64,000 nt of DNA from Aeoliella mucimassa. Lineage in GTDB: Bacteria > Planctomycetota > Planctomycetia > Pirellulales > Lacipirellulaceae. Below, piece by piece: positions 1-64,000 of this stretch. A program made the position numbers and the translations under genes. The stretch's first letter is position 1; each line of letters opens with the position of its first letter. Location of the stretch: contig NZ_CP036278.1 of the NCBI RefSeq assembly GCF_007748035.1, forward strand, positions 3,348,001-3,412,000. The letters are read 5' to 3'. Under the pieces are notes generated by a model that was not told the origin of the DNA, ran no database searches, and saw only the letters and a list, made by a program, of their open reading frames with translations.

Positions 1-1049
1 CAGCTAGCACGCTCAGGCGCCCGCGCGGCGCAAGTGGTGCGTCGCTGCCAGATATTATTGAAATCGGACTCGGGATGCACCGACGAAGAGATCGCCGAGC
101 ATGTGGGCTGCACGACGCGCAACGTCCGAGCCGTCCGAAAGCGGTTCTGCGAAGAGGGCGTCCAGCGGGCGGTGTACGATGCGCCTCGCTCGGGCCGCCC
201 CCCAGAGTTCACCAAGCGGCAGCAGCAACAGGTAATCGCCCTGGCGTGCAGCGAGCCGCCCGAGGGACGGGCTCGCTGGACGCTGGAATTGTTGTGCGAG
301 CACGCGGTGAAGGAAGGCTTCGTCGATTCGCTCAGCGTGACGGAGGTCTCGCTGTGGCTCAAGGAACACGACCTGAAGCCGTGGCGAAAAAAACTTGGTG
401 CGTGCCCAAGCTGAACGACGAGTTCTGTGAGCGGATGGAGGACGTCCTCGAGCAGTACGAGAAGCCGCTCGACCCGAACGAGCCGGTCGTCTGCCTCGAC
501 GAGCAGCCCTATCAGAGGGTCGACGACGCGCGGCCGCCCGAGCCCGCGGCACCCGGCAAGATCGCGAAGCAGGACTACGAGTACCGCCGCTGCGGAACCT
601 GCAGCGTGTTCGTGGCGGTCGAGCCGAAGGCGGGCAAGCGATTCGTTCAGGCCAAGCGTCACCGCAAGCGAGCCGACTTCGCCCGGTTCGTCCGCGACCT
701 CTTGAAGCGCTATCCCGACGCAGAGCGGGTTCATCTGGTGATGGACAACCTCAACACGCACAACGAGAAGTCGTTGATCGAAACCTTTGGCGAGGAGGCG
801 GCTCGGCCAATGCTGGAGCGGATTGTGTGGCATTTTACCCCCAAGCATGCCAGTTGGCTCAACATGGCCGAGATCGAAATCTCGGCCATACAGCGACAAT
901 GCCTGGGACGTCGGTTGGCTTCGCTCGACAAGGTTCAAAGCGAACTCTCCCACTGTTCACGCGACCGCAATCGGAAGAAAATCAAAATCAATTGGACCTT
1001 CCATCGAAAAGACGCCAAACGCGTCTTCCCTGAACTCTATAGGAAATGA
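1..1049 (+). CDS. IS630-family transposase, 5' end outside the window, two frames joined by -1 frameshift
   Basis: This is a DDE transposase of the IS630 family. Frame 1 is open from the left edge and encodes the helix-turn-helix half, with IAEHVGCTTRNVRAVRKRF as recognition region, and stops at 414. The catalytic half continues in frame 3 to a TGA at 1047-1049 and carries the three expected acidic sites: VCLDEQ, LVMDNLNTH and ASWLNMAEIE. The two frames meet at a run of seven A (387-393). Read in the zero frame this is A AAA AAA, a classical -1 slippery heptamer, so a single fused protein is likely made by programmed frameshifting, as known for many IS630 elements. The left terminal repeat lies outside the window. 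The right end should lie shortly after the stop, probably at one of the TA dinucleotides at 1064-1068, but I cannot verify it without the other end. Confidence 0.85.
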   Translation, partial: ASTLRRPRGASGASLPDIIEIGLGMHRRRDRRACGLHDAQRPSRPKAVLRRGRPAGGVRCASLGPPPRVHQAAAATGNRPGVQRAARGTGSLDAGIVVRARGEGRLRRFAQRDGGLAVAQGTRPEAVAKKTWCVPKLNDEFCERMEDVLEQYEKPLDPNEPVVCLDEQPYQRVDDARPPEPAAPGKIAKQDYEYRRCGTCSVFVAVEPKAGKRFVQAKRHRKRADFARFVRDLLKRYPDAERVHLVMDNLNTHNEKSLIETFGEEAARPMLERIVWHFTPKHASWLNMAEIEISAIQRQCLGRRLASLDKVQSELSHCSRDRNRKKIKINWTFHRKDAKRVFPELYRK

Positions 1050-1065
1050 CTTCCGGGACGACGTA
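1..1065 (+). mobile_element. IS630-family insertion sequence, partial, right end provisional
   Basis: The element enters from the left edge of the window. Its transposase stops at 1049, and sequence that reads as LamG-type protein (TGVLNGKAVVQFDGND) begins at about 1070 in frame with the downstream PEP-CTERM gene. The border must therefore lie between these points. IS630 elements duplicate a TA; candidate TAs are at 1064-1065 and 1067-1068. The exact end is inferred, not seen. Confidence 0.55.
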
Positions 1066-1242
1066 CTAGCCACTGGTGTGCTGAATGGCAAAGCGGTCGT
1101 ACAGTTCGACGGCAACGACTCGCTCACTTCGAGCACCACGAACAGCCTTCCCTCTCCCGGCGCGGGCATCACCGTATTTGCAGTTGCCACCGGAGATGGC
1201 TCCGGCGATACCGCCGAGCGACTCGCCCAGATTGGTAACAGC

Positions 1243-1251
1243 AATGGCACT
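1243..1251 (+). repeat. IS4 target-site duplication, left copy
   Basis: AATGGCACT immediately precedes the left inverted repeat of the IS4 element and is repeated exactly at 2758-2766. The 9-bp length fits IS4-family transposition. Confidence 0.95.
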
Positions 1252-2637
1252 CTACGCCGTTAACCCTTTTCGTAGTACTGGTTTGATTTGCTTTGCTCGC
1301 AGGGCCTGTGTCTTGGTAGCAGTGAGCAGTTGTGGTACTCCTGGCGGTTTGGCTTGTTTTTTTCGTGGGTAGTTGCGGCTGGTTTTGTTTGCTCTCTTGT
1401 AGCTGTCGATGATGGCTTGGCGAAGCCTCTCGCACAGGCGTTCGTTTTTCTCCGTTGGATGCAGGTAATCACGCATCGTGCGGCGAAACGCCAACAGCAG
1501 CTTGGCGAAACTCAACTTTGCTGGTGTGATGCCTTGCTTCATCGCTTCGACCAACGCGAACAGCGACATCGCCCATAAGCCGAACAACGACCAGGTGATT
1601 TCGAGCTTGGCGTTCTCGGCTTCGCGAGAGAGGAGTTTTCGACGGTGAAAGGTCTGCTTGAGATGGCGATAGAATAGTTCGATGCCCCAGCGACGTGCAT
1701 ACAATGCAATCACCTGCTTGTCGCTCAATTCACGCCGAGAAAGGATATTGGTAACCAGGTAGACCGGCTGCTTGCCATCCGTAGCGACCACCAGTCGCAA
1801 CACGAGCGGTTCGTTGCCACGCTTCGATTCCCGATCGGGCCATAGATAGACCGTGCCGGTCCATTCCCGTACATAACCAAGCTGTTTCAGCAACCGCACA
1901 TTGGCTCCCACTCGCAGCAGGACGTGTCGGCCACTTTTGATAATCGCTTGCAGCCCTTCGTACCCCATGAATCCGCCATCGGCCGTTATCAAAGCCCCGG
2001 CTGGCAAGCTAGTGAGCATCTCCCGCAAGTGGACACGTTCGCTACTGTCACCAGGTCCGACCCGCCAGTCCCACGGCAATCCCGTACCGATGTGCCACAT
2101 CGTTGTGAGCCAGAGTTGAGGCGAGTTGACTTTCTTCGCATCTTTGGCCTGCCGTCTCTTGTAGCGACTGTTCTTTACCCGTCGTGCGTGACGAATCGTC
2201 GAATAGGCTTGTTCGTGCGAGCGGGTGCGAGGCAATTCAAGGCGACTACCATCGACCGCGAATACGAGGTATCCCGCGGTGAGCCAGCAATCGGTCAGCG
2301 TCGCTTGCATCCGTTGTTGCAGCACTGACTGCAACAACGCGGCGAGCGGCTTCGTCCAGCGACGAAGGATTTTTATGAAGGCTTGGTAGGAAGTGGCCAG
2401 TTGCTGTTGCTCTTTATCGAGGCAGAGTAGTATCTTACGCACAACGAAAAAACGCTCGGTGAGAGTCTGCTCGTCCGACCAGGCCCATAACAGCGCGGCT
2501 GCCATTAGTGACCGAGGAGTCCAACTGCAGTCGTTGCGGAAGCGGATCGTTCGCCAACAGATTCCCGCCAACAACCAACGCAAACATTGCCGAAGGCACA
2601 CGATATTCAGCCGCACTTGAGTGTCTCGATGTAACAT
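1252..2637 (-). CDS. IS4-family transposase
   Basis: The 461-residue protein carries the DDE triad of IS4 transposases: D129 in FAVDGSRLELP, D220 in LITADGGFMG and E320 in the YREK-type signature YARRWGIELFYRHLK. The tail is rich in lysine and arginine. The TAG stop codon is formed by the outermost three bases of the left inverted repeat (1252-1254), so coding sequence runs to the very tip of the element. The ATG lies 120 bp inside the other end, where promoter signals of the element would sit. Length and motifs are complete, so the gene is probably functional. Confidence 0.93.
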   Translation of the reverse strand: MLHRDTQVRLNIVCLRQCLRWLLAGICWRTIRFRNDCSWTPRSLMAAALLWAWSDEQTLTERFFVVRKILLCLDKEQQQLATSYQAFIKILRRWTKPLAALLQSVLQQRMQATLTDCWLTAGYLVFAVDGSRLELPRTRSHEQAYSTIRHARRVKNSRYKRRQAKDAKKVNSPQLWLTTMWHIGTGLPWDWRVGPGDSSERVHLREMLTSLPAGALITADGGFMGYEGLQAIIKSGRHVLLRVGANVRLLKQLGYVREWTGTVYLWPDRESKRGNEPLVLRLVVATDGKQPVYLVTNILSRRELSDKQVIALYARRWGIELFYRHLKQTFHRRKLLSREAENAKLEITWSLFGLWAMSLFALVEAMKQGITPAKLSFAKLLLAFRRTMRDYLHPTEKNERLCERLRQAIIDSYKRANKTSRNYPRKKQAKPPGVPQLLTATKTQALRAKQIKPVLRKGLTA

Positions 2638-2757
2638 GCCCGATTCCCTTCGGGTAAGTGATGGCCGCCCCTTCCTTGGTTCAACTGAAAGGATGGCCGA
2701 AATACGCTGTTACATCGAGACCTCTTTTTTAAGGCAAAGAAAGGGTTAACGGCGTAG
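1252..2757 (-). mobile_element. Complete IS4-family insertion sequence (1506 bp)
   Basis: Both ends are visible. The inverted repeats are an 18-bp perfect match: 1252-1269 reads CTACGCCGTTAACCCTTT and 2740-2757 is its reverse complement. The flanks carry a perfect 9-bp duplication. One transposase gene fills the element. The exact duplication and intact gene suggest a recent insertion. Confidence 0.95.
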
Positions 2758-2766
2758 AATGGCACT
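2758..2766 (+). repeat. IS4 target-site duplication, right copy
   Basis: Second copy of AATGGCACT directly after the right inverted repeat. It abuts the continuation of the interrupted PEP-CTERM gene at 2767. Confidence 0.95.
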
Positions 2767-5016
2767 GCTGGTGAAGTTGTGGGGCTCGATGTCTCGACCT
2801 CGGCGACCAGCACCAATAACGGTGGAGCCGGCTTCCGCTTTAACAATGGAGCTTCGCTCTACGATACCTCACTGGACGCCGAAAACTTCCACATCGTTGC
2901 CTGGCAGGTCGATCCCGGCCAGACGTACGCCGATGCAACGCTGTACGTCGATGGCACTCTGCCCGAGAACATCTTTAGCGGTAGCAGCAACTCCCCCACT
3001 GGCACCGCAAGCTTCACGGGGTCGAACCTGGAACTAATCCTCGGTACCGGGCGTTCCGGCGGCGGTGGCCTACTTACGACCGACATGTATAGCGGGCAAC
3101 TCGCCGAGCTGCTCGTGTTTAACGAACAGCTTGACATCGGCCAAATGAATCTGGTCGCCAATTATCTGAGTTCCGAATATAACCTGCCGTTCGCGTATCA
3201 GACGAATTTCGACATCTTTTCGGTCGATGGCTTGGCCTGGGTCGGCTCTACCGGATCGTTTGATAGCCATTGGAACTCTGGCGATGGCAATCGCGGACTG
3301 GCTGCGAACAATACGAATCCCTTCGCATCGGGCGATGCGAACTTGTACTTGGCAAACGATGGCTCCGCCCTCTTCGACGCAACCACCGACGCTTCGTTGG
3401 GTAACCGCATTAACTCCCTGCGAGTTGGTACCGCTGGTAGTGGACTGCTGGTGGCCGACACCGAAGGTTCGGGCGAGCTAATCGTGAATGACAATGTCAG
3501 TTTAATCATCGGTAGCGGCGCTGCACCAAGCACCAACGCAAGCACTGGAGATCTGACGATCGGCGAGGACGGTTTTGGTGGAACGGTTACTTGGAACAGC
3601 ACCGGAACCCTGAAAGTCGAAGGCAAATTCCGGATCGGCCAAGGCGGCACTGGTCTGCTGGTTCAGAACAGTGGTGTTGTCACAGCCGGTGACGTAGCAG
3701 GCAGCCTGAAGTTTGTCGCCATCGGCAATGGAGTAAACAGCTCAGGTACCTATCAACTCAACGAAGGTGAATTCCTCCCTGGCGGCGGCCCTAGCGGCTC
3801 ACAACTTCGGCACCTACGAGTCGGATACAATGGCGCAACCGGCCTGCTCGAAGTAGGCGATGGCATCGGCAGCAACAACTCTGCAGTGGTCGCTACGACC
3901 GACGACCTTTACATCGGCTACGACGGGGGTAATGGTACTCTTCGCCTACATTCCGACGCTTACGTACAACTTCAGGGCAACGAAGCCCCCGTTCTCATCG
4001 GAATTAACGCGAATAGCGTCGGGCACCTGATCCAGGAAGGCGGCTTGTTTGAAAGCGATGGACTGTTTGTCGTGGGGCAAGGGATCGATGCGGTCGGAAT
4101 CGTGGAAGTTACCGCTGGGCAAATGATTGCCGCGGGTGATGGAACTGCGACCCTCTCCATCGGCAGCAACGGCGGCCATGGCACTTTCCGAGTCTCCGGT
4201 AGTGGTCAAGTTACGAGCAACGACACCATGATTCTGGCCAATGGTTCGGCTGGCACCGTTGGGCGTTTGGAGATGATCGGCTCCAGCGCTTCGATCATCA
4301 CCGCTCGGCTTGAGAACGTTGCCCAAGGTGGCTCCGAAATCATGCGATGGGAAGCCGACACTAACGGTATTACTTCCCTGGTGGTAACCGGCACCACTTC
4401 CAGCAGCGACGTGCAACTTCAAGCCCTGAGTGAACTCTCCGGCAACACCGGCACCAACGGCCCAGGCACCCTGCATGGCGATGGCACCGCGCTCGAGCTC
4501 GATCTCTCGGCAATAACCGCTACGCAGCAGCTTATGCTAATCGACAACCAAACCACCGAGGCGATTGTTGGTTACTTTGAGAATGGCGAGACGGGTGAGC
4601 TATACGAAGAAGGAGAGCAACTTCAGAACACTGGATTCGTGGGGAGCGTTACCATCTCTTACCTCGGTGGCGACGGCAACGATGTGGTGTTGAGCTTGCT
4701 GGCAGGCGTGGCTGGCGACTACAACAACGATGGCATCGTGAACCTGGCCGACTACACCGTTTGGCGCGACCATTTCGGCGACTCGCCCGACTCGATCCCC
4801 AACCGGAGCATCGAGCTGTGGGACACGCCGATCGGCATGGCCGACTACCAGACCTGGAAGGCGAACTTTGGACAGACGCTGACCGCATCTTCCAACGCCT
4901 CCAACGTGCCCGAACCCTCGGGCGGTTGGTTGCTCGGTTTGACGATGGCAGTGCTCGGTTTGCGCAACTGCGGAAAGTGCAGCCGCTAACAACAGCAGTT
5001 GAACAACGCCTGACAG

Positions 5017-6594
5017 CTAGCTAACGTCGCTCCACGCGAGACCAAATCGCGCGAGGTACTTTCGCAACCGATCCGCGTCGTTCGGCTTCGCTTTCATTGC
5101 CCGCGATACCGCGAAAAGCTTCCGACCAGCGTCCGACTGCGATTTCGACTCCCTGCATACCCGAACCACTTCGGCCAGTCCTGCCCGATCGAATCGATCA
5201 AGCTTCTCCAAATCGATTAATCCTTCGAGCACCGCTTGGTCCACGAACTTCTCACGGGGCGCGCCCCATGAGTGACGCAGCCGTTCGATTTCTTCCTCCA
5301 CTAGCTCCACCGTGATTCGCCCTCCGGCCGCCAAAGTTGCCATGCGAGTAACGGCCGCATTCAGATCGCGAAAATTCGCCCGCCAGGCCGCTTCGCCCGA
5401 CTGAGCAAACGCCAGGAACTTCTCGCGGGCTTCTTTATTCATGCGGACGATCGAGCCAGTCGAGGCGGCGAACTGCTGTAGTTCGTAGTCGAGATTCGGT
5501 GGAATGTCTTCTCGGCGGTCAGCCAGCCCAGGCAGGACGAACGTCCACAAGTTGATGCGGGCGAGCAAGTCCTCGCGGAACCTTCCCTCAGCGACGTCTG
5601 CCAGCAGATCGCGATTCGTGCCAGCAATCAGCTGAAAGTCGCTTTGCTGCTCCTTGTCCGCTCCTACGGGAAAGAATCGTTTCTCTTCGATCGCCCGCAA
5701 GAGCATCGCTTGTTCGTCGAGCCCCAGTTCGCCGATTTCGTCCAAGAACAACATGCCGCTGCTCGCTAATCGCAACAATCCCTCGCGCGAGTTCGTCGCT
5801 CCAGTGAAGGCTCCCTTTGCGTGCCCAAACAACGTTGACATCGATTGATCGCCCCGCAAGGTTGCGCAATTCACTTCGACGAACGGGCCATGAAGTTGTC
5901 GCCGCTGCTTCTTGAGATCATAGATCCGCCGAGCAAGTTGACTCTTCCCCGCCCCCGTTGGGCCGGTGATCAACAATGGCGACTGACTGTGGATAGCTAC
6001 CTTCTCAATCCGTTCAATCAGCGCATTGAACGACGCATTCTTAGTATCGATGCCTGACTTAAGGAATGAGACGCCTTGCTGCTTTTCCAGGGCAAACCGA
6101 GCGGCCAATTGATCGTATCGCGAGAGATCGAGATCGATGAAGCGAATCGAGCCCGCTCCAACAGCCTTACGCTTAGGAGGGGAAGCCTGAAGCAACGTGC
6201 CTGGAACGTGACGCGACTCCGCTAGCAAGAACAGACAGATCTGCTGCACGTGACTGCCGGTCGTGATATTCAGCACGTACTCTTCTTCATCCGGCTGAAA
6301 CGGGTACGCACCGAAGAAGCCGTGCAGCTTGCCATACACCTCTTCGAGGTCCCAAGGATCACGAAACTCCAACTCGTGAAGGTTCACCTTGGTCTCGGGC
6401 GACACGCTGCCGATGTCGTCGGTCACGAGCTGCGCCATGGTGCGATAGTTCGGCTCGTAGAGCAACTCAAATCGGTCGATCAGGTAGTCTTCGTGCTGAC
6501 ATATCGCCACCGTAGGACGCCACCGCAGCCATCGGCTATCCTCTCGCCCCGCATCGAGCCGAGCCCCCAGTAATCCAAAAACGATCCGTTTCAT
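5017..6594 (-). CDS. rtcR: RtcR, sigma-54-dependent activator of the RNA-repair operon
   Basis: The 525-residue protein has the N-terminal RtcR domain (about 1-180, starting MKRIVFGLLGARLDAG), which in this family is a CARF-type ligand sensor. A sigma-54 AAA+ domain follows with Walker A GPTGAGKS (about 209-216), the sigma-54 contact loop GAFTGA (about 260) and Walker B LFLDEIGEL. The C-terminal tail holds a helix-turn-helix-like segment. RtcR proteins of enterobacteria switch on rtcBA in response to damaged tRNA ends. The gene is divergent from rsr, whose promoter has a sigma-54 signature, so the same control is expected here. The start is the ATG with the canonical MKRIVFG opening. The convergent PEP-CTERM pseudogene ends 27 bp from its stop. 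Confidence 0.95.
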   Translation of the reverse strand: MKRIVFGLLGARLDAGREDSRWLRWRPTVAICQHEDYLIDRFELLYEPNYRTMAQLVTDDIGSVSPETKVNLHELEFRDPWDLEEVYGKLHGFFGAYPFQPDEEEYVLNITTGSHVQQICLFLLAESRHVPGTLLQASPPKRKAVGAGSIRFIDLDLSRYDQLAARFALEKQQGVSFLKSGIDTKNASFNALIERIEKVAIHSQSPLLITGPTGAGKSQLARRIYDLKKQRRQLHGPFVEVNCATLRGDQSMSTLFGHAKGAFTGATNSREGLLRLASSGMLFLDEIGELGLDEQAMLLRAIEEKRFFPVGADKEQQSDFQLIAGTNRDLLADVAEGRFREDLLARINLWTFVLPGLADRREDIPPNLDYELQQFAASTGSIVRMNKEAREKFLAFAQSGEAAWRANFRDLNAAVTRMATLAAGGRITVELVEEEIERLRHSWGAPREKFVDQAVLEGLIDLEKLDRFDRAGLAEVVRVCRESKSQSDAGRKLFAVSRAMKAKPNDADRLRKYLARFGLAWSDVS

Positions 6595-6630
6595 TACACC
6601 TCCACTACCCGATACATTCCTCTAATATCA

Positions 6631-6644
6631 TATCCCACAGGATA
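6631..6644. promoter_or_regulatory. Short dyad in the rtcR-rsr intergenic region, possible RtcR site
   Basis: TATCC-CACA-GGATA is a perfect 5-bp dyad about 110 bp upstream of the sigma-54 promoter, a usual distance for an enhancer-binding activator. Only the symmetry and place support it; the RtcR recognition sequence is not known to me. Confidence 0.25.
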
Positions 6645-6754
6645 ACTACTGGTGGTTTCATTGGACAAGCTGGAAACAGCACAGATCACAAGAACACGTC
6701 TAACCCTTTACCCAGCAATCACTTACGACGTGTTCTGAAAATCGCAACCTCGTT

Positions 6755-6769
6755 TGGCACGCGACATGC
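6755..6769 (+). promoter_or_regulatory. Sigma-54 (-24/-12) promoter of the rsr-Y RNA-rtcBA operon
   Basis: TGGCACGCGACATGC has the invariant GG (6756-6757) and GC (6768-6769) exactly ten bases apart, matching TGGCACG-N4-TTGC except for one T. Transcription would begin near 6781, about 50 nt before the rsr ATG. The regulator next door is a sigma-54 activator, which makes the assignment coherent. Confidence 0.8.
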
Positions 6770-6831
6770 CTTCAGGCGTTTCGAAAAGACGGCATGCAAT
6801 CCTACTTGGCCCGACTGACGAGAGATTTCCC

Positions 6832-8409
6832 ATGGCTAACAAGAACCTATTCCAATCGATCCGCGGTACTTACACCGAAAAAACCAACACTCACAACAAA
6901 GCAGGCGGACAGGCTTATCGTCGGTCCGACAAGCAGGCACTCGGCCAACTGGCCACGACCGGCTGCTTGGGAGCGACCTTCTACGCTGGAGCGCAGGAGC
7001 AGCTCGATAAGGTGCTAAAACTCTCCGAAAAGGTCGAACCCGAATTCCTCGCCCGCTTGGCCGTATACGCCCGCACCGTGGGACACATGAAAGACATGCC
7101 AGCCCTATTGTGCGCAGTGCTATCGGTTCGCTCTCCAGGCTTACTGGCAGAAGTGTTCGATCGCGTGATCGACTCCCCAAAGATGATGCGCAACTTCGTA
7201 CAAATCATGCGGTCGGGTGTGGTTGGGCGTAAGAGCCTGGGCACTTTGCCAAAGCGGCTTGTGCTCGATTGGCTTGCCGCCCGAAGTGACGATCAGCTGT
7301 TCGTTGGTTCGGTCGGTGCCGATCCTTCGCTAGCCGACGTCTTGCGAATGGTCCACCCTAAACCACAAACCGCTTCGCGTGAGGCCCTTTACGGTTACCT
7401 TATCGGACGCGAGTACAGACGTGATGCATTGCCACAACTAGTGCAGCAATACGAGACCTTTAAGCGAAACACGAATCCCGGAAAGGTGATGCTTCCCGAG
7501 GTTCCTTTCCAAATGCTTACTTCGCTGCCACTTACTCCGAAGGACTGGAAGCAGATTGCCCGCCGGGCTTCCTGGCAGATGACACGGATGAACTTAAACA
7601 CATTCCTCCGTCATGGAGTACTTGAGGACCGCGAAATGGTGCACTTGATTGCGAATCGGCTCCGCAACCCACGATTGATCGAAAAGGCGCGAGTCTTTCC
7701 GTATCAACTCCTTGTGGCGTACTTGAACGTCAACCGCTCGGTTCCGATCGAGATCCAAGAAGCCTTGCAGGATGCTATGGAACTGGCGATTAAGAACGCC
7801 CCGCGCGTTGCCGGAAAAGTGCATGTGTGCCCCGACGTGTCGGGGTCGATGCACTCGCCGGTTACCGGATATCGCCAGGGTTCGTCGACCGCGGTGCGAT
7901 GCTTGGATGTTGCCGCCCTGGTGGCAGCAACCATTCTTCGCCAAAACCGCTCGGCGGAAGTGCTGCCCTTCAAGGAAGACATCGTGAACATTCGCATGAA
8001 TGGGCGCGATTCGGTGATGACAAATGCTGAGCGGATTGCCTCGGTTTCTCCAGGGGGAACCAACTGCAGTGCACCGCTACGCGAATTGAATCGCCGAAAA
8101 GCGAAGGGCGATTTGGTGATTTTCGTTTCCGACAATGAGTCGTGGATCGATTCGCCCGGATATGGACGTTTCGGTGGAAGCCGAACCGAAACCATGAAGC
8201 AATGGTCCTTGTTCAAGTCGCGAAACCGAAAAGCCCGTTTGATTTGCATTGACCTTCAACCGTCGGTCACCATGCAGGCAAACGAGCAAGCCGACATCGT
8301 GAACGTCGGTGGCTTCAGCGACCAGGTGTTCAAGCTCATCGCCGACGTGGCGAGCGGAAAACACTCGGTGGACCACTGGATTCAACAAATCGAGTCGATT
8401 CGACTGTAA
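6832..8409 (+). CDS. rsr: Rsr, bacterial Ro60 (TROVE-domain RNA-binding protein)
   Basis: The 525-residue protein is a Ro60 orthologue. Residues about 15-320 form the TROVE helical-repeat ring that binds misfolded or single-stranded RNA ends and Y RNA (FLARLAVYARTVGHMKDMP, MTRMNLNTFLRHG). Residues about 325-510 are a von Willebrand A domain with a complete MIDAS motif DVSGSM (D335). The start at 6832 (MANKNLFQSIRG) is chosen because it sits in a GAGAG context and matches the family start; the open frame extends 26 codons further but runs into the sigma-54 promoter. In Salmonella rsr, Y RNAs and rtcBA form one operon, and the same order is seen here. Rsr is expected to be tethered by the two Y RNAs encoded just downstream. 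Confidence 0.95.
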   Translation: MANKNLFQSIRGTYTEKTNTHNKAGGQAYRRSDKQALGQLATTGCLGATFYAGAQEQLDKVLKLSEKVEPEFLARLAVYARTVGHMKDMPALLCAVLSVRSPGLLAEVFDRVIDSPKMMRNFVQIMRSGVVGRKSLGTLPKRLVLDWLAARSDDQLFVGSVGADPSLADVLRMVHPKPQTASREALYGYLIGREYRRDALPQLVQQYETFKRNTNPGKVMLPEVPFQMLTSLPLTPKDWKQIARRASWQMTRMNLNTFLRHGVLEDREMVHLIANRLRNPRLIEKARVFPYQLLVAYLNVNRSVPIEIQEALQDAMELAIKNAPRVAGKVHVCPDVSGSMHSPVTGYRQGSSTAVRCLDVAALVAATILRQNRSAEVLPFKEDIVNIRMNGRDSVMTNAERIASVSPGGTNCSAPLRELNRRKAKGDLVIFVSDNESWIDSPGYGRFGGSRTETMKQWSLFKSRNRKARLICIDLQPSVTMQANEQADIVNVGGFSDQVFKLIADVASGKHSVDHWIQQIESIRL

Positions 8410-8425
8410 ACGACATGGCCGCTTC

Positions 8426-8454
8426 GGTGGCGGGAGCCTCCCGCTTCCGCCACC
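8426..8454 (+). other. Strong hairpin just after rsr
   Basis: GGTGGCGG at 8426-8433 pairs with CCGCCACC at 8447-8454, and an alternative inner pairing GCGGGAG/CTCCCGC also exists. There is no T-run, so it is more likely a stability or processing element than an intrinsic terminator; downstream genes belong to the same operon. Confidence 0.5.
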
Positions 8455-8578
8455 CACCCTTTCGCTCTAACCAACTTTGGCCGAATGCTGCTGGGACTAC
8501 ATTAACCCATGTAACATGTCTCAACAAAACCTTGTCGGCCTCTTTTAACTTCTAAGATCTAAGATCCCTTGACCGAAA

Positions 8579-8612
8579 TGAGTGATTTTGAGCCGTACCT
8601 CACAATCACTCA
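8579..8612 (+). other. Nested hairpin upstream of the first Y RNA
   Basis: TGAGTGATT (8579-8587) pairs perfectly with AATCACTCA (8604-8612), and inside the loop TGAG pairs with CTCA. It starts 58 bp before the first Y RNA stem. It could guide processing of the RNA from the operon transcript. Only the symmetry is seen. Confidence 0.4.
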
Positions 8613-8636
8613 AGAATCACCCTACGAAAAGAGACA

Positions 8637-8790
8637 ACGCAACGAATGCCGATGGAACTACATGGTTCCGAAACCCGTGGTCGTGGGTTCGAGTCCCACC
8701 GGCCCCACTCGCTAACGCAAAATGCGTACAATGGGGCCGTAGCTCAGTAGGTAGAGCACGTAAACGTTTCATCACTCCTTGTCGTTGCGT
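8637..8790 (+). ncRNA. YrlA-type Y RNA 1: permuted tRNA-like domain on a Ro-binding stem
   Basis: The order is a tRNA 3' half followed by a 5' half. T stem GTGGG/CCCAC encloses loop TTCGAGT (8683-8699). The acceptor strand CGGCCCC (8700-8706) pairs with GGGGCCG (8733-8739) across a 26-nt linker that itself holds a hairpin (ACGCA/TGCGT). The D arm is GCTC-AGTAGGTA-GAGC (8742-8757). The anticodon side is replaced by a long closing stem: GATGGAAC (8651-8658) with GTTTCATC (8766-8773, one G-U), an internal loop ATGCC versus ACTCCTTG, then ACGCAACGA (8637-8645) with TCGTTGCGT (8782-8790). YrlA RNAs of other bacteria have this permuted tRNA mimic fused to a Rsr-binding stem, and the position between rsr and rtcB is the same as in Salmonella. 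Exact ends are inferred from pairing. Confidence 0.85.
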
Positions 8791-8814
8791 CCTTAATCCA
8801 TACCAACATCACAG

Positions 8815-8938
8815 GATAGCAGATGCCAAAGGAACTACACTCTGAAGGCTGCGGGTTCGAATCCCGCCGATCAGCTCACCGCTGGTCGTAGCTCAACGGA
8901 TAGAGCACCAGAACGTTTCTTAACCACTTGCTGCTATC
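8815..8938 (+). ncRNA. YrlA-type Y RNA 2: second permuted tRNA-like RNA
   Basis: T stem GCGGG/CCCGC encloses TTCGAAT (8851-8867). Acceptor strand CGATCAGC (8868-8875) pairs with GCTGGTCG (8881-8888, one G-U) across a 5-nt loop TCACC. The D arm is GCTC-AACGGATA-GAGC (8891-8906). TCTG (8841-8844) pairs with CAGA (8909-8912), a remnant of an anticodon stem. The closing stem is AAGGAAC (8829-8835) with GTTTCTT (8915-8921), then GATAGCAG (8815-8822) with CTGCTATC (8931-8938). The block ATGCC-N3-GGAACTACA and the block ACGTTTC are shared with RNA 1, while the outer stems differ in sequence but keep pairing, which is covariation. The 3' end lies 29 nt before the rtcB start codon. Confidence 0.87.
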
Positions 8939-8967
8939 ATGTCTTGCCAGAAGAGACAGAGGCTCCG

Positions 8968-10464
8968 ATGACGACAACCACTCAATCAAAATACCAGATT
9001 CTTCCTCGCGGAGAAGCGACTGCGATCCTGCCTACCGGGTCCAAGCACAGCCCGATCACCGTGATCGGCACCGAGCCAATCCGCTCGTCGTTTGATGAGC
9101 TCTGCTTGCAGCAGGCGATCAATTCTCGCACCGCGCCTGGCGTGACCAACTTGGTACTTAATCCCGATGCTCACGGTGGATACGGGGCACCTGTGGGGTG
9201 CGTGCTAGTATCGCCAACCCACGTGTACCCGGGCCCGGTCGGTGTGGATATCAAGTGCTCAATGAGCTTGCTCCAAACGAGCCTGCCAGCCGACGCAGTG
9301 ATCGATAAGCAAACGCGACGGGCGTTGATCGATGCGATCTGCGAACGCACCCCAACCGGTGCTGGTAAGGGACAACGGAACGCTCCCAAGTCGCGCCATG
9401 TGGAAGAAGCTCTCGGAAAGCGAGTGCTGACCGAAGGAGCCTCGCCTGGGGTTTGTCGCGAGCTCGGTATCCCTGTGGAGTGGGCAAGTCGCTGCGAAGA
9501 CTCTTTCCATGTAGGGCACGACGACTCGACCGGTGCGCTCGCATTGCGACTAGAGAAGTTGCTTCCCCATATCTATCAGTTCGATGCGAAGATCTCGCAA
9601 CTCGGCTCGTACGGCGGGGGTAACCACTTTGGAGAATGTGAAGCCGTTGAGGTCGGCGACGACCAACGGTCGCGCGACATCGCGAAGACCTTTGGTTTGA
9701 TCGACGGTGGCATCGCCTTCCTGTCGCATTGCGGTTCGCGAGGCATTGGGCATTCGCTAGCCACGGGCCAATTCAAGTCGCTCCAAGCCAAGTTCGAGCA
9801 GTGGGATATCCCGCTCCCGGGAAAGGATCGCGAATTGGTTTACGCCCCGCTCGGCACGCCTGAAGCCAATGCTTACCTCGACGACATGGCTTTGGGCGCC
9901 AACTTTGCGACGGTCAATCACTTGCTGATCAATGCGCTAGTGCTGGAAGCCTTTCAGGAAGTGTTGCCTGGGACTACTGGCGAGCTGGTGTATTTCATTA
10001 GCCATAACATTGCTCGCAAGGAGATTGTCGATAACCGCCCTGCGTGGGTGCATCGCAAAGGGGCGACGCGCGCGTATCCTGCAGGGCACTTCGCGCTCAA
10101 GGGGACTCCATTTGCCGAAACGGGACATCCCATCTTGCTACCGGGCAATCCGCAAGCAGGGTCGGCGGTGATGGTTGCCGAGGCAGGCGCAGAAGCAAGT
10201 TGCTACAGTGTGAACCACGGAGCAGGACGTCAACTCGGACGCAAGGCAGCCAAGCGCGAACTTGACCAGCGGCAAGTCGATCAATCGTTTGCCGATGCCG
10301 ACATCTTGTCGAATTGCCGTCAATACCCAATCGACGAAGCCCCTGCGGCTTACAAGGACTTCGACGAAGTGTTGCGATCGGTCAAATCGGCTGGGCTGGC
10401 AAGCGAAGTCGCGCGATTGAAGGCTCGATTCGTGATCAAGGATGGCGACAAAGCCGACGATTAA
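8968..10464 (+). CDS. rtcB: RtcB, RNA-splicing ligase (3'-phosphate/2',3'-cyclic phosphate to 5'-OH)
   Basis: The 498-residue protein is a Mn2+/GTP-dependent RNA ligase. Signatures seen are NPDAHGGYGAPVGCV near residue 70, GVDIKCSM, QLGSYGGGNHF and the guanylated histidine H417 in VNHGAGRQLG. All metal-binding motifs are present, so it should be active. The ATG at 8968 follows AGAGACAGAGG and is preferred over an in-frame ATG eight codons upstream, which lies in a poor context next to Y RNA 2. It works with RtcA on broken RNAs; Y RNA-tethered Rsr may deliver substrates. No archease gene is present in the window. A long hairpin separates it from rtcA. Confidence 0.96.
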   Translation: MTTTTQSKYQILPRGEATAILPTGSKHSPITVIGTEPIRSSFDELCLQQAINSRTAPGVTNLVLNPDAHGGYGAPVGCVLVSPTHVYPGPVGVDIKCSMSLLQTSLPADAVIDKQTRRALIDAICERTPTGAGKGQRNAPKSRHVEEALGKRVLTEGASPGVCRELGIPVEWASRCEDSFHVGHDDSTGALALRLEKLLPHIYQFDAKISQLGSYGGGNHFGECEAVEVGDDQRSRDIAKTFGLIDGGIAFLSHCGSRGIGHSLATGQFKSLQAKFEQWDIPLPGKDRELVYAPLGTPEANAYLDDMALGANFATVNHLLINALVLEAFQEVLPGTTGELVYFISHNIARKEIVDNRPAWVHRKGATRAYPAGHFALKGTPFAETGHPILLPGNPQAGSAVMVAEAGAEASCYSVNHGAGRQLGRKAAKRELDQRQVDQSFADADILSNCRQYPIDEAPAAYKDFDEVLRSVKSAGLASEVARLKARFVIKDGDKADD

Positions 10465-10472
10465 CTTGGACT

Positions 10473-10512
10473 CTTTGAACTCCCAGCAGCAGATACTGCA
10501 GGGAGTTCAAAG
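10473..10512 (+). other. Perfect 12-bp intercistronic hairpin between rtcB and rtcA
   Basis: CTTTGAACTCCC (10473-10484) pairs perfectly with GGGAGTTCAAAG (10501-10512); inside the 16-nt loop GCAG pairs with CTGC. It is not followed by a T-run, so it is unlikely to terminate transcription alone. It may stabilise the upstream mRNA or mark a cleavage point that separates rtcB and rtcA. Confidence 0.7.
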
Positions 10513-10557
10513 TAGGTGCATGAAGCATCGCTGGCTAACAACAAGGAGAAACACACA

Positions 10558-11598
10558 TTGCCAAATACAGCGATTGATATCGATGGATCGCAAGGCGAGG
10601 GAGGAGGTCAGATACTCCGCTCGTCGCTTACGCTATCGATCGTAACAGGGCGGCCCGTGCATCTGACGAACATTCGCGCGGGCCGCGACAAGCCGGGACT
10701 CATGCGCCAGCATTTGACTGCGGTGCGGGCGGCTGCCGAAGTTGCTCAAGCAACTGTCGATGGAGACGACATCAAGTCGCAAACGCTGCACTTTGCTCCA
10801 ACCGCCATCGCGTCGGGACAGTACCACTTTGCCATCGGCACTGCCGGAAGCGGTACGCTTGTATTGCAGACCGTGTTGCCAGCCTTGCTACTCGCCAAAG
10901 GCGATTCCGAAATCATTATCGAAGGGGGCACCCACAACCAGTGGGCCCCGCCTTTCGACTTTCTGCAGCAAGCTTACTTCCCACTGCTACGACGAATGGG
11001 AGCGGATATTTCAGTTGCTTTTCAGCGTTACGGATTCTATCCAGCCGGTGGCGGGCGATTCGAGGTCTCTATCGTGCCGCCAGCTGAACAGTTGCAAGGG
11101 CTAACACTTCTTGATCGCGGTGAAGTGCATCATCGGGCGGTCACTGCGGTGATCGCGAACTTGTCGCGAAGTATCGCCCAACGCGAACTTCAAGCAGCGG
11201 CCGAAAAACTCAACTGGCCGGGTGATTGCTATCATCTTAGCGAGGTCCGTGCTGCTGGCCCTGGCAACATTGTGATCATTGAACTGCACTGCGAGCATGT
11301 TCGCGAGGTCTTTACCGGCTTCGGACGGATCGGCGCCAAAGCCGAAGGAGTCGCTTTAGAAGCGGTAAGCGCATTGCGCGATTACCAAGCGGCTGACGTT
11401 CCGGTGGGCCCCTACTTGGCGGACCAGTTGATACTGCCGCTTAGCCTGGCGGCCTGGCAATCTGGTACCCAGAGTCAATTTCGCACAATGGCTTTAACCC
11501 GGCACTCGACCACTCACATTGATATCGTGCGACGCTTCCTAGAGATTCCTATCGATGTTGACCAGCAGGAATCTGCTATGACAGTTACCATTGGTTGA
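10558..11598 (+). CDS. rtcA: RtcA, RNA 3'-terminal phosphate cyclase
   Basis: The 346-residue product converts RNA 3'-phosphates to 2',3'-cyclic phosphates with ATP, feeding the RtcB pathway. It opens with the family signature IDGSQGEGGGQILRSSLTL and ends with the adenylated histidine motif RHSTTHIDIV (H316 by the chosen start). The insert domain region near residues 150-260 is complete. I choose a TTG start at 10558 because AAGGAG (10543-10548) sits 9 nt before it and the protein then begins MPNTAIDIDGS; the ATG at 10516 has no comparable site. It is the last gene of the sigma-54 operon and converges with the FecR-like gene after 34 bp. Confidence 0.93.
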   Translation: MPNTAIDIDGSQGEGGGQILRSSLTLSIVTGRPVHLTNIRAGRDKPGLMRQHLTAVRAAAEVAQATVDGDDIKSQTLHFAPTAIASGQYHFAIGTAGSGTLVLQTVLPALLLAKGDSEIIIEGGTHNQWAPPFDFLQQAYFPLLRRMGADISVAFQRYGFYPAGGGRFEVSIVPPAEQLQGLTLLDRGEVHHRAVTAVIANLSRSIAQRELQAAAEKLNWPGDCYHLSEVRAAGPGNIVIIELHCEHVREVFTGFGRIGAKAEGVALEAVSALRDYQAADVPVGPYLADQLILPLSLAAWQSGTQSQFRTMALTRHSTTHIDIVRRFLEIPIDVDQQESAMTVTIG

Positions 11599-11632
11599 TT
11601 CGGGACATGCAGCTAACTACCGACAGCTTATC

Positions 11633-14365
11633 TCAGTGCGACTGGCGAAGTCCGCTTACATGCTGATTGATTTTAACTAATGATTCAAGCGTTTGTGCGA
11701 GCACAAACTCGTCGTAGGTACACGTATCGGAACTTTTCCCACTCGAAGACTCAAGGCGCAAACGATCGAACTTCAGATTCGGAATTGCCTGCACCAACAA
11801 GGGTGGCGTACTGGAAAGCTCTTCTAACTCGGTATCCAACCATACCGAAACCACCGCCGCACTATCGTCGCCAAACGCCATTCGCACGGTCCAGAAATGC
11901 GATTGATTATCGATCGCAAGCGGCTGAACACCAACAAAAGCGCGATCGGTATCGAACAAATACATAGCCTCGTTACCTGGCGGGTATAGACGCACCCCCA
12001 AACCCGAAGCCCCGGAAGGTTGCCCAAAGAACACAGGCTCTTCGTCGTTTCGCTTGTCGCCATACATAAGCGACACCCCAGTCCAATCAAAACGCTGATC
12101 ACTACTGAGCGACATTTGCGACCACCACGACATCCACACCTCTGAATCATCTTTACCAACGTCCCCAGAGCTATTCAATAAGCCCGCCCTTGCAAGCCGT
12201 GAACGCTCCGACACGTCCAGGTTCATGAAAACGGTTGTATTCTGCCCAATCACAAGCGACTCCGAAGCTCGTTGCGATCGCTTTATCGGCAGTAAGTCGC
12301 TCCCAAACCGGAGCGGCGATATTGCTCTAGGCGTTTCGAAACCAACTGCATAGGCTTCGCCATAAGACTCAGCATGAAATCCTTGGTAAGCCAACAACCC
12401 TTCTATTCTCAATAGCTCATAGAACGCAACCTTATCGGCGGCTTCCGCCGACCCGTGCTGCTGCTCCACACGCAACGCAACTTCGTCGGGACGGATAAAC
12501 TCTCGGTCGTGCATTTGCAAATCAACGGTTTTTGGCAGTTGCCCACCTTGCTCGACTACTGCTTGATAATCAGCTTCCATCTCAATGGGGGAGATCTTCG
12601 GATCAGCCAAATCGAAAGGTTGCGAACTTAATTCAATCGCACCTTCGTAAACCGCGACGCTGGTTGTCTGCAGATCACCTACCGACACCCCAAACTCGGT
12701 GCCAGTGTCCAACACGCGTGCAGTGGGGGTCTCAACAATGAGTGCATTGGCTTGCCCACTGTTGAGTCCGACTAACTTGCCATGCTTGAGGTCTACTACC
12801 CCTTGATCATCCAGGTAAAGCGACACCGGCGCCTCGAGCACCCATTCGCTACCCGAAGGGGTAATCAATTCCACAATTCCCTCGGTTAGCTCGATCGGTT
12901 CGTTTGCATACACCGAATTGCCAACGCTGTAGTCAGTATCGCTCCGCCCGACGACTCCCAGCGACGTCTTCACCGTGGCTACAGCAATGCGGACGGGAAC
13001 CTCAGGGAAAGAAGTTGCCTCGCGAATATCAGCCCCGGTAAGTGGATTGCTCGGAACCTCTCGCTCCTGCTGTGCTAGTACAGGAGTATCTGGAGAAACC
13101 GCATTGTCTCTCTGCAGCATGAGATATCCCATGCTGGCGGCAATAAGCACGGCAGCTGCAATTGCCATGCCCCAAGCAGTAGCGAATCTTGAGCGCCTAG
13201 GGGCATGCGCGACCGAAGGCTCCGATGGAACACTTGGCGAAGTCTCTTCGAGATACAACACCATGTCTGTGAGTACATGATGAAACGCCTCGTCGCGACG
13301 AGTGCTAGAATCTTCCAGCAACACGTTCAGCGAAAGTCGCCGATAGAGCGCTTCATGGGCTACCGCCATGGCGAGCAAGCAACGGCCATTTTCCTCGCCT
13401 TCGGAACACCAGCTATCCAGATCCTGCAGAAACTGAGCAGATGCAGATTGGCGACGTCCACCCTCAGGTTGCAATCCGAAACTCTCGGAAGCATCCACAA
13501 AGCCATAGAACAGGTTGAAACCTTGCATGACTGTCGGGCTGGCGTGTTGTTTGACTGAGGTTGCACATGCATTCCACAGTTTCAACCGACATTCAGCAAG
13601 CTGCGATAGCACCTTCTTTAGAGGCAAACTCAACAATCGCGAAATCTCTCCAGGAGACAATTCCAGCAGATACCTCATGCACAGCACACGCAGTGCACTA
13701 GCAGGTACATGTCGCGGAACAAAGTCTTCAACGGATTCGTAAAGTGCTACGACATCGACTGCCTCACATTCACGCAGAGATCGTTTGAGAATCGCTTCGA
13801 ACTGCTGAACGCTACGATCACGCTCGGCATCTACTCCCTGCCATACAGCAAACTGTTCAACAGCGAGATTCAATGCCAAGCTACAAAAGCGATCGGGGGA
13901 GTACTCCGTTAATGGCTCATCCATCAAACCAGAACACACGGAATCAACGGCAGCCTCTGCGTCGCTCGGCAGGCGGAGCCCCATGAACAAGCAAGCACGC
14001 AGTGCGATATACACCTGCAACCACAGTTGTGCATGTAGTTCGCTGTGCTCGACTAGCTCGAACACCTGGTAGAAACTTACGTCTTCGCGTATTCCTAGCT
14101 CGCGAATAACAATGGATGCAGCAGGAATGGTGGATCCATTCACATCATGGGCCAAAGCTGGTGCAATATGCGATTGCGACGAGTATCGCCATCTCAGTTC
14201 CGAATCGATTTGCGTTAGCTCAATAAAATACTGGCGTGCATCCCTATTGTTGAGCAACAATTCGCTCAGCTTGTGTTTCGCTTCGCCATGAAGCGTTCCT
14301 AGCTGCCAGGCTTCAACCAGCCGCGGCAATTCGGGCATCGTATGAAATATCTCGTCGGGAGACAT
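11633..14365 (-). CDS. Very large FecR-type transmembrane protein with sigma-region-4-like segment
   Basis: The 910-residue protein begins with the planctomycete FecR-like cytoplasmic opening (LVEAWQLGTLHGEAKHKLSEL, then DARQYFIELTQIDSELRWRY). Unusually about 330 further cytoplasmic residues follow, including a sigma-70 region-4-like stretch (ALRVLCMRYLLELSPGEI, about 224-241, then SRLLSLPLKKVLSQLAECRL). A second anti-sigma-like region follows at about 305-375, one membrane helix at about 397-416, a periplasmic FecR domain at about 450-590 (PTARVLDTGTEFGVSV) and a C-terminal region that may be LamG-like. It lies 28 bp downstream of the ECF sigma gene, so it probably senses an envelope signal and holds that sigma factor. 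The target regulon is unknown. The sigma-like part could be a relic of a gene fusion. Confidence 0.75.
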   Translation of the reverse strand: MSPDEIFHTMPELPRLVEAWQLGTLHGEAKHKLSELLLNNRDARQYFIELTQIDSELRWRYSSQSHIAPALAHDVNGSTIPAASIVIRELGIREDVSFYQVFELVEHSELHAQLWLQVYIALRACLFMGLRLPSDAEAAVDSVCSGLMDEPLTEYSPDRFCSLALNLAVEQFAVWQGVDAERDRSVQQFEAILKRSLRECEAVDVVALYESVEDFVPRHVPASALRVLCMRYLLELSPGEISRLLSLPLKKVLSQLAECRLKLWNACATSVKQHASPTVMQGFNLFYGFVDASESFGLQPEGGRRQSASAQFLQDLDSWCSEGEENGRCLLAMAVAHEALYRRLSLNVLLEDSSTRRDEAFHHVLTDMVLYLEETSPSVPSEPSVAHAPRRSRFATAWGMAIAAAVLIAASMGYLMLQRDNAVSPDTPVLAQQEREVPSNPLTGADIREATSFPEVPVRIAVATVKTSLGVVGRSDTDYSVGNSVYANEPIELTEGIVELITPSGSEWVLEAPVSLYLDDQGVVDLKHGKLVGLNSGQANALIVETPTARVLDTGTEFGVSVGDLQTTSVAVYEGAIELSSQPFDLADPKISPIEMEADYQAVVEQGGQLPKTVDLQMHDREFIRPDEVALRVEQQHGSAEAADKVAFYELLRIEGLLAYQGFHAESYGEAYAVGFETPRAISPLRFGSDLLPIKRSQRASESLVIGQNTTVFMNLDVSERSRLARAGLLNSSGDVGKDDSEVWMSWWSQMSLSSDQRFDWTGVSLMYGDKRNDEEPVFFGQPSGASGLGVRLYPPGNEAMYLFDTDRAFVGVQPLAIDNQSHFWTVRMAFGDDSAAVVSVWLDTELEELSSTPPLLVQAIPNLKFDRLRLESSSGKSSDTCTYDEFVLAQTLESLVKINQHVSGLRQSH

Positions 14366-14393
14366 AGAGACACTTTCTTAAGTAGTGCGATGG

Positions 14394-14939
14394 CTAAGCA
14401 ACTTGCCATTCGCGCAACTTGGCGGAAATACAACGGTGCAGCAAATGTCTTACGCGCACCATCGTTCGTTGGATTGTACGCGATGAGCTACCTAACTGCT
14501 GCGAGAGATCACTCAACGACGAGTTATCCTGATAGCGCAACTCTACCACCTTGCGATCTGCACCGGGTAGCTTCTCGATACACAAATCGAGTGCTTCGCG
14601 ACGGAATTCAAACAACTTGGTATCTTCCATCATCTGTTCTGCTAACAGATCGAGCACTTCGTCGTTGAACCACAGTTTGTCCGACGCTGCCTTGCGACGA
14701 TGACGTAGCACCTGGATATGGGCAACACCACATGCCCAGGGGAAGAAATCACGGCTACTATCGTACTGGTCTCGCTTCTCCCACAAAGCAAGACTGGTCT
14801 CTTGTAGAATGTCGTCGGCATCCGCGTACGTCGGAACGAGCGACTTAATGAACGCATGCAAATACCGCTGATGCTTAGCCATCGCTTGGATGAACACCGC
14901 CTCAGGAGTCGGATCGCTTGGTGAACGACTGTTTGCCAT
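14394..14939 (-). CDS. ECF-type RNA polymerase sigma factor (planctomycete family)
   Basis: The 181-residue protein has region 2 at about 25-90 (YADADDILQETSLALWEKR, WACGVAHIQVLRHRRK) and region 4 at about 120-170 (LCIEKLPGADRKVVELRYQ, SLSDLSQQLGSSSRTIQRTM). It belongs to the group typical of Rhodopirellula relatives. It forms a two-gene unit with the FecR-like protein. The ATG start gives the usual MANSRSPSDPTPEAVF opening. Possible targets include the divergently transcribed secreted proteins from 15712 onward, but no shared promoter motif was established. Confidence 0.9.
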   Translation of the reverse strand: MANSRSPSDPTPEAVFIQAMAKHQRYLHAFIKSLVPTYADADDILQETSLALWEKRDQYDSSRDFFPWACGVAHIQVLRHRRKAASDKLWFNDEVLDLLAEQMMEDTKLFEFRREALDLCIEKLPGADRKVVELRYQDNSSLSDLSQQLGSSSRTIQRTMVRVRHLLHRCISAKLREWQVA

Positions 14940-15711
14940 TTACTCGATGTTCCTGTCGGCCGGAAGAAGCCAAGATGGCGCATCACTTGTGCGCCGGACA
15001 CTTTGGTGTAGCACTAGATGAGTTTCCTACACCCCGCTGCTCTTATCATAGTGGTCGGGTGCTGCGCGTCCAGGCGGATTTCTGGATGGTTTTGCGAGTG
15101 CGTTTTGCCTCTGTTCCATCGCAAAGTACGACCACAATGTCTTCAATGGACAACCAGCTGACAGACCATAAGGACAACAATACTTGGAGTGCGCACTCCC
15201 TACCTGGCCCCCTTCCGCGGGGACCGGCATCAGCCCATATCACCTCAAAAAACGAGAGAAAATCAAAGAAGAATAAAAAATCGTCGGTTTTAAGGATTTT
15301 CCATGTCGCATCTCCAGGATGAGTTGCGGAGAATTGATAGCAGGCTTTTCTTCTGCCAGGGCATGGGCCCAGGCAGACTGAGACCTCTTTTCGAGTAAAT
15401 GACCACTCAATACAGGCGTATGTGGTGCATTCATTTGCCGTTGATTCAACGAATGCCCTTGGCTTGTTAGAGTGTGTCGAACACATGTGAGTTGGACCAC
15501 TAAGGCGGTCTTTTCACCAACGGAGTTTCGTGTCTGGTTTTTCGCATAGATCATTCGTAGACGGTTTCCTCTTTTCAGTATTTCAGCTGCCCAAGGTATT
15601 GATCGGTGCTTTCCTGCCCCGCCTTGGTGATGCGCTGGTAGGTCGAAAAGATGGCACACTTCTCTGCGGCCGATCTGAATTCAAACACGCATTACAACCA
15701 GGAGTTTTCTG
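14940..15711. other. Long intergenic region between the sigma gene and the PEP-CTERM cluster
   Basis: I find no credible gene here; the small open frames lack family resemblance, good start sites and codon bias. An A-rich tract lies at about 15246-15285. The stretch probably holds the divergent promoters and a long leader for the gene at 15712, whose ribosome site CCAGGAG is at 15699-15705. Confidence 0.5.
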
Positions 15712-18420
15712 ATGACGAGGTTATTGGCTTGGCTAGCACTGGCTGCTTTCACATGCGTGACGAGTAATTCAGCATTGGCTGTAATCGTCGCCAGCGACCA
15801 TTTTACAGCAGAGGGTGGCGGCATTGGTTTTGCTGCCGCCGACGACTGGGGCAACTTAAGTAATGGAGTAAGCACTACCGAGGTCGCTAGTCCCGCGTTC
15901 CGGGCACTCGATCCGCCTATTGATGCTGTAGGCCTCTCTTCCGGCTCCGTTTATGTATCATTCGATTTCGCCAGCAACCAAGCAGTGAACTGGGGCGGTT
16001 TGGCCTTCTTCGAAGGCATCGACGGCGGCGACGAAACCCTCTTCGTCGGCATGCCAAATGGCCGACAGAACTTCGGCATCGATCTTAAGGGCGGACAAGG
16101 CGTGCTCGACTCCGGCGTACCCATTGATGGCCAAATGCACCGAATTGTGATGCAAATTGAGTTTGGCGCCAGCAACGATACCTATCGGATGTGGGTCGAT
16201 AATCTCAACCAGTCTCTCCCTAATAACGAAATCACCCTCGATGGGTTTGTGGTAGATGATGCTTGGCAATCGGTTCGCGTTGCTTCCGACACCGGGGCCG
16301 GAACTTTTGTAACTGTCGACAATCTGGTAATCGCCGATTCGGCAGCCAGTGCAGGTTTAACTTCGGCCACCAATGCTTCGCTCACCATTAATCGCTCGAC
16401 TGGCGAGATTTCGCTGGCGAGCAGCTCCAGCCTATCGAATGTTGTTGGTTATACCCTACGTTCTGGAGTTGGAGCTTTTGATCAAGCTGCCTGGACCACG
16501 ATCGATGGACGCGACGCGACCGATGCTACTCCGGCAGGCGATGGTAGCGTCGATAACGACGACTGGGACGTCTTGAGTCCTGCGGATAGTAGCACAGTGC
16601 TCAGCGAAAGCACGGTTGACACGACTCCTGGTGATGGACTGACACTCACCTCTTCGGCACTTAGCCTGGGAAATGCCTGGCAGCCGAGCCCTTACGAGGA
16701 TGTATTTGCGACTCTTCTTATCGACAACAATGGCACCATTACCCCCATGGGGGTGAATGTGTCGTACACCGGATCTGAAATCATCGCTGGCGACCTTGAC
16801 GCAGATGGTGACATCGATCTCGACGACTGGAGTTCCTTCAAAGCTGGTCAAGGCACGGTAAGCAACGCGATGACCACGCTCGAAGCCTATCGCCTCGGCG
16901 ATATGGACGGCAACCGTGTTCACAATCTTGACGACTTCGACCTGTTTGCCGAAGCGTTTGACACCGCGAATGGTGCTGGCTCCTTTGCTGCGGCAGTCTC
17001 TGGAGTACCAGAACCCTCGTCGATTGCTCTGCTAGGCATTTGTGCTGGCCTAGTTCTCGGCATTCGTCGCCGCAGTGCCATCATCGCTTCGATGGTAGCA
17101 GTGACTCTTACCTTGATTGGTCTTAGCTCTTCGGCCCAAGCGGTGATTTATGCTTCGGACGACTTCGAAGCTGATGGCTCTGGTACAGGTTGGGCGATTG
17201 GTGACATCTGGGAAACTCGCGACGCAGGTGGATTCCTCTCGACCTACGCCAATGGTGGTGGCAACACTTTCAGCAGTCGCAACTTTGCTACCCCTATCGA
17301 TGCCCAAAACTCGCTTACTTACATTCGCTTTGACTATCGTCAAGAAGAAGGTAACGGCGACAACTGGGGCGGTTTCGCTTTCTTCGAAGGACTCGACGCC
17401 AGTGCCGACGAATCCTATTTTGCCGGAGCCAACCCTGGCGGCACGAACAACTACGGTTTTGATGTGAAAGGAAGCGGTGGGCTTCTCGACTCGCTGATCT
17501 CCTTCAATGCTCAAAATCATACGGTTATAGGTTCGATCGACCAAACCGGTGCTGACACGATCTACAAAATCTGGATCGACAACTTCGATGTGAACTCTCC
17601 CAACAACACGGTGACTGTTGCCGGTCAGAACGCCATCGATGCCCCGTGGCAGTCCCTCCGTTTCAGCGGCGGCGGCGCTCATGAGATTGCTGACAACCTG
17701 CTGATCACCGATGGTGCTGAGGAAAGCTTGATTTTCGATGCTCCTCTGCTGGAAACTTTGAACCTGCTTGTGAATAAGGCGACCGGTGAGGTAACCATCG
17801 AGAACAACACCGGCGGTAGCGTGAATCTCAGTGCCTACTCGATCTCCAGTGCTTCGGGCTCGCTCGACACCGGTGCGACGGTCGGTGACTTCAATGCGGA
17901 TGGATCGGTCGATCTCGCTGACTATACGGTCTGGCGAGATAACCTCGGCGGTGATTCCTCCGTGCTGAATGGCAATGGTTCGGGCAGTTCGATTGTCACC
18001 CGAACCGACTACAACATCTGGAAAGCAAACTTTGGTGGTGTCGACACCGGCGGCGAAGGCTGGGACAGCCTGGCTGATCGCGATACTCCCGTGGCTGGCT
18101 TCCCTCAGAGCGCCGGTGATGGCACAGGCTGGGAAACCGGCGATGGTGCCAGCTTGTTCGAATTGGAAGAGTATCGACTCATTGGTGAATCCACCATGTC
18201 GACGACTCCTATTTCGCTCGGTGCCGCCTACGCGGGCGGTGTTGATGGTCCCAACGACTTGTCCTTCTCATATCGCAGTGGTGGCGAGATCCTGTACGGT
18301 TCGATCCGATACACCACCACAGTTCCGACTTTGAGTACGGCCAACGTACCCGAGCCGAGCACACTAGCCTTGCTAGTATTGGCCGGAGCCACCTTGCTGA
18401 TCGCCAAGCGATCAGCCTGA
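15712..18420 (+). CDS. Double PEP-CTERM protein: two complete secreted units fused in one frame
   Basis: The 902-residue protein holds two homologous secreted units. Unit 1 has a signal peptide (LLAWLALAAFTCVTSNSALA), a LamG-like domain (DHFTAEGGGIGF, NWGGLAFFEGIDGGDETLF), a dockerin-like segment (AGDLDADGDIDLDDWSSFK) and a PEP-CTERM anchor starting at P433 with tail RRRS. Directly after it comes a second signal peptide (MVAVTLTLIGLSSSAQA, cleavage near residue 477), a related LamG-like domain, another dockerin-like segment (GDFNADGSVDLADYTVWRD) and a terminal VPEPSTLALLVLAGATLL (P880). No stop codon or ribosome site separates the units. The RRR tail of the first anchor doubles as the positive n-region of the next signal. 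The start follows AGGAG. Expected fate: export, signal peptidase cleavage and exosortase sorting at both PEP sites. Confidence 0.88.
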   Translation: MTRLLAWLALAAFTCVTSNSALAVIVASDHFTAEGGGIGFAAADDWGNLSNGVSTTEVASPAFRALDPPIDAVGLSSGSVYVSFDFASNQAVNWGGLAFFEGIDGGDETLFVGMPNGRQNFGIDLKGGQGVLDSGVPIDGQMHRIVMQIEFGASNDTYRMWVDNLNQSLPNNEITLDGFVVDDAWQSVRVASDTGAGTFVTVDNLVIADSAASAGLTSATNASLTINRSTGEISLASSSSLSNVVGYTLRSGVGAFDQAAWTTIDGRDATDATPAGDGSVDNDDWDVLSPADSSTVLSESTVDTTPGDGLTLTSSALSLGNAWQPSPYEDVFATLLIDNNGTITPMGVNVSYTGSEIIAGDLDADGDIDLDDWSSFKAGQGTVSNAMTTLEAYRLGDMDGNRVHNLDDFDLFAEAFDTANGAGSFAAAVSGVPEPSSIALLGICAGLVLGIRRRSAIIASMVAVTLTLIGLSSSAQAVIYASDDFEADGSGTGWAIGDIWETRDAGGFLSTYANGGGNTFSSRNFATPIDAQNSLTYIRFDYRQEEGNGDNWGGFAFFEGLDASADESYFAGANPGGTNNYGFDVKGSGGLLDSLISFNAQNHTVIGSIDQTGADTIYKIWIDNFDVNSPNNTVTVAGQNAIDAPWQSLRFSGGGAHEIADNLLITDGAEESLIFDAPLLETLNLLVNKATGEVTIENNTGGSVNLSAYSISSASGSLDTGATVGDFNADGSVDLADYTVWRDNLGGDSSVLNGNGSGSSIVTRTDYNIWKANFGGVDTGGEGWDSLADRDTPVAGFPQSAGDGTGWETGDGASLFELEEYRLIGESTMSTTPISLGAAYAGGVDGPNDLSFSYRSGGEILYGSIRYTTTVPTLSTANVPEPSTLALLVLAGATLLIAKRSA

Positions 18421-18434
18421 TGCTCCGACAGGTG

Positions 18435-18473
18435 TCCGGTGGCTACGCGTTGGGCAGTCGCGTAGTCACCGGA
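18435..18473 (+). terminator. 15-bp hairpin after the double PEP-CTERM gene, terminator-like
   Basis: TCCGGTGGCTACGCG (18435-18449) pairs with CGCGTAGTCACCGGA (18459-18473) with one G-U pair and a 9-nt loop. Only ACCACTTTTGC follows, so it may be a partial terminator or an mRNA-stabilising element before the DUF1559 gene. Confidence 0.5.
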
Positions 18474-18526
18474 ACCACTTTTGCAACCGATATTGCTCAT
18501 CTAATTACCACAAGGAACGGAAAGAT

Positions 18527-19612
18527 ATGAACTGTCTCATTCGTAGCGACTGGCATACTCGCTTCCACGGCAAGGATTGTCGATCTACTCATTCGTCCAA
18601 AGCTTTTACGCTCGTTGAACTGCTGGTGGTGATTGCCATCATCGGCATTCTGGTCGCCCTGCTCTTGCCGGCCGTGCAATCGGCTCGCGAAGCAGCCCGC
18701 CGTGCCGAGTGCAAAAACAAGCTGAAGCAACTCGGGCTGGCCGCCATCAACCATCACGACGTACAGGGGCATTTCCCCACCGGCGGTTGGGGATGGCGTT
18801 ACGCTGGCGATGCCGACGGAGGATACGGAGAGAAGCAGCCAGGCGGCTGGTACTTCAACATCCTCGAGTACTGCGAGAATGGCCAAATTCGCGACATGGC
18901 CAGCGATGGCGACTATAGCACTGTAAGCGCCAATCAAAAGGCATTGGCCAAGCAACGCATCGAAACGACCGTCGACCTGTTTATCTGCCCTTCGCGTCGT
19001 GGAGGGGGAGTGTATCCCTACATCCGCACCGATGGCAGCGAGTACTACAATGCCGACCGTCCTGAAGTCCTGGGACGCAACGACTTCGCAGCCAACTCTG
19101 GGAGTCTCTTCCCTGGATCTATCTGGGAAGGTCCTCGCCAACGCGGTTCGATGATGCCCGCTGTTCCGGAATATACGAATTTCACGACCTATTCCACTAC
19201 TCAAGGTTACTACACTACCCGCGGTAATGGGGTTGTGCTTGGGCTTAGCGAAGTTCGTATGGCGCAGATCACCGATGGCTCGTCGCAGGTACTCTTGATT
19301 GGCGAAAAACACATCCCCTATGGCGAGTACGACACCGGAACCTTTCCCGGTAACGACCAAGGTTGGGATCTCGGCTTCGACACCGACGTGAATCGCTGGA
19401 CGAAGTTCCCTCCACTGTCCGATTCGGTTGACTTCCCCAGCAACATCACCGGCGATAATCGCGTTTCGATTTTCGGTAGTGCTCATCCAGCGGGATGCCA
19501 ATTCGTACTGTGTGATGGATCGGTCCATACAATTACGTATGATGTCGATCCGGTGACCTATGCCCGCTTGGGTTCGATTGCCGACGGCGAGATTCTGCCT
19601 AGCGATTTCTAA
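18527..19612 (+). CDS. DUF1559 protein with prepilin-type N-terminus
   Basis: The 361-residue protein belongs to the planctomycete DUF1559 family (also called SBP_bac_10). After a 26-residue leader it has the type IV prepilin cleavage and helix segment AFTLVELLVVIAIIGILVA, followed by LLPAVQSAREAARRAECKNK. The body contains the family blocks QITDGSSQVLLIGEKH and, near the end, the H-x9-DG signature (HPAGCQFVLCDGSVH). These proteins are thought to be envelope pseudopilins and often neighbour secreted-enzyme or PEP-CTERM genes; their precise role is unknown. The ATG follows AAGGAACGGAAAG. It lies between two PEP-CTERM genes and may be co-transcribed with them. Confidence 0.93.
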   Translation: MNCLIRSDWHTRFHGKDCRSTHSSKAFTLVELLVVIAIIGILVALLLPAVQSAREAARRAECKNKLKQLGLAAINHHDVQGHFPTGGWGWRYAGDADGGYGEKQPGGWYFNILEYCENGQIRDMASDGDYSTVSANQKALAKQRIETTVDLFICPSRRGGGVYPYIRTDGSEYYNADRPEVLGRNDFAANSGSLFPGSIWEGPRQRGSMMPAVPEYTNFTTYSTTQGYYTTRGNGVVLGLSEVRMAQITDGSSQVLLIGEKHIPYGEYDTGTFPGNDQGWDLGFDTDVNRWTKFPPLSDSVDFPSNITGDNRVSIFGSAHPAGCQFVLCDGSVHTITYDVDPVTYARLGSIADGEILPSDF

Positions 19613-19799
19613 TGTCACCGATCGTTCCTCTGGTATTCGTACGCATGAGTAACAAGCACTTGCAACGAGAATCGTATTGAGATGCAATCGAACACCTTGT
19701 AGTCAAGTAAAGACATAAGCAGAGAGCATTAGCACCGAGGCGCGTACTGTTAGTGATCACCTTTGATGATTTGCCTTTTCAACTTTGGAGTAATGTCTC

Positions 19800-20528
19800 A
19801 TGAAATCAACGAGTCGATACCTTTTTCTTTTGTTCACAGCGGTAACGCTCGCCGCCGCTGCGCCTGCCTCGGCCGATTTGGTTGCCGCAGATGATTTTGA
19901 TGATGCCGATGCCACTCTCCTCGACGGTAAAGCTGCCGACGTTGGAGGTAATTGGCGTGTTACCCAAGGGGGCGACAGCCTTGCTGTGCAAGGGGGAGCG
20001 CTCGATACCACTGGTGGTGGTCGCACCGCGTACCTCGATTTCGCTGAAGGCAAGGTCCTCGGCGCAGGCGAACTGCTGACCATGGAAGTCACGACGCTTA
20101 GTCCTTCAGGCAACAATTTCTTCAGCGGTGGATACGCAGGTTTCTCCTTCTTTCAGGGGGACGATGGTTCCGAAGTCATGTTCATCGGCGATACCGGCGG
20201 TGGAGAATTCTGGGGAATCGATCAGGCGGTTGTTGGTTCCACCACTCTCTCCAGCAACAACGATCCCGAAGCCACTGCCGTGTTCACCTACGCTTTCGAC
20301 TCTGGGGATTACTCGCTGTCGATCGACGGAGTTACCGAACTTTCGGGCACCGGTACCCCGAACCTGGCGGTCGATCGTTTCCGCTTCGTCAACGGCAACG
20401 GGGGCGACCTGATCATGGACTCGCTCTCGGTCGATATCTCGACTCAAGTTCCCGAGCCAGCGTCGGTTTGCCTGCTGGCAGTCGCAGCAGCTGGACTGGC
20501 ATTTGCCGCCAAGCGTCGAGCTGCTTGA
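19800..20528 (+). CDS. Small PEP-CTERM protein with LamG-like domain
   Basis: The 242-residue protein has a signal peptide (LFLLFTAVTLAAAAPASA), a single LamG-like beta-sandwich domain (DDFDDADATLLDG, YAGFSFFQGDDGSEVMFIGD) resembling those of the double protein upstream, and a terminal VPEPASVCLLAVAAAGLAF anchor followed by AAKRRAA. It lacks a dockerin segment. Exosortase processing and anchoring to the envelope or exopolysaccharide is expected from the family. The start follows TTGGAG at 19784. A strong terminator follows at 20559-20601. Confidence 0.9.
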   Translation: MKSTSRYLFLLFTAVTLAAAAPASADLVAADDFDDADATLLDGKAADVGGNWRVTQGGDSLAVQGGALDTTGGGRTAYLDFAEGKVLGAGELLTMEVTTLSPSGNNFFSGGYAGFSFFQGDDGSEVMFIGDTGGGEFWGIDQAVVGSTTLSSNNDPEATAVFTYAFDSGDYSLSIDGVTELSGTGTPNLAVDRFRFVNGNGGDLIMDSLSVDISTQVPEPASVCLLAVAAAGLAFAAKRRAA

Positions 20529-20558
20529 TCGACTCCGTTGACTGACACACAACTTTCG

Positions 20559-20601
20559 CAGCCTCGCCATCCTCCCCAGGTTGGCGAGGCTGTTTTCGTT
20601 T
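20559..20601 (+). terminator. Intrinsic terminator after the small PEP-CTERM gene
   Basis: CAGCCTCGCCA (20559-20569) pairs perfectly with TGGCGAGGCTG (20582-20592), followed by TTTTCGTTT. This is a textbook rho-independent terminator 31 bp after the stop codon. Confidence 0.92.
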
Positions 20602-20643
20602 ACGGAATTCACTATTCCCGCCCGCCAGATGTGCGACTTATTG

Positions 20644-21190
20644 GCAATAGATTCCCAATGTTCCCACCGATGGGAAAATTGAATCGGCGTGCACTCTACA
20701 AAACCAGGGGGTTTCGCTCTCGAATAGATTCCCATTTCCCAAAACGCATCGAGTGGGAATCTATTTTCGCGGTGGGAATCAATCGTAAGTCGTTGGTGAA
20801 CAATAAGTTGCATTAACACCTCCACGATAGTTACCCAAAATAGATTCCCACCCATGGGAAACTATTTTGGAGGGAAGTTGGGATTCAGGGGGCGGGGATT
20901 TCGGACTGCGTATTGGAAATTGCGGGATGGTGTAATGTTATCTGAAGGAGCTTCCAGCGACTGAAAGATCTGGCCTACTGGTGACAGCTTAAAGCCTGCA
21001 GCTCTGACAACCGCGCAGCAGCGAGCCCCACGCAAGCAACTATGCGGCTGCGCGTCGATGCTGTCATTCGATAGAACTCACCGTCGGCTACCCCATTCCA
21101 TCCTCCAATAACGAACAACTGACAATACCAAACGGACGATACACCACCTGTTCATTAGATCACATGCAGTGGCCAATTACCACTAAATAG
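20644..21190 (+). repeat. Dispersed multi-hairpin intergenic repeat, copy 1 (uninterrupted)
   Basis: The first 227 bp carry three hairpins built on the motif AATAGATTCCCA and its complement: 20657-20666/20671-20680, 20723-20734/20754-20765 and 20835-20850/20855-20870. The same array occurs at 46385-46611 with about 85% identity by hand alignment. Similarity continues in blocks (GGAGCTTCCAGCGAC at 20947; CCGCGCAGCAGCGA near 21009; TTCATTAGA near 21152) to about 21190. Both copies lie between convergent genes. I see no open frame. Confidence 0.8.
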
Positions 21191-21285
21191 TCACTAGATT
21201 TTTATCCAGAAATCTCATCGTCCGGCCCCATTTCCTGCACGGAACATAGATCGGTAACTGACGATCGCGACTAGTTGAACAGAGC

Positions 21286-22584
21286 TTAGTTAGAGACCGG
21301 TTCTACGCAAATCACCTGTGATAAGCTGCGAATGTAAATTCGCTTCCCCACGTAGGCAGGCGTGGCGTAGACTCGCTGGCCGAGGTCGATGGTGGCCAGC
21401 TCTTCGAAATCGCGTCCCATGTTCAACACCCGCAAGACGCCCGCGAGATCGAACAGGAACACACGATCTCCGACTAAGATAGGAGAGCTGGTAAATCCCT
21501 GATTGAACTCATGTTCCCAGACAACTTCGCCCGTTTTCAGGTCGAGGCAACTCACCACTCCAAAGGCGGTTGGTATCAACAACCATTCGTCGTTGGCCAC
21601 GGGACTTGTAGCATCTGGCAAGGCATCGCTGTATTGCCAGAGGATGCGAGGTGTAGAATCGGTCGCTGGCAGTTCGATGGCCGAACCGTCGGTCATGTCG
21701 TTGCCAACAAATAACACCCCTCCACCATAGGCAGGAGAAGCAGCCACTTCCGCATCGAGACATTCCAAATGCCAAAGATGCTTACCATCTTCAGGAGCAT
21801 AGCCATCGACCGACTTACAGTTCGTTAGAACAAGTTCCCTCCGCCCTTGATGCTCGATAAGAATCGGCGAGGTCCAAGAGATTTCGTTACGATCCACTTC
21901 CCAGGCAATCTCGCCCGATGCCAAATTGATTGCCAGAAGCTTCGAATGCTCCCATTGATCGAACTGCACAAACAATAGCTCACCATAACACAACAGCGAC
22001 GACGCATGGCCATAGTGATTGTCGGGCACGCCCAAGCTCTTGGCCCACTTTCGGGTACCGTCGAAATCGCAGCACACAAGCTCGCCAGTAGCAAAAATGG
22101 CCGCTACGTAGTGGCCATTAGTCGCTGGCGTAGGAGCCGCAAAACCGGTTTCTTGGAGTACGTTGGGGAGTTCTTCGGTTGGATCATCACTCCCCAACAG
22201 CTCCACATCATGCTGCCAGAGCAATGCACCAGTGTCGGCATTCAAGCAGTAAACCTGACGGGTATCGTCGTCGGCCCCCGTTAGAAATACCTTTTGCTCC
22301 CACACCACCGGCGAGCTCATGCCATGCTTTGGGAGTTCGATGCTCCATTTGACTCCTTTCCCTTCAGCGACATCCCAGTCGATCGGAGGAGTCGCCGTAG
22401 GAGCCCGCCCAAGCCCATCTGGCCCGCGAAAGTTGGGCCAGTTTTGCAGCACTTGGTCACGAGAAATGGTGGGAACCGGTTCCGACACTTCCTGGCCGGA
22501 TGGCATTTCTTGAGGGGAGCAGCCAAGCAACACGCCGGTAAACAGAGTGATTCCCCACAACAACTGACAGCGCACCCGTCGCAT
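21286..22584 (-). CDS. PQQ-like beta-propeller lipoprotein
   Basis: The 432-residue protein has a lipoprotein signal with lipobox LLGC (WGITLFTGVLLGCSPQEM) and then a seven- or eight-bladed PQQ-like (quinoprotein-type) propeller. Repeated blade ends include VYCLNADTGALLWQHDVEL, LLAINLASGEIAWEVD and VVSCLDLKTGEVVWEHEF, and the segment WPNFRGPDGLGRA is typical of planctomycete members. No catalytic dehydrogenase residues are evident, so it is probably a scaffold or binding protein at the outer face of a membrane. It lies 25 bp downstream of a related, frameshifted gene on the same strand. Confidence 0.88.
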   Translation of the reverse strand: MRRVRCQLLWGITLFTGVLLGCSPQEMPSGQEVSEPVPTISRDQVLQNWPNFRGPDGLGRAPTATPPIDWDVAEGKGVKWSIELPKHGMSSPVVWEQKVFLTGADDDTRQVYCLNADTGALLWQHDVELLGSDDPTEELPNVLQETGFAAPTPATNGHYVAAIFATGELVCCDFDGTRKWAKSLGVPDNHYGHASSLLCYGELLFVQFDQWEHSKLLAINLASGEIAWEVDRNEISWTSPILIEHQGRRELVLTNCKSVDGYAPEDGKHLWHLECLDAEVAASPAYGGGVLFVGNDMTDGSAIELPATDSTPRILWQYSDALPDATSPVANDEWLLIPTAFGVVSCLDLKTGEVVWEHEFNQGFTSSPILVGDRVFLFDLAGVLRVLNMGRDFEELATIDLGQRVYATPAYVGKRIYIRSLSQVICVEPVSN

Positions 22585-22609
22585 CGGCTCGTTCCTTCAC
22601 AGCTCGTGA

Positions 22610-24000
22610 TTACTCAGCTACACGCACGCATTTCAATTCGCTTTGGTCGCGGATCAGCAACTTGCCATCCGCCAGCGCGAGAGGTGCCCAGTTTTGCGAA
22701 CGCCCCCCTCCTCTTCCGCCGAAACCTCCGCCAGAGCTTCCCCCACCGAGCATTTCGGCCGCTGCTAGCTGCTTAAACTCCTTGGGATCGGGATCGATCA
22801 GATAAAGCGTTTGCGATCCATCGGTAGCGAGTATGACTCCATCAACCAGTATCATGCTTCCCTTGTCGAAATTGGGTCTTCGTTTCGTCTTCCACATGAT
22901 ATTGCCATCCATGTCCATACAAACAAGTCCATCCCGGCGACTGTTTGTGCCGTACTGGGCATAAAAGTATCCATCGTGCAGGATCGGCGGTTTCGTTTGA
23001 TCACCAAACTCTTCGGTGGTAAATAGTCCACTCGTCTGATAGGAACCATCGTCCTGCTTATCGACATGAATCATCGTGGCCCCCAGTTCGTACCCACCCA
23101 CGACGAGCACCCGATTTTCTCCCGCATCCACCGCACTTGGCACAGGAATATGGCAGTGCCACTTCTCGTATTGCCAGAGAATCGCCCCCGACTTTGGATG
23201 CATGCCAACGATCTTGCCCATTTCGTTTTCGTCAGGGCTTGTTCGCCGGAATGGATTGGTGGACGGGGTTACCATCACCACATGGTCTTCACCGTCGATG
23301 TGAACGATACTGGGGCTCACGTACCCGACGTAGCCAAGCGAGGGGGTCTTCCACGCAATCTCTCCTGTGAGCTTGTGGTAAGCGACAACGCCTGCTTCGG
23401 GGGCTTGCGAGGCAACGATCAGCAAGTCGCCATACACCAAGGGATTCTGCGTAATCGCCCAAATCGGAAACCGGCTGGCGGGTCCCGGACCACGCGGATA
23501 GCCTTCGCCAAGTTCGCCACCGAAGTCGGTCCAGATGTTCTTGTTCCACACTGGCAGGTGGGTGGTGAGATCGACGCAATAGAGATCTCCATTGTGCCCG
23601 CAGGTATAGATATAGTTGCCATCGACCGTCGGTACGCTCCGAGAACCAGGGAAACTAACCGATCCTGGGGCCTCGTAAGAGAAGGTCCACCGTTCTTCCC
23701 CGGTTGCGAATGAGAAGCAGCGAGCGTATCCCCTACTTCATCGTCACGATCGAGCAAGTAGACTTTGCCATCACTCACGACTGGGCCGCCGAAACCAGGC
23801 TCGACCTTGGCGGTCCACACAACCTCAGGGCCAGTTTCGGGCCACGATCGCAGGATGCCAGTTTCGGAAGAGGTAGAATCTCGGTTCGGCCCCAAATACT
23901 GCGGCCATTCCTCGGCTCGCACATTGTAGGCAACGAACAGAACAGCAATCGTTGCCAATCGTATCACGTGTTTCATTGTTCCTGGCTTTCTCGTTCTCAC
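22610..24000 (-). pseudogene. PQQ-like beta-propeller protein, disrupted by a one-base frameshift
   Basis: The gene begins at about 23976 (MKHVIRLATIAVLFVAYNVR, a signal peptide; an ATG at 24000 is also in frame) and encodes AEEWPQYLGPNRDSTSSETG and KVYLLDRDDEVGDTL. At about 23720-23724 the frame shifts: the other frame reads RCFSFATGEERWTFSYEA, exactly the expected continuation of a blade, and stays open through CVRVAE to the stop at 22610. One missing base explains everything. Without the shift the product would be a secreted propeller of about 460 residues and paralogue of the lipoprotein just downstream. Either a recent mutation or a sequence error is possible. Glycine-rich GGGSSGGGFGGRGGGR near the end is a linker. 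Confidence 0.85.
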
Positions 24001-24134
24001 TTACTAGGTGAAGGCGCAGACCATCCTCTGAGGATGAAACCCGCCATCCCCCCGGTGGTTTCGCAACTTGCGCAACAACGCAAAACGGTTTTCGCCGCGC
24101 AAGCGACGGAGACAAGTACCGCTCATCCGCTGAC

Positions 24135-24362
24135 TTACATGCGGTAGCCAGGCTTCTTGTAGAGTTCTCCCTCTCCATGGAGAATATCGGTGTCATATAC
24201 TTTTTGCTTCCAGTCCTTGGAACTCACCTCCTCCATAGCGACCGATATCGACTCCTCTCCATACCCCAGAGTCGCCATCACCGCTTCGGTAATCTGATTC
24301 GCCAAGTCGGTTTTCTGTTGCTCCGATTTTCCGGGCCAGAGTTTGACTATCACGTGTGGCAT
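24135..24362 (-). CDS. Tautomerase family protein, PptA/4-oxalocrotonate tautomerase-like
   Basis: The 75-residue protein begins [17 protein letters not shown], placing the catalytic Pro2 directly after the initiator Met, and continues with the family pattern ([20 protein letters not shown]). It resembles E. coli PptA and other small tautomerases that act as oligomers on keto-enol substrates. The true substrate is unknown. It follows the hydrolase gene by 27 bp and is the most distal gene of the minus-strand cluster. Confidence 0.9.
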
Positions 24363-24389
24363 TTCGACCTCCGATAGTTTTCAATCTGT

Positions 24390-25841
24390 CTAAACTTGCA
24401 CGTGTTTCGCTTGCTCAACATACTCGTCTACTCGCCCTGGGCGGATGACTCCCGCTTTCAAAGCCGCTTCGGCGGCTTCGCTAACTTTTTGCTGATAGAC
24501 TTCCGGCGTTGGATAGAGCTGTTTCAGCACCTCGCTTGGCAGTGGTTTAGACGTCCCATACAGCGAGGCAAGACTGAACGCGGCGGTTTCGCCTTTGTTG
24601 CAGGCAATTGGTACCTCGACCTCGGGCAATCGCACACCACCGCGGGCGTTGCCATGTTCGTCGCGTACAACTTGAGGATTCGTCCCTTCGGTCACTTCGA
24701 TCCGTGCCTGCTCCGCAGGCGCAGTGCCGCCGGCCGCCCATCGTGCTAACGCAACTAGCGCCGCGTCGGCGGTGGGTTGCCAGGTAATCTTGCTTCCAAT
24801 CGAAAGGCTCGCTCCCATCAATCCGTCGCGTCGTCGCAAACTCTCCATGTACTTGCTATTCGGTTGCGGCGCATGCGAGGCGCCGGCAACCTCCCAGAAG
24901 CGAAACTTCTCGGTATCAGGCTGTTTGGTTGCCAGGCTGAACAACGTTTCGGTCTCGGAGTTCACCACGATTGTTGGCACATCAAGATCATCCCGAATAC
25001 AAGTGGGTTGAAAGAATCCCGTGTCGGGCGAGCTGGAGGAGGGAACCGTAAGATCGAGCACCTTATCGTCGAAGCTCACCCTCACCCCAAAATCGATCAT
25101 CGGCATATACGCGTCGAATACCTGGTCGCGGGGATGGATCGCATTCATGTAGGTTCGCAACCGCCCGGCCGATTGCGAGGCTCCCGTCGCGATGACCTGC
25201 TTTACTTCGAGCCCCCCCAGCGGATCGACGCTTGAACTCGGGCGAGTCGGGCCAACTGCCCGGCCTGCTTGGCTGAACATATCGAACGAGTAGGAATCGC
25301 CGGGAGTTGAAAGCGTGCCATACCGATCGGGGTCCCACCTCTTGAGTCCTTGCGGTGCTAGCGCGAAGCCGTTGAGACCTATCTGCTGACACGAGACCAT
25401 CACGAAGGCAAACCCATCGCGATAGAGATCGCGTGAAACCGAACCGAGCAGTGCGATCTCCCAACCAACCGTGACGTTCAGCCATTCCACTACGACGGTG
25501 CCATTGAACTTGGCAGGGTCTTTTGGGCGTCGTACAAGGAGCCGAGTTTTGTAACGGGCCTTGTCACCGGGCTCAACGTCCCATTTGCCATCCTTCGAGA
25601 GATCCGTCGTCGGCCGATACTGCACCGCATCGCCTTCGAGAAAGTACTCCTCCTCCACGTATCCGTAGGTGTCGAGATCGTCGACGAAAGCAGAAAAGGG
25701 ATGCCCGCGCCGCCCTCCGGTGATCGGTCCCGTGATGCTCGAAACCGGCTCGGCTGCCAGCACTGGAAGCGAAGGGAGCAGCATCGAACCAGCGACACCA
25801 GCGGTAAGTTGCGTAAGGATCTCACGTCTTGAAAGCATCAT
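24390..25841 (-). CDS. Secreted alpha/beta-hydrolase-domain protein (Abhydrolase_10-like)
   Basis: The 483-residue protein starts with a signal containing SRREILTQL and a hydrophobic stretch ending VLAAEPV, consistent with Tat or Sec export. The body matches the alpha/beta-hydrolase family often annotated as PF20091: GTVVVEWLNVTVGWEIA, then the nucleophile elbow VIATGASQSAGRLRTY and a conserved YGTSKPLPSEVLKQLYP end. The substrate is not known; family members are linked to ester or lactone degradation. It is followed by the tautomerase gene and preceded by a 392-bp gap. Confidence 0.82.
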   Translation of the reverse strand: MMLSRREILTQLTAGVAGSMLLPSLPVLAAEPVSSITGPITGGRRGHPFSAFVDDLDTYGYVEEEYFLEGDAVQYRPTTDLSKDGKWDVEPGDKARYKTRLLVRRPKDPAKFNGTVVVEWLNVTVGWEIALLGSVSRDLYRDGFAFVMVSCQQIGLNGFALAPQGLKRWDPDRYGTLSTPGDSYSFDMFSQAGRAVGPTRPSSSVDPLGGLEVKQVIATGASQSAGRLRTYMNAIHPRDQVFDAYMPMIDFGVRVSFDDKVLDLTVPSSSSPDTGFFQPTCIRDDLDVPTIVVNSETETLFSLATKQPDTEKFRFWEVAGASHAPQPNSKYMESLRRRDGLMGASLSIGSKITWQPTADAALVALARWAAGGTAPAEQARIEVTEGTNPQVVRDEHGNARGGVRLPEVEVPIACNKGETAAFSLASLYGTSKPLPSEVLKQLYPTPEVYQQKVSEAAEAALKAGVIRPGRVDEYVEQAKHVQV

Positions 25842-26233
25842 TTGTCCTCGAAGTTCTTTCCAATCACTCGTAGCGGCACGATTGTATCCGAACAGCCAGC
25901 GATCAAATCTACTCTGGCCGATGGCTCGATAACAACGCGAAGTAGCACCTCATAACTCTGTGGGCGTTGGTTTGCACTCTGGATCCAGTAACCTTGCCCA
26001 TAATCAAGTTTCCGTACGCCTGCTCACCACCGGCAAAACCGACTTACTGCTCTGTTTGTCATCTTTCTCATTCCACTATTCAATGACACTCGAGAAGTGC
26101 TTCGTAGGGTACTCGTAAGTTACCCCAAGTCGGTCGTACTTGTTTCACACTTTGGTCGATGGAACCACATTCAACCATCGCTTTTTGCAGCAGACCGCGG
26201 CCAACGCGATGTACCTGTCACGACTGGTTTTTT
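25842..26233. other. Intergenic gap inside the minus-strand cluster
   Basis: I see no gene or clear hairpin terminator. The gap may hold a separate promoter for the hydrolase-tautomerase pair, so the cluster could be two transcription units. Confidence 0.4.
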
Positions 26234-27643
26234 CTAGAGTTCCATCGGCGCCAGGGAAGTATCAGGCGCACCAACATGGCGAAGACTCAGGCTCCCCACT
26301 GCGGTAATCGACATCAACAAGGCTGCGTTCAAGTAACTTGCGGTCGCCCCTGCGGTGGTTCCCAAAGCGGCCAGCAGAGCCCCGAAAGCGGCGATGGCGA
26401 CTGCCCCGCCAACCTGGCGACAGGTATTAAGCACTCCGCTGGCAGTTCCCGCACGGCGACGCGGCACGCTATTCAGCAACAACGATGTGGCTGAGGGCAT
26501 CGCGAGCCCTCCGCCAATTCCGACGGGTGCCATCCAGGCCACGAGCACCGGCACACTAGCACTTTCGGCGAACGCAGCCAGCCCGAACAGTCCTACGCTC
26601 ATCGACACCTGACCAAGCACGATCGGCATCCATGCACCGTATCGTTCAGCAAGACGCGCAGCGAGCATTGGCATGAAGATCGAGAATGCAGTAACCGGCA
26701 CAAAGGCCAGTCCCGTATCCATAGGATTCAATCCACGCTCTGCTTGCAGGAACAGACTCGCAACGAACACCATGCCAAAGAAAGCCACCATGAATGAGAA
26801 GCCAATGGCCAATGGCATCGCCGCCGCGTACGAGCGGAATAGGCCCAATGGAACCATGGGATGGGTTCCTTGCATCTGCAGCCACAAGAACACGGCTCCT
26901 GTAGCTAGAGCCAACGATAGCGAGGCGAGTACTGCGGTGTTGCTGATTCCCTGCTCACCAGCTTCAATCAAACCATAGGTCAAAGCAGTTAAGGCCACAA
27001 GCGAAGTGACTTGCCCTTTCCAATCGAACGAAGTGGGATGGCAATGCGAACGCGGCACCCCGGCTAACAACCATGCTGCGATGGCTCCTACCGGCAAGTT
27101 GATCAAGAAAATCAGCCGCCAGCTGAGCATGGTTAGCGCTCCTCCCACCAATGGACCAGACGCCGAAGCCACTGCTCCGCCGACCGCCCAGATTCCGATG
27201 GCGCGAGCCTTCTTCGTGGGATCTGGAAACGCTTCGCCGATCAGCGACAAGGAGGCTGGAGTCATGAAGGCCGCGCCTGTTCCCTGCACAAACCGGGCGG
27301 CAATCAACAACCCGATTCCGTCGGCCATGGCACAGCCAACAGAACTTATAACAAACAGCGTCAGCCCAGCAACGAAAACGGTTTTCGCTCCCATTCGATC
27401 TGAAAGCGATCCGGCCAAAAGCAATAGCGCTGCAAATGGCAGCGTGTAACCATCCATCACCCACTGCAAGCCGGTGATGCCGCCACCCACGCTTTCACCA
27501 ATCGCAGGTAGCGCGACGCTTACTACCAAGGCATCCAATGTGATAATAAAGAAACCGAGCAACGCAACGGCCAGCGTCCTGACTGGCGCTCCGCTGGCTA
27601 CCGACGTAGTCGAGGCCTCCGCTTCCGTGTTGGTCTCTTCCAT
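26234..27643 (-). CDS. MFS drug:H+ antiporter, DHA2 (EmrB/QacA) family
   Basis: The 469-residue protein has about 14 hydrophobic segments. It shows motif A-like GSLSDRMGAKTVFVAGL after helix 2, motif C-like GPLVGGAL and the motif D1-type LDALVVSVALPAIGESVGG at helix 1. These identify the DHA2 export family acting in the inner membrane. The start ATG gives a soluble leader MEETNTEAEASTTS. It lies in the AraC-linked cluster, so export of a toxic aldehyde or quinone-type compound is plausible, but the substrate is unknown. Confidence 0.9.
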   Translation of the reverse strand: MEETNTEAEASTTSVASGAPVRTLAVALLGFFIITLDALVVSVALPAIGESVGGGITGLQWVMDGYTLPFAALLLLAGSLSDRMGAKTVFVAGLTLFVISSVGCAMADGIGLLIAARFVQGTGAAFMTPASLSLIGEAFPDPTKKARAIGIWAVGGAVASASGPLVGGALTMLSWRLIFLINLPVGAIAAWLLAGVPRSHCHPTSFDWKGQVTSLVALTALTYGLIEAGEQGISNTAVLASLSLALATGAVFLWLQMQGTHPMVPLGLFRSYAAAMPLAIGFSFMVAFFGMVFVASLFLQAERGLNPMDTGLAFVPVTAFSIFMPMLAARLAERYGAWMPIVLGQVSMSVGLFGLAAFAESASVPVLVAWMAPVGIGGGLAMPSATSLLLNSVPRRRAGTASGVLNTCRQVGGAVAIAAFGALLAALGTTAGATASYLNAALLMSITAVGSLSLRHVGAPDTSLAPMEL

Positions 27644-27721
27644 TCAGTAACCCTCCGTTACGATGCTCGTGGTTTCATAGGCTGTTCTCACGCGTTGGCA
27701 CACGACATTGGTGTGTTGCGG

Positions 27722-28246
27722 TTACTTCTGATACTGCTCGTCGGTAACGTGCTCCATCCACTCCACGGCCGATCCATTCAGGGCTTCTTGAATAGCAATG
27801 TGGGTCATGGCCGTCGTGGGGCTTGCTCCGTGCCAGTGCTTGATGCCTGGTGGGAACCAAACCACATCGCCAGGACGGATCTCTTGAATCTCCTCCCCTT
27901 CGCATTGCACCCAACCAAGGCCTGCTGTGACGACCAGCGTTTGACCAAGCGGGTGGGTGTGCCAGGCCGTGCGTGCGCCTGGTTCGAAGGTAACCGTGGA
28001 TCCGGTAACACGAGCAGGTTCGGGTGCCTGGAACAACGGATCGATACGGGTACGCCCGGTGAACCAATCGGCTGGTCCGGCAACTGAGTCTTGACTTCCG
28101 ACACGTGTGATTTGCATGAGAGTCTCCTTATAGTTATCAGGTGAATGGCTGCATTGGGCAGCGAGCAGCGATGGTAACGCACCCGCTGACACAATAGTGG
28201 CTCCAGTGGCCTTGAGAAAAGTTCGGCGAGGAATATTGGGTATCAT
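27722..28246 (-). CDS. Cupin-domain protein with Tat signal
   Basis: The 174-residue protein has a twin-arginine signal ([18 protein letters not shown]) and a single cupin barrel with metal ligands in motif 1 ([12 protein letters not shown]) and motif 2 ([10 protein letters not shown]). It resembles cupins annotated as (R)-mandelonitrile lyase-like that co-occur with carboxymuconolactone decarboxylases. Its start overlaps the stop of the upstream SDR gene by 4 bp, indicating translational coupling. It probably handles a small oxidised substrate outside the cytoplasm; the reaction is unknown. A shorter version could start at [10 protein letters not shown] (internal Met about residue 43). Confidence 0.85.
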
Positions 28247-29004
28247 GGAACGGTCATTCCTCCATCCACAGTAATGGCTTGTCCTACAATGTAGCTTGCC
28301 GCCGAGCTACAGAGCCACAACACGACCGCGGCAACCTCCTCGGGCCGCCCCGCACGGCCGATCGGCACACTGGCCGCAAACTGGGTATAGGCTTCTTCGT
28401 CGCCGCTGACGACATCGCGGGCGACCTGGGTATCAATTAAGCCTGGATTTACGGCATTTACTCGGATCCCTTTTTTGATGGACTCCAGAGCCGCGGTGCG
28501 CGTTAGACCAACCACCCCATGCTTCGAGGCAATGTACGAAGCAATGCCGGGGTTGCCAGTCAAAGCCCCTACCGATGCATTGTTGACGATGGCTCCGCTA
28601 CCCTGCTTCTCCATCTGCCGCAACTCGTGGTGCAGACAGCTCCAGACGCCTCGCAGGTTGATTCCGATCACGCGTTCCCATTCAGCGAGGTTGCTCTCGG
28701 CAATCGGAGCGATGTTAGCCATCACTCCAGCGTTGTTGAACGCGACGTCAAGCCGCCCATACTCGGCAACCGTTTTCTCGACCATCGCGGCCACCGAGTC
28801 GTCGTCGCTTACGTCGCATCCAACGGCCAGAGTGTTGTAGCCTTCAGCGGCTAGCTGTTCTGCTTGTTGTTTGACAACATCCTCTCGGTAGTCAGCCATC
28901 ACCACCGCGGCCCCCGCTTCGGCAAACGCCTTGGCTGCAGCGAGTCCCATGCCCGAAGCCGCGCCGGTCACCAGAGCGACTTTGTTTTCAAAGCTAATAT
29001 TCAT
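28243..29004 (-). CDS. SDR-family oxidoreductase
   Basis: The 253-residue classical short-chain dehydrogenase has the nucleotide motif [12 protein letters not shown], catalytic Ser in NNASVG and YxxxK as YIASK, ending in VDGGMTVP. An acidic residue (MADYRE) at the end of beta-2 favours NAD(H). The closest functional groups are glucose 1-dehydrogenase-like and cyclopentanol dehydrogenase-like enzymes, which gives no sure substrate. It overlaps the cupin gene by 4 bp and follows the DUF2255 gene by 14 bp. Confidence 0.9.
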
Positions 29005-29018
29005 CCGTTTCTCCTGTT

Positions 29019-29405
29019 TTACTCTGCTGACTCGGTGCGTGGCGCAACTCGTACGGTGGCCGCCCGTGCTCGATCGCTAATCATCGATCCGAGATAAGGG
29101 CTGCCGCTGTACTTGGCCTGATAGGCTTGGTCGATTCGGTCGTTGATCGGTCCATCGACCCCCTCGAAGGCAACGTCGTAGCTGCTGCCTGCCGCGGTGA
29201 TCTTACCTGCTTTCTGACGGATCGCTGCTTGATACCACCGCGACTGGGGCCCGTTATATCCTCGAACGTAGAGATCGTCGTCAACTCTTACCGACCAGAT
29301 CCAGGTTAGTGTTCCGTGGGTCTTGCCGTCGTCGCGAAACGGAGCAATATGCAGGTCGTCTTTCTCGGCAATCGCGTCGATGATTTTGGGAGGCCACTTG
29401 TTCAT
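29019..29405 (-). CDS. DUF2255 family protein
   Basis: From MNKWPPKIIDAIAEKDDLHI the protein has about 128 residues. The segment HGTLTWIWSVRVDDDLYVRG followed by GPQSRWYQAAIRQKAGKI matches the DUF2255 family, a small beta-barrel of unknown function that often accompanies SDR and CMD genes. An upstream in-frame Met at 29459 overlaps the preceding gene region and lacks a good ribosome site, so the start at 29405 is preferred. Confidence 0.85.
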   Translation of the reverse strand: MNKWPPKIIDAIAEKDDLHIAPFRDDGKTHGTLTWIWSVRVDDDLYVRGYNGPQSRWYQAAIRQKAGKITAAGSSYDVAFEGVDGPINDRIDQAYQAKYSGSPYLGSMISDRARAATVRVAPRTESAE

Positions 29406-29464
29406 TGTACATTCCTTCACACATTCATCCATTAACACTATTAGTTCAGCAACATACAAGAGTG

Positions 29465-30310
29465 TCAGTTCGCCTCTTGACGTTGTTCAAACACCTGCTT
29501 CACGACACGCATCGCCGAGAACACCCGCGGCCAGCCCGCATAGAAGGCGAGCTGAGTCAATACTTCCGAAGCTTCCGTTTGGGTCAACCCGTAATCCATC
29601 GCTCGATTGAGGTGGAAGGTCACCTGCTCCGATTGACCCGAGGCAATCAGCGCGCTGACGGTCACCAGACTGCGGTCGCGCGGAGCAAGATGGGGACGCA
29701 GCCAGATTTCACGAAACAGAGGCTCTGCAGTGTACTGCACAACCCCAGGCGACACGTTGCCGTAAGTCGCTTCCACGAACCCCGCCCGCTGCGATTCTGC
29801 TTGCTCATCGAGCGGCAGCAGGTCGACCTTTGCCGCTGGCAATTGGTCTTGCTCCACGCCACACTCGGCAAACACTTTTCGCACAGGTTCGACCGCCGCC
29901 AAGGCGTTGCCCCATCCAGTGTAGAAAGCCAAGTGAGTGATGATCTCCGATACTTCAGCAGGTGTCACTCCATTGTTGAGTGCCAAGCGAACCTCGGCTT
30001 CGAGCATTTCCGTCTGCCCACGAGCGATCACAGTCGCCAGGGTGACAATGCTGCGATCGCGCTTCGATAGTCCATCGCGGTTCCACACCTCGCCTTCAAG
30101 TTTATCGCGTGTGTAACTTGCCAAAGCGGGTGAGACTTGTTGAATATCATCGAAAGCAACTTGCATCTCATTGCTTTCCTTATCTGTGTCGTTCATGATC
30201 GCCTCCGATTCGGAACGAGGAACGTTAGCAGCTATCTCGCCAAGTGGCTGGTTGCATCCACCAGCCAACATGACGAGACACGTTAGAATTGATAGCAAGT
30301 GTCTTGTCAT
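29465..30310 (-). CDS. Lipoprotein with two carboxymuconolactone-decarboxylase (AhpD-like) domains
   Basis: The 281-residue product begins MTRHLLSILTCLVMLAGGCN, a lipoprotein signal with lipobox LAGGC. Two CMD domains follow at about 55-145 (KRDRSIVTLATVIARGQ, EVSEIITHLAFYTGWGNA) and about 185-275 (PRDRSLVTVSALIASGQ, EASEVLTQLAFYAGWPRV). Neither copy shows the CxxC redox pair of AhpD in the expected place, so a lyase-like or hydrolase-like role is more likely than peroxide reduction. Its export as a lipoprotein is unusual and matches the Tat signals on the cupin and dehydrogenase in the same cluster. Confidence 0.88.
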   Translation of the reverse strand: MTRHLLSILTCLVMLAGGCNQPLGEIAANVPRSESEAIMNDTDKESNEMQVAFDDIQQVSPALASYTRDKLEGEVWNRDGLSKRDRSIVTLATVIARGQTEMLEAEVRLALNNGVTPAEVSEIITHLAFYTGWGNALAAVEPVRKVFAECGVEQDQLPAAKVDLLPLDEQAESQRAGFVEATYGNVSPGVVQYTAEPLFREIWLRPHLAPRDRSLVTVSALIASGQSEQVTFHLNRAMDYGLTQTEASEVLTQLAFYAGWPRVFSAMRVVKQVFEQRQEAN

Positions 30311-30353
30311 AGAGAACTCCTGCTGATTTTTAATGAAGCACAACATCGTTATG

Positions 30354-31529
30354 CTATAGGGTCGTGGTGTCGATCACGTAGCGGTAGCGTGCTTCTTTAT
30401 TCACCACTTTGTCCCAGGCGTCATTCACTTGATCTGCAGGAATCACCTTGATTTGAGGCAGCAGCTGATTGTCGGCACAATAGTCCATCACTTCCTGCGT
30501 TTCAGGAATTCCACCGATGAGCGATCCGTTGAAGTTCACGCGATTGCGAATCATCAGGAAGTTGTTGATGGTGAGCTTCCCCTGCACCGGCATGCCCACC
30601 TGCGTGAACTCCTTGCGTGGCTTTAACGTCATGGCATAGGCAGCAACGTTGTAGTCGTAAGGAATCGTCGAGATCAGATAGTCGAGTGTTTGCTGATGGG
30701 CAAACAGCTTCGACTCGTCATCTACCACCACCACTTCGCTGGCACCAAAACCTTTGATGTCGTCTACTTTCGAAGGCGATGTGGTGAATGCGGTGACTTC
30801 AGCACCCTTCGATACCGCCAGCTTGATGGCCAAGTGGCCCAGCCCGCCGATACCAGCCACACCGACTTTCAGGCCGCTGGCGAGATCATTCCGCATCAAC
30901 GGCGAGTAAGTCGTAATCCCGGCACATAGCAATGGAGCAGCATGCTGCAGGTCGATATGCTTGGGAATACGAATCGCAAAATGTTGTTTCACAACTATAT
31001 TGCTCGAGTATCCACCCTGAGTAATGCCAGTGGGTGAACTCTTTTCTGGCGAGCCGTACGTGAACACGGTCTGGTTCTTCTCGCAGTAGTGCTCTTCGCC
31101 CTGCTTGCAGCTGTTACACTCCAGGCAACTACTCACCATGCATCCCACACCAGCGTGGTCGCCCACTTTGAACTTGGTAACGTTTTTACCAACGGCTGCT
31201 ACCACGCCCGCGATTTCATGTCCCGGCACCTGTGGATACTGCTGTGGTCCCCAGTGCCCTCGCATTTGATGAATGTCCGAGTGGCAGATACCACAGTACT
31301 TGATGTCGATCAGAACATCGTCGTCTCCGAGCGGTCGCCGCTGAAATGCCCAAGTACTTAGCTTTCCGCTCTTATCGCGGGCAGCCAGCCCCTTCGACTT
31401 GGTGTTCTCCGGTTCCGAACCAGTCGGCGCGGCTATTACACCCTTCGAACCTGCCAGTAGCGTTCCAGCTCCCGCAACGGTAGAAGTGCGAATGAAGTCT
31501 CGCCGAGTGTGTTGTTGCTCGCCATCCAT
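30354..31529 (-). CDS. Zinc alcohol dehydrogenase (YahK/cinnamyl type) with Tat signal
   Basis: The 391-residue protein is a medium-chain dehydrogenase. The catalytic zinc region is CGICHSD and GHEIAG, the structural zinc cluster is CLECNSCKQGEEHYC and the nucleotide site is GIGGLGHLAIKLA, consistent with NADP-dependent aldehyde reductases such as YahK. An N-terminal twin-arginine signal (HTRRDFIRTSTVAGAG) precedes the catalytic domain by about 25 residues. Exporting a nicotinamide enzyme is odd because free NADP(H) is scarce outside the cytoplasm; cofactor-loaded Tat export or a non-functional signal are options. Confidence 0.9.
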   Translation of the reverse strand: MDGEQQHTRRDFIRTSTVAGAGTLLAGSKGVIAAPTGSEPENTKSKGLAARDKSGKLSTWAFQRRPLGDDDVLIDIKYCGICHSDIHQMRGHWGPQQYPQVPGHEIAGVVAAVGKNVTKFKVGDHAGVGCMVSSCLECNSCKQGEEHYCEKNQTVFTYGSPEKSSPTGITQGGYSSNIVVKQHFAIRIPKHIDLQHAAPLLCAGITTYSPLMRNDLASGLKVGVAGIGGLGHLAIKLAVSKGAEVTAFTTSPSKVDDIKGFGASEVVVVDDESKLFAHQQTLDYLISTIPYDYNVAAYAMTLKPRKEFTQVGMPVQGKLTINNFLMIRNRVNFNGSLIGGIPETQEVMDYCADNQLLPQIKVIPADQVNDAWDKVVNKEARYRYVIDTTTL

Positions 31530-31592
31530 AATCTATTCCTCCAGAATTCAATGTTTTAGTACTTCGTCTCCAACTCTCTGAGCGCGATCCGA

Positions 31593-32336
31593 TTACAGTT
31601 CTTGTTTCGTCGGTCGGAAGAGAATCTCGTTGATGTCGACATCTTCGGGTTGCTCCATCGCAAACGCGACTGCCCGGGCGAACGATTCGGGAGCAATGGC
31701 GACTTGTTGGTAGTATTCGTTGATGCCCGCGTGCGACTGCTCGTGCGTGATGTGGGATGGCAGTTCGGTATCGACCGCACCCGGCGAGATGATGGTGGTC
31801 CGCATGTTGTAGGGCTTCACTTCGCTACGCAGACCTTCGGAGATCGCGCGAACCGCGTGTTTCGTTGCACAGTAAACCGAACCAGAGGGAGTAACCTTAT
31901 GGCCAGCCACCGACGAGACGTTGATGATATGCCCCGACTTCTGCTTCTTCATCTGTGGCAACACCGCTGCGATGCCATAGAGTACCCCTTTGATGTTCAC
32001 GTCGATCATGTTGTCCCATTCGTCGACCTTGCACGCTTCCAGCGGAGACTGTTGCATCAACCCAGCGTTGTTGATCATCACATCAACTCGGCCGTAGCGC
32101 TCGACCGCCGTATCGACCAGGCGTTGTACTTGCTGGAGATCCGTAACGTCGGTTTCGACCGCTATCGCCTTCTCGTCACCACCGAGTTCTTCGGCCAGGG
32201 CCTGAATGCGGTCGGCACGCCGGGCAGCGAGCACGACGATCGCCCCGTTCGCAGCTAGATGCCTTGCCGTGGCTGCACCTAAACCGCTGCTAGCTCCAGT
32301 GATGACCACCACTTTTTCTTCGTTTTTTTTAGACAT
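31593..32336 (-). CDS. SDR-family oxidoreductase (YdfG-like)
   Basis: The product of about 247 residues has [14 protein letters not shown] and the active site SSVAGH plus YCATKHAV, as in NADP-dependent YdfG-type serine/3-hydroxy-acid dehydrogenases. The C-terminus [16 protein letters not shown] is typical of the group. I choose the ATG at 32336 because GGAG lies 6 nt upstream; an in-frame ATG at 32348 lacks one. It is the first gene after the divergent region with the AraC regulator and so probably the promoter-proximal gene of the cluster. Confidence 0.88.
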
Positions 32337-32348
32337 CATGTTCTCCAT

Positions 32349-32575
32349 CGGTTACATTGCAGGAATAGCCAGCGACAGCAGGCACGGTCTACCGCACCAA
32401 TAAGCTGCGGTTGGTTTTGCTTTGCCTCACAATAAAACAATACGACACTTACCCCCGTTTCGAGTATCACAAACATCCGGCACGATAGCCTAATCCTACG
32501 CGATACTCCCTATGAGCCCTGATCTCCCATGATCGAAGAGGTACAATTGGGAACATCCCGCAGGAGCCAAATGCC
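32349..32575. promoter_or_regulatory. Divergent promoter region between the SDR cluster and the AraC regulator
   Basis: This 227-bp region separates oppositely transcribed genes, the usual place for AraC-type operators. A TACAAT -10-like box lies about 30 bp before the araC-type start. I could not identify a convincing direct-repeat operator by eye. Confidence 0.4.
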
Positions 32576-33469
32576 ATGAATAGTGTCGCTTTATCCGAAC
32601 TCGCCCAAACGCTCGATCGCCATATTAAGGTGGATGGGCTGGTCGAACCCCCTATATCAAGCCTTGCGCTGTACCGTTCCTCCGAGCCAACCGTGAGGGA
32701 TGCGGTGGTCTACTCGCCGAGCCTCTGCGTGGTGGTGCAGGGAGCCAAAGAAGTGATCGTCGACGGCCAGGCGTATCACTACGATCCAGCCCACTCGCTG
32801 TTGGTCTCCGTCGATATGCCAGCGACTTCGCGGGTGGTCGATGCATCGGTGGAGTCTCCGTGTCTGGTAGCCGTCATCCAGATCGACTCCGCGGAAGTAG
32901 GCGAATTGCTGGCCAACGGCTCGCCCGCCCAGCACCGGGGGGCTCCCACTCGCGGGCTAGGTGTAACGCCGGTAGAACCACCGCTGATGAATGCCATTTC
33001 GCGGTTGATAACATTGCTAGACGCGCCTGAAGACATTGCCGCCTTGTCTCCGCTGGTGATGCGCGAGATTACCTATCGCCTGCTGAATGGTCCGCAGGGG
33101 GCACGGTTACGACAAATAGCTGCTCCCGGTACTCCATCGCAGCGGATCGCTGTCGCTATTCGGTGGGTGCGAGATCATTACTCCCAGCCCATTCGGATCG
33201 ATGATCTGGCCGATCAGATGGGACTGAGCCAAACGGCCTTTCATCAACACTTCAAAGCGATGACCGGCTTAAGCCCCTTACAGTATCAAAAACGATTACG
33301 ACTGCAGGAAGCAAGACGGATGATGTTCAGCGAAGGCGTAGAGGCTGCCGAAGCGGCCTTCTCCGTCGGCTACGAGAGCCCATCACAGTTTGGCCGGGAA
33401 TACCGCCGATTGTTCGGCGCGTCGCCCCGGCAGGACATTTCGTCACTTACATCCGCTGCATCCATCTGA
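32576..33469 (+). CDS. AraC-family transcriptional regulator (YqhC-like, AraC_N domain)
   Basis: The 297-residue protein has an N-terminal cupin-like AraC_N domain (about 15-165; AVVYSPSLCVVVQGAKEV) and two C-terminal helix-turn-helices: IRIDDLADQMGLSQTAFHQH and AAEAAFSVGYESPSQFGREY. Homologues such as YqhC respond to aldehydes and activate an adjacent alcohol dehydrogenase. The dehydrogenase, SDRs and export pump divergent from it fit that role. The ATG follows CAGGAGCC. Confidence 0.92.
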   Translation: MNSVALSELAQTLDRHIKVDGLVEPPISSLALYRSSEPTVRDAVVYSPSLCVVVQGAKEVIVDGQAYHYDPAHSLLVSVDMPATSRVVDASVESPCLVAVIQIDSAEVGELLANGSPAQHRGAPTRGLGVTPVEPPLMNAISRLITLLDAPEDIAALSPLVMREITYRLLNGPQGARLRQIAAPGTPSQRIAVAIRWVRDHYSQPIRIDDLADQMGLSQTAFHQHFKAMTGLSPLQYQKRLRLQEARRMMFSEGVEAAEAAFSVGYESPSQFGREYRRLFGASPRQDISSLTSAASI

Positions 33470-33555
33470 CTTATTCTTTTACACGGTGGACTATGAGGAC
33501 TCATCACTTTTCTTTTCTTCCGAAGCCTTCCTCTTGTCCTAAAGGGCTACTTGCC

Positions 33556-36009
33556 ATGCTTCGGACTACCATTACGATGCTTCTTTCCCTGATCTGTGGT
33601 ATTTATGCACACAGCGCTGAGCCATCGCGGGTGCAAGAAACGCTAACGGTCAACGAAGTCCCAGAGTTACGAGGCTATCTCGGCGAACGGTGGGAGGCCA
33701 ATCGCCGAGGTTCGCTGCATCAGTTCGACATCGATCGATACACGAAACTGGTCGAGCAGCGCACGCATCGCGAGTGGTGGTGGGCCGGCGAACAGGATGG
33801 CAAATGGCTGGAAAGCGCTGTGCTCTCTTCTGCGAATTCCGATCCTGCGCTTCGTGCACAAGCAAAAGCCATCCTCGATCGACTCATCGACAGCCAGGAA
33901 CCGAGCGGCTATCTGGGAATCACTCCTCAGGATATTCGCACCGCTCAACAACCACTGCGCGGCATGGATCCCTATGAGGATTATTTTCGCCTGCATGCGT
34001 TGATCACCGCCTATGAACAATGGGGCGACGAACAAGCCTTGACCGCCGCTCGCCGCTTCGGCGACTACCTTTTGGGCCATATCGGTCCCGGAAAAGCAGA
34101 GTTCTGGCCCAGCGACTTGCGGCCTCCGGCAAACGAGAAACGCACCCTCGAAGGTTTCACCAAGATCGCCGGCCACGCGGTTCACTACAGCTGGGAAGGG
34201 ACACTGCTGATCGATCCCATGCTTCGGCTTGCGTTGGCCACTGGAGACGAGCGGTACTCCGAATGGAGTAAGTGGGTGGTCGGAAACATCGATACGTGGA
34301 GCGGTTGGGATAGTTACTCGCGACTCGATCAGGTCGCCTCTGGCGAGCTTGGCGTGCACGAACTGCAGCCTTACGTACACTCGCACACCTTTCACATGAA
34401 CTTTTTGGGGTTCTTGAGACTCTATGAAATCACCGGCGACGAATCCTATCTTCGCAAGGTAGCGGGAGCGTGGGACGACATTGCCGCGCGGCAAATGTAC
34501 ATCACCGGCAGTGTAAGCGTCGGCGAACATTACGAATCGGGCAAGCTCCGCCCGTTGACAGGGCATGTGGTCGAAACCTGCGCAACGATGTCGTGGTTGC
34601 AGGTCACTCAATATCTTCTCGAGCTCACCGGCGACGTAAAATATGCCGATGCGATGGAGAAACTGCTCTGGAATCATGTGTTTGCGTCGCAAGCCATCGA
34701 TGGCGACTGCTACCGGTATCACACTCCACCGAACGGAGTGAAGCCCGAAGGGTTCTTCCACGGACCTGATTGCTGCACCTCGAGTGGCCACCGCTTGGTT
34801 TCGCTGCTTCCAACGTTTCTTTATGGCAAAGATGACCAAGGGCTGTTCATCAACCAGTACGCAGCCTCGACCGTCGAAGCACAACTGCCCGGCGACCGCA
34901 CTATTCGCGTGAGGCAGGAAACCAACTACCCTGAAAGCCCGCAGATCGACTTGACCGTCGAGTCCGCGCCCGACTCCTCGCTCGCTATCCGGTTGCGAAA
35001 TCCCAGTTGGTGTCAGACTCCCTCGATTACACTCAATGGCAAGTCGCTTTCGAACGTTACTCCTGGCTCCTATCTGACCATCGAGCGAGTATGGCTCTCG
35101 GGCGATGTTATTCAGGCGAGCTTTCCGATGGAACTTCGCTGGGTGCAGTCGGACGCGACATGGAAGACCGTGATCCGCACGCTCCCTGGCGGTGAGATCA
35201 TGCATGATCCCGTGCCCGATGCGACTGGTCCTTGGGCGCTGATTCGCGGTCCCGTTGTCTACGCTGCCGATACCCTCTGGTGGAGCAACCCCGAAGTGCC
35301 CGCTCCTCATCGAGTTGGTGACGACCTAGCTTTTGTGCTTCATGATACCTCGCCACAGCAAGTGGACACTCCTGCGGGACTGATCGGTCCGAGCTATAAG
35401 GTGCCAGCGATCACTTCGCGTGGTCAGCACGTCGATGTGCTGCTGGTGCCTTTCACCAACATTGGTCACTGGTATCGCGACGATCAACGGAAACCCGATA
35501 AACATGCGGCTGCCTGGTCGTATGCCGTTTGGCTCCCATCTCACGAATCGCCCGAATTTCAAGAGCGACTGAAGTTGAGACAACAGCAGGAACAGCAGCT
35601 TGCGTCCGCGTTCGACTACGTGCGGATCGGTAACCACGAGTCCGAAACGTTGCATCAAGTGCAAGGTGGCGAGACGGGACAGTTTCGCGACCGCTCCTAT
35701 CGACACGGCGTCGATTTCTCCTACACGATGAAGATGCCAACCGAGCGGTCCGCCAAACTTATCGTCACCTATTGGGGTAGCGACTGCGGGCGGGAGTTCG
35801 ACGTGCTGGCAAACGATCAAGTATTGGACACCACGCGACTCAACAATAGTCGCCCTGGCGAGTTCTTCGAGGTCGCGTATCCGCTGTCTCAAGAGTTGAT
35901 CGCAGGCAAAACAAACACCTTTGGACAAAAGGAAGACAACATTACGATACGATTTCGCTCTCGCACCCAGCAGGTTGCCGGCGGCGTTTTCGGTATCCGC
36001 ATCGAGTAA
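33556..36009 (+). CDS. Secreted GH127-type beta-L-arabinofuranosidase-like protein (DUF1680)
   Basis: From the ATG at 33556 the product has 817 residues with a signal peptide (MLRTTITMLLSLICGIYAHS). An in-frame ATG at 33493 would add 21 residues and hide the signal. The (alpha/alpha)6 catalytic domain carries the family's acid/thiol centre: E340 and C342 in HVVETCATMSW and C406-C407 in GPDCCTSSGHR; the cysteines bind zinc and one is the nucleophile in characterised GH127 enzymes. Beta-sandwich domains follow (LTVESAPDSSLAIRLRNPSW). Expected action is removal of terminal beta-L-arabinofuranose, although DUF1680 also includes other activities. It opens a four-gene tandem of secreted hydrolases. 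Confidence 0.88.
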   Translation: MLRTTITMLLSLICGIYAHSAEPSRVQETLTVNEVPELRGYLGERWEANRRGSLHQFDIDRYTKLVEQRTHREWWWAGEQDGKWLESAVLSSANSDPALRAQAKAILDRLIDSQEPSGYLGITPQDIRTAQQPLRGMDPYEDYFRLHALITAYEQWGDEQALTAARRFGDYLLGHIGPGKAEFWPSDLRPPANEKRTLEGFTKIAGHAVHYSWEGTLLIDPMLRLALATGDERYSEWSKWVVGNIDTWSGWDSYSRLDQVASGELGVHELQPYVHSHTFHMNFLGFLRLYEITGDESYLRKVAGAWDDIAARQMYITGSVSVGEHYESGKLRPLTGHVVETCATMSWLQVTQYLLELTGDVKYADAMEKLLWNHVFASQAIDGDCYRYHTPPNGVKPEGFFHGPDCCTSSGHRLVSLLPTFLYGKDDQGLFINQYAASTVEAQLPGDRTIRVRQETNYPESPQIDLTVESAPDSSLAIRLRNPSWCQTPSITLNGKSLSNVTPGSYLTIERVWLSGDVIQASFPMELRWVQSDATWKTVIRTLPGGEIMHDPVPDATGPWALIRGPVVYAADTLWWSNPEVPAPHRVGDDLAFVLHDTSPQQVDTPAGLIGPSYKVPAITSRGQHVDVLLVPFTNIGHWYRDDQRKPDKHAAAWSYAVWLPSHESPEFQERLKLRQQQEQQLASAFDYVRIGNHESETLHQVQGGETGQFRDRSYRHGVDFSYTMKMPTERSAKLIVTYWGSDCGREFDVLANDQVLDTTRLNNSRPGEFFEVAYPLSQELIAGKTNTFGQKEDNITIRFRSRTQQVAGGVFGIRIE

Positions 36010-36057
36010 AGTAAGTATTGTGCTTGGCAATCGCTGCTTCTCTTTTGGATTGAATCT

Positions 36058-39000
36058 ATGTCATCGTTTGTGGAATCGCTCATCTATGAGCGTTGTGTGT
36101 TAATAGGCGCATTGTTACTTGTGGGTTACTCAACTATCCCATCGACAGTCGTAGCAGCGGAGAATCAGCCACACGCTGCGGCCGACGGTACCGACTCGTC
36201 CGCCAAACAGTATCCTCCGATTCAATCGCTCAACCCTCCCGAGAAGGATTTCTTCGCCAAACAGCTTTCGTACCAAGGTTTGCCGATTAAGTCGTCGCAA
36301 CAGGTAGTCGACGAGGCTCTCCACGAAGCGTACGACCGCCTTGATGCCATGCTGCAACACCTGCCGACCACCGCTAAGCGACTGGTCGCTACTAGAGTGG
36401 AACTGCACATCATCGGGCGGAACGAAGTCACGACCGACCTGCCCGAATGCCGACACGACAAAGGTCGGCCGCTCCAGGAGTACAACGGGCTGACGCGTGA
36501 TCAGCGCACTCGCGGCATGGGGGGACGCCTAGTTTCGTGTGGCGAAGAGAACCTGCTACGATTGCGACAAGACCGCTATCGCGGGAGCGATATCTGCGTC
36601 CACGAGTTTGCTCACGCCATACGCAACTTCGGCATGACGCGCCCGCAGCGGGCACTGTTCGACGCGCAGTACAAGCGTTCCCTGGCTGCTGGGCGTTGGA
36701 ACAAGTCGTACGCTGGCAGCAATACCGACGAGTTCTTCGCCGAACTCTCGATGTGGTACTTTGGCACCCACGGCAGTCTCGGCATGCAAGGCGAAAAACC
36801 GGCGGATGGCCCCGAAGGGCTGAAAGCCTACGATCCAGAAGCTTATAGCCTGTTCGACGCTTTCTACAGTGGTGAACTTGAAGCGACTGCAGCCCCAGCG
36901 ACGAAAGAGACGAAGCGTATCTACCTCTCGGGAGTAGATGCAGCCTCGGCAGTGCCGTGGAATTTCCTTTGTACCACAGGGCGCCGCAGCGGCGAATGGA
37001 CTACGATTCCGGTCCCTTCTCTGTGGGACGTGCAGGGCTTCGGCACGATCCACTACGGGCACGATCGTCCCTCTCAACTTCGCGAACAAGGCCTTTACCG
37101 CCATCGCTTCGTGTCGCCCGATCGCTCGAACAATCAACGCATTTTCCTGGTGTTTGGCGGTTCGATGACCGACACGCAGGCTACGCTCAACAGCCATTCC
37201 GTCGGCCCCGTTCACCGCGGTGCTTTCTATGAGTTCCGCTACGAAGTGACCGATCTCCTGCAAGACCAGCAGCCGAACCTGCTCGAAGTACAAGTATCTA
37301 AAGAATCCGAGGATCCATCGGTAAACGAAGCCGAGCGAAGAGCCGACTACTGGGTGTTCGGCGGCATCTTTCGCCCGGTGTGGTTGGAATCGGTTCCTGC
37401 AGAGTTCATTGAAAGCGTCGCCATCGACGCCAAAGCCGACGGCACGATTCGCGCCGAAGCTTCGATCAACTGCCTGAAAGCTACGACCGCAACGGTGATT
37501 GAGATGGAAGTCGTCGACCCTGCCGGCCATACCGTTGCCAAGTCCCGATCGGACATTCCTGATGTCGCAGACACCTCGAGAGTGGCAGCACTTTCTGCCG
37601 AGGTAAAAGAGGTTCGTACTTGGACTGCGGAAACTCCCACTCTTTACACGGTTCGCTTCCGCCTGCTGGCTGGCGAGCGCGTGTTGCACACGACCACAGA
37701 ACGAGTAGGATTTCGCACCATTGAGGTCCGGCCCGGCGAGGGGATTTTCGTCAACGGACACCGAGTGACTCTGAAGGGGATCAATAGACACAGTTTTCGA
37801 CCGGAGTCGGGCCGCTCGTTGTCCCGCGCTCAGAATCGAGAGGATGCCGAACTGCTGAAGCAGATGAATCTCAATGCGGTGCGCATGAGTCATTACCCGC
37901 CAGATCCATCTTTTCTTGAAGCTGCCGATGAACTTGGCCTGTACGTCATCGACGAACTCTCTGGCTGGCAAGCACACTACTCCACCGAGGCTGGGCGACC
38001 ACTCGTTCGCGAGATGGTGGTCCGCGACCGGAACCATCCCAGCATTCTCTTTTGGTCCAATGGAAACGAGGGAGGTTGGAACTCGGAACTCGACGACGAT
38101 TTCGCTCGCTGGGACCTGCAAGATCGTCCGCTGCTGCACACATTCCCTGGATTTCATCGTGGCCGCACCGTATTTCGCGGAGTGAATACCCGTCACTACC
38201 CAACTTATGATCAGCTTGTTCAATCGCTTGCTGGAGATGATCTGGTGATGCCGACGGAGTACTTGCATGGATTGTACGATGGAGGACATGGGGCTGGGTT
38301 GAGAGACTTTTGGAATGCGATCACAAGCAGTCCCGTCGGAGCGGGCGGGTTTCTGTGGGTGCTTGCCGACGAAGGGGTCGCCCGCAGCAACGAGCAAGGC
38401 AACCAATACATCGATGTCGCCACGAATCTGGCTCCCGACGGAATCGTTGGTCCTCACCACGAGCGAGAAGCCAGCTACTACACGGCCCAACGCATCTTCG
38501 CCCCCGTGCAGTTCGACGCGACACTTCCCTCTCCTTTCACTGGCGAGCTTCCACTTCGCAATGCCTACGACTTCTTGAACCTGAACGAACTCGAGTTCCA
38601 TTGGCAGCTTCTCCAGTTCCCCGAACCTACCTTCACGGCCACTCAGCCGAACGTCATCGCGACGGGGCAAGCCAAGTCGCCGAACATTGCTGCTGGTGAG
38701 AGTGGTACACTCCAGCTTCCAGTCGCTTCCTACGACGACATCGATGCATTGGCGGTTTCGGCAATCGATCCTCATGGCATGGAAGTTGGACGCTGGGTAT
38801 GGGCGCTCCGCGACCTTCGTCCTGAACTTCCTGAAGCAGATGCTACCGAAAATGCGTCGATACTTATTTCGGGCGACGTGAAACTCGCAGTCGATTCCCA
38901 TCCGGGAACGATTCGTACTATTCACATTGGCGATCACACGATTCCTCTCACGAATGGTCCTCGACTTGCAATAGGTCAGGCGACGCAGCAGCCTACGACT

Positions 39001-39558
39001 TCGAGCAGCCTCACTGCGGTTGAATGGTCTGCAGCCAGCAAAGGTTGGTTCCGTTTGAAATACGAGTTTGATGCCGAAGGCCCAGCGACCTTTGCCGGTG
39101 TTACGTTCGATTTACCTGCAGATCAGGTGCGTAGCTCGCGTTGGCTTGGCGTCGGCCCCTACCGTGTATGGCAGAACCGCTTAGAGGGTGGCACGCTAGG
39201 CGTTTGGCATTTGGATGCGAACGATACGATTACCGGCTGGCGTGACTGGCAGTACCCCGAGTTCCGTGGCTTTTATGCGGGGGGTCGTTGGATGACGCTC
39301 GAACTCAATGATGGACACCGCATCACGATCGTGCCGGAGGATCCGGATTTGTACGTACAACGCTTGTCACCTTCGCTGCCACCTCGATCGCTGCAAGCCG
39401 ATACGGAAGTCGAGCTACCGGATGGTGATCTATCACTGCTGCACGTGATTCCTGCTATCGGTACCAAGTTTAACGCAGCTCCAAAGCTGGGCCCTCAGAG
39501 CCAGCCAGCACAGTTGCAAGGCACTTACAGTGGAACGGTCTGGTTTCATTTCGAATAA
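36058..39558 (+). CDS. Fusion of a zincin-like metallopeptidase domain and a GH2 beta-galactosidase-like enzyme
   Basis: The 1166-residue protein has a signal-like start, then a domain of about 230 residues with zinc motif VHEFAHAI (H182, E183, H186) and a third-ligand region TDEFFAELSMWYFG (E225 or E229), as in ATLF-like or related zincins. From about residue 285 it is a complete GH2 enzyme: a jelly-roll domain (GLYRHRFVSPDRSNNQ), an immunoglobulin-like domain, a TIM barrel with NRHSF, acid/base E671 in WSNGNEGGWN and nucleophile E734 in MPTEYLHGLYDGG, and C-terminal beta domains. A peptidase joined to a glycosidase suggests a glycoprotein substrate. It lies 48 bp after the GH127 gene. Confidence 0.85.
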   Translation: MSSFVESLIYERCVLIGALLLVGYSTIPSTVVAAENQPHAAADGTDSSAKQYPPIQSLNPPEKDFFAKQLSYQGLPIKSSQQVVDEALHEAYDRLDAMLQHLPTTAKRLVATRVELHIIGRNEVTTDLPECRHDKGRPLQEYNGLTRDQRTRGMGGRLVSCGEENLLRLRQDRYRGSDICVHEFAHAIRNFGMTRPQRALFDAQYKRSLAAGRWNKSYAGSNTDEFFAELSMWYFGTHGSLGMQGEKPADGPEGLKAYDPEAYSLFDAFYSGELEATAAPATKETKRIYLSGVDAASAVPWNFLCTTGRRSGEWTTIPVPSLWDVQGFGTIHYGHDRPSQLREQGLYRHRFVSPDRSNNQRIFLVFGGSMTDTQATLNSHSVGPVHRGAFYEFRYEVTDLLQDQQPNLLEVQVSKESEDPSVNEAERRADYWVFGGIFRPVWLESVPAEFIESVAIDAKADGTIRAEASINCLKATTATVIEMEVVDPAGHTVAKSRSDIPDVADTSRVAALSAEVKEVRTWTAETPTLYTVRFRLLAGERVLHTTTERVGFRTIEVRPGEGIFVNGHRVTLKGINRHSFRPESGRSLSRAQNREDAELLKQMNLNAVRMSHYPPDPSFLEAADELGLYVIDELSGWQAHYSTEAGRPLVREMVVRDRNHPSILFWSNGNEGGWNSELDDDFARWDLQDRPLLHTFPGFHRGRTVFRGVNTRHYPTYDQLVQSLAGDDLVMPTEYLHGLYDGGHGAGLRDFWNAITSSPVGAGGFLWVLADEGVARSNEQGNQYIDVATNLAPDGIVGPHHEREASYYTAQRIFAPVQFDATLPSPFTGELPLRNAYDFLNLNELEFHWQLLQFPEPTFTATQPNVIATGQAKSPNIAAGESGTLQLPVASYDDIDALAVSAIDPHGMEVGRWVWALRDLRPELPEADATENASILISGDVKLAVDSHPGTIRTIHIGDHTIPLTNGPRLAIGQATQQPTTSSSLTAVEWSAASKGWFRLKYEFDAEGPATFAGVTFDLPADQVRSSRWLGVGPYRVWQNRLEGGTLGVWHLDANDTITGWRDWQYPEFRGFYAGGRWMTLELNDGHRITIVPEDPDLYVQRLSPSLPPRSLQADTEVELPDGDLSLLHVIPAIGTKFNAAPKLGPQSQPAQLQGTYSGTVWFHFE

Positions 39559-39629
39559 CGTTACTCCTCATTCTGCTCCACTCACAATGTTGCCTTCGCG
39601 ACACAGCAGAGTCTTCTAGGATCTCTCTC

Positions 39630-42600
39630 ATGGTTAACTTCTTCCATTCTCCTTTACGATTACTACTCGTTGCTTTGAGCTTGCTGCCATGCACCTTAGT
39701 GAAAGCAGAGGACTTTCGAGACTGGGCAACGTCTCCCCCGATGGGGTGGAACAGTTGGGACTGCTTCGGCACCACAGTCACCGAAGCACAGGTTCGCGCG
39801 CAAGCGGATGCCATGGCGGAGTATCTCAAGCCAGCTGGTTACGACGTTCTGACGGTCGACATTCAATGGTACGAACCGAATGCTCTTGGGCATGTCTACA
39901 AACCGGGGGCACGGCTCGAGATGGACCAATACGGTCGGCTGCTGCCAGCGGTACGGCGTTTTCCATCGGCCAAGGATGGCAACGGGTTCAAGCCGTTGGC
40001 CGACTACGTGCACTCGAAAGGCCTGCGTTTCGGCATCCACATCATGCGCGGCATCCCGCGCCAAGCGTTCAAGCAAAACATTCCCGTGCTCGGTACTAAC
40101 GTGCGTGCGGCCGATATTGCGGTGGTCGAGTCGACCTGTCCCTGGAATCCCGACATGTTCGGCGTCGACGCGACGACCACTAACGGACAAGCTTATTACG
40201 ACTCGCTTATCCAACTCTACGCATCGTGGGGTGTCGACTTCATCAAGTGCGACGACATCTCGCGACCTTACGACAACGTGCAGAAGGCCGAAATCGAAGC
40301 CCTTCGCAAGGCGATCGACAAGTGCGGCCGCCCCATTGTGCTGAGCTTGTCGCCTGGTGCCACGCCGGTTTCGGCCGGCCCGCACGTATCGACCCACGCC
40401 AACATGTGGCGGATCACCGACGACTTCTGGGATCGCTGGGGATTGCTCGAAGCGATGTTCGAACGCACGCACGCCTGGGAACCTTTTCGGCAACCGGGTG
40501 CCTGGCCTGATGCGGACATGCTACCCATCGGCAAAGTGGAGTTTGGCCGCGACACGCGTTTTACCAAGGACGAACAGCATACGATGATGAGCCTGTGGTG
40601 CATTGCCCGCTCTCCGCTTATCTTCGGTGGCGACATGACGCAACTCGACGAGTTCACCCTTAGCATGCTCACTAATCCTGAAGTGCTGAAGGTGAACCAA
40701 CAGAGTGCCAACAATCGCCAGCTCTACCGGAAAGACAATCTGATCGCCTGGGTGGCTGACGTCCCTGACTCCGACGACAAGTACCTGGCGTTGTTCAACG
40801 CCCAAGACCCTGGGGACTCGATTGACTTCTCGCTGGCCGACTACGCCAGCCCCGCGATTGCTGGCAACGGCAGCTCGCAGGAGATCTCCGTATCGGTCAA
40901 AGGTGGTAAGCAGCTTGTGTTGTTCGTGAACGACGCCGCCGATGGCTTTGAGTACGACCACGCAGCGTGGGTCGATCCCATCCTCAAAGGCCCCCAGGGA
41001 GAGTTGCCGCTTACGAAGCTTCAGTGGACTCACGCCGACTCGGGCTGGGGCGCGCCTCATGTGAATCGCACCTGCGAGAACCAACGTTTGCTCGTGAATG
41101 GTAAACCGGTTCGCGGAATCGGCACGCACTCCACATCGACCATCATCTACGATCTGCCCGAAGGATACGACACCTTCTCCACCACCGGAGTAGTGACCAA
41201 CAAAGGCTCGGTCGTCTTTGGCGTGTTGGTGGTGAAGTCGGGCCAGAGTGTTGCGGATGTCAGTTCGGTTTCGGTCGAGCTTCAGCACCTCGGATTCACT
41301 GGAAATGTGCAGGTGCGCGATCTTTGGAAACGCGAATCGGTCGGCGTTTGTGCTAACACGTTTGCTGCCGAGCTTCCGCAACATGGCGCCGGTTTGTATC
41401 GGCTTAGCCCTACGCAACAATCGGTGTCTCTCACTGGTCCAATTAGCTACACCTCGTCGACCTCCGCCGCTTCTGATGGCGAAGCAACAGCCATCGATTT
41501 TCACAGCGCAGGTAATCCGATCCTTGGCGACGGGCAATACTATTCGGCCGATGCGGCTCCGTTGTCGGTCGATGATACGCTCTTTATTTACGGTGGTCAC
41601 GACGAACCTCCTCCGACCGTGGGGGGATTTGTAATGCACGACTACGGTGTGTTCGTCACGCAGAATCCCACCGCGGGCGAATGGAAGCTCTACCCACACA
41701 ACCTGGTGCCCGGCAGCGTATTCGACTGGGCCACCGGCAACAACGCCTACGCAGGCCAAGTCGCACGCGGCCCCGATGGCAGGTTCTACTGGTACGCTCC
41801 GGTCGAATCGCGAGCGACCAATGTTCCTAACCGCATGGCGATTGGAGTCGCTGTGTCCGACAGCCCGCTGGGACCGTGGACCGATGCCATTGGCCAACCA
41901 CTGGTCTCCTGGACCACCGTGTTCGGCGACAATAAGATCGGCCAAGAAGTGATCGATCCGCACGTATTTTGCGACGATGATGGGAAGGTCTATCTGTACT
42001 GGGGTTCGTGGGGTGTCGCCCGAGTGGTGGAGCTGCACGAATCGATGATCGAGCTGAAGGGTGAGATCACGACCATGGCGGGACTTGATGGATTCTTTGA
42101 AGCTCCGTGGGTTTTCAAACGCGACGGAACCTACTATCTGGCGTATGACTGGAAGAAAGGGGGCTCGGAGTGGACCCCCTCGAACTACCAGGCCGCGATT
42201 GGTTACGCCACCTCGTCGTCGCCGACAGGACCTTGGACCTTTCAGCACATCATCCTGAGCGGCACTTCCGCCACGACGGTCCATCCCTCGATTGTCGAGC
42301 ACAACGATCGTTGGTGGATCACGTATCACACCCGCGACGCCGAAGCTGGTGGGCATTTCCGTCGCTCGGTGGCGATCGACGAAGTTCACTGGCAAGGCGA
42401 CCAGATGCTGCCGGTCGAGCAAACCTGGGCCAATCCGCCGATGCTGCAGCTCACCAACAATCTTGCCATCGATGCTACCGCATCGGCTTCTTACACCGAG
42501 CAGCCACCGATGACTTTGCGGGCACTCAACGACGGTCGCCCCCCTGTTGTGCGGCTCCCGCCCGATCAATGGGGCAACTACCGAGGCAATCGCTCGTCGA

Positions 42601-43154
42601 ACCAATCCGACTGGGTGCAGTACGACTGGGATATTCCCGTGGCGATCAACGGAGTTGGCATTGAGTTTCATCAAGATCCGAATTGGATTCGCCCTCCAGC
42701 GAGTTGGAAGCTCGAATACCAAGACACCAGTGGCAAATGGCTTGAGGTCGAGGGAGTCGAGTATCCCACCGCGCCCGACCACTGGCATACCCTGCACTTC
42801 GAGCCGGTGATCGCTAAGGCGCTGCGGGCGACGTTCTATGGTCAGCCATCCGGGCGATACTATCACTCGGTTTCGGTATCGGAGTGGGAAGTCTACTCGC
42901 AACCGGCCGCCGAACTCCCTACGCTTAAGGTTCGCACTCAGGTAGGCCAGCCTCCTGAGTTGCCAGAGTCGGTGCCGCTGACCATGCCAGACGGAACCGA
43001 ACTGCCAACGGTGGTTCATTGGCAAAAGGTACCAGAGGACCACTATTCGGCTCCCGGCACGTTCACCGTTCAAGGCCGAGCAGCCGGACAAGCTGCCGGA
43101 TACCTGATTGCAACGGTCGAATGCACCGCTGCAGCGGCAAACCACCGCAACTGA
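39630..43154 (+). CDS. GH27-like / NPCBM / GH43 / F5-8C / Big_4 modular glycosidase
   Basis: The 1174-residue secreted protein joins two enzymes. After a signal peptide (LLVALSLLPCTLVKA) a GH27 alpha-galactosidase-like barrel spans about 30-430: PPMGWNSWDCFG, nucleophile region DFIKCDDIS (D208) and acid region MWRITDDFWD. An NPCBM-like module follows (about 460-560; GIGTHSTSTIIYDLPEGYD). A GH43 five-bladed propeller occupies about 625-935 with GNPILGDGQYYSAD, IDPHVFCDDDGKVYLYWGS and FFEAPWVFKRDGTYYLAYD, giving all three catalytic carboxylates. A discoidin-like domain and a C-terminal Big_4 domain (LPTVVHWQKVPEDHYSAPG) end the protein. Such a fusion would remove alpha-galactose and alpha-L-arabinofuranose or related units. 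Confidence 0.87.
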   Translation: MVNFFHSPLRLLLVALSLLPCTLVKAEDFRDWATSPPMGWNSWDCFGTTVTEAQVRAQADAMAEYLKPAGYDVLTVDIQWYEPNALGHVYKPGARLEMDQYGRLLPAVRRFPSAKDGNGFKPLADYVHSKGLRFGIHIMRGIPRQAFKQNIPVLGTNVRAADIAVVESTCPWNPDMFGVDATTTNGQAYYDSLIQLYASWGVDFIKCDDISRPYDNVQKAEIEALRKAIDKCGRPIVLSLSPGATPVSAGPHVSTHANMWRITDDFWDRWGLLEAMFERTHAWEPFRQPGAWPDADMLPIGKVEFGRDTRFTKDEQHTMMSLWCIARSPLIFGGDMTQLDEFTLSMLTNPEVLKVNQQSANNRQLYRKDNLIAWVADVPDSDDKYLALFNAQDPGDSIDFSLADYASPAIAGNGSSQEISVSVKGGKQLVLFVNDAADGFEYDHAAWVDPILKGPQGELPLTKLQWTHADSGWGAPHVNRTCENQRLLVNGKPVRGIGTHSTSTIIYDLPEGYDTFSTTGVVTNKGSVVFGVLVVKSGQSVADVSSVSVELQHLGFTGNVQVRDLWKRESVGVCANTFAAELPQHGAGLYRLSPTQQSVSLTGPISYTSSTSAASDGEATAIDFHSAGNPILGDGQYYSADAAPLSVDDTLFIYGGHDEPPPTVGGFVMHDYGVFVTQNPTAGEWKLYPHNLVPGSVFDWATGNNAYAGQVARGPDGRFYWYAPVESRATNVPNRMAIGVAVSDSPLGPWTDAIGQPLVSWTTVFGDNKIGQEVIDPHVFCDDDGKVYLYWGSWGVARVVELHESMIELKGEITTMAGLDGFFEAPWVFKRDGTYYLAYDWKKGGSEWTPSNYQAAIGYATSSSPTGPWTFQHIILSGTSATTVHPSIVEHNDRWWITYHTRDAEAGGHFRRSVAIDEVHWQGDQMLPVEQTWANPPMLQLTNNLAIDATASASYTEQPPMTLRALNDGRPPVVRLPPDQWGNYRGNRSSNQSDWVQYDWDIPVAINGVGIEFHQDPNWIRPPASWKLEYQDTSGKWLEVEGVEYPTAPDHWHTLHFEPVIAKALRATFYGQPSGRYYHSVSVSEWEVYSQPAAELPTLKVRTQVGQPPELPESVPLTMPDGTELPTVVHWQKVPEDHYSAPGTFTVQGRAAGQAAGYLIATVECTAAAANHRN

Positions 43155-43193
43155 CGATAGCGGACAACTTCTTCCATCATCGATGCCTCGGCA

Positions 43194-46100
43194 ATGGACA
43201 CTATCACGATGTTCTCTTCGATTCAACTCACACGAGTTCTCCTCGCGTTTTGCTTGACAATAGGTTCTCTTACCACCGCGCTCGCCGAAACCGGTGATCA
43301 AATGCTCGATGGCATTGGCGAAACCGCCATGATTGCGCGATATCAGCTCTATGGCAACTTGAACGACTGGTCGCGCAACGGACTGCATGCGACCACGACC
43401 GGCGCCGGACATGCGTTTGTCGTCGACACCACTTTTGGCAAGGTGCTGTCGCTCCCCGGCGGAACCGACGGCGCGTTTCTCAAAGTCCCCACGCAACCGC
43501 TTGGCGATACGGAGAGCTTTAGCGTTACCGCGTGGGTAAACCTCAAGAGAAGTGACGCTGGGCAATACCTGTTTGACCTTGGCTCCGATGGCTCGCACCA
43601 TCTCGGTTTGGTGCCGGTTGATTCGAATCGACGCCGACAGTCTGTTATCCATCTGGCGACCGGCGACGGTCCGAACGACCAGCGAGAGGTGCGATCGCCC
43701 CGGCGCGTGCGACTCGAACCAAACAAATGGGTCCACTTGGCGATGGTACTCAACGCGGCCGACAAGAACCTTTCGCTTTACATCGACGGCAAACGAGCCG
43801 CCCGCCTGAATGACATCAACACTTCCATCCAGAACCTGCTGAACGATAACGCACATCTCACCATCGGACACTCGGTGACCAACGAAGGCTCGTCGCTCGC
43901 TGCTCTGTTGTACGATGTGAGGTTCTATCGCAGCGCGCTCAGCGATCCTCAGATCGCTGTGATTCATCATAACGCGATTTCCGACGAGCAACTGGCCGCT
44001 CCCGAATCCAGCGAATCGAACGACTCGCCAGGCGCACCTGCAGTGCGGTCGCCACTGCTCGCGATGGGCCTCGTGGGAGTTCCCAATGTGGAAGTTTCCA
44101 CCGCAGTTGGTGTAATGCCTCGGCTGCCTTACGAACTTTCGGGCATCTACCAAGATGGCTCTGACGGTCCCCAGGTGCGAGTGATTTGGCCTTCGCCTCG
44201 CGATAATTCGTCGGTTACCACCGCTGGCACCTATGTGATCACTGGCCAGGTGCCCGGGACCAGCTTTCAGCCGAAAGCCACGATCACGGTAGTCGATTCG
44301 ACTACACAAGAGACCACCCCAAACAAAATGCTCGAGCCCTTCCCGCTCGGGCAGGTGGTACTCATGCCCGACCGCGATGGCAAACCGACTCGATTTATGG
44401 TACATCGCGATTTGTTTCTGCAAGGTTTGTTGAAGACGAATCCCGATCGTTTTCTGTACGTGTTTCGCGATGCCTTTGGAAAATCTCAACCCGACGGGCT
44501 CGAACCGCTCGGTGGATGGGATAGCCAGACTACCCGCCTGCGCGGGCACGCGACAGGTCATTATCTCACCGCTCTCGCGCAGTCTTACGCCAGCACTTCG
44601 TACGATCCACAGCTGCAGCAAGAGTTTGGCGATAGAATGCATTACATCATTGGCGAGCTGCATCGTCTTTCGCAAAGCTCGGGACGGCAAACGGTCGGAC
44701 AATCGACGTTCAACGCCGATCCCGCGCAGGTTCCCCCAGGCCCCGGCAAGAGCGGATACGATTCGGACCTTACCCACGAGAACATTCGCACCGACTACTG
44801 GAACTGGGGCGAAGGCTTCATTAGCGGCTATCCTCCCGACCAGTTCATCATGCTCGAACAGGGAGCCAGTTACGGGGGAGGAAATCACCAGGTTTGGGCG
44901 CCGTACTACACGCTGCATAAGTTGCTGGCGGGGTTGCTCGACTGCTACGAAGTGGGCGGCGATCCCAAAGCACTCGAAGTCGCCCGCGACATGGGACTCT
45001 GGGTTCACTGCCGGTTGAGTCAGTTGCCGGAAGAGACTCGACGGAAGATGTGGAATAGCTACATCGCCGGTGAGTACGGCGGCATGAACGAAGTGATGGC
45101 CCGCTTGTATCGCATCACCAACGACAAGCGATTCCTCGACGCGGCCATGCTTTTCGACAATACCAACTTCTTCTTCGGCGACTCGCAGCATCGCCACGGC
45201 TTGGCGAAGAACGTCGATACTATCCGTGGTCGCCACGCGAATCAGCACATCCCGCAGATCATCGGTGCACTCGAAACGTATCGCAGTAGCCACGATCGCT
45301 CGTACTACTACGTGGCGGACTATTTTTGGGACCTCTGCGCGCAGGGCTACATGTACTCCATCGGCGGCGTTGCCGGTGCCCGTACGCCGAACAATGCGGA
45401 GTGCTTTACCGCCGAGCCGAATACGCTGTTCCAGAACGGTCTCTCTCCCGGCGGGCAAAACGAAACCTGCGCGACGTACAATCTGCTAAAACTCTCTCGC
45501 GAATTGTTCATGTTTGAACCTGTAGCTAAATACATGGACTACTACGAGCGGGCACTCTACAACCACATTCTTGCTTCGGTCGACGATAATACACCTGCGA
45601 ATACGTACCACGTTCCACTCAATCCCGGAGCACGCAAGTCGTTTGGCAATGCTCGCATGGATGGGTTTACCTGCTGTAATGGCACCGCGCTCGAGAGCGG
45701 AACCAAGTTGCAAGACTCCATTTACTTCCGTAAGAACGACGACTCCGCGCTGTACGTCAATCTGTTCATTCCTTCCACGCTGCACTGGAAGTCACAACAG
45801 GTGGTGCTATCGCAGTCGACGAACTTTCCGTTTGCCGACACGACTCGCTTTACCCTCCAAGGATCAGGTGACTTTGCCATATACCTACGTGTTCCCTCCT
45901 GGGCGACCTCCGGCGTGACCGTTCGGGTGAACGACCAGCTTCAAACTGTCGAGAGCACGCCTGGAAGCTACCTGAAACTCAAACGGCACTGGAACGACGG
46001 AGACACCATCGAACTGAAACTGCCGATGAAGTTCTCGCTGCGTCCGCTCATGGACCAGCCGAACATTGCCAGCCTGTTGTACGGGCCGGTGCTGCTGGCT

Positions 46101-46286
46101 GCTGAGGAGTCGCAACCGCGGCGAGATTTCCGCACAGTCCACCTGCCAATCGAGGAGATCGGTCAGGCGATTTCAGGCGACCCCACAACGCTCCACTTCC
46201 AGGCGGACGACGCAAAGCTCAAACCGTTTTACGAGTTCTACCAGGGCTTCCATTCCGTTTACCTCAACGTCGATCCAACTCCTTAG
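43194..46286 (+). CDS. Secreted LamG / Big_4 / GH127-type beta-L-arabinofuranosidase-like protein
   Basis: The 1030-residue protein has a signal (FSSIQLTRVLLAFCLTIGSL; the ATG at 43209 is an alternative start), a LamG/concanavalin-like sandwich (about 40-265; SVTAWVNLKRSDAGQYLFDL), a Big_4-type domain (about 300-375) and a GH127-like catalytic domain (about 380-1025). The catalytic motifs are E757 and C759 in GGQNETCATYN and C827-C828 in FTCCNGTALESG. It differs from the first GH127-type enzyme in its CCNGTxxE motif, which is that of the larger DUF1680 branch, so the two probably act on different linkages. It is the last gene of the tandem and is followed by the repeat region. Confidence 0.88.
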   Translation: MDTITMFSSIQLTRVLLAFCLTIGSLTTALAETGDQMLDGIGETAMIARYQLYGNLNDWSRNGLHATTTGAGHAFVVDTTFGKVLSLPGGTDGAFLKVPTQPLGDTESFSVTAWVNLKRSDAGQYLFDLGSDGSHHLGLVPVDSNRRRQSVIHLATGDGPNDQREVRSPRRVRLEPNKWVHLAMVLNAADKNLSLYIDGKRAARLNDINTSIQNLLNDNAHLTIGHSVTNEGSSLAALLYDVRFYRSALSDPQIAVIHHNAISDEQLAAPESSESNDSPGAPAVRSPLLAMGLVGVPNVEVSTAVGVMPRLPYELSGIYQDGSDGPQVRVIWPSPRDNSSVTTAGTYVITGQVPGTSFQPKATITVVDSTTQETTPNKMLEPFPLGQVVLMPDRDGKPTRFMVHRDLFLQGLLKTNPDRFLYVFRDAFGKSQPDGLEPLGGWDSQTTRLRGHATGHYLTALAQSYASTSYDPQLQQEFGDRMHYIIGELHRLSQSSGRQTVGQSTFNADPAQVPPGPGKSGYDSDLTHENIRTDYWNWGEGFISGYPPDQFIMLEQGASYGGGNHQVWAPYYTLHKLLAGLLDCYEVGGDPKALEVARDMGLWVHCRLSQLPEETRRKMWNSYIAGEYGGMNEVMARLYRITNDKRFLDAAMLFDNTNFFFGDSQHRHGLAKNVDTIRGRHANQHIPQIIGALETYRSSHDRSYYYVADYFWDLCAQGYMYSIGGVAGARTPNNAECFTAEPNTLFQNGLSPGGQNETCATYNLLKLSRELFMFEPVAKYMDYYERALYNHILASVDDNTPANTYHVPLNPGARKSFGNARMDGFTCCNGTALESGTKLQDSIYFRKNDDSALYVNLFIPSTLHWKSQQVVLSQSTNFPFADTTRFTLQGSGDFAIYLRVPSWATSGVTVRVNDQLQTVESTPGSYLKLKRHWNDGDTIELKLPMKFSLRPLMDQPNIASLLYGPVLLAAEESQPRRDFRTVHLPIEEIGQAISGDPTTLHFQADDAKLKPFYEFYQGFHSVYLNVDPTP

Positions 46287-46688
46287 CCGTAACAGGCTCT
46301 GCGAGTCCCCTGCCCCGTCCAGCTTGCCAGCGATCGATAATCGCCCCAGAAGCCCGCCGAGGTCTGCTGATCTGCAAGCACACAGCAATAGATTCCCAAT
46401 TTTCCCATCGATGGGAAAATTGAATCGGCGCCCACTCTACAAAACCAATGGTTTTCGCACTCGAATAGATTCCCATTTCCCAAAACGCATCCGATGGGAA
46501 TCTATTTTTGCGGTGGGAATCCATCGCAAGTCGTTGGTAGGGAATGAGTTGCATCAACACCACCAGCGAAAGTGCCCAGAATAGATTCCCATGGGTGGGA
46601 AACTATTCTGGGGAGGGGACACGATTGGGGATTTCAGATTGCGGATTGTTGAATGTCATCTTGAAGGTAGTAGCGACTGTCTTAAAGT

Positions 46689-47642
46689 TCAAGTCTCTTT
46701 GGAGCATTTCCAGTCCGTTTTTGTTTTGATCATGGCATTGAGTATCAGCAGTAGTTTTCGCATGCAGGCGGTGAGAGCGGTCATCTTGGCTTTGCCTCGC
46801 TGCAGAAGTTGCTGGTAGTGTTCGCGGATAATCGGGTTGTGCTGGGTGGCCACAAGAGTGGCCATGTAGAGTCCCTGACGCACCGCCGCTCGACCGCCGC
46901 CAATCATACGCTTGCCACGCAAGGTTCCGCTGTCGCGGTTGATCGGTGCCAGCCCTGCCAAGCGTGCCACTTCGCGACGATTGAGAGTGCCCAACTCCGG
47001 CATATCGGCGAGCAAGGCCGCCGCCGTCGTCGTTCCTACGCCAGGCACCGTGACTAGCAGCGACGAGCGTTCTTGAAACTGAGGATCGGCTTTGATGAGC
47101 TGTTGAATCTGTTGGTCGAGCTGCTCCAGTTGTCGTTGGTAGAAGTCGATCGCTTCTTCGATCGACTGACGCACCTGCTCATCTCGCTGCGTGCCTCGCC
47201 GATTCTTTTCCCGTGTCAGAGCATCACTCACCTGCTGACGACGAGTTCGGAGGGAGCGGAGTTTTTGCTCGTTTTCCGAGGGTTTTTGGGTTTCTTTGGG
47301 CTGCATCAACACGGCATAGCGGGCGATCACCAGCGCGTCGAGGCGATCGGTCTTGGCGAGCTGACCTTGCGCGCGGGCGAAGTCGCGAATCTGACGTGGA
47401 TTGACGACACTCACCGCAATCCCTTGCTCGCGAAGGAAGTCGACTAGCATGCGTTCACAACCTCCCGTGGCTTCCAGGCAGGCGTGGGTCACCTGATGCT
47501 GCACTAACAACTGCCGAAGTTGCTGGCATCCTTCTTGACCGGCAGACCAATGATGCATCTGCGGTTGCCCCGCAACGACGATGTCCCAGTGGTATTTGGA
47601 AACATCGATCCCAATCCAAGTACTTTGCAAATGGTTTTCCAT
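46689..47642 (-). CDS. IS110-family transposase (DEDD recombinase)
   Basis: The 317-residue protein has an N-terminal RuvC-like DEDD domain (WIGIDVSKYHWDIVV, HACLEATGGCERMLVDFL, KTDRLDALVIARYA) and the C-terminal Transposase_20 domain with the serine-containing segment (LAPINRDSGTLRGKRMIGGG). A coiled coil links them (about 120-185). IS110 recombinases are guided by a bridge (seek) RNA encoded in noncoding DNA of the element. Length and motifs are complete. The ATG at 47642 is followed by the usual MENHLQSTWIGIDVSK opening. Confidence 0.93.
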   Translation of the reverse strand: MENHLQSTWIGIDVSKYHWDIVVAGQPQMHHWSAGQEGCQQLRQLLVQHQVTHACLEATGGCERMLVDFLREQGIAVSVVNPRQIRDFARAQGQLAKTDRLDALVIARYAVLMQPKETQKPSENEQKLRSLRTRRQQVSDALTREKNRRGTQRDEQVRQSIEEAIDFYQRQLEQLDQQIQQLIKADPQFQERSSLLVTVPGVGTTTAAALLADMPELGTLNRREVARLAGLAPINRDSGTLRGKRMIGGGRAAVRQGLYMATLVATQHNPIIREHYQQLLQRGKAKMTALTACMRKLLLILNAMIKTKTDWKCSKET

Positions 47643-47882
47643 CGATTACCCTTCCTTGCATATGCGAGCTTGTTAAAACAGCTCTGGCGACTGTTCGGGC
47701 TAATGCGACAGGCGGCCGGCCGGCGATCCAGCTACGAGATCGGTCTCGTGAGGACCGAGGGTGGGACGATCTACCGGCGGCCGCCGTCTTCTACTTCGTT
47801 CGCTACGCTCACTCCGCAGAAGACGGCGAAATCGTTGATAGCACCACCTCTGCAAGATACAAGGGTGGGTCCAGGAGCTTCC
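47643..47882 (-). ncRNA. Candidate bridge-RNA region in the 5' leader of the IS110 element
   Basis: The 240 bp upstream of the transposase have no open frame but several hairpins: GCCGTCTTCT (47783-47792) with AGAAGACGGC (47818-47827), ACGAGA with TCTCGT around 47735-47750, and GGTC/GACC near it. IS110-group elements place their bridge RNA in this 5' end. The call depends on the outer element border, and I cannot identify the guide loops with certainty. Confidence 0.4.
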
Positions 47883-48172
47883 AGCGACGCAGCCCCACCA
47901 CCGCTTTTCCCACCCGCGCAGCAGCGAACGCCCACGCAGGCAACCATTCGCCTGCGCGTCGCTAGGAGACTTGCCTGAAAACAAGCATTACATCTCCAAC
48001 ACCTCCTTTCACAAAAAGCCAATCACCGAGAGCTGTTAGCCGACAACCCTCAATACCTATTCATTAGAACACCACAGGTGGCCATTTCCCACCGAAAAAC
48101 CGAAAAGTTCGGTAATTGCTTCTGGGGCATGGAATGCTGTCGTTTGCCAAGAGGCGGCACCCAAAACAGGAG

Positions 48173-49639
48173 TTATGCCAGCACTTCCTGAATCACGTTG
48201 CCATGCACGTTCGTCAGCCGGCGCTCGATGCCGTTGTGGTAGTAGGTGAGCTTCTTGTGATCGAGTCCCATCAGGTGCAAGATCGTCGCGTGAAAGTCGT
48301 GAGGGCTGAGCACGTTTTCGGTCGCCTTGAAGCCGAACTCGTCGGTCGCCCCGTAGCTCATGCCAGGCTTCACGCCGGCACCGGTCATGAAGCAGGTAAA
48401 GCCATTCGGATTGTGGTCGCGCCCAAAGGTGCCGGCCTGGAACATCGGCATGCGACCAAACTCCGTCGCGAACACCACGAGCGTCGACTCCATGAGCCCC
48501 CGCTGCTTGAGATCTTTGATTAGTCCAGCGACCGGTTGATCGAGAATATCGCCATGCACGTCGTACTGCTCTTTCAGCTGGCTATGGCCATCCCAGTTGA
48601 GTGCCCCTCCCGAAGCGTACGCGCCGTTGAACAATTGCACGAACCGCACCCCGCGCTCGATCATCCGCCTCGCGAGAATGCAGTTGTTCGCAAAGTCGGC
48701 CTTCACCTTGTTCGAGCTATCAGCACCGTAGAGCTTTCGAATATGCTCCGGCTCGCTGTGGATGTCGACCGCTTCAGGAATGTGCAATTGCATGCGAGCG
48801 GCGAGTTCGTAGCTTGCCATACGAGCGGCAAGCTCTTGATCGCCGGGAAAATGTTGGGCATTCTGTTGATCGAGGAACCCCACCGCCTGGCGGGCTGCCC
48901 GGTCTAACTCCTCGGAGTAATCATTCGGCCGATCGAGGTAGCGGATCGGTTTGGTGGTGCTGAACGGAGTGCCTTGGAAAGCGGCCGGCAGGAAGCCGTT
49001 GGTCCAGTTGTTCGGCCCCGATTGCGGCATGCCTCGCGGATCTTCGATCGCCACGAACGCGGGCAGGTTGTCGTTCTCGCTACCGAGGGCAAAGTTCACC
49101 CACGCTCCCATGCTCGGGAACCCTTCGAACACAAAGCCGGTGTTCATCATGGTTTCCGCAGGGCCATGCGTATTCGATTCGTTGGTGAGCGAATGCAGAA
49201 AGCACAGATCATCGGCCAACTCTCCGATGTGCGGCACCAAATCCGAGATCATCTTGCCCGACTGGCCTCGTGGCCGAAACTTCCAGAGCGGTTGCGTCAG
49301 GTTGCCATTCGGTCCCTGAAACGACACCAGCTTCTCATTGCCCGGCAGCGGTTTTCCATGCGAGCGTATCAGCTCCGGCTTGTAGTCGAACGTATCGACA
49401 TGGCTGATTGCCCCCGAGCAGAACACCACGATGATGTTTTTCGCCTTCGCGTCGTAATGCGGCTTGCGTGCGGCGCAGGGATTCGACGAGTCGATTTTCG
49501 GTGCAGCCGCGCGGGCGTGGTCGGCCAGCATCATCGCGATGCCCAAACCAGCCAGCCCGCCCCCCGCATTGCCGAGGAAGCGACGGCGATTCATAGGCCC
49601 GATGGATGTAGTGCTTCGAGTTGGATCGGAAGATTTCAT
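48173..49639 (-). CDS. DUF1501 protein, Tat-exported
   Basis: The 488-residue protein has a twin-arginine signal ([20 protein letters not shown]) and the DUF1501 sulfatase-like fold: [18 protein letters not shown] near the metal site, [12 protein letters not shown] and the end region [16 protein letters not shown] plus [13 protein letters not shown]. The family is widespread in planctomycetes, always next to a PSCyt1/DUF1549/DUF1553 protein, and may be a phosphatase-like or sulfatase-like hydrolase; the substrate is unknown. Its start overlaps the stop of the upstream gene (ATGA at 49636-49639), so the two are translationally coupled. Confidence 0.93.
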
Positions 49640-52416
49640 TGGATAAACAAGAACTCGCTACTGTTAAAAATGGCCCGACAGAGTTGCTCGAGCCCATGTT
49701 GTTCGACCAGACTCGCTAGCTCTGCCTGTTCTTCCTCCGAAGCGGGGCGCGACAGGGCCAGTCGAAACGCGCAGTCGATCTGCTGAGATACATCGTCGCC
49801 GACTGAACTACGAATCCGCTCAGCAAAGAACGACGCTTGGCGGACGACGAAGGGACTGTTGAACAATCCCAACGCCTGGATCGGAGTGACCGAGCGGGTT
49901 CGCTTGGGAGTCATCTGTCCCGCGTCGGGGCAGTCGAACGAGCCGAATATATCGACCGCCTGCATACGGATTTTGTGGGCGTAGACCATTCGTCGCCAGC
50001 CGGATGCTTCGAAGGTTTCGACAGCCAGGTAGTCCGACAGTCCCCCTCGCTGGTTGAACAGATTGAATCCTGGTCCGCCCATGTCGAGATTCATTTTGCC
50101 ACTGACCACTAGGATCGAGTCGCGGATTGCTTCGGCTTCGATTCGGCGGGGAGGAAACCGCCACAGCAAGCGACTGTCCGCATCGACCGCGAGTCCATCC
50201 TCCTGCGGCTGACTCGATTGCCGAAACGCCTTGGACATCACGATCTGGCGATGCAGCTGTTTGAGCGACCATCCTTGCTCCATAAAGTCGGCCGCCAGCC
50301 AATCGAGTAGTTCAGGATGAGTCGGCGTGGAGCCTTTCTTGCCGAAGTCGGAGGGTGTGTCCACGAGCCCGATGCCAAAGTGCTGTTGCCATACGCGATT
50401 CACGATCACGCGAGCAGTGAGGGGATGGTCGGCGCTCGTCAGGTGTTTGGCCAAAGCGAGTCGCCGCTGTTGCTCGGGTTCGTCCTTACTCATTTCCAAC
50501 GAGCCGAGCACCAACGGAATCGCCGGGGCAAGTTCCTCGCCGCGTTGCATTGCGTTACCACGAAGCAGTAACCAGGTAGGATCGGGCGAAGTGGTGAAGT
50601 TGGCCGCGAACACCTGCGGACCGCTCGATAGTCGGCCCACTTCGGCCTGAAGGCTGCGGAGTTGGCCAAGGTTGGTGACGATGGCTTGCACCTGTTCGTC
50701 GCTGACTCCGGCCAAGGCAATGGAGTCGGCCGAACGCATGTCGTCTTCGCGCAACATCCGCTGCGACGTATCGGCCACGGTTACCCATTCGTCGGAACCG
50801 ACCGGCAGCACCTTTAGTACATAGCTGGCAGGCGTGCTCTCTCCGCTCTCCCATACCACGCGATGGATGGTTGTTGGCTGCTGGAAATCGACCTGCACCC
50901 ATGCGGGGCCCCCCTGTCCGGAGACCCAAGGAAATGCCTGGCGGCGGTCGCTTGTTCCATCGACCAAATTATCGAAATGTCGCGATTGGTTCGACAGCGC
51001 GAAGCTCGACGCCGAGGGGGTTGCTCCCAGCGACGCCAATGCGATGTTCTGCGTTGGCTCATCCCCCTCGGGCACACTAAACGCTTGCAACTCGTAGAGC
51101 GAAGCGCTCGCTCCGTTGGTGGTCGCAGCGATCTCCATCCGCACCGCTCGGGCCATGATCGGCTCGAACGTTTCGGTCTCCAGATTCTCGAGCGGAGGTC
51201 GCAGACCATGCGACTTGCGCATGGCCTGCAGGTCGGCACGCAATTTCGCGAGTTTCTCTTCCAACTGAGGAATTTGAGCAGCCCAGGCGTCGTCCTCTGG
51301 TCCTCGCCGCCGGCGCTCGCCATACGTGAGTCCGGCAAAGATGCCCTGCATCGCGTAATAGTCACGCTGCAGAATGGGATCGAACTTGTGATTGTGGCAA
51401 CGCGCGCACCCAATGGTAAGACCAAAGAACGCCTGCCCGACTGTGCGGACGACTTCGTCGAGTTCATCTTGGCGGGCTTGGCGCATCGATTCTTCGTCGC
51501 GGCCAATCTGCCCCGGCAGGTTCGCCGGTCCTGCAACCAGGAACCCCAAGGCCGCGTCTTGCTCTACTGAATCGCCGGCGAGTTGCTCGAACAGAAACTG
51601 ATTGTAAGGCTTATCGTTGTTGAGCGACTCGATCACCCAATCGCGATACGGCCAGGCATTTGGGCGTTCGGAATTAGTCTCGAAACCTGCGGTTTCGGCC
51701 CAACGAATTACATCCAACCAGTGCTGCGCCCACCGCTCGCCATACCTCGGCGAGGCGAGCAATCGGTCGACGAGTTCGCCGTAGGCCACGTCGAATCCTG
51801 CGGGATGGTCGAGCACCGCTTGTACCTCATCGGGCGTCGGCGGCAAACCGGTCAACACGAAGTAGACCCGCCGCACGAGGGCAACCGAGTCTTCTTGCTT
51901 AGAGAGTTGCAGGTTCTTCTCGCGGAGCTTGCGCGCCAGAAACGCATCGATGGCATTCGACTCGCCCGTCGCTTCGCACGGTGGATCGACTTGAGCAACT
52001 GGCTGCAACGACCAATGATCGCTCCGCACGTCGTCGGCGCTGGCGTCCATCTGCCCGGGCCAAGGGGCCCCCGCGGCAATCCACTTTTCAATGAGGGCGA
52101 TCTGCTCTTTCTCTAGCGGCGGCCCTCCTGGCGGCATCTCGAGATCAGGCTGCTCGCCGCGGATGACCTTGAGCAAGAAGCTGGCATCCGGTTTCTCGGG
52201 AACGATACTCGGCTCGCCGTGATCGCCACCTCTTAGGAGCGAGGCCCGATCGTCGACCCTCAAACCAGATTCCGAATAGTCGGCCCCGTGACAATCGGCA
52301 CAGTGCTCCGCAAAGATCGGCTGAATCTGCTTTTCGAAGTCAATACTCTCGGCCTGCGTACTCGAAGACACGAGCAAGGCAAAAAACATCGCGGTACAGC
52401 AACGAATCAGATGCAT
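49636..52416 (-). CDS. PSCyt1 / DUF1549 / DUF1553 cytochrome-like protein
   Basis: The 926-residue secreted protein has a signal peptide ([15 protein letters not shown]), a Planctomycete cytochrome C domain with one haem motif CADCH ([19 protein letters not shown]), the DUF1549 domain (about 150-360; [43 protein letters not shown] with a second CxxCH), a discoidin-like insert (about 450-560) and the DUF1553 domain (about 640-900; [34 protein letters not shown]). These proteins partner DUF1501 in planctomycete carbohydrate and sulfate loci; an electron-transfer or oxidative role is suspected but unproven. Confidence 0.93.
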
Positions 52417-52546
52417 GGTGCTCCATTCCTACGTACGTTCCTCCCTCGCGCCCACCACAAATGGCAAACGCGTTGAGGTGGGATCACTAAAACTCGATGG
52501 CGTTGAATCTGCAGGACACAGCGACAGCCGAGCCGGCTGCAGCGAT

Positions 52547-52955
52547 CTAGGGGGTCATCTTAATGTCGAAGGGATTCTCCCCTTCTTTCACCGTGAGACT
52601 AAGCCCACTGGTCGCGTAGTCGAGGTATTGGGAGGGTATTTTTGGCACCGGAGCGGCAGCCACAGCCCCGCCTGCTTCGGGTGGGCGGACCGACCGGAGG
52701 GTTAACGGCCACCTTATAGGTGCCGAGCGGCAAACCAAACCCATTGGCGGTTTGCAACTCGTAGGTACCATCGGGCTTGAGATCGGCCGTCATATGGACC
52801 CCTGCTTGAGGGTTGCTGAATACAATGACGCCGGCGGTGATCGGTTGGTCTTTGTAGGTAACCGTGCCAAACACGCGGCCGAGCTTCTCGCCTCGATCGC
52901 AACCCACGGTCACCAGGGTTGCGATTAACAGCAGTCCGATTCGAAAACGATGCAT
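52547..52955 (-). pseudogene. Small transthyretin/carboxypeptidase-regulatory-like lipoprotein with a frameshift
   Basis: The gene starts MHRFRIGLLLIATLVTVGCD, a lipoprotein signal, and encodes a single beta-sandwich domain (GTVTYKDQPITAGVIVFSN, YELQTANGFGLPLGTYKVAV). At about 52680-52690 the frame changes: the initial frame turns to TRSRRGCGCRSG, whereas the neighbouring frame gives PPEAGGAVAAAPVPKIPSQY, then LDYATSGLSLTVKEGENPFD and a stop at 52547. That second ending is the standard C-terminus of this family, so one base is missing or extra. It sits between a DUF1559 gene and the PSCyt1 gene, a common planctomycete trio. Confidence 0.82.
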
Positions 52956-52970
52956 GTAACTCCTCAACTT

Positions 52971-53966
52971 CTAACGAACGTCTACTTGTTCGGTGTAGGT
53001 GGTGCTGTCGTCGCGATTTGCCAACTCGTAGAGCGCGGCCGGTTCGATCGACTCTTCAAGAAAATCGACCGATCCGTCGGCTCGCAGGGCCATTGCTCCC
53101 CCTGGGTGGGTGGATTGGATCGGCCGATTCGGACCACAGTTGCCAGGCACGCCGACCGCGGCCGACGATTTTTCGTTGACGCGATGCAGCACGATAGTCA
53201 GATTGAATTGGCGTTCCCAGCCGTCGTTGCCTGGGCCCATGAGAAAGCCATGATCACAGTCGCTACGGCAATCGATTTCGTTGCCCATCGCATCGCGACA
53301 CCAGTCCGACTGCTCGGCAACCGCGAGCGTGTTACTGGTTCCGTCGGTGATACGACGGATGGCAATGCCTTTATGCAGGATCAACACCCCACCTTCAGCA
53401 ATGCGCCCGGTCGCTGGACCGCCAATTCCACTGCCAGCGGGCTTGTTGCGGGCGGTTTGGTGAGTCGTCGCGCCCGCAATGCCGACGTAGTTCGGACTCA
53501 TCACGCGTTTGTCCGACAGGGCACTCACCATGGCTGGCAGCGGGCTCGAAGGACAACGCATGAACTCGAAGTTCACGTCCCTCAACAACGCCGCATGAAC
53601 GGGATTCGCATCGAAACCGATCCAGCCGACGTGTGCTGCATGCAGGTCGAACTTCTCGTAGATGCTTTGCTGCTCAAACTCAGGCAACAATTGCACCCAC
53701 CACGAGTAGCCATAGCCGTAGCCTTGATCGGGCTCGATACCCCCGGTGGGGAACGCTTTGCGGGCTGACTCGAAGCTATGCATCGCCAGGCCGACTTGCT
53801 TTAGATTGTTGGTACACTGAGCGCGACGAGCCGCTTCGCGGGCTGCCTGCACGGCTGGCAGTAGCAATGCCACCAGAATACCGATGATGGCGATCACCAC
53901 TAACAACTCAACGAGCGTAAAACCTCGAACATGCCTTGCGCGCTGCGGTAATGAAAGGTGGACCAT
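52971..53966 (-). CDS. DUF1559 protein with prepilin-type N-terminus
   Basis: The product of about 331 residues starts MVHLSLPQRARHVRGFTLVE, giving a short basic leader and the pilin-like helix ELLVVIAIIGILVALLLPAV. Family blocks include RRITDGTSNTLAVAEQSDW and the terminal H-x9-DG motif (HPGGAMALRADGSVDF). An in-frame TTG at 54005 overlaps the fucosidase stop codon, but the ATG at 53966 is the more natural start. It lies 35 bp downstream of the GH29 gene and just upstream of the small lipoprotein, as usual for this family. Confidence 0.92.
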   Translation of the reverse strand: MVHLSLPQRARHVRGFTLVELLVVIAIIGILVALLLPAVQAAREAARRAQCTNNLKQVGLAMHSFESARKAFPTGGIEPDQGYGYGYSWWVQLLPEFEQQSIYEKFDLHAAHVGWIGFDANPVHAALLRDVNFEFMRCPSSPLPAMVSALSDKRVMSPNYVGIAGATTHQTARNKPAGSGIGGPATGRIAEGGVLILHKGIAIRRITDGTSNTLAVAEQSDWCRDAMGNEIDCRSDCDHGFLMGPGNDGWERQFNLTIVLHRVNEKSSAAVGVPGNCGPNRPIQSTHPGGAMALRADGSVDFLEESIEPAALYELANRDDSTTYTEQVDVR

Positions 53967-54001
53967 AATTTGATTCCTTGTCCGCCGAAGAAAAACGTGT
54001 G

Positions 54002-56905
54002 TCAATTACGAGATGAATTGGAAGAGCCGGAGCTCGCATCAGGTGAATCACGAAAGTACGATTCGAGCAATTGCTGTGGAGTGCCTGAGTAGCTCGCCCA
54101 CTGCAGATCGCCTGCGACTTGCTGATCGGAGCCGGTGAAATAGGCGATGGTCTTGCCTTGGAAGTAGCACAACTCGAGATCCGAGGCGTTATTCTCCGCA
54201 ATATTTTCGGGACGCAGTGGAAGGCCGCGACGATGCGGATCGAACGCAACTACCGGGCGGTCCTGGGGAGCATCGTCCCAGTGCTTTAAATCGCGAGAGC
54301 GGGTGATGTGAGTTTCCCAACCATTGGGAAGCTGCTCGAGATAAAGCGTGTAGTACCACCCGTCGTGGAAGTACAAAGCCGGCCCGCCGGTATATTTGTG
54401 CTCGCCATAGCGGGCCCCTTGAACGATGCCAGAGTTCCAGTTGTCCTCAGGCGAGTCGACCCGCCCGTAGCACATGGTAAAGGGCTTGCCGTAGCCATCG
54501 GTTTCCCAAAGGAACACCATACCAGCATCGTCGCGAGTGACCGCGACGTTGAAGATTCTTCCCTGCGGGCTATCGAACACCTTGACCGGTTCGCTCCAAG
54601 TCAGCAAGTCCTCCGACGACGTCATGAAAACTTCTTTTCGACCCTCCGCATGATGCGGCGATACGGCGAACACGTAGACGCGATCGTCCCACACCATGGC
54701 CGAACCTAGCGTATGGCAAGGCAACGCTCGGCTTAAGTACTTGCGCTGCTCGTACTGCTCAGGGCCAGCTGGTAGCTCTGCGATCCACATCTCGCGACCG
54801 CTGCCCGCGGAATCGCTAGGCTGCCCCGGCCAACTCCAGTCGCTTCGCCAGCATTCCAGGAGATACAGTTTGTTGCGAAAGACAAACGGAGTGACTTCCA
54901 CGAGCGGAGAGTTCACGTACCCTTGCTTCTGGAGCGGATTGGTCCACTCAGCTGCGGCTTGCGTGCTCTCGGTCTCAACAACGCGTACCAACTCGATGCC
55001 CACAAGATCGAGCACTGCAATATCGCGTGGCGGTTCGATTTTGATGGAAAGCGTCGACACGCCTGCGGGCAGCGCGAGGGTACCGACCGACTCGGTCGAC
55101 CGCTGGAACCACCCGCCGGTCGGCTTCGCAGTCGCCTGCAGCTGCTCGTCGCCGACTGCGACGGTGAAGGTTCCTCCCTGGTTCGCATCGCATCCGTAGG
55201 TGACTTTCACCTGATAAGCGCCCGGCTCCGCTAGCTGCAACGGCCAGCTCGCCCAGTCCTCAGCTTCGGTCCACCATCCGATGCTCGCAGTGTTATGATC
55301 TCCTGCTTCGCAGCGGATTTTCTCGCCATGCAAATCGGCGTCAATCGCTTGCAGCACGAGGCGCCCCCCTTCGCCAGGGCGGACGCGAAACGGTGCTGCG
55401 ATTGGCTTGCCTTCGACTTCGAGTACCACGACCGTGGCGCTATCGTCGAGTGGTTCCGCCGGCAGCTTCACCCACAGGCCGGTTTTATCGCTATGTACCT
55501 CAAGCGGTTCCTTGCTAACGTCGGCCAGTAGATAGGCTCTCTTTACCGGCGACTCCAGCGCTGGCACTTGCAGTTTTTGGTCCGCTGGCCAGTCAAACAC
55601 ATGCAGGTAGACCGGCGTGATACCGCCTTGCTGCTTTCCAGTGGTCACGCGTCCCCACGAAGGCAAGCGTTTGTAGGGGCTGGCCGTGGTTCCGTAGATA
55701 GCTTCGCCGTTGACGTTGAGCCACGCACCCATCGCTTCGAGCCGCTCTACGAGTTGCTCGGGGATCGTTCCGTCGGGGCGAGGGCCTACGTTCAGCAGCA
55801 AGTTGCCACCGCGGCTGGCGGTTTCGATCAGCGTGTGGATCAACTGCCGGCTCGACTTGAAGTCGTGGTCGTAGGGCTTATAGCCCCAAGTGGTGTTGAT
55901 GGTCATGCAGGTTTCCCAGTCGAGACCGGGGATGCCCTGCGGTGGTACAAACTGCTCAGGGGTTTGGAAATCGCCGCCGAACTTGTCGTCGTTGGCCACG
56001 TAACTTCCATCGAGCGCGACCAGCCGGTTGTTCATCAAGATCTTTGGCTGGCGGGCGCGCACTTTCTCGATAAGCTCGGAGCCGCGCCAGGTCTCGCCGC
56101 TCATCCTGCCGTAGCTGTAATCCCACCAGAGGATGTCGATCGGTCCGTAGTTGGTCATCAACTCATCGACCTGTCCGTGAAGATAGTCGACGTAACCATC
56201 AAAATCTCTAGGCTGCGAGCGAACCGCTTCGTTTTCTCGCATCGGATGCAGAGGGTCCCCGAGCACGGGATAGCCGGGATGATGCCAATCGATTAGCGAG
56301 TAGTACAGGCCGACGTGGATGTCTTGCTTACGAAAGGCCTCGAGTATCGGCCGAATCACATCTCGCCCGGCCGCCGAGTGCACCGAGTCGTAGTCGGTAA
56401 GCTCGCTGTCGTACAAGCAGAACCCTTCGTGGTGCTTCGCGGTGACCACCATGTACTTCATGCCCGCCGTCTTCGCCAAGCGGGCCCACTGATCGGGATC
56501 GAACTTCTCGGCCGTGAACTGAGGCATGAGTTCCTTTTCGTACTCCTCGGAGGGAATACGGAACTCATGGGCGATCCAACTGGCGATGCTGGAATTCCGC
56601 TTGCCCTGCCATTCGCCCCCCGCAGCGCTATACAAGCCCCAGTGGATGAACATGCCGAACCGGGCTTCGCGCCACCACTCTTTCGGTTCGCTTTCTGCGT
56701 CGACCTGCTCGTCAGCAACTGGGCTTTGTGCCGACGATTGGTTCGTTACAAGCGACGCAGTGATGGTCAGTAGAACCATCCACAGCACGCGGCGGTTCGT
56801 GACTAATTGCGGTGTAAACGGCAAAGTATCCTCACTTTCGTCGAGGGGTTCTATGGCTGGTAAGCGTACCCTAGGCATCGATCGTAATGCAATCAAAACC
56901 TGCAA
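54002..56905 (-). CDS. GH29 alpha-L-fucosidase fused to carbohydrate-binding and five-bladed-propeller domains
   Basis: The open frame codes for 967 residues; the mature part follows a signal ending near TITASLVTNQSSAQS, so translation may start at 56878 or 56779. The GH29 barrel runs from about 70 to 420: WWREARFGMFIHWGLYS, VVTAKHHEGFCLYDSE and the nucleophile region IDILWWDYSYGRMSG. C-terminal beta domains follow, including a carbohydrate-binding-like part (about 550-670; YQVKVTYGCDANQGG). The last about 270 residues are a GH43/GH32-like propeller (VFRNKLYLLECWRSDW, ALYFHDGWYYTLYLEQ), possibly only a binding or inactive domain. The substrate is terminal alpha-L-fucose on algal or plant glycans. 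Confidence 0.88.
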   Translation of the reverse strand: MQVLIALRSMPRVRLPAIEPLDESEDTLPFTPQLVTNRRVLWMVLLTITASLVTNQSSAQSPVADEQVDAESEPKEWWREARFGMFIHWGLYSAAGGEWQGKRNSSIASWIAHEFRIPSEEYEKELMPQFTAEKFDPDQWARLAKTAGMKYMVVTAKHHEGFCLYDSELTDYDSVHSAAGRDVIRPILEAFRKQDIHVGLYYSLIDWHHPGYPVLGDPLHPMRENEAVRSQPRDFDGYVDYLHGQVDELMTNYGPIDILWWDYSYGRMSGETWRGSELIEKVRARQPKILMNNRLVALDGSYVANDDKFGGDFQTPEQFVPPQGIPGLDWETCMTINTTWGYKPYDHDFKSSRQLIHTLIETASRGGNLLLNVGPRPDGTIPEQLVERLEAMGAWLNVNGEAIYGTTASPYKRLPSWGRVTTGKQQGGITPVYLHVFDWPADQKLQVPALESPVKRAYLLADVSKEPLEVHSDKTGLWVKLPAEPLDDSATVVVLEVEGKPIAAPFRVRPGEGGRLVLQAIDADLHGEKIRCEAGDHNTASIGWWTEAEDWASWPLQLAEPGAYQVKVTYGCDANQGGTFTVAVGDEQLQATAKPTGGWFQRSTESVGTLALPAGVSTLSIKIEPPRDIAVLDLVGIELVRVVETESTQAAAEWTNPLQKQGYVNSPLVEVTPFVFRNKLYLLECWRSDWSWPGQPSDSAGSGREMWIAELPAGPEQYEQRKYLSRALPCHTLGSAMVWDDRVYVFAVSPHHAEGRKEVFMTSSEDLLTWSEPVKVFDSPQGRIFNVAVTRDDAGMVFLWETDGYGKPFTMCYGRVDSPEDNWNSGIVQGARYGEHKYTGGPALYFHDGWYYTLYLEQLPNGWETHITRSRDLKHWDDAPQDRPVVAFDPHRRGLPLRPENIAENNASDLELCYFQGKTIAYFTGSDQQVAGDLQWASYSGTPQQLLESYFRDSPDASSGSSNSSRN

Positions 56906-56986
56906 AGTTCACCCCATCCAAGGACTCTCACCATGAATCATCAAATGTCTTTTGGACTGCAAGTAATTCGATAGTACGAGTCGTTC

Positions 56987-59900
56987 TCAACGACGTACCA
57001 GGCGTTGGCGGCCCCAAGCCATCATCACAGCGCCGATGGCAAGTAGCACCACGGAACTGGGCTCTGGAACCGTCGTATCGGCCAACAGTCCAAAGTCGAG
57101 TCCCACACCGGTATTGGCGACAAGTGCCTGGTGCAGAATGAACGCGTCGGCCAGGTTGGTGATTCCATCGTGGTTCATGTCGCCTTTATCCCACGTGTTC
57201 CAGTCGCCAACGGTCATCACACTATGGGCTCCGGTCATCACGTTCTCGTATTTCCATCCAAGAACAAACGCATCGACATCCAGGCTATCGACCTCGCCAT
57301 CTTTGTTCACGTCGCCGGGTTCCAGCACTCCGCCTGGCACGCTGTTGGCGATCTCCATGGCAATCCAATCATTGTCGGCAAACAGATCGAACGTGCCCCA
57401 GTCCTCTCCATCGGAGAGCACCCCAGAGGAACCAGTTTCGTTGTTGCCGAACACGTACATCTGAAGGTCGTCAATCACTCCGTCAAAGTGGTTCTTGTAG
57501 CCACCCTCGCCATCGTCCTCGGCCCCAACGATCAGATCGCCACTAAAGCCTTGGGCAGTTAGATCGAATCCCGCTGGCATATTGTCTGCGTTGGCCGACA
57601 CAGCGACTCCATCGACGTACACCACGGCAATGTGATTCATTGTTCCGGATCCGGAAACGATGCGAGCTGCATTCTCGTCGCCTTTGTTATAAACGTGCTG
57701 CATTAGATGCTGCCAAGTGTCACCTACGACACTCACATCGCCAGGCACTGCACCGAAACCATTGAAGTTGTCGGCCGTGTGTTGACTGTTGCCCTGTGTC
57801 CATTTGCCATCGGCCGAGATCTGTGGCCCCCCCATCACCTGGGTGTCGAACACGAGAGTCTGTGCACCGGTGCCAAGTGATTCGCTATCGGGATAGACCC
57901 ACAATTGCACACCGCGCGAAGTGATGCCGGTGTAGTCGATCGGGTACAGCGAGGGCTGCACGAGTAATGCCAGTTCGTCGGGACGATTGAGCGGCTTACC
58001 GGTCAGCAGGCTATCTTCGCCATCGAAACGGGCGCCGTACTGCGTGCCTGCGACGCCGGGCCGCGAGAGTCCGCTGGGTCCCACATTTTCGTAGGTCGGG
58101 TCGCCGGCTTGTAGCAGATCGAGGTAGGCCATCGAAGGACCTTTGCTATCGGCAGTGTAGCCTGTCGCGAGACCACCACTATTGCTACTGCCGATGATGG
58201 CTCCTTGCGAAGCCCCTTCCAGGCCATCTTCGCCAAACCAGTATTCACGATCGTTGGTAACCATCGCCTGGGCGGTGCTGCCCAGAGTCGCCCAGGCGAT
58301 GATCAACGCTCCGCTAGCAAGAATTAATGCCTTTGGTGCCGACGACACGAATGCATGTTCACGCGACTCGAAACATCGGTAACGAGTGATGACTGCTGCC
58401 AAGCCAATCAACATTAAGAGCCATGCACCAGGTTCAGGCACCGCTGTCGGTGCTGGGCTTGTTAAGCCATCGAGAGAGCTGGCCGTGGCTCCAAAGTTGT
58501 CCTTCCAAACCGTGTAGTCGCTGGCATCGACCACCGAATCGCCATTGCCATCGGCACGCAAGTCGGTGCTTGATCCTAGCGTGTCGCGCCAAATCGTGTA
58601 GTCCGCAAGATTCACAATATTGTCTCCGTTGTAGTCGCCAGCGATTGCCGCTGCGCTGTAGTAGTCCACAAGCCCAACCACGATCGCACCACTCGGCAGC
58701 TTGTAGAAGAACTCGAGATCCTCCACACCCACGCTCGTATCGAACGCACTACCGAGATTGATCGAGGCACCACTTGCCAGGCTCGACTCGCTACCCTCGT
58801 CGTTCAAGTACCACTCGACCAGTTCGTTGGCACTCGCATACGGACCGACTTCCCAGCCCTGACCGCCGCCGGTCGACTGGGGAAAACCTGCAATCGGCGA
58901 GGGGCGTTCCGCGATGCTTAACCATCCAGCTTCGTTCAACGAACCGATGTAGTCCGGTGCAGTTCCGGCGCTGCGTATCTGGTAGCTATCGAAATCGATC
59001 GCTGCATCTGTGTTGTTGACGAGTTGGATGTTGCCGGTGGCCGTATTAACTTCAAGCCCCATCCGGAAGACTTTGGCTGTTTCGACTTCCGAGACAATCA
59101 GCCCGCTAAAACCGCCATGCCCTTGGTTCGCACCGCTGGCCAAACCGTTGGAGGTTTGCCCCGTGGTGGTAAACTCCACCGACGTAGCATCGGCGGTAAA
59201 CGTGCCATACACGGTGCTTACGTGCTTGAGGTCATCGCTATCGAGATCGACAAAGCGGTGAATGGTCGCCCCGCCTGCTGCTTCGCCGCCGTCGATATTA
59301 GTGACGAAATCGTCGCAGCACACGCCCCGGTTGTCGGCCTGACCGATGACTTGCACCTGGTACGATTTGCCAACGGTTAGCCCACTAATCACATGGGTTA
59401 GTTCCGTGAGTGGTGGATCGGCATAAGCGTGTGCACCCAGCAAAACGTCGAGGCCAGCGTCACCAGTAGTAGGACTGTAGACATCGAGCGTCGACTGGGC
59501 GAAGCCGTTGAAAGCACCACCACTCACTGTGGTGGTAAACCAAGAGGGTTCACCGGTGATGGCTCCGAAATCAGGGCTTTCGTAATGGTCAAAAGAGACA
59601 CCACCGATTTCGATGCCGACGTCGTTGCCACCGTTGATGGCTCGAATGTTCGTTCCACTGAAGTCGAGATCGTCGACTGAAGTGAGTTCGAACGCGGGTC
59701 CCCAATGCACGGTGACTGCAGAAGCCGAGGAAGGAATCACCAGCAGAACAGCAGCCACCACTGCCAGCACTTGCAGCCGTCGGCGGTGGAGTTTGCCCAG
59801 GCACACGCCTGCGGCGACGAGTAGAAGCAATGCACACGACGATGGTTCAGGAACCCCTGACACGAGCGTAGCCAAAGCTCCCGGACCGTTCGCCGCATCG

Positions 59901-61279
59901 TAGGCGGCTTCGAACAATGCGAAGTCGTGCAGATCGTGGTAGTTATCTGCCTGGAGATTGCCGAGCTGATACGCCCGAGCAGGGCTCATCGTGGCAAAGT
60001 TTGATCCTTGTCCTGACTTGAAAGACTCCCAGTCTAAGGCATCGATCACTCCGTTGCCGTCCAAGTCACCCGCGACGATGCCATCGCCCGAGTAGGTAAC
60101 CGCTAGCGTACGGATGGTTCCATCGTCGAACAGAAGCTCGGCGGTCACGTCTTCGTACGGAGTTTGTCGCCAGACATTGCCAAGGCTGACCGACTGCCCA
60201 GGCGCGATGGCACCACCGTCGCCAGCCGAGAATTCTCCTTCGCTCAGATCAGTGTCGTCTCCCGCCGCCGAGTAGATGGTCCACGCATTGTCGACATCCA
60301 CACTTCCCATCATGGCTCCAGCGTCGGCAGTATTCGGGCCATCGACGTCGTAGTTCTCCGCAATCGATTTCCACTCCGTGTGATCAAACGCCCCTGCTGC
60401 GGAAGTAAGCGAATAGGCGAGAATGTTCGCGGTGCCGATCGTCGAAGTGTTCGTGAGTGTGATTGCTCCGGTGCTGCGATCGATGTTCGCCACTACATTC
60501 GCAGAGCCGAATGGAGAATCGGACGACACGATGACCGCTGAGAATCCCCCTAATCCCTCATTGGCTCCAAACGGGGTGCCATCGGAGGTCTGTCCAATCG
60601 TAGAAAATTGCTGTGTGGTGGCATCGGCTGTAAAGGTGCCGACTGCCATAGTCACATGGCTCACCGTATCAGCATCGAGATCGGAGAGGCGGTGGATGGT
60701 GACTCCTCCCGCACTATCGCCACCATCAACGTGGGTCACGAAGTTATCGCAGCACACACCACGATCGTCGGCCGACCCAATGACTTGTACTTTATAAGTT
60801 TCCCCGATCGTTAGTCCATGAATCGTATGATTCAACTCCGTGAGCGGTGCGTCTCCATACATATGGGTCGCCAAGATCTTGTCGAGCCCATCATCGCCTG
60901 TCGTGGTGTTATAGACATCGACTCCGGCGATATTGAAGCTAAAGAAGTCGCCATCCCCAGGATCGGTCGTCAACCATGAAGGTTCTCCCGATACAGAACT
61001 AAAATTGGGACTGATGTAGTTATCAAAGGTAACGCCAGCCACTTGCACGCCGACGTCGTTGCCTCCGTTTGTCGCTAGAATATGTGTGTCGCTAAAATCG
61101 AGATCGTCGACCGATACTAGCTCGAAAGCAGCCCCCCAACTTACCGATGCGGCCTTGGCCGTAGGGACTCCCCCCAAGGCGAGTGTCATTACAACCAGAC
61201 TAAGCTGATAAACTGGACTTGCCTTTGATCTGGCAGTCGTCCGATCGCATCCGCCGCCCACAGTTAAAGCATGCATCAC
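56987..61279 (-). CDS. Triple PEP-CTERM protein: three complete secreted units fused in one frame
   Basis: The 1430-residue protein concatenates three units. Unit 1: signal (LSLVVMTLALGGVPTAKA), domain with GVCCDNFVTHVDGGDSAGG, dockerin-like AGDLDGNGVIDALDWESFK, anchor VPEPSSCALLLLVAAG (P477). Unit 2: second signal LQVLAVVAAVLLVIPSSASA (cleavage near 521), a paralogous domain (GVCCDDFVTNIDGGEAAGG), dockerin-like GDYNGDNIVNLADYTIWRD, anchor VPEPGAWLLMLIGLAA (P948). Unit 3: third signal ALILASGALIIAWATLGSTA (cleavage near 1005), a LamG-like domain, dockerin-like GDVNKDGEVDSLDVDAFVL and terminal VPEPSSVVLLAIGAV (P1405). Basic stretches (KLHRRR; RYR to K983) lie between each anchor and the next signal. 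No Met start lies in the second and third signals, so separate translation is unlikely. Confidence 0.88.
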   Translation of the reverse strand: MMHALTVGGGCDRTTARSKASPVYQLSLVVMTLALGGVPTAKAASVSWGAAFELVSVDDLDFSDTHILATNGGNDVGVQVAGVTFDNYISPNFSSVSGEPSWLTTDPGDGDFFSFNIAGVDVYNTTTGDDGLDKILATHMYGDAPLTELNHTIHGLTIGETYKVQVIGSADDRGVCCDNFVTHVDGGDSAGGVTIHRLSDLDADTVSHVTMAVGTFTADATTQQFSTIGQTSDGTPFGANEGLGGFSAVIVSSDSPFGSANVVANIDRSTGAITLTNTSTIGTANILAYSLTSAAGAFDHTEWKSIAENYDVDGPNTADAGAMMGSVDVDNAWTIYSAAGDDTDLSEGEFSAGDGGAIAPGQSVSLGNVWRQTPYEDVTAELLFDDGTIRTLAVTYSGDGIVAGDLDGNGVIDALDWESFKSGQGSNFATMSPARAYQLGNLQADNYHDLHDFALFEAAYDAANGPGALATLVSGVPEPSSCALLLLVAAGVCLGKLHRRRLQVLAVVAAVLLVIPSSASAVTVHWGPAFELTSVDDLDFSGTNIRAINGGNDVGIEIGGVSFDHYESPDFGAITGEPSWFTTTVSGGAFNGFAQSTLDVYSPTTGDAGLDVLLGAHAYADPPLTELTHVISGLTVGKSYQVQVIGQADNRGVCCDDFVTNIDGGEAAGGATIHRFVDLDSDDLKHVSTVYGTFTADATSVEFTTTGQTSNGLASGANQGHGGFSGLIVSEVETAKVFRMGLEVNTATGNIQLVNNTDAAIDFDSYQIRSAGTAPDYIGSLNEAGWLSIAERPSPIAGFPQSTGGGQGWEVGPYASANELVEWYLNDEGSESSLASGASINLGSAFDTSVGVEDLEFFYKLPSGAIVVGLVDYYSAAAIAGDYNGDNIVNLADYTIWRDTLGSSTDLRADGNGDSVVDASDYTVWKDNFGATASSLDGLTSPAPTAVPEPGAWLLMLIGLAAVITRYRCFESREHAFVSSAPKALILASGALIIAWATLGSTAQAMVTNDREYWFGEDGLEGASQGAIIGSSNSGGLATGYTADSKGPSMAYLDLLQAGDPTYENVGPSGLSRPGVAGTQYGARFDGEDSLLTGKPLNRPDELALLVQPSLYPIDYTGITSRGVQLWVYPDSESLGTGAQTLVFDTQVMGGPQISADGKWTQGNSQHTADNFNGFGAVPGDVSVVGDTWQHLMQHVYNKGDENAARIVSGSGTMNHIAVVYVDGVAVSANADNMPAGFDLTAQGFSGDLIVGAEDDGEGGYKNHFDGVIDDLQMYVFGNNETGSSGVLSDGEDWGTFDLFADNDWIAMEIANSVPGGVLEPGDVNKDGEVDSLDVDAFVLGWKYENVMTGAHSVMTVGDWNTWDKGDMNHDGITNLADAFILHQALVANTGVGLDFGLLADTTVPEPSSVVLLAIGAVMMAWGRQRLVRR

Positions 61280-62063
61280 AGTAGGTCTCCCTCAGCACAG
61301 GATGTGTCAATCGATTATTTCGATAAGATTGTGTGTGGCTCGTCTCTCAAGAACTAAGGCCTCTGGTCTGTCGAATGCGACCTTCAAGCCAGGCGCGAAA
61401 TGTGGCATTCCTCTCTGGCACCATGGCAACTCTCTGGCAGTCCCCTCAACCAGACTAGCTATGGTACAATCCCTCTCCACGCGATCGCGTGGAGCAATCG
61501 CCCGCAGGCGATCGACTCGCAAATCAGTCAGGCGGCAACACTTGTAGATTACATGGCTGGGCGGAACGAAAAGCATCGGAACGACATTCCGACATACCCC
61601 CAGGTGGGAAAGCAATCATGAACCAATCTCCTACTTCGCCTGGCAGAATAGTTGGTTGGCCGACGAGACGTTGCCTTCGGCCTTGGCTCACTTGCGATGG
61701 TCTCACGCAGCATGCTTGTCGCTAGCTGGGTTACCCGTCGCAAGTCAGCGAATGACTCTCTCTCCTGATTCTTAGAAGACCAAGAATCAGCAACACAAAC
61801 GCAGCCCCTCCAGCGCCCGAAAAGGTAGGCACACGCTGCATTTGCCAGTAGCATTGGACACATTAAAGGGGTTTCCCCTCAACGATTTGTGCATTATGCA
61901 TAATTTACGACCGGTGTGTCAAGTACGCACACTCACAAAATCTTAATTTCCTCCAATTGCTACCATCGGCGCAAAACAACCGTCGCTTCGAGCAGCGAGG
62001 AACACTCGCGCGTGAAGTAGTCGAGAGACGCTTTTAAGGACTCTTTTAACACGTCGGCAGCTG
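61280..62063. other. Long leader/intergenic region with palindromes
   Basis: No convincing gene is seen. Features are a perfect 20-bp palindrome at 61475-61494 centred on GCGATCGC, a hairpin ATCGCC/GGCGAT at about 61497-61512, and a 9-bp hairpin CTGATTCTT (61765-61773) with AAGAATCAG (61782-61790). A promoter with overlapping operator lies at 61887-61922, so transcripts to the triple PEP-CTERM gene would have a leader of about 600 nt. A 36-codon frame (61731-61841, minus strand) would encode one membrane helix but overlaps the hairpin. Confidence 0.5.
61887..61922 (-). promoter_or_regulatory. Promoter with overlapping 17-bp palindromic operator (site 1)
   Basis: On the minus strand a -35 TTGACA (61917-61922) and a -10 CATAAT (61893-61898) are 18 bp apart. 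The operator TTGTGCATTATGCATAA (61887-61903, plus-strand reading) covers the -10 box. It differs by one base from the perfect palindrome TTGTGCATTATGCACAA and matches site 2 at 15 of 17 positions. The arrangement predicts repression of the minus-strand transcript leading to the PEP-CTERM and fucosidase genes. Confidence 0.65.
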
Positions 62064-62834
62064 TTAACGACGGTACCCCAACGCCGCTCCGCCATCGGGG
62101 CAGATCGCCTGCCCCGTAAGAAATGAGGCTTCGCTTGAAGCGAGAAAAGCGCAGACTTCGCCAATCTCGTCGGCCGTTGCCATCCGCCCCAGCAAGTGCC
62201 AGCTGTCCACGCAACGCAGCGCCGCTGCGGGATCGTATTCCGTGTCTGCCCATTCCTGCATGAGTGGAGTCATCACTCCTGCTGGGCAAACAGCATTCAC
62301 ACGAATTCCATCGGCAGCCAGGTCTATGGCGAGGGCCTTGGTCAAACCAACCTGCCCCGCCTTCGATGAAACATAAGCCGGCGCAGCGGCCTGCCCGATC
62401 AGTCCCACTTCGCTCGACATATTAATGATGCTACCGCGGGTCTTTCGCAGATGCGGAACCGCAAATTTACAGCCGGCAAACGTGCTGGTGAGATTCCACC
62501 GCAACAGTTCTTCGAACTCCTGCACACTCGTTTGATCGATGGACATCGCCGGAGGATGCCAGCCAGCGTTGTTCACCAAGCAGTCCAGTTGACCGAATTC
62601 TTCGACCGCTTTCTCAACTAGGTGCTGCATTTCCGCTGGTTTGGCAACATCGGTCGCTACGAACAGCGCGGTGATCCCGTCGGCAGCCAACTCGGCCACG
62701 GCGGCTTCGCCTGCTTCTTTGCCGCGTGACGCGATCACCACGCGAGCTCCATGCTTACCAAACACGCGGGCGCAACCCAGGCCGATTCCCTTGGATCCCC
62801 CGGTGATGATGGCCACTTTATCTTGAAGCTTCAT
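62064..62834 (-). CDS. SDR-family oxidoreductase, possibly sugar dehydrogenase
   Basis: From MKLQDKVAIITGGSKGIGLG the protein has 256 residues with TGGSKGIG, NNAG, active-site SSEVGL and YVSSK. The C-terminus ICPDGGAALGYR is typical of sugar and polyol dehydrogenases of the FabG-like group. An upstream in-frame ATG at 62849 adds five residues. Next to a fucosidase-side operon and an Ldh_2-type gene, oxidation of L-fucose or a related sugar is a reasonable guess, not shown by sequence alone. A 208-bp divergent region separates it from the Ldh_2 gene. Confidence 0.88.
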   Translation of the reverse strand: MKLQDKVAIITGGSKGIGLGCARVFGKHGARVVIASRGKEAGEAAVAELAADGITALFVATDVAKPAEMQHLVEKAVEEFGQLDCLVNNAGWHPPAMSIDQTSVQEFEELLRWNLTSTFAGCKFAVPHLRKTRGSIINMSSEVGLIGQAAAPAYVSSKAGQVGLTKALAIDLAADGIRVNAVCPAGVMTPLMQEWADTEYDPAAALRCVDSWHLLGRMATADEIGEVCAFLASSEASFLTGQAICPDGGAALGYRR

Positions 62835-62961
62835 AGCTAGCGTTCCCACAAAATTGGCGACATCGCCCGCATATCGAGCCGGCCAGCTTCTCGCCGACAG
62901 GCTTTGGAAAGGAGAGAAAGCTCCAGATTAGCCAGCAACGTGGTGATTTTACAGGCGACAT

Positions 62962-62996
62962 TTGCTACACGCCAATCGATTGTGTATTATGCACAA
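62962..62996 (+). promoter_or_regulatory. Promoter with overlapping 17-bp palindromic operator (site 2)
   Basis: TTGCTA (62962-62967) and TATTAT (62985-62990) are 17 bp apart and point to the Ldh_2 gene. TTGTGTATTATGCACAA (62980-62996) lies over the -10 box and is one base from the same perfect palindrome as site 1. Placement over the -10 in both promoters argues for a shared repressor, perhaps of the GntR/FadR type; no such regulator gene is in the window. Confidence 0.68.
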
Positions 62997-63054
62997 TATT
63001 GAGCCGATTGGCATCCAAGCGATTGCAATTTCTTTGGTCCCCATGGTTTTGTCG

Positions 63055-64000
63055 ATGCCGCAGATTATCACCAAGTCCCGGTGTGTCGATCATCTGGCCC
63101 TCACCCGATTTATAAGCGGGCTCTTCCGTTCGGCCGGCCTGCCCGATGGCGACGCGCAGCTGGCGGCTACGATCCTGGTGGAGGCAAATCTGCGCGGCAT
63201 CGACTCGCATGGGGTAGCGAGAGTTCCTCACTACCTGAACCGCCTCCGCCATGGAAGCATCAACCCGCTTCCAAAAATGCAAACCGATCAGTTAAGCCCT
63301 GCATCGGGACTGCTCGACGGCGACCATGGCCTGGGGCACCTGGTAATGTATCGCGCGGCCGAGCAGGCGATTGAAATCGCCCAGCACGGTGGCGCTGGCT
63401 GGGTGGCGGTGCGAAATTCCAGCCATTGCGGATCGCTAGCCTATTACGGCGAACAGATCGCTCGGGCGGGGATGATAGCGATGGTGTTCACGCATGTCGA
63501 CTCGCTAGTGCTACCCTATGGAGCCAAAAAGCCTTTCTGCGGAACCAATCCGCTTTGCATCTGTGCACCGATGTCGATCGATGGGGAACGCTCGCAGGAT
63601 CACCCGTACGTGTGCCTCGACATGGCGACGAGCCGCGTACCTTGGAATACCGTAGCGAATGCGGCCAAGGAGCAAGTTTCCATCGAACTCGGCTGGGCGG
63701 TGGACAAAGAAGGACACGACACCAACACGGCCGAACAAGTTGCTGCGCTGCATCCGATGGGCGACTACAAAGGCTCCGGACTAGGCCTGATGATCGATGT
63801 CCTTTGCTCGCTGCTCAGCGGTGCTCCCTTTGGACCTGACATCTCGAAAATGTATGGCAATCCCGACGAGCGTAGGTATCTCGGTGGATTGATCGGAGCA
63901 ATCGATATTGCCCGGTTTGTACCGCTTCAGTCGTTCTGCGACCGATTGACAAGCATGATCGAGCAATGGAACGATCTACCCCCTACGCAGCCAGGCAGTA
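63055..64000 (+). CDS. Ldh_2-type (malate/L-lactate dehydrogenase family) oxidoreductase, 3' end outside the window
   Basis: The frame is open from 63055 (or the in-frame ATG at 63043) to the right edge, so about 315 residues are visible of a family length near 340-350. It shows LRGIDSHGVARVPHYL, GLLDGDHGLGHL, the catalytic histidine region VRNSSHCGSLAYYGEQ, FCGTNPLCICAP and CLDMATSRVPW, then MGDYKGSGLGLMID. These are the signatures of the NAD(P)-dependent YlbC/YiaK/ComC-like dehydrogenases acting on 2-hydroxy or 2-keto acids. The substrate cannot be told from sequence. Site 2 and its promoter lie directly upstream, so it is probably derepressed together with the fucosidase-side operon. Confidence 0.9.
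   Translation, partial: MPQIITKSRCVDHLALTRFISGLFRSAGLPDGDAQLAATILVEANLRGIDSHGVARVPHYLNRLRHGSINPLPKMQTDQLSPASGLLDGDHGLGHLVMYRAAEQAIEIAQHGGAGWVAVRNSSHCGSLAYYGEQIARAGMIAMVFTHVDSLVLPYGAKKPFCGTNPLCICAPMSIDGERSQDHPYVCLDMATSRVPWNTVANAAKEQVSIELGWAVDKEGHDTNTAEQVAALHPMGDYKGSGLGLMIDVLCSLLSGAPFGPDISKMYGNPDERRYLGGLIGAIDIARFVPLQSFCDRLTSMIEQWNDLPPTQPGS

Follow-up and report, generated by a model that had tools for sequence, protein, structure and literature searches.

Two RNAs encoded between the gene for a Ro60 orthologue and the gene for an RNA ligase in the planctomycete Aeoliella mucimassa appear to be assembled like tRNAs whose halves have changed places, which raises the question of what these RNAs are and what the tRNA-like half contributes to them. 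A rule that connects the end of this half with the host would bear on what it does in bacterial Y RNAs generally. The locus is contained in a stretch of 64,000 nucleotides, which is referred to here as the window.

Gene order and small RNAs of the locus

The window encodes, in this order, a divergent rtcR gene (5017-6594, minus strand) and, all on the plus strand, rsr (6832-8409), three small RNA genes, rtcB (8968-10464) and rtcA (10516-11598), as delineated by open reading frames and Pfam matches. The rtcR product is a sigma54-dependent activator with an RtcR sensor domain (Pfam RtcR, 3.3e-75; Sigma54_activat, 4.8e-50), the Ro60 orthologue Rsr matches vWA_Ro60 (1.3e-14) and TROVE (2e-08), the RNA ligase RtcB matches RtcB (9.9e-103), and the RNA 3'-phosphate cyclase RtcA matches RTC (2.6e-77); the Pfam evidence places rtcR, rtcB and rtcA together with rsr, the composition of an RNA-repair operon. 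Inspection by eye revealed, some 63 nt before the rsr ATG, a near-consensus candidate for a -24/-12-like site of the sigma54 type on the plus strand (TTGGCACG-N4-ATGC, 6754-6769), which is absent from the listing of a pattern scan with one mismatch allowed. Two ORFs elsewhere in the window (75-1049 and 1252-2637) we take to be transposase-like. Matches to rsr at E <= 1e-20 are found in 40 of the 392 planctomycete genomes. The gene order in the window equals the one described for Salmonella, rsr-yrlB-yrlA-rtcB-rtcA (PMC9879122), and the divergent rtcR is likewise shared with the rsr-yrlBA-rtcBA RNA-repair operon; the window differs from that operon by the presence of two full YrlAs and by the planctomycete host.

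The sequence-only reading of the window had proposed two Y RNAs at 8637-8938, each built as a circularly permuted tRNA, with the 3' half preceding the 5' half, and recommended a search with the YrlA model; this search bore out the proposal. RNA 1 (8637-8790, plus strand) scores 73.5 bits against RF02553 over 8639-8791, above the gathering score of 69, and RNA 2 (8815-8938, plus strand) scores 67.6 bits over 8816-8940, just below it, with an E-value of 2.3e-15 in a 601-base search; in both cases, the cmscan alignment covers the full YrlA model. RNA 1 and RNA 2 are the only YrlA matches at E 1e-3 in the whole host genome among the 150 of 592 candidates that were scored. Both lie between rtcB and rsr, the latter being the Ro60 orthologue gene expected beside a YrlA. 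The bacterial Y RNA 6CU1 has been described as circularly permuted relative to tRNAs (PMC11472068). RNA 1 and RNA 2 are, on sequence grounds, YrlA-type Y RNAs and, the permuted-tRNA architecture being already published, members of a known family; they share with RF02553, Salmonella YrlA and PDB 6CU1 the Y stem, the permuted T arm, acceptor and D arm, and the location between rsr and rtcB.

The elements of both RNAs follow each other in the order outer stem, inner Y stem, T arm (5 bp), 3' strand of the acceptor (7 bp), linker, 5' strand of the acceptor, D arm (4 bp) and return strands. In RNA 1, the 5' strand of the inner Y stem (8651-8658) pairs with 8766-8773, according to sequence and fold, and module parsing places the T arm GTGGG-TTCGAGT-CCCAC at 8683-8699, the acceptor-like 3' strand CGGCCCC at 8700-8706 (partner GGGGCCG, 8733-8739) and the D arm GCTC-AGTAGGTA-GAGC at 8742-8757, all on the plus strand. 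The corresponding elements of RNA 2, also on the plus strand, are the T arm at 8851-8867, the acceptor stem at 8868-8888 (parsing and fold) and the D arm at 8891-8906; with 7 bp, its acceptor leaves the linker CTCACCG and, with an eighth C-G pair, the loop TCACC. Both RNAs contain a TTCGA T loop, GG in the D loop and the Y stem motif for predicted Rsr binding, and both fold more stably than most dinucleotide shuffles (MFE z of -3.2 for RNA 1 and -2.9 for RNA 2, with 1 and 4 equally stable shuffles out of 300, respectively). The outer stems (8637-8645/8782-8790 in RNA 1 and 8815-8822/8931-8938 in RNA 2) are unlike between the paralogues and yet pair in each, just as the sequence-only reading had it. 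Its estimate of about 20 additional nt in the stem of RNA 1 was too high, the stretch from TACA to the T arm being 20 nt compared to 11 nt in RNA 2.

That reading also counted only two Y RNAs at this locus, overlooking a third one without a T arm (8473-8544, plus strand; outer stem 8479-8484/8535-8540). This RNA contains the Y motif, has an MFE z of -3.0 (8478-8545) and resembles YrlB (RF02565) in its position directly after rsr and in the motif series CGAATGC...ACTACA...TTGTCG; however, it scores only 19.9 bits, far under the RF02565 gathering score of 97, and is therefore denoted YrlB-like only. Relatives encode a counterpart after rsr, for example, Adhaeretor mobilis (locus L132, 7652), and a lenient heuristic, some entries of which are doubtful, finds a short Y RNA without a T arm after rsr in 35 of 51 loci. 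The numbers of Y RNAs vary among loci: L137 and L159 each contain four YrlA-type modules with the Y motif and differing acceptor-loop types, and in the Salmonella-type locus L190, an apparent further Y RNA, with a T arm and an acceptor-like hairpin and no D arm, follows YrlA by eye. The possibility that the YrlA pairs of an operon consist of one open and one capped RNA was considered and abandoned, given that 15 of 27 pairs were of this kind compared to the expected 13.4.

Homologues, acceptor linkers and host tRNA ends

Permuted tRNA modules were parsed from 98 sources, namely, the window, 39 planctomycete regions and 58 rsr loci. The parser requires at least six of seven acceptor pairs and a linker of at least 3 nt, and missed the Salmonella-type YrlA of L190; it yielded 380 raw and 125 strict modules, of which 15 without the Y motif were discarded, including that of L136, with a 44-nt linker starting with A-C-T, leaving 110 from 75 genomes. 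The T loop of the modules reads TTCRA, GG is present in the D loop, and most of them have the TA-GCTC/GAGC arrangement of a tRNA; of the tRNA elements, only the anticodon arm is absent. The sequence-only reading had inferred covariation of the closing stems from the two paralogues, and the homologues agree with it, own partners pairing better than foreign ones in a set for which neither stem had played a part in the search criteria. For the inner stem, the best own match is 8/8 in 78 of the 110 homologues compared to 193 of 2086 combinations with the 5' strand from another locus; the outer stem pairs 7/7 in 76 of the 110 with its own partner compared to 263 of 2152 with a partner from another locus. 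Four to six standard pair types occur at each acceptor position, although the acceptor pairing is not independent evidence because it was used as a search criterion. A tandem of tRNAs, in which the 3' half of one and the 5' half of the next are misread as a YrlA, is ruled out for the window RNAs because their acceptor strands are self-complementary and the Y motif is present. Such misreadings are a genuine hazard: at E 1e-3, matches to RF02553 are found in 6 of 14 control genomes as well as in 98 of the 392 planctomycete genomes, and no more than 5 of the 392 exceed the cut-off.

The acceptor linker of RNA 1 (8707-8732, plus strand) is 26 nt long, starts with A73-C74-T75 and forms its own 5-bp hairpin (8715-8727; z of -2.7 against mononucleotide shuffles); its length and the presence of a hairpin accord with the sequence-only reading. 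The Salmonella-type YrlA of L190 has, by eye, a 6-bp acceptor and a 3-nt loop, as opposed to the 7 bp and the hairpin linker of RNA 1, which differs from YrlA (RF02553) also by its host-tRNA-like 3' flank. The long hairpin linker, unfamiliar for a YrlA in the earlier reading, is indeed unusual; it is not unique, given that 12 of the 57 planctomycete RNAs, though none of the 53 others, have linkers of at least 19 nt. The 12 long linkers have a mean z of -1.6, with 9 of them at -1.3 or below and three devoid of a fold signal (mononucleotide shuffles), and their hairpins are, by eye, mutually unrelated in sequence. Nine RNAs, including RNA 1, combine the acceptor GGGGCCG or GGGGCTG with a linker of at least 17 nt; in this set, position 73 is A in 9/9, position 74 is a pyrimidine in 8/9 and position 75 is T in 9/9, so that A-Y-T is kept in 8/9 RNAs with linkers of 19-69 nt. 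The next three positions and the last six show no comparable agreement, and position -1 shows no RNase P signature and no conservation among the RNA 1 relatives.

To compare these ends with those of the host tRNA genes, tRNA-type T arms followed by CCA were counted in 92 genomes, 75 of which enter the comparison; up to 9 counts defined a genome as CCA-less and at least 19 as CCA-encoding, with one genome in between. A shifted control, with the pattern one base longer, gave 0-12 matches per genome. The first 25 genomes were chosen partly with knowledge of the YrlA ends, and the next 67 are most of the remaining ones. In the set of 110 YrlAs, 20 of the 44 CCA-encoding genomes have a YrlA with N73-CCA, as opposed to none of the 30 CCA-less ones (p = 6e-6). 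CCA immediately follows N73 in 21 of the 110 RNAs and in 13 of 100 distinct linkers (shuffle mean 1.7, maximum 7), and 13 of the 17 CCA occurrences in all distinct linkers fall exactly at this position. An A-Y-T start is found in 25 of 46 distinct linkers from CCA-less hosts (shuffle mean 2.1, maximum 7) and in 6 of 53 from CCA hosts (shuffle mean 1.9, maximum 8). Within Planctomycetota alone, N73-CCA is present in 6 of 15 CCA-encoding compared to 0 of 26 CCA-less genomes (p = 0.001), and A-Y-T in 22 of 26 CCA-less compared to 2 of 15 CCA-encoding genomes (p = 1e-5). These statistics are weakened because the genomes are related: when collapsed to 15 planctomycete families, the A-Y-T link retains p = 0.007 and the CCA link p = 0.10, and 12 of the 20 genomes with N73-CCA belong to a single group of related alphaproteobacteria. 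Outside Planctomycetota, with just 4 CCA-less genomes, no significant link was detected (p = 0.12 for CCA and 1.0 for A-Y-T). Many YrlAs lack the respective signature, N-Y-T being absent in 18 of 47 from CCA-less hosts and CCA in 41 of 62 from CCA hosts.

In the host of the window, T75 is found in all 29 parsed tRNA genes and position 74 is C or T; the tRNA-Trp gene, which does encode CCA, is outside these 29, having been missed because the parser requires a perfect T stem. In five other CCA-less hosts, Y74-T75 is present in 32 of 35 parsed tRNAs. The A-C-T-C start of the RNA 1 linker fits the host-type end, and RNA 2 does not; the sequence-only reading contains no mention of this likeness to the ends of host tRNA genes. 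Position 74 itself tends to match the host, with C in 9 of 11 A-Y-T YrlAs from C-rich hosts and in 0 of 5 from the others (p = 0.005), in a hand tally over 14 hosts that, for G299 and G406, draws on the rows listed and leaves out G385, G283, G266, G407 and G408, which had too few rows or none. Taken together, the tendency of the closed YrlA acceptor end to follow the 3' ends of host tRNA genes is moderately supported. The literature covered by our search, partial in content and with the main YrlA papers outside its scope, mentions neither CCA nor RNase Z nor tRNA-gene flanks in connection with Y RNAs.

Roles considered for the tRNA-like half

With the family, architecture, gene order, stem pairing and the correlation between YrlA end and host end established, these RNAs are probably the YrlA-type and YrlB-like RNAs of an RNA-repair operon, with YrlAs that tether or gate Ro60/Rsr and whose acceptor end is perhaps seen by tRNA 3'-end enzymes. 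The genes rsr-yrlB-yrlA1-yrlA2-rtcB-rtcA may be expressed as a single stress-induced operon under the activator RtcR, which would yield two YrlAs and the YrlB-like RNA; RtcR is described as activated by tRNA fragments (PMC7790460), and YrlA as modified by DusA and TruB and bound by Rsr and PNPase (PMC8394870). In other bacteria, the YrlA/Ro60 particle encoded with RtcB/RtcA and RtcR is produced upon tRNA cleavage. By analogy with these other species, from which RtcR control, Rsr binding and PNPase tethering are taken, the Y stem with its GGAACTACA/GTTTC block would bind Rsr/Ro60, whereas the distal part, predicted to adopt a tRNA fold that lacks the anticodon arm (T arm, 7-bp acceptor closed by the linker, D arm), would offer its tRNA face to tRNA-recognizing enzymes and, in so doing, gate Rsr or tether it to a nuclease, for example, PNPase, during the mending of cleaved tRNAs by RtcA and RtcB. 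The acceptor end of RNA 1 may, in addition, be seen by tRNA 3'-end enzymes because A73-C74-T75 resembles the 3' flank of the host tRNA genes. A resemblance due to common ancestry alone would be expected to fade as the linkers of relatives turn over; the persistence of A-Y-T in 8/9 RNAs despite this turnover favors recognition by such enzymes, through binding or cutting. If the acceptor end obeys the host's rules for tRNA ends, it is probably subject to the same selection as tRNA ends, and the rule provides a cheap, direct way of finding out whether Y RNAs are acted on by tRNA enzymes in living cells, as well as a second handle on the origin of YrlA from tRNA.

Recognition could go as far as cleavage. 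RNA 1, with its open linker, would then be cut by RNase Z after A73, followed by CCA addition and perhaps by an RNase P cut before G1, and would function as two pieces that the acceptor and Y stems keep together, with a 3' end of the tRNA type. We regard this as rather unlikely for RNA 1, even though the near-invariant start of linkers that are otherwise without evident conservation, the dependence of the end type on host CCA status, the tendency of position 74 to match the host and the presence of RNase Z-like genes in the host genome, all below the curated cut-off, are in its favor. The tight closed loops of many YrlAs, including RNA 2, the lack of a sequence preference on the 5' side and the linker hairpins, which suggest a kept structure as opposed to a discarded spacer, argue against it. 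The general form of this idea, that open-type YrlAs are substrates of the host tRNA 3'-end machinery, with the permuted acceptor opened by RNase Z in CCA-less hosts or trimmed to the encoded CCA in CCA hosts, and become two-piece Y RNAs whose tRNA end is mature and may carry a CCA tail, is slightly more doubtful still. If it held, a two-piece Y RNA made beside an RNA ligase could sense tRNA end maturation or be regulated by it.

Under a different explanation, which we consider somewhat unlikely, the tRNA-like ends are relics: YrlA modules would derive from local tRNA genes or exchange sequence with them, and the flank would have been carried along without a function. This would account for the restriction of CCA to CCA hosts, and the best match among 27 tRNAs of the same genome gives 24/27 and 24/28 for the two halves of RNA 1; however, tRNAs of five other genomes do almost as well (23/27 and 23/28 for the best of 35), so that nothing points to a recent copy of a host tRNA, and that version of the explanation is unsupported. 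The conservation of A-Y-T among RNA 1 relatives, which share acceptor strands while the remainder of the linker has turned over, also speaks against functionless relics. The RNAs might instead act as decoys that occupy tRNA-cleaving nucleases by presenting the tRNA body without the anticodon loop that these enzymes cut. Salmonella YrlA has been suggested to be a competitive inhibitor (PMC7790460), and the window RNAs likewise lack an anticodon arm and are encoded next to RNA-repair genes, but nothing specific in the window sequence backs such a role, which appears improbable. In circularly permuted tRNA genes, the 3' half precedes the 5' half, with an intervening linker. The window RNAs share the order of the halves, the linker and the 7-bp acceptor with such genes, which give rise to functional tRNAs by splicing in algae and some archaea, but the Y stem motif occupies the place of the missing anticodon arm and ARAGORN detects no tRNA in the entire window; for want of the anticodon arm, this origin was rejected as exceedingly improbable.

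tRNA genes around other rsr loci

In 13 loci, mostly from Rhodobacteraceae genera (L161, L164, L165, L167-L170, L172, L173, L176, L180, L182 and L183), one to three tRNA genes, mostly for Pro, Asn and Gln, are located just after the YrlAs, as though replacement tRNAs were supplied by the RNA-repair operon itself; in L170, for example, they occupy 8404-8757, and an RtcB-type ORF, identified by eye, follows at 9969-12032. Large tRNA arrays surround rsr/YrlA in several other loci, namely, L092 (28 tRNAs), L123 (19), L124 (15), L129 (15), L140 (18), L151 (19), L154 (13) and L179 (18), comparable to the Anabaena trn operon, which is reported to be co-regulated with rtcB (PMC10272220). Altogether, at least three tRNAs are found somewhere in 21 of the 98 loci scanned, a count that includes L131, which is not an rsr locus. 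The latter region of the host genome (G000:C1:2476000-2495000), about 0.9 Mb from rsr, encompasses a small cluster of tRNA genes with low scores (L131:6652-8113).
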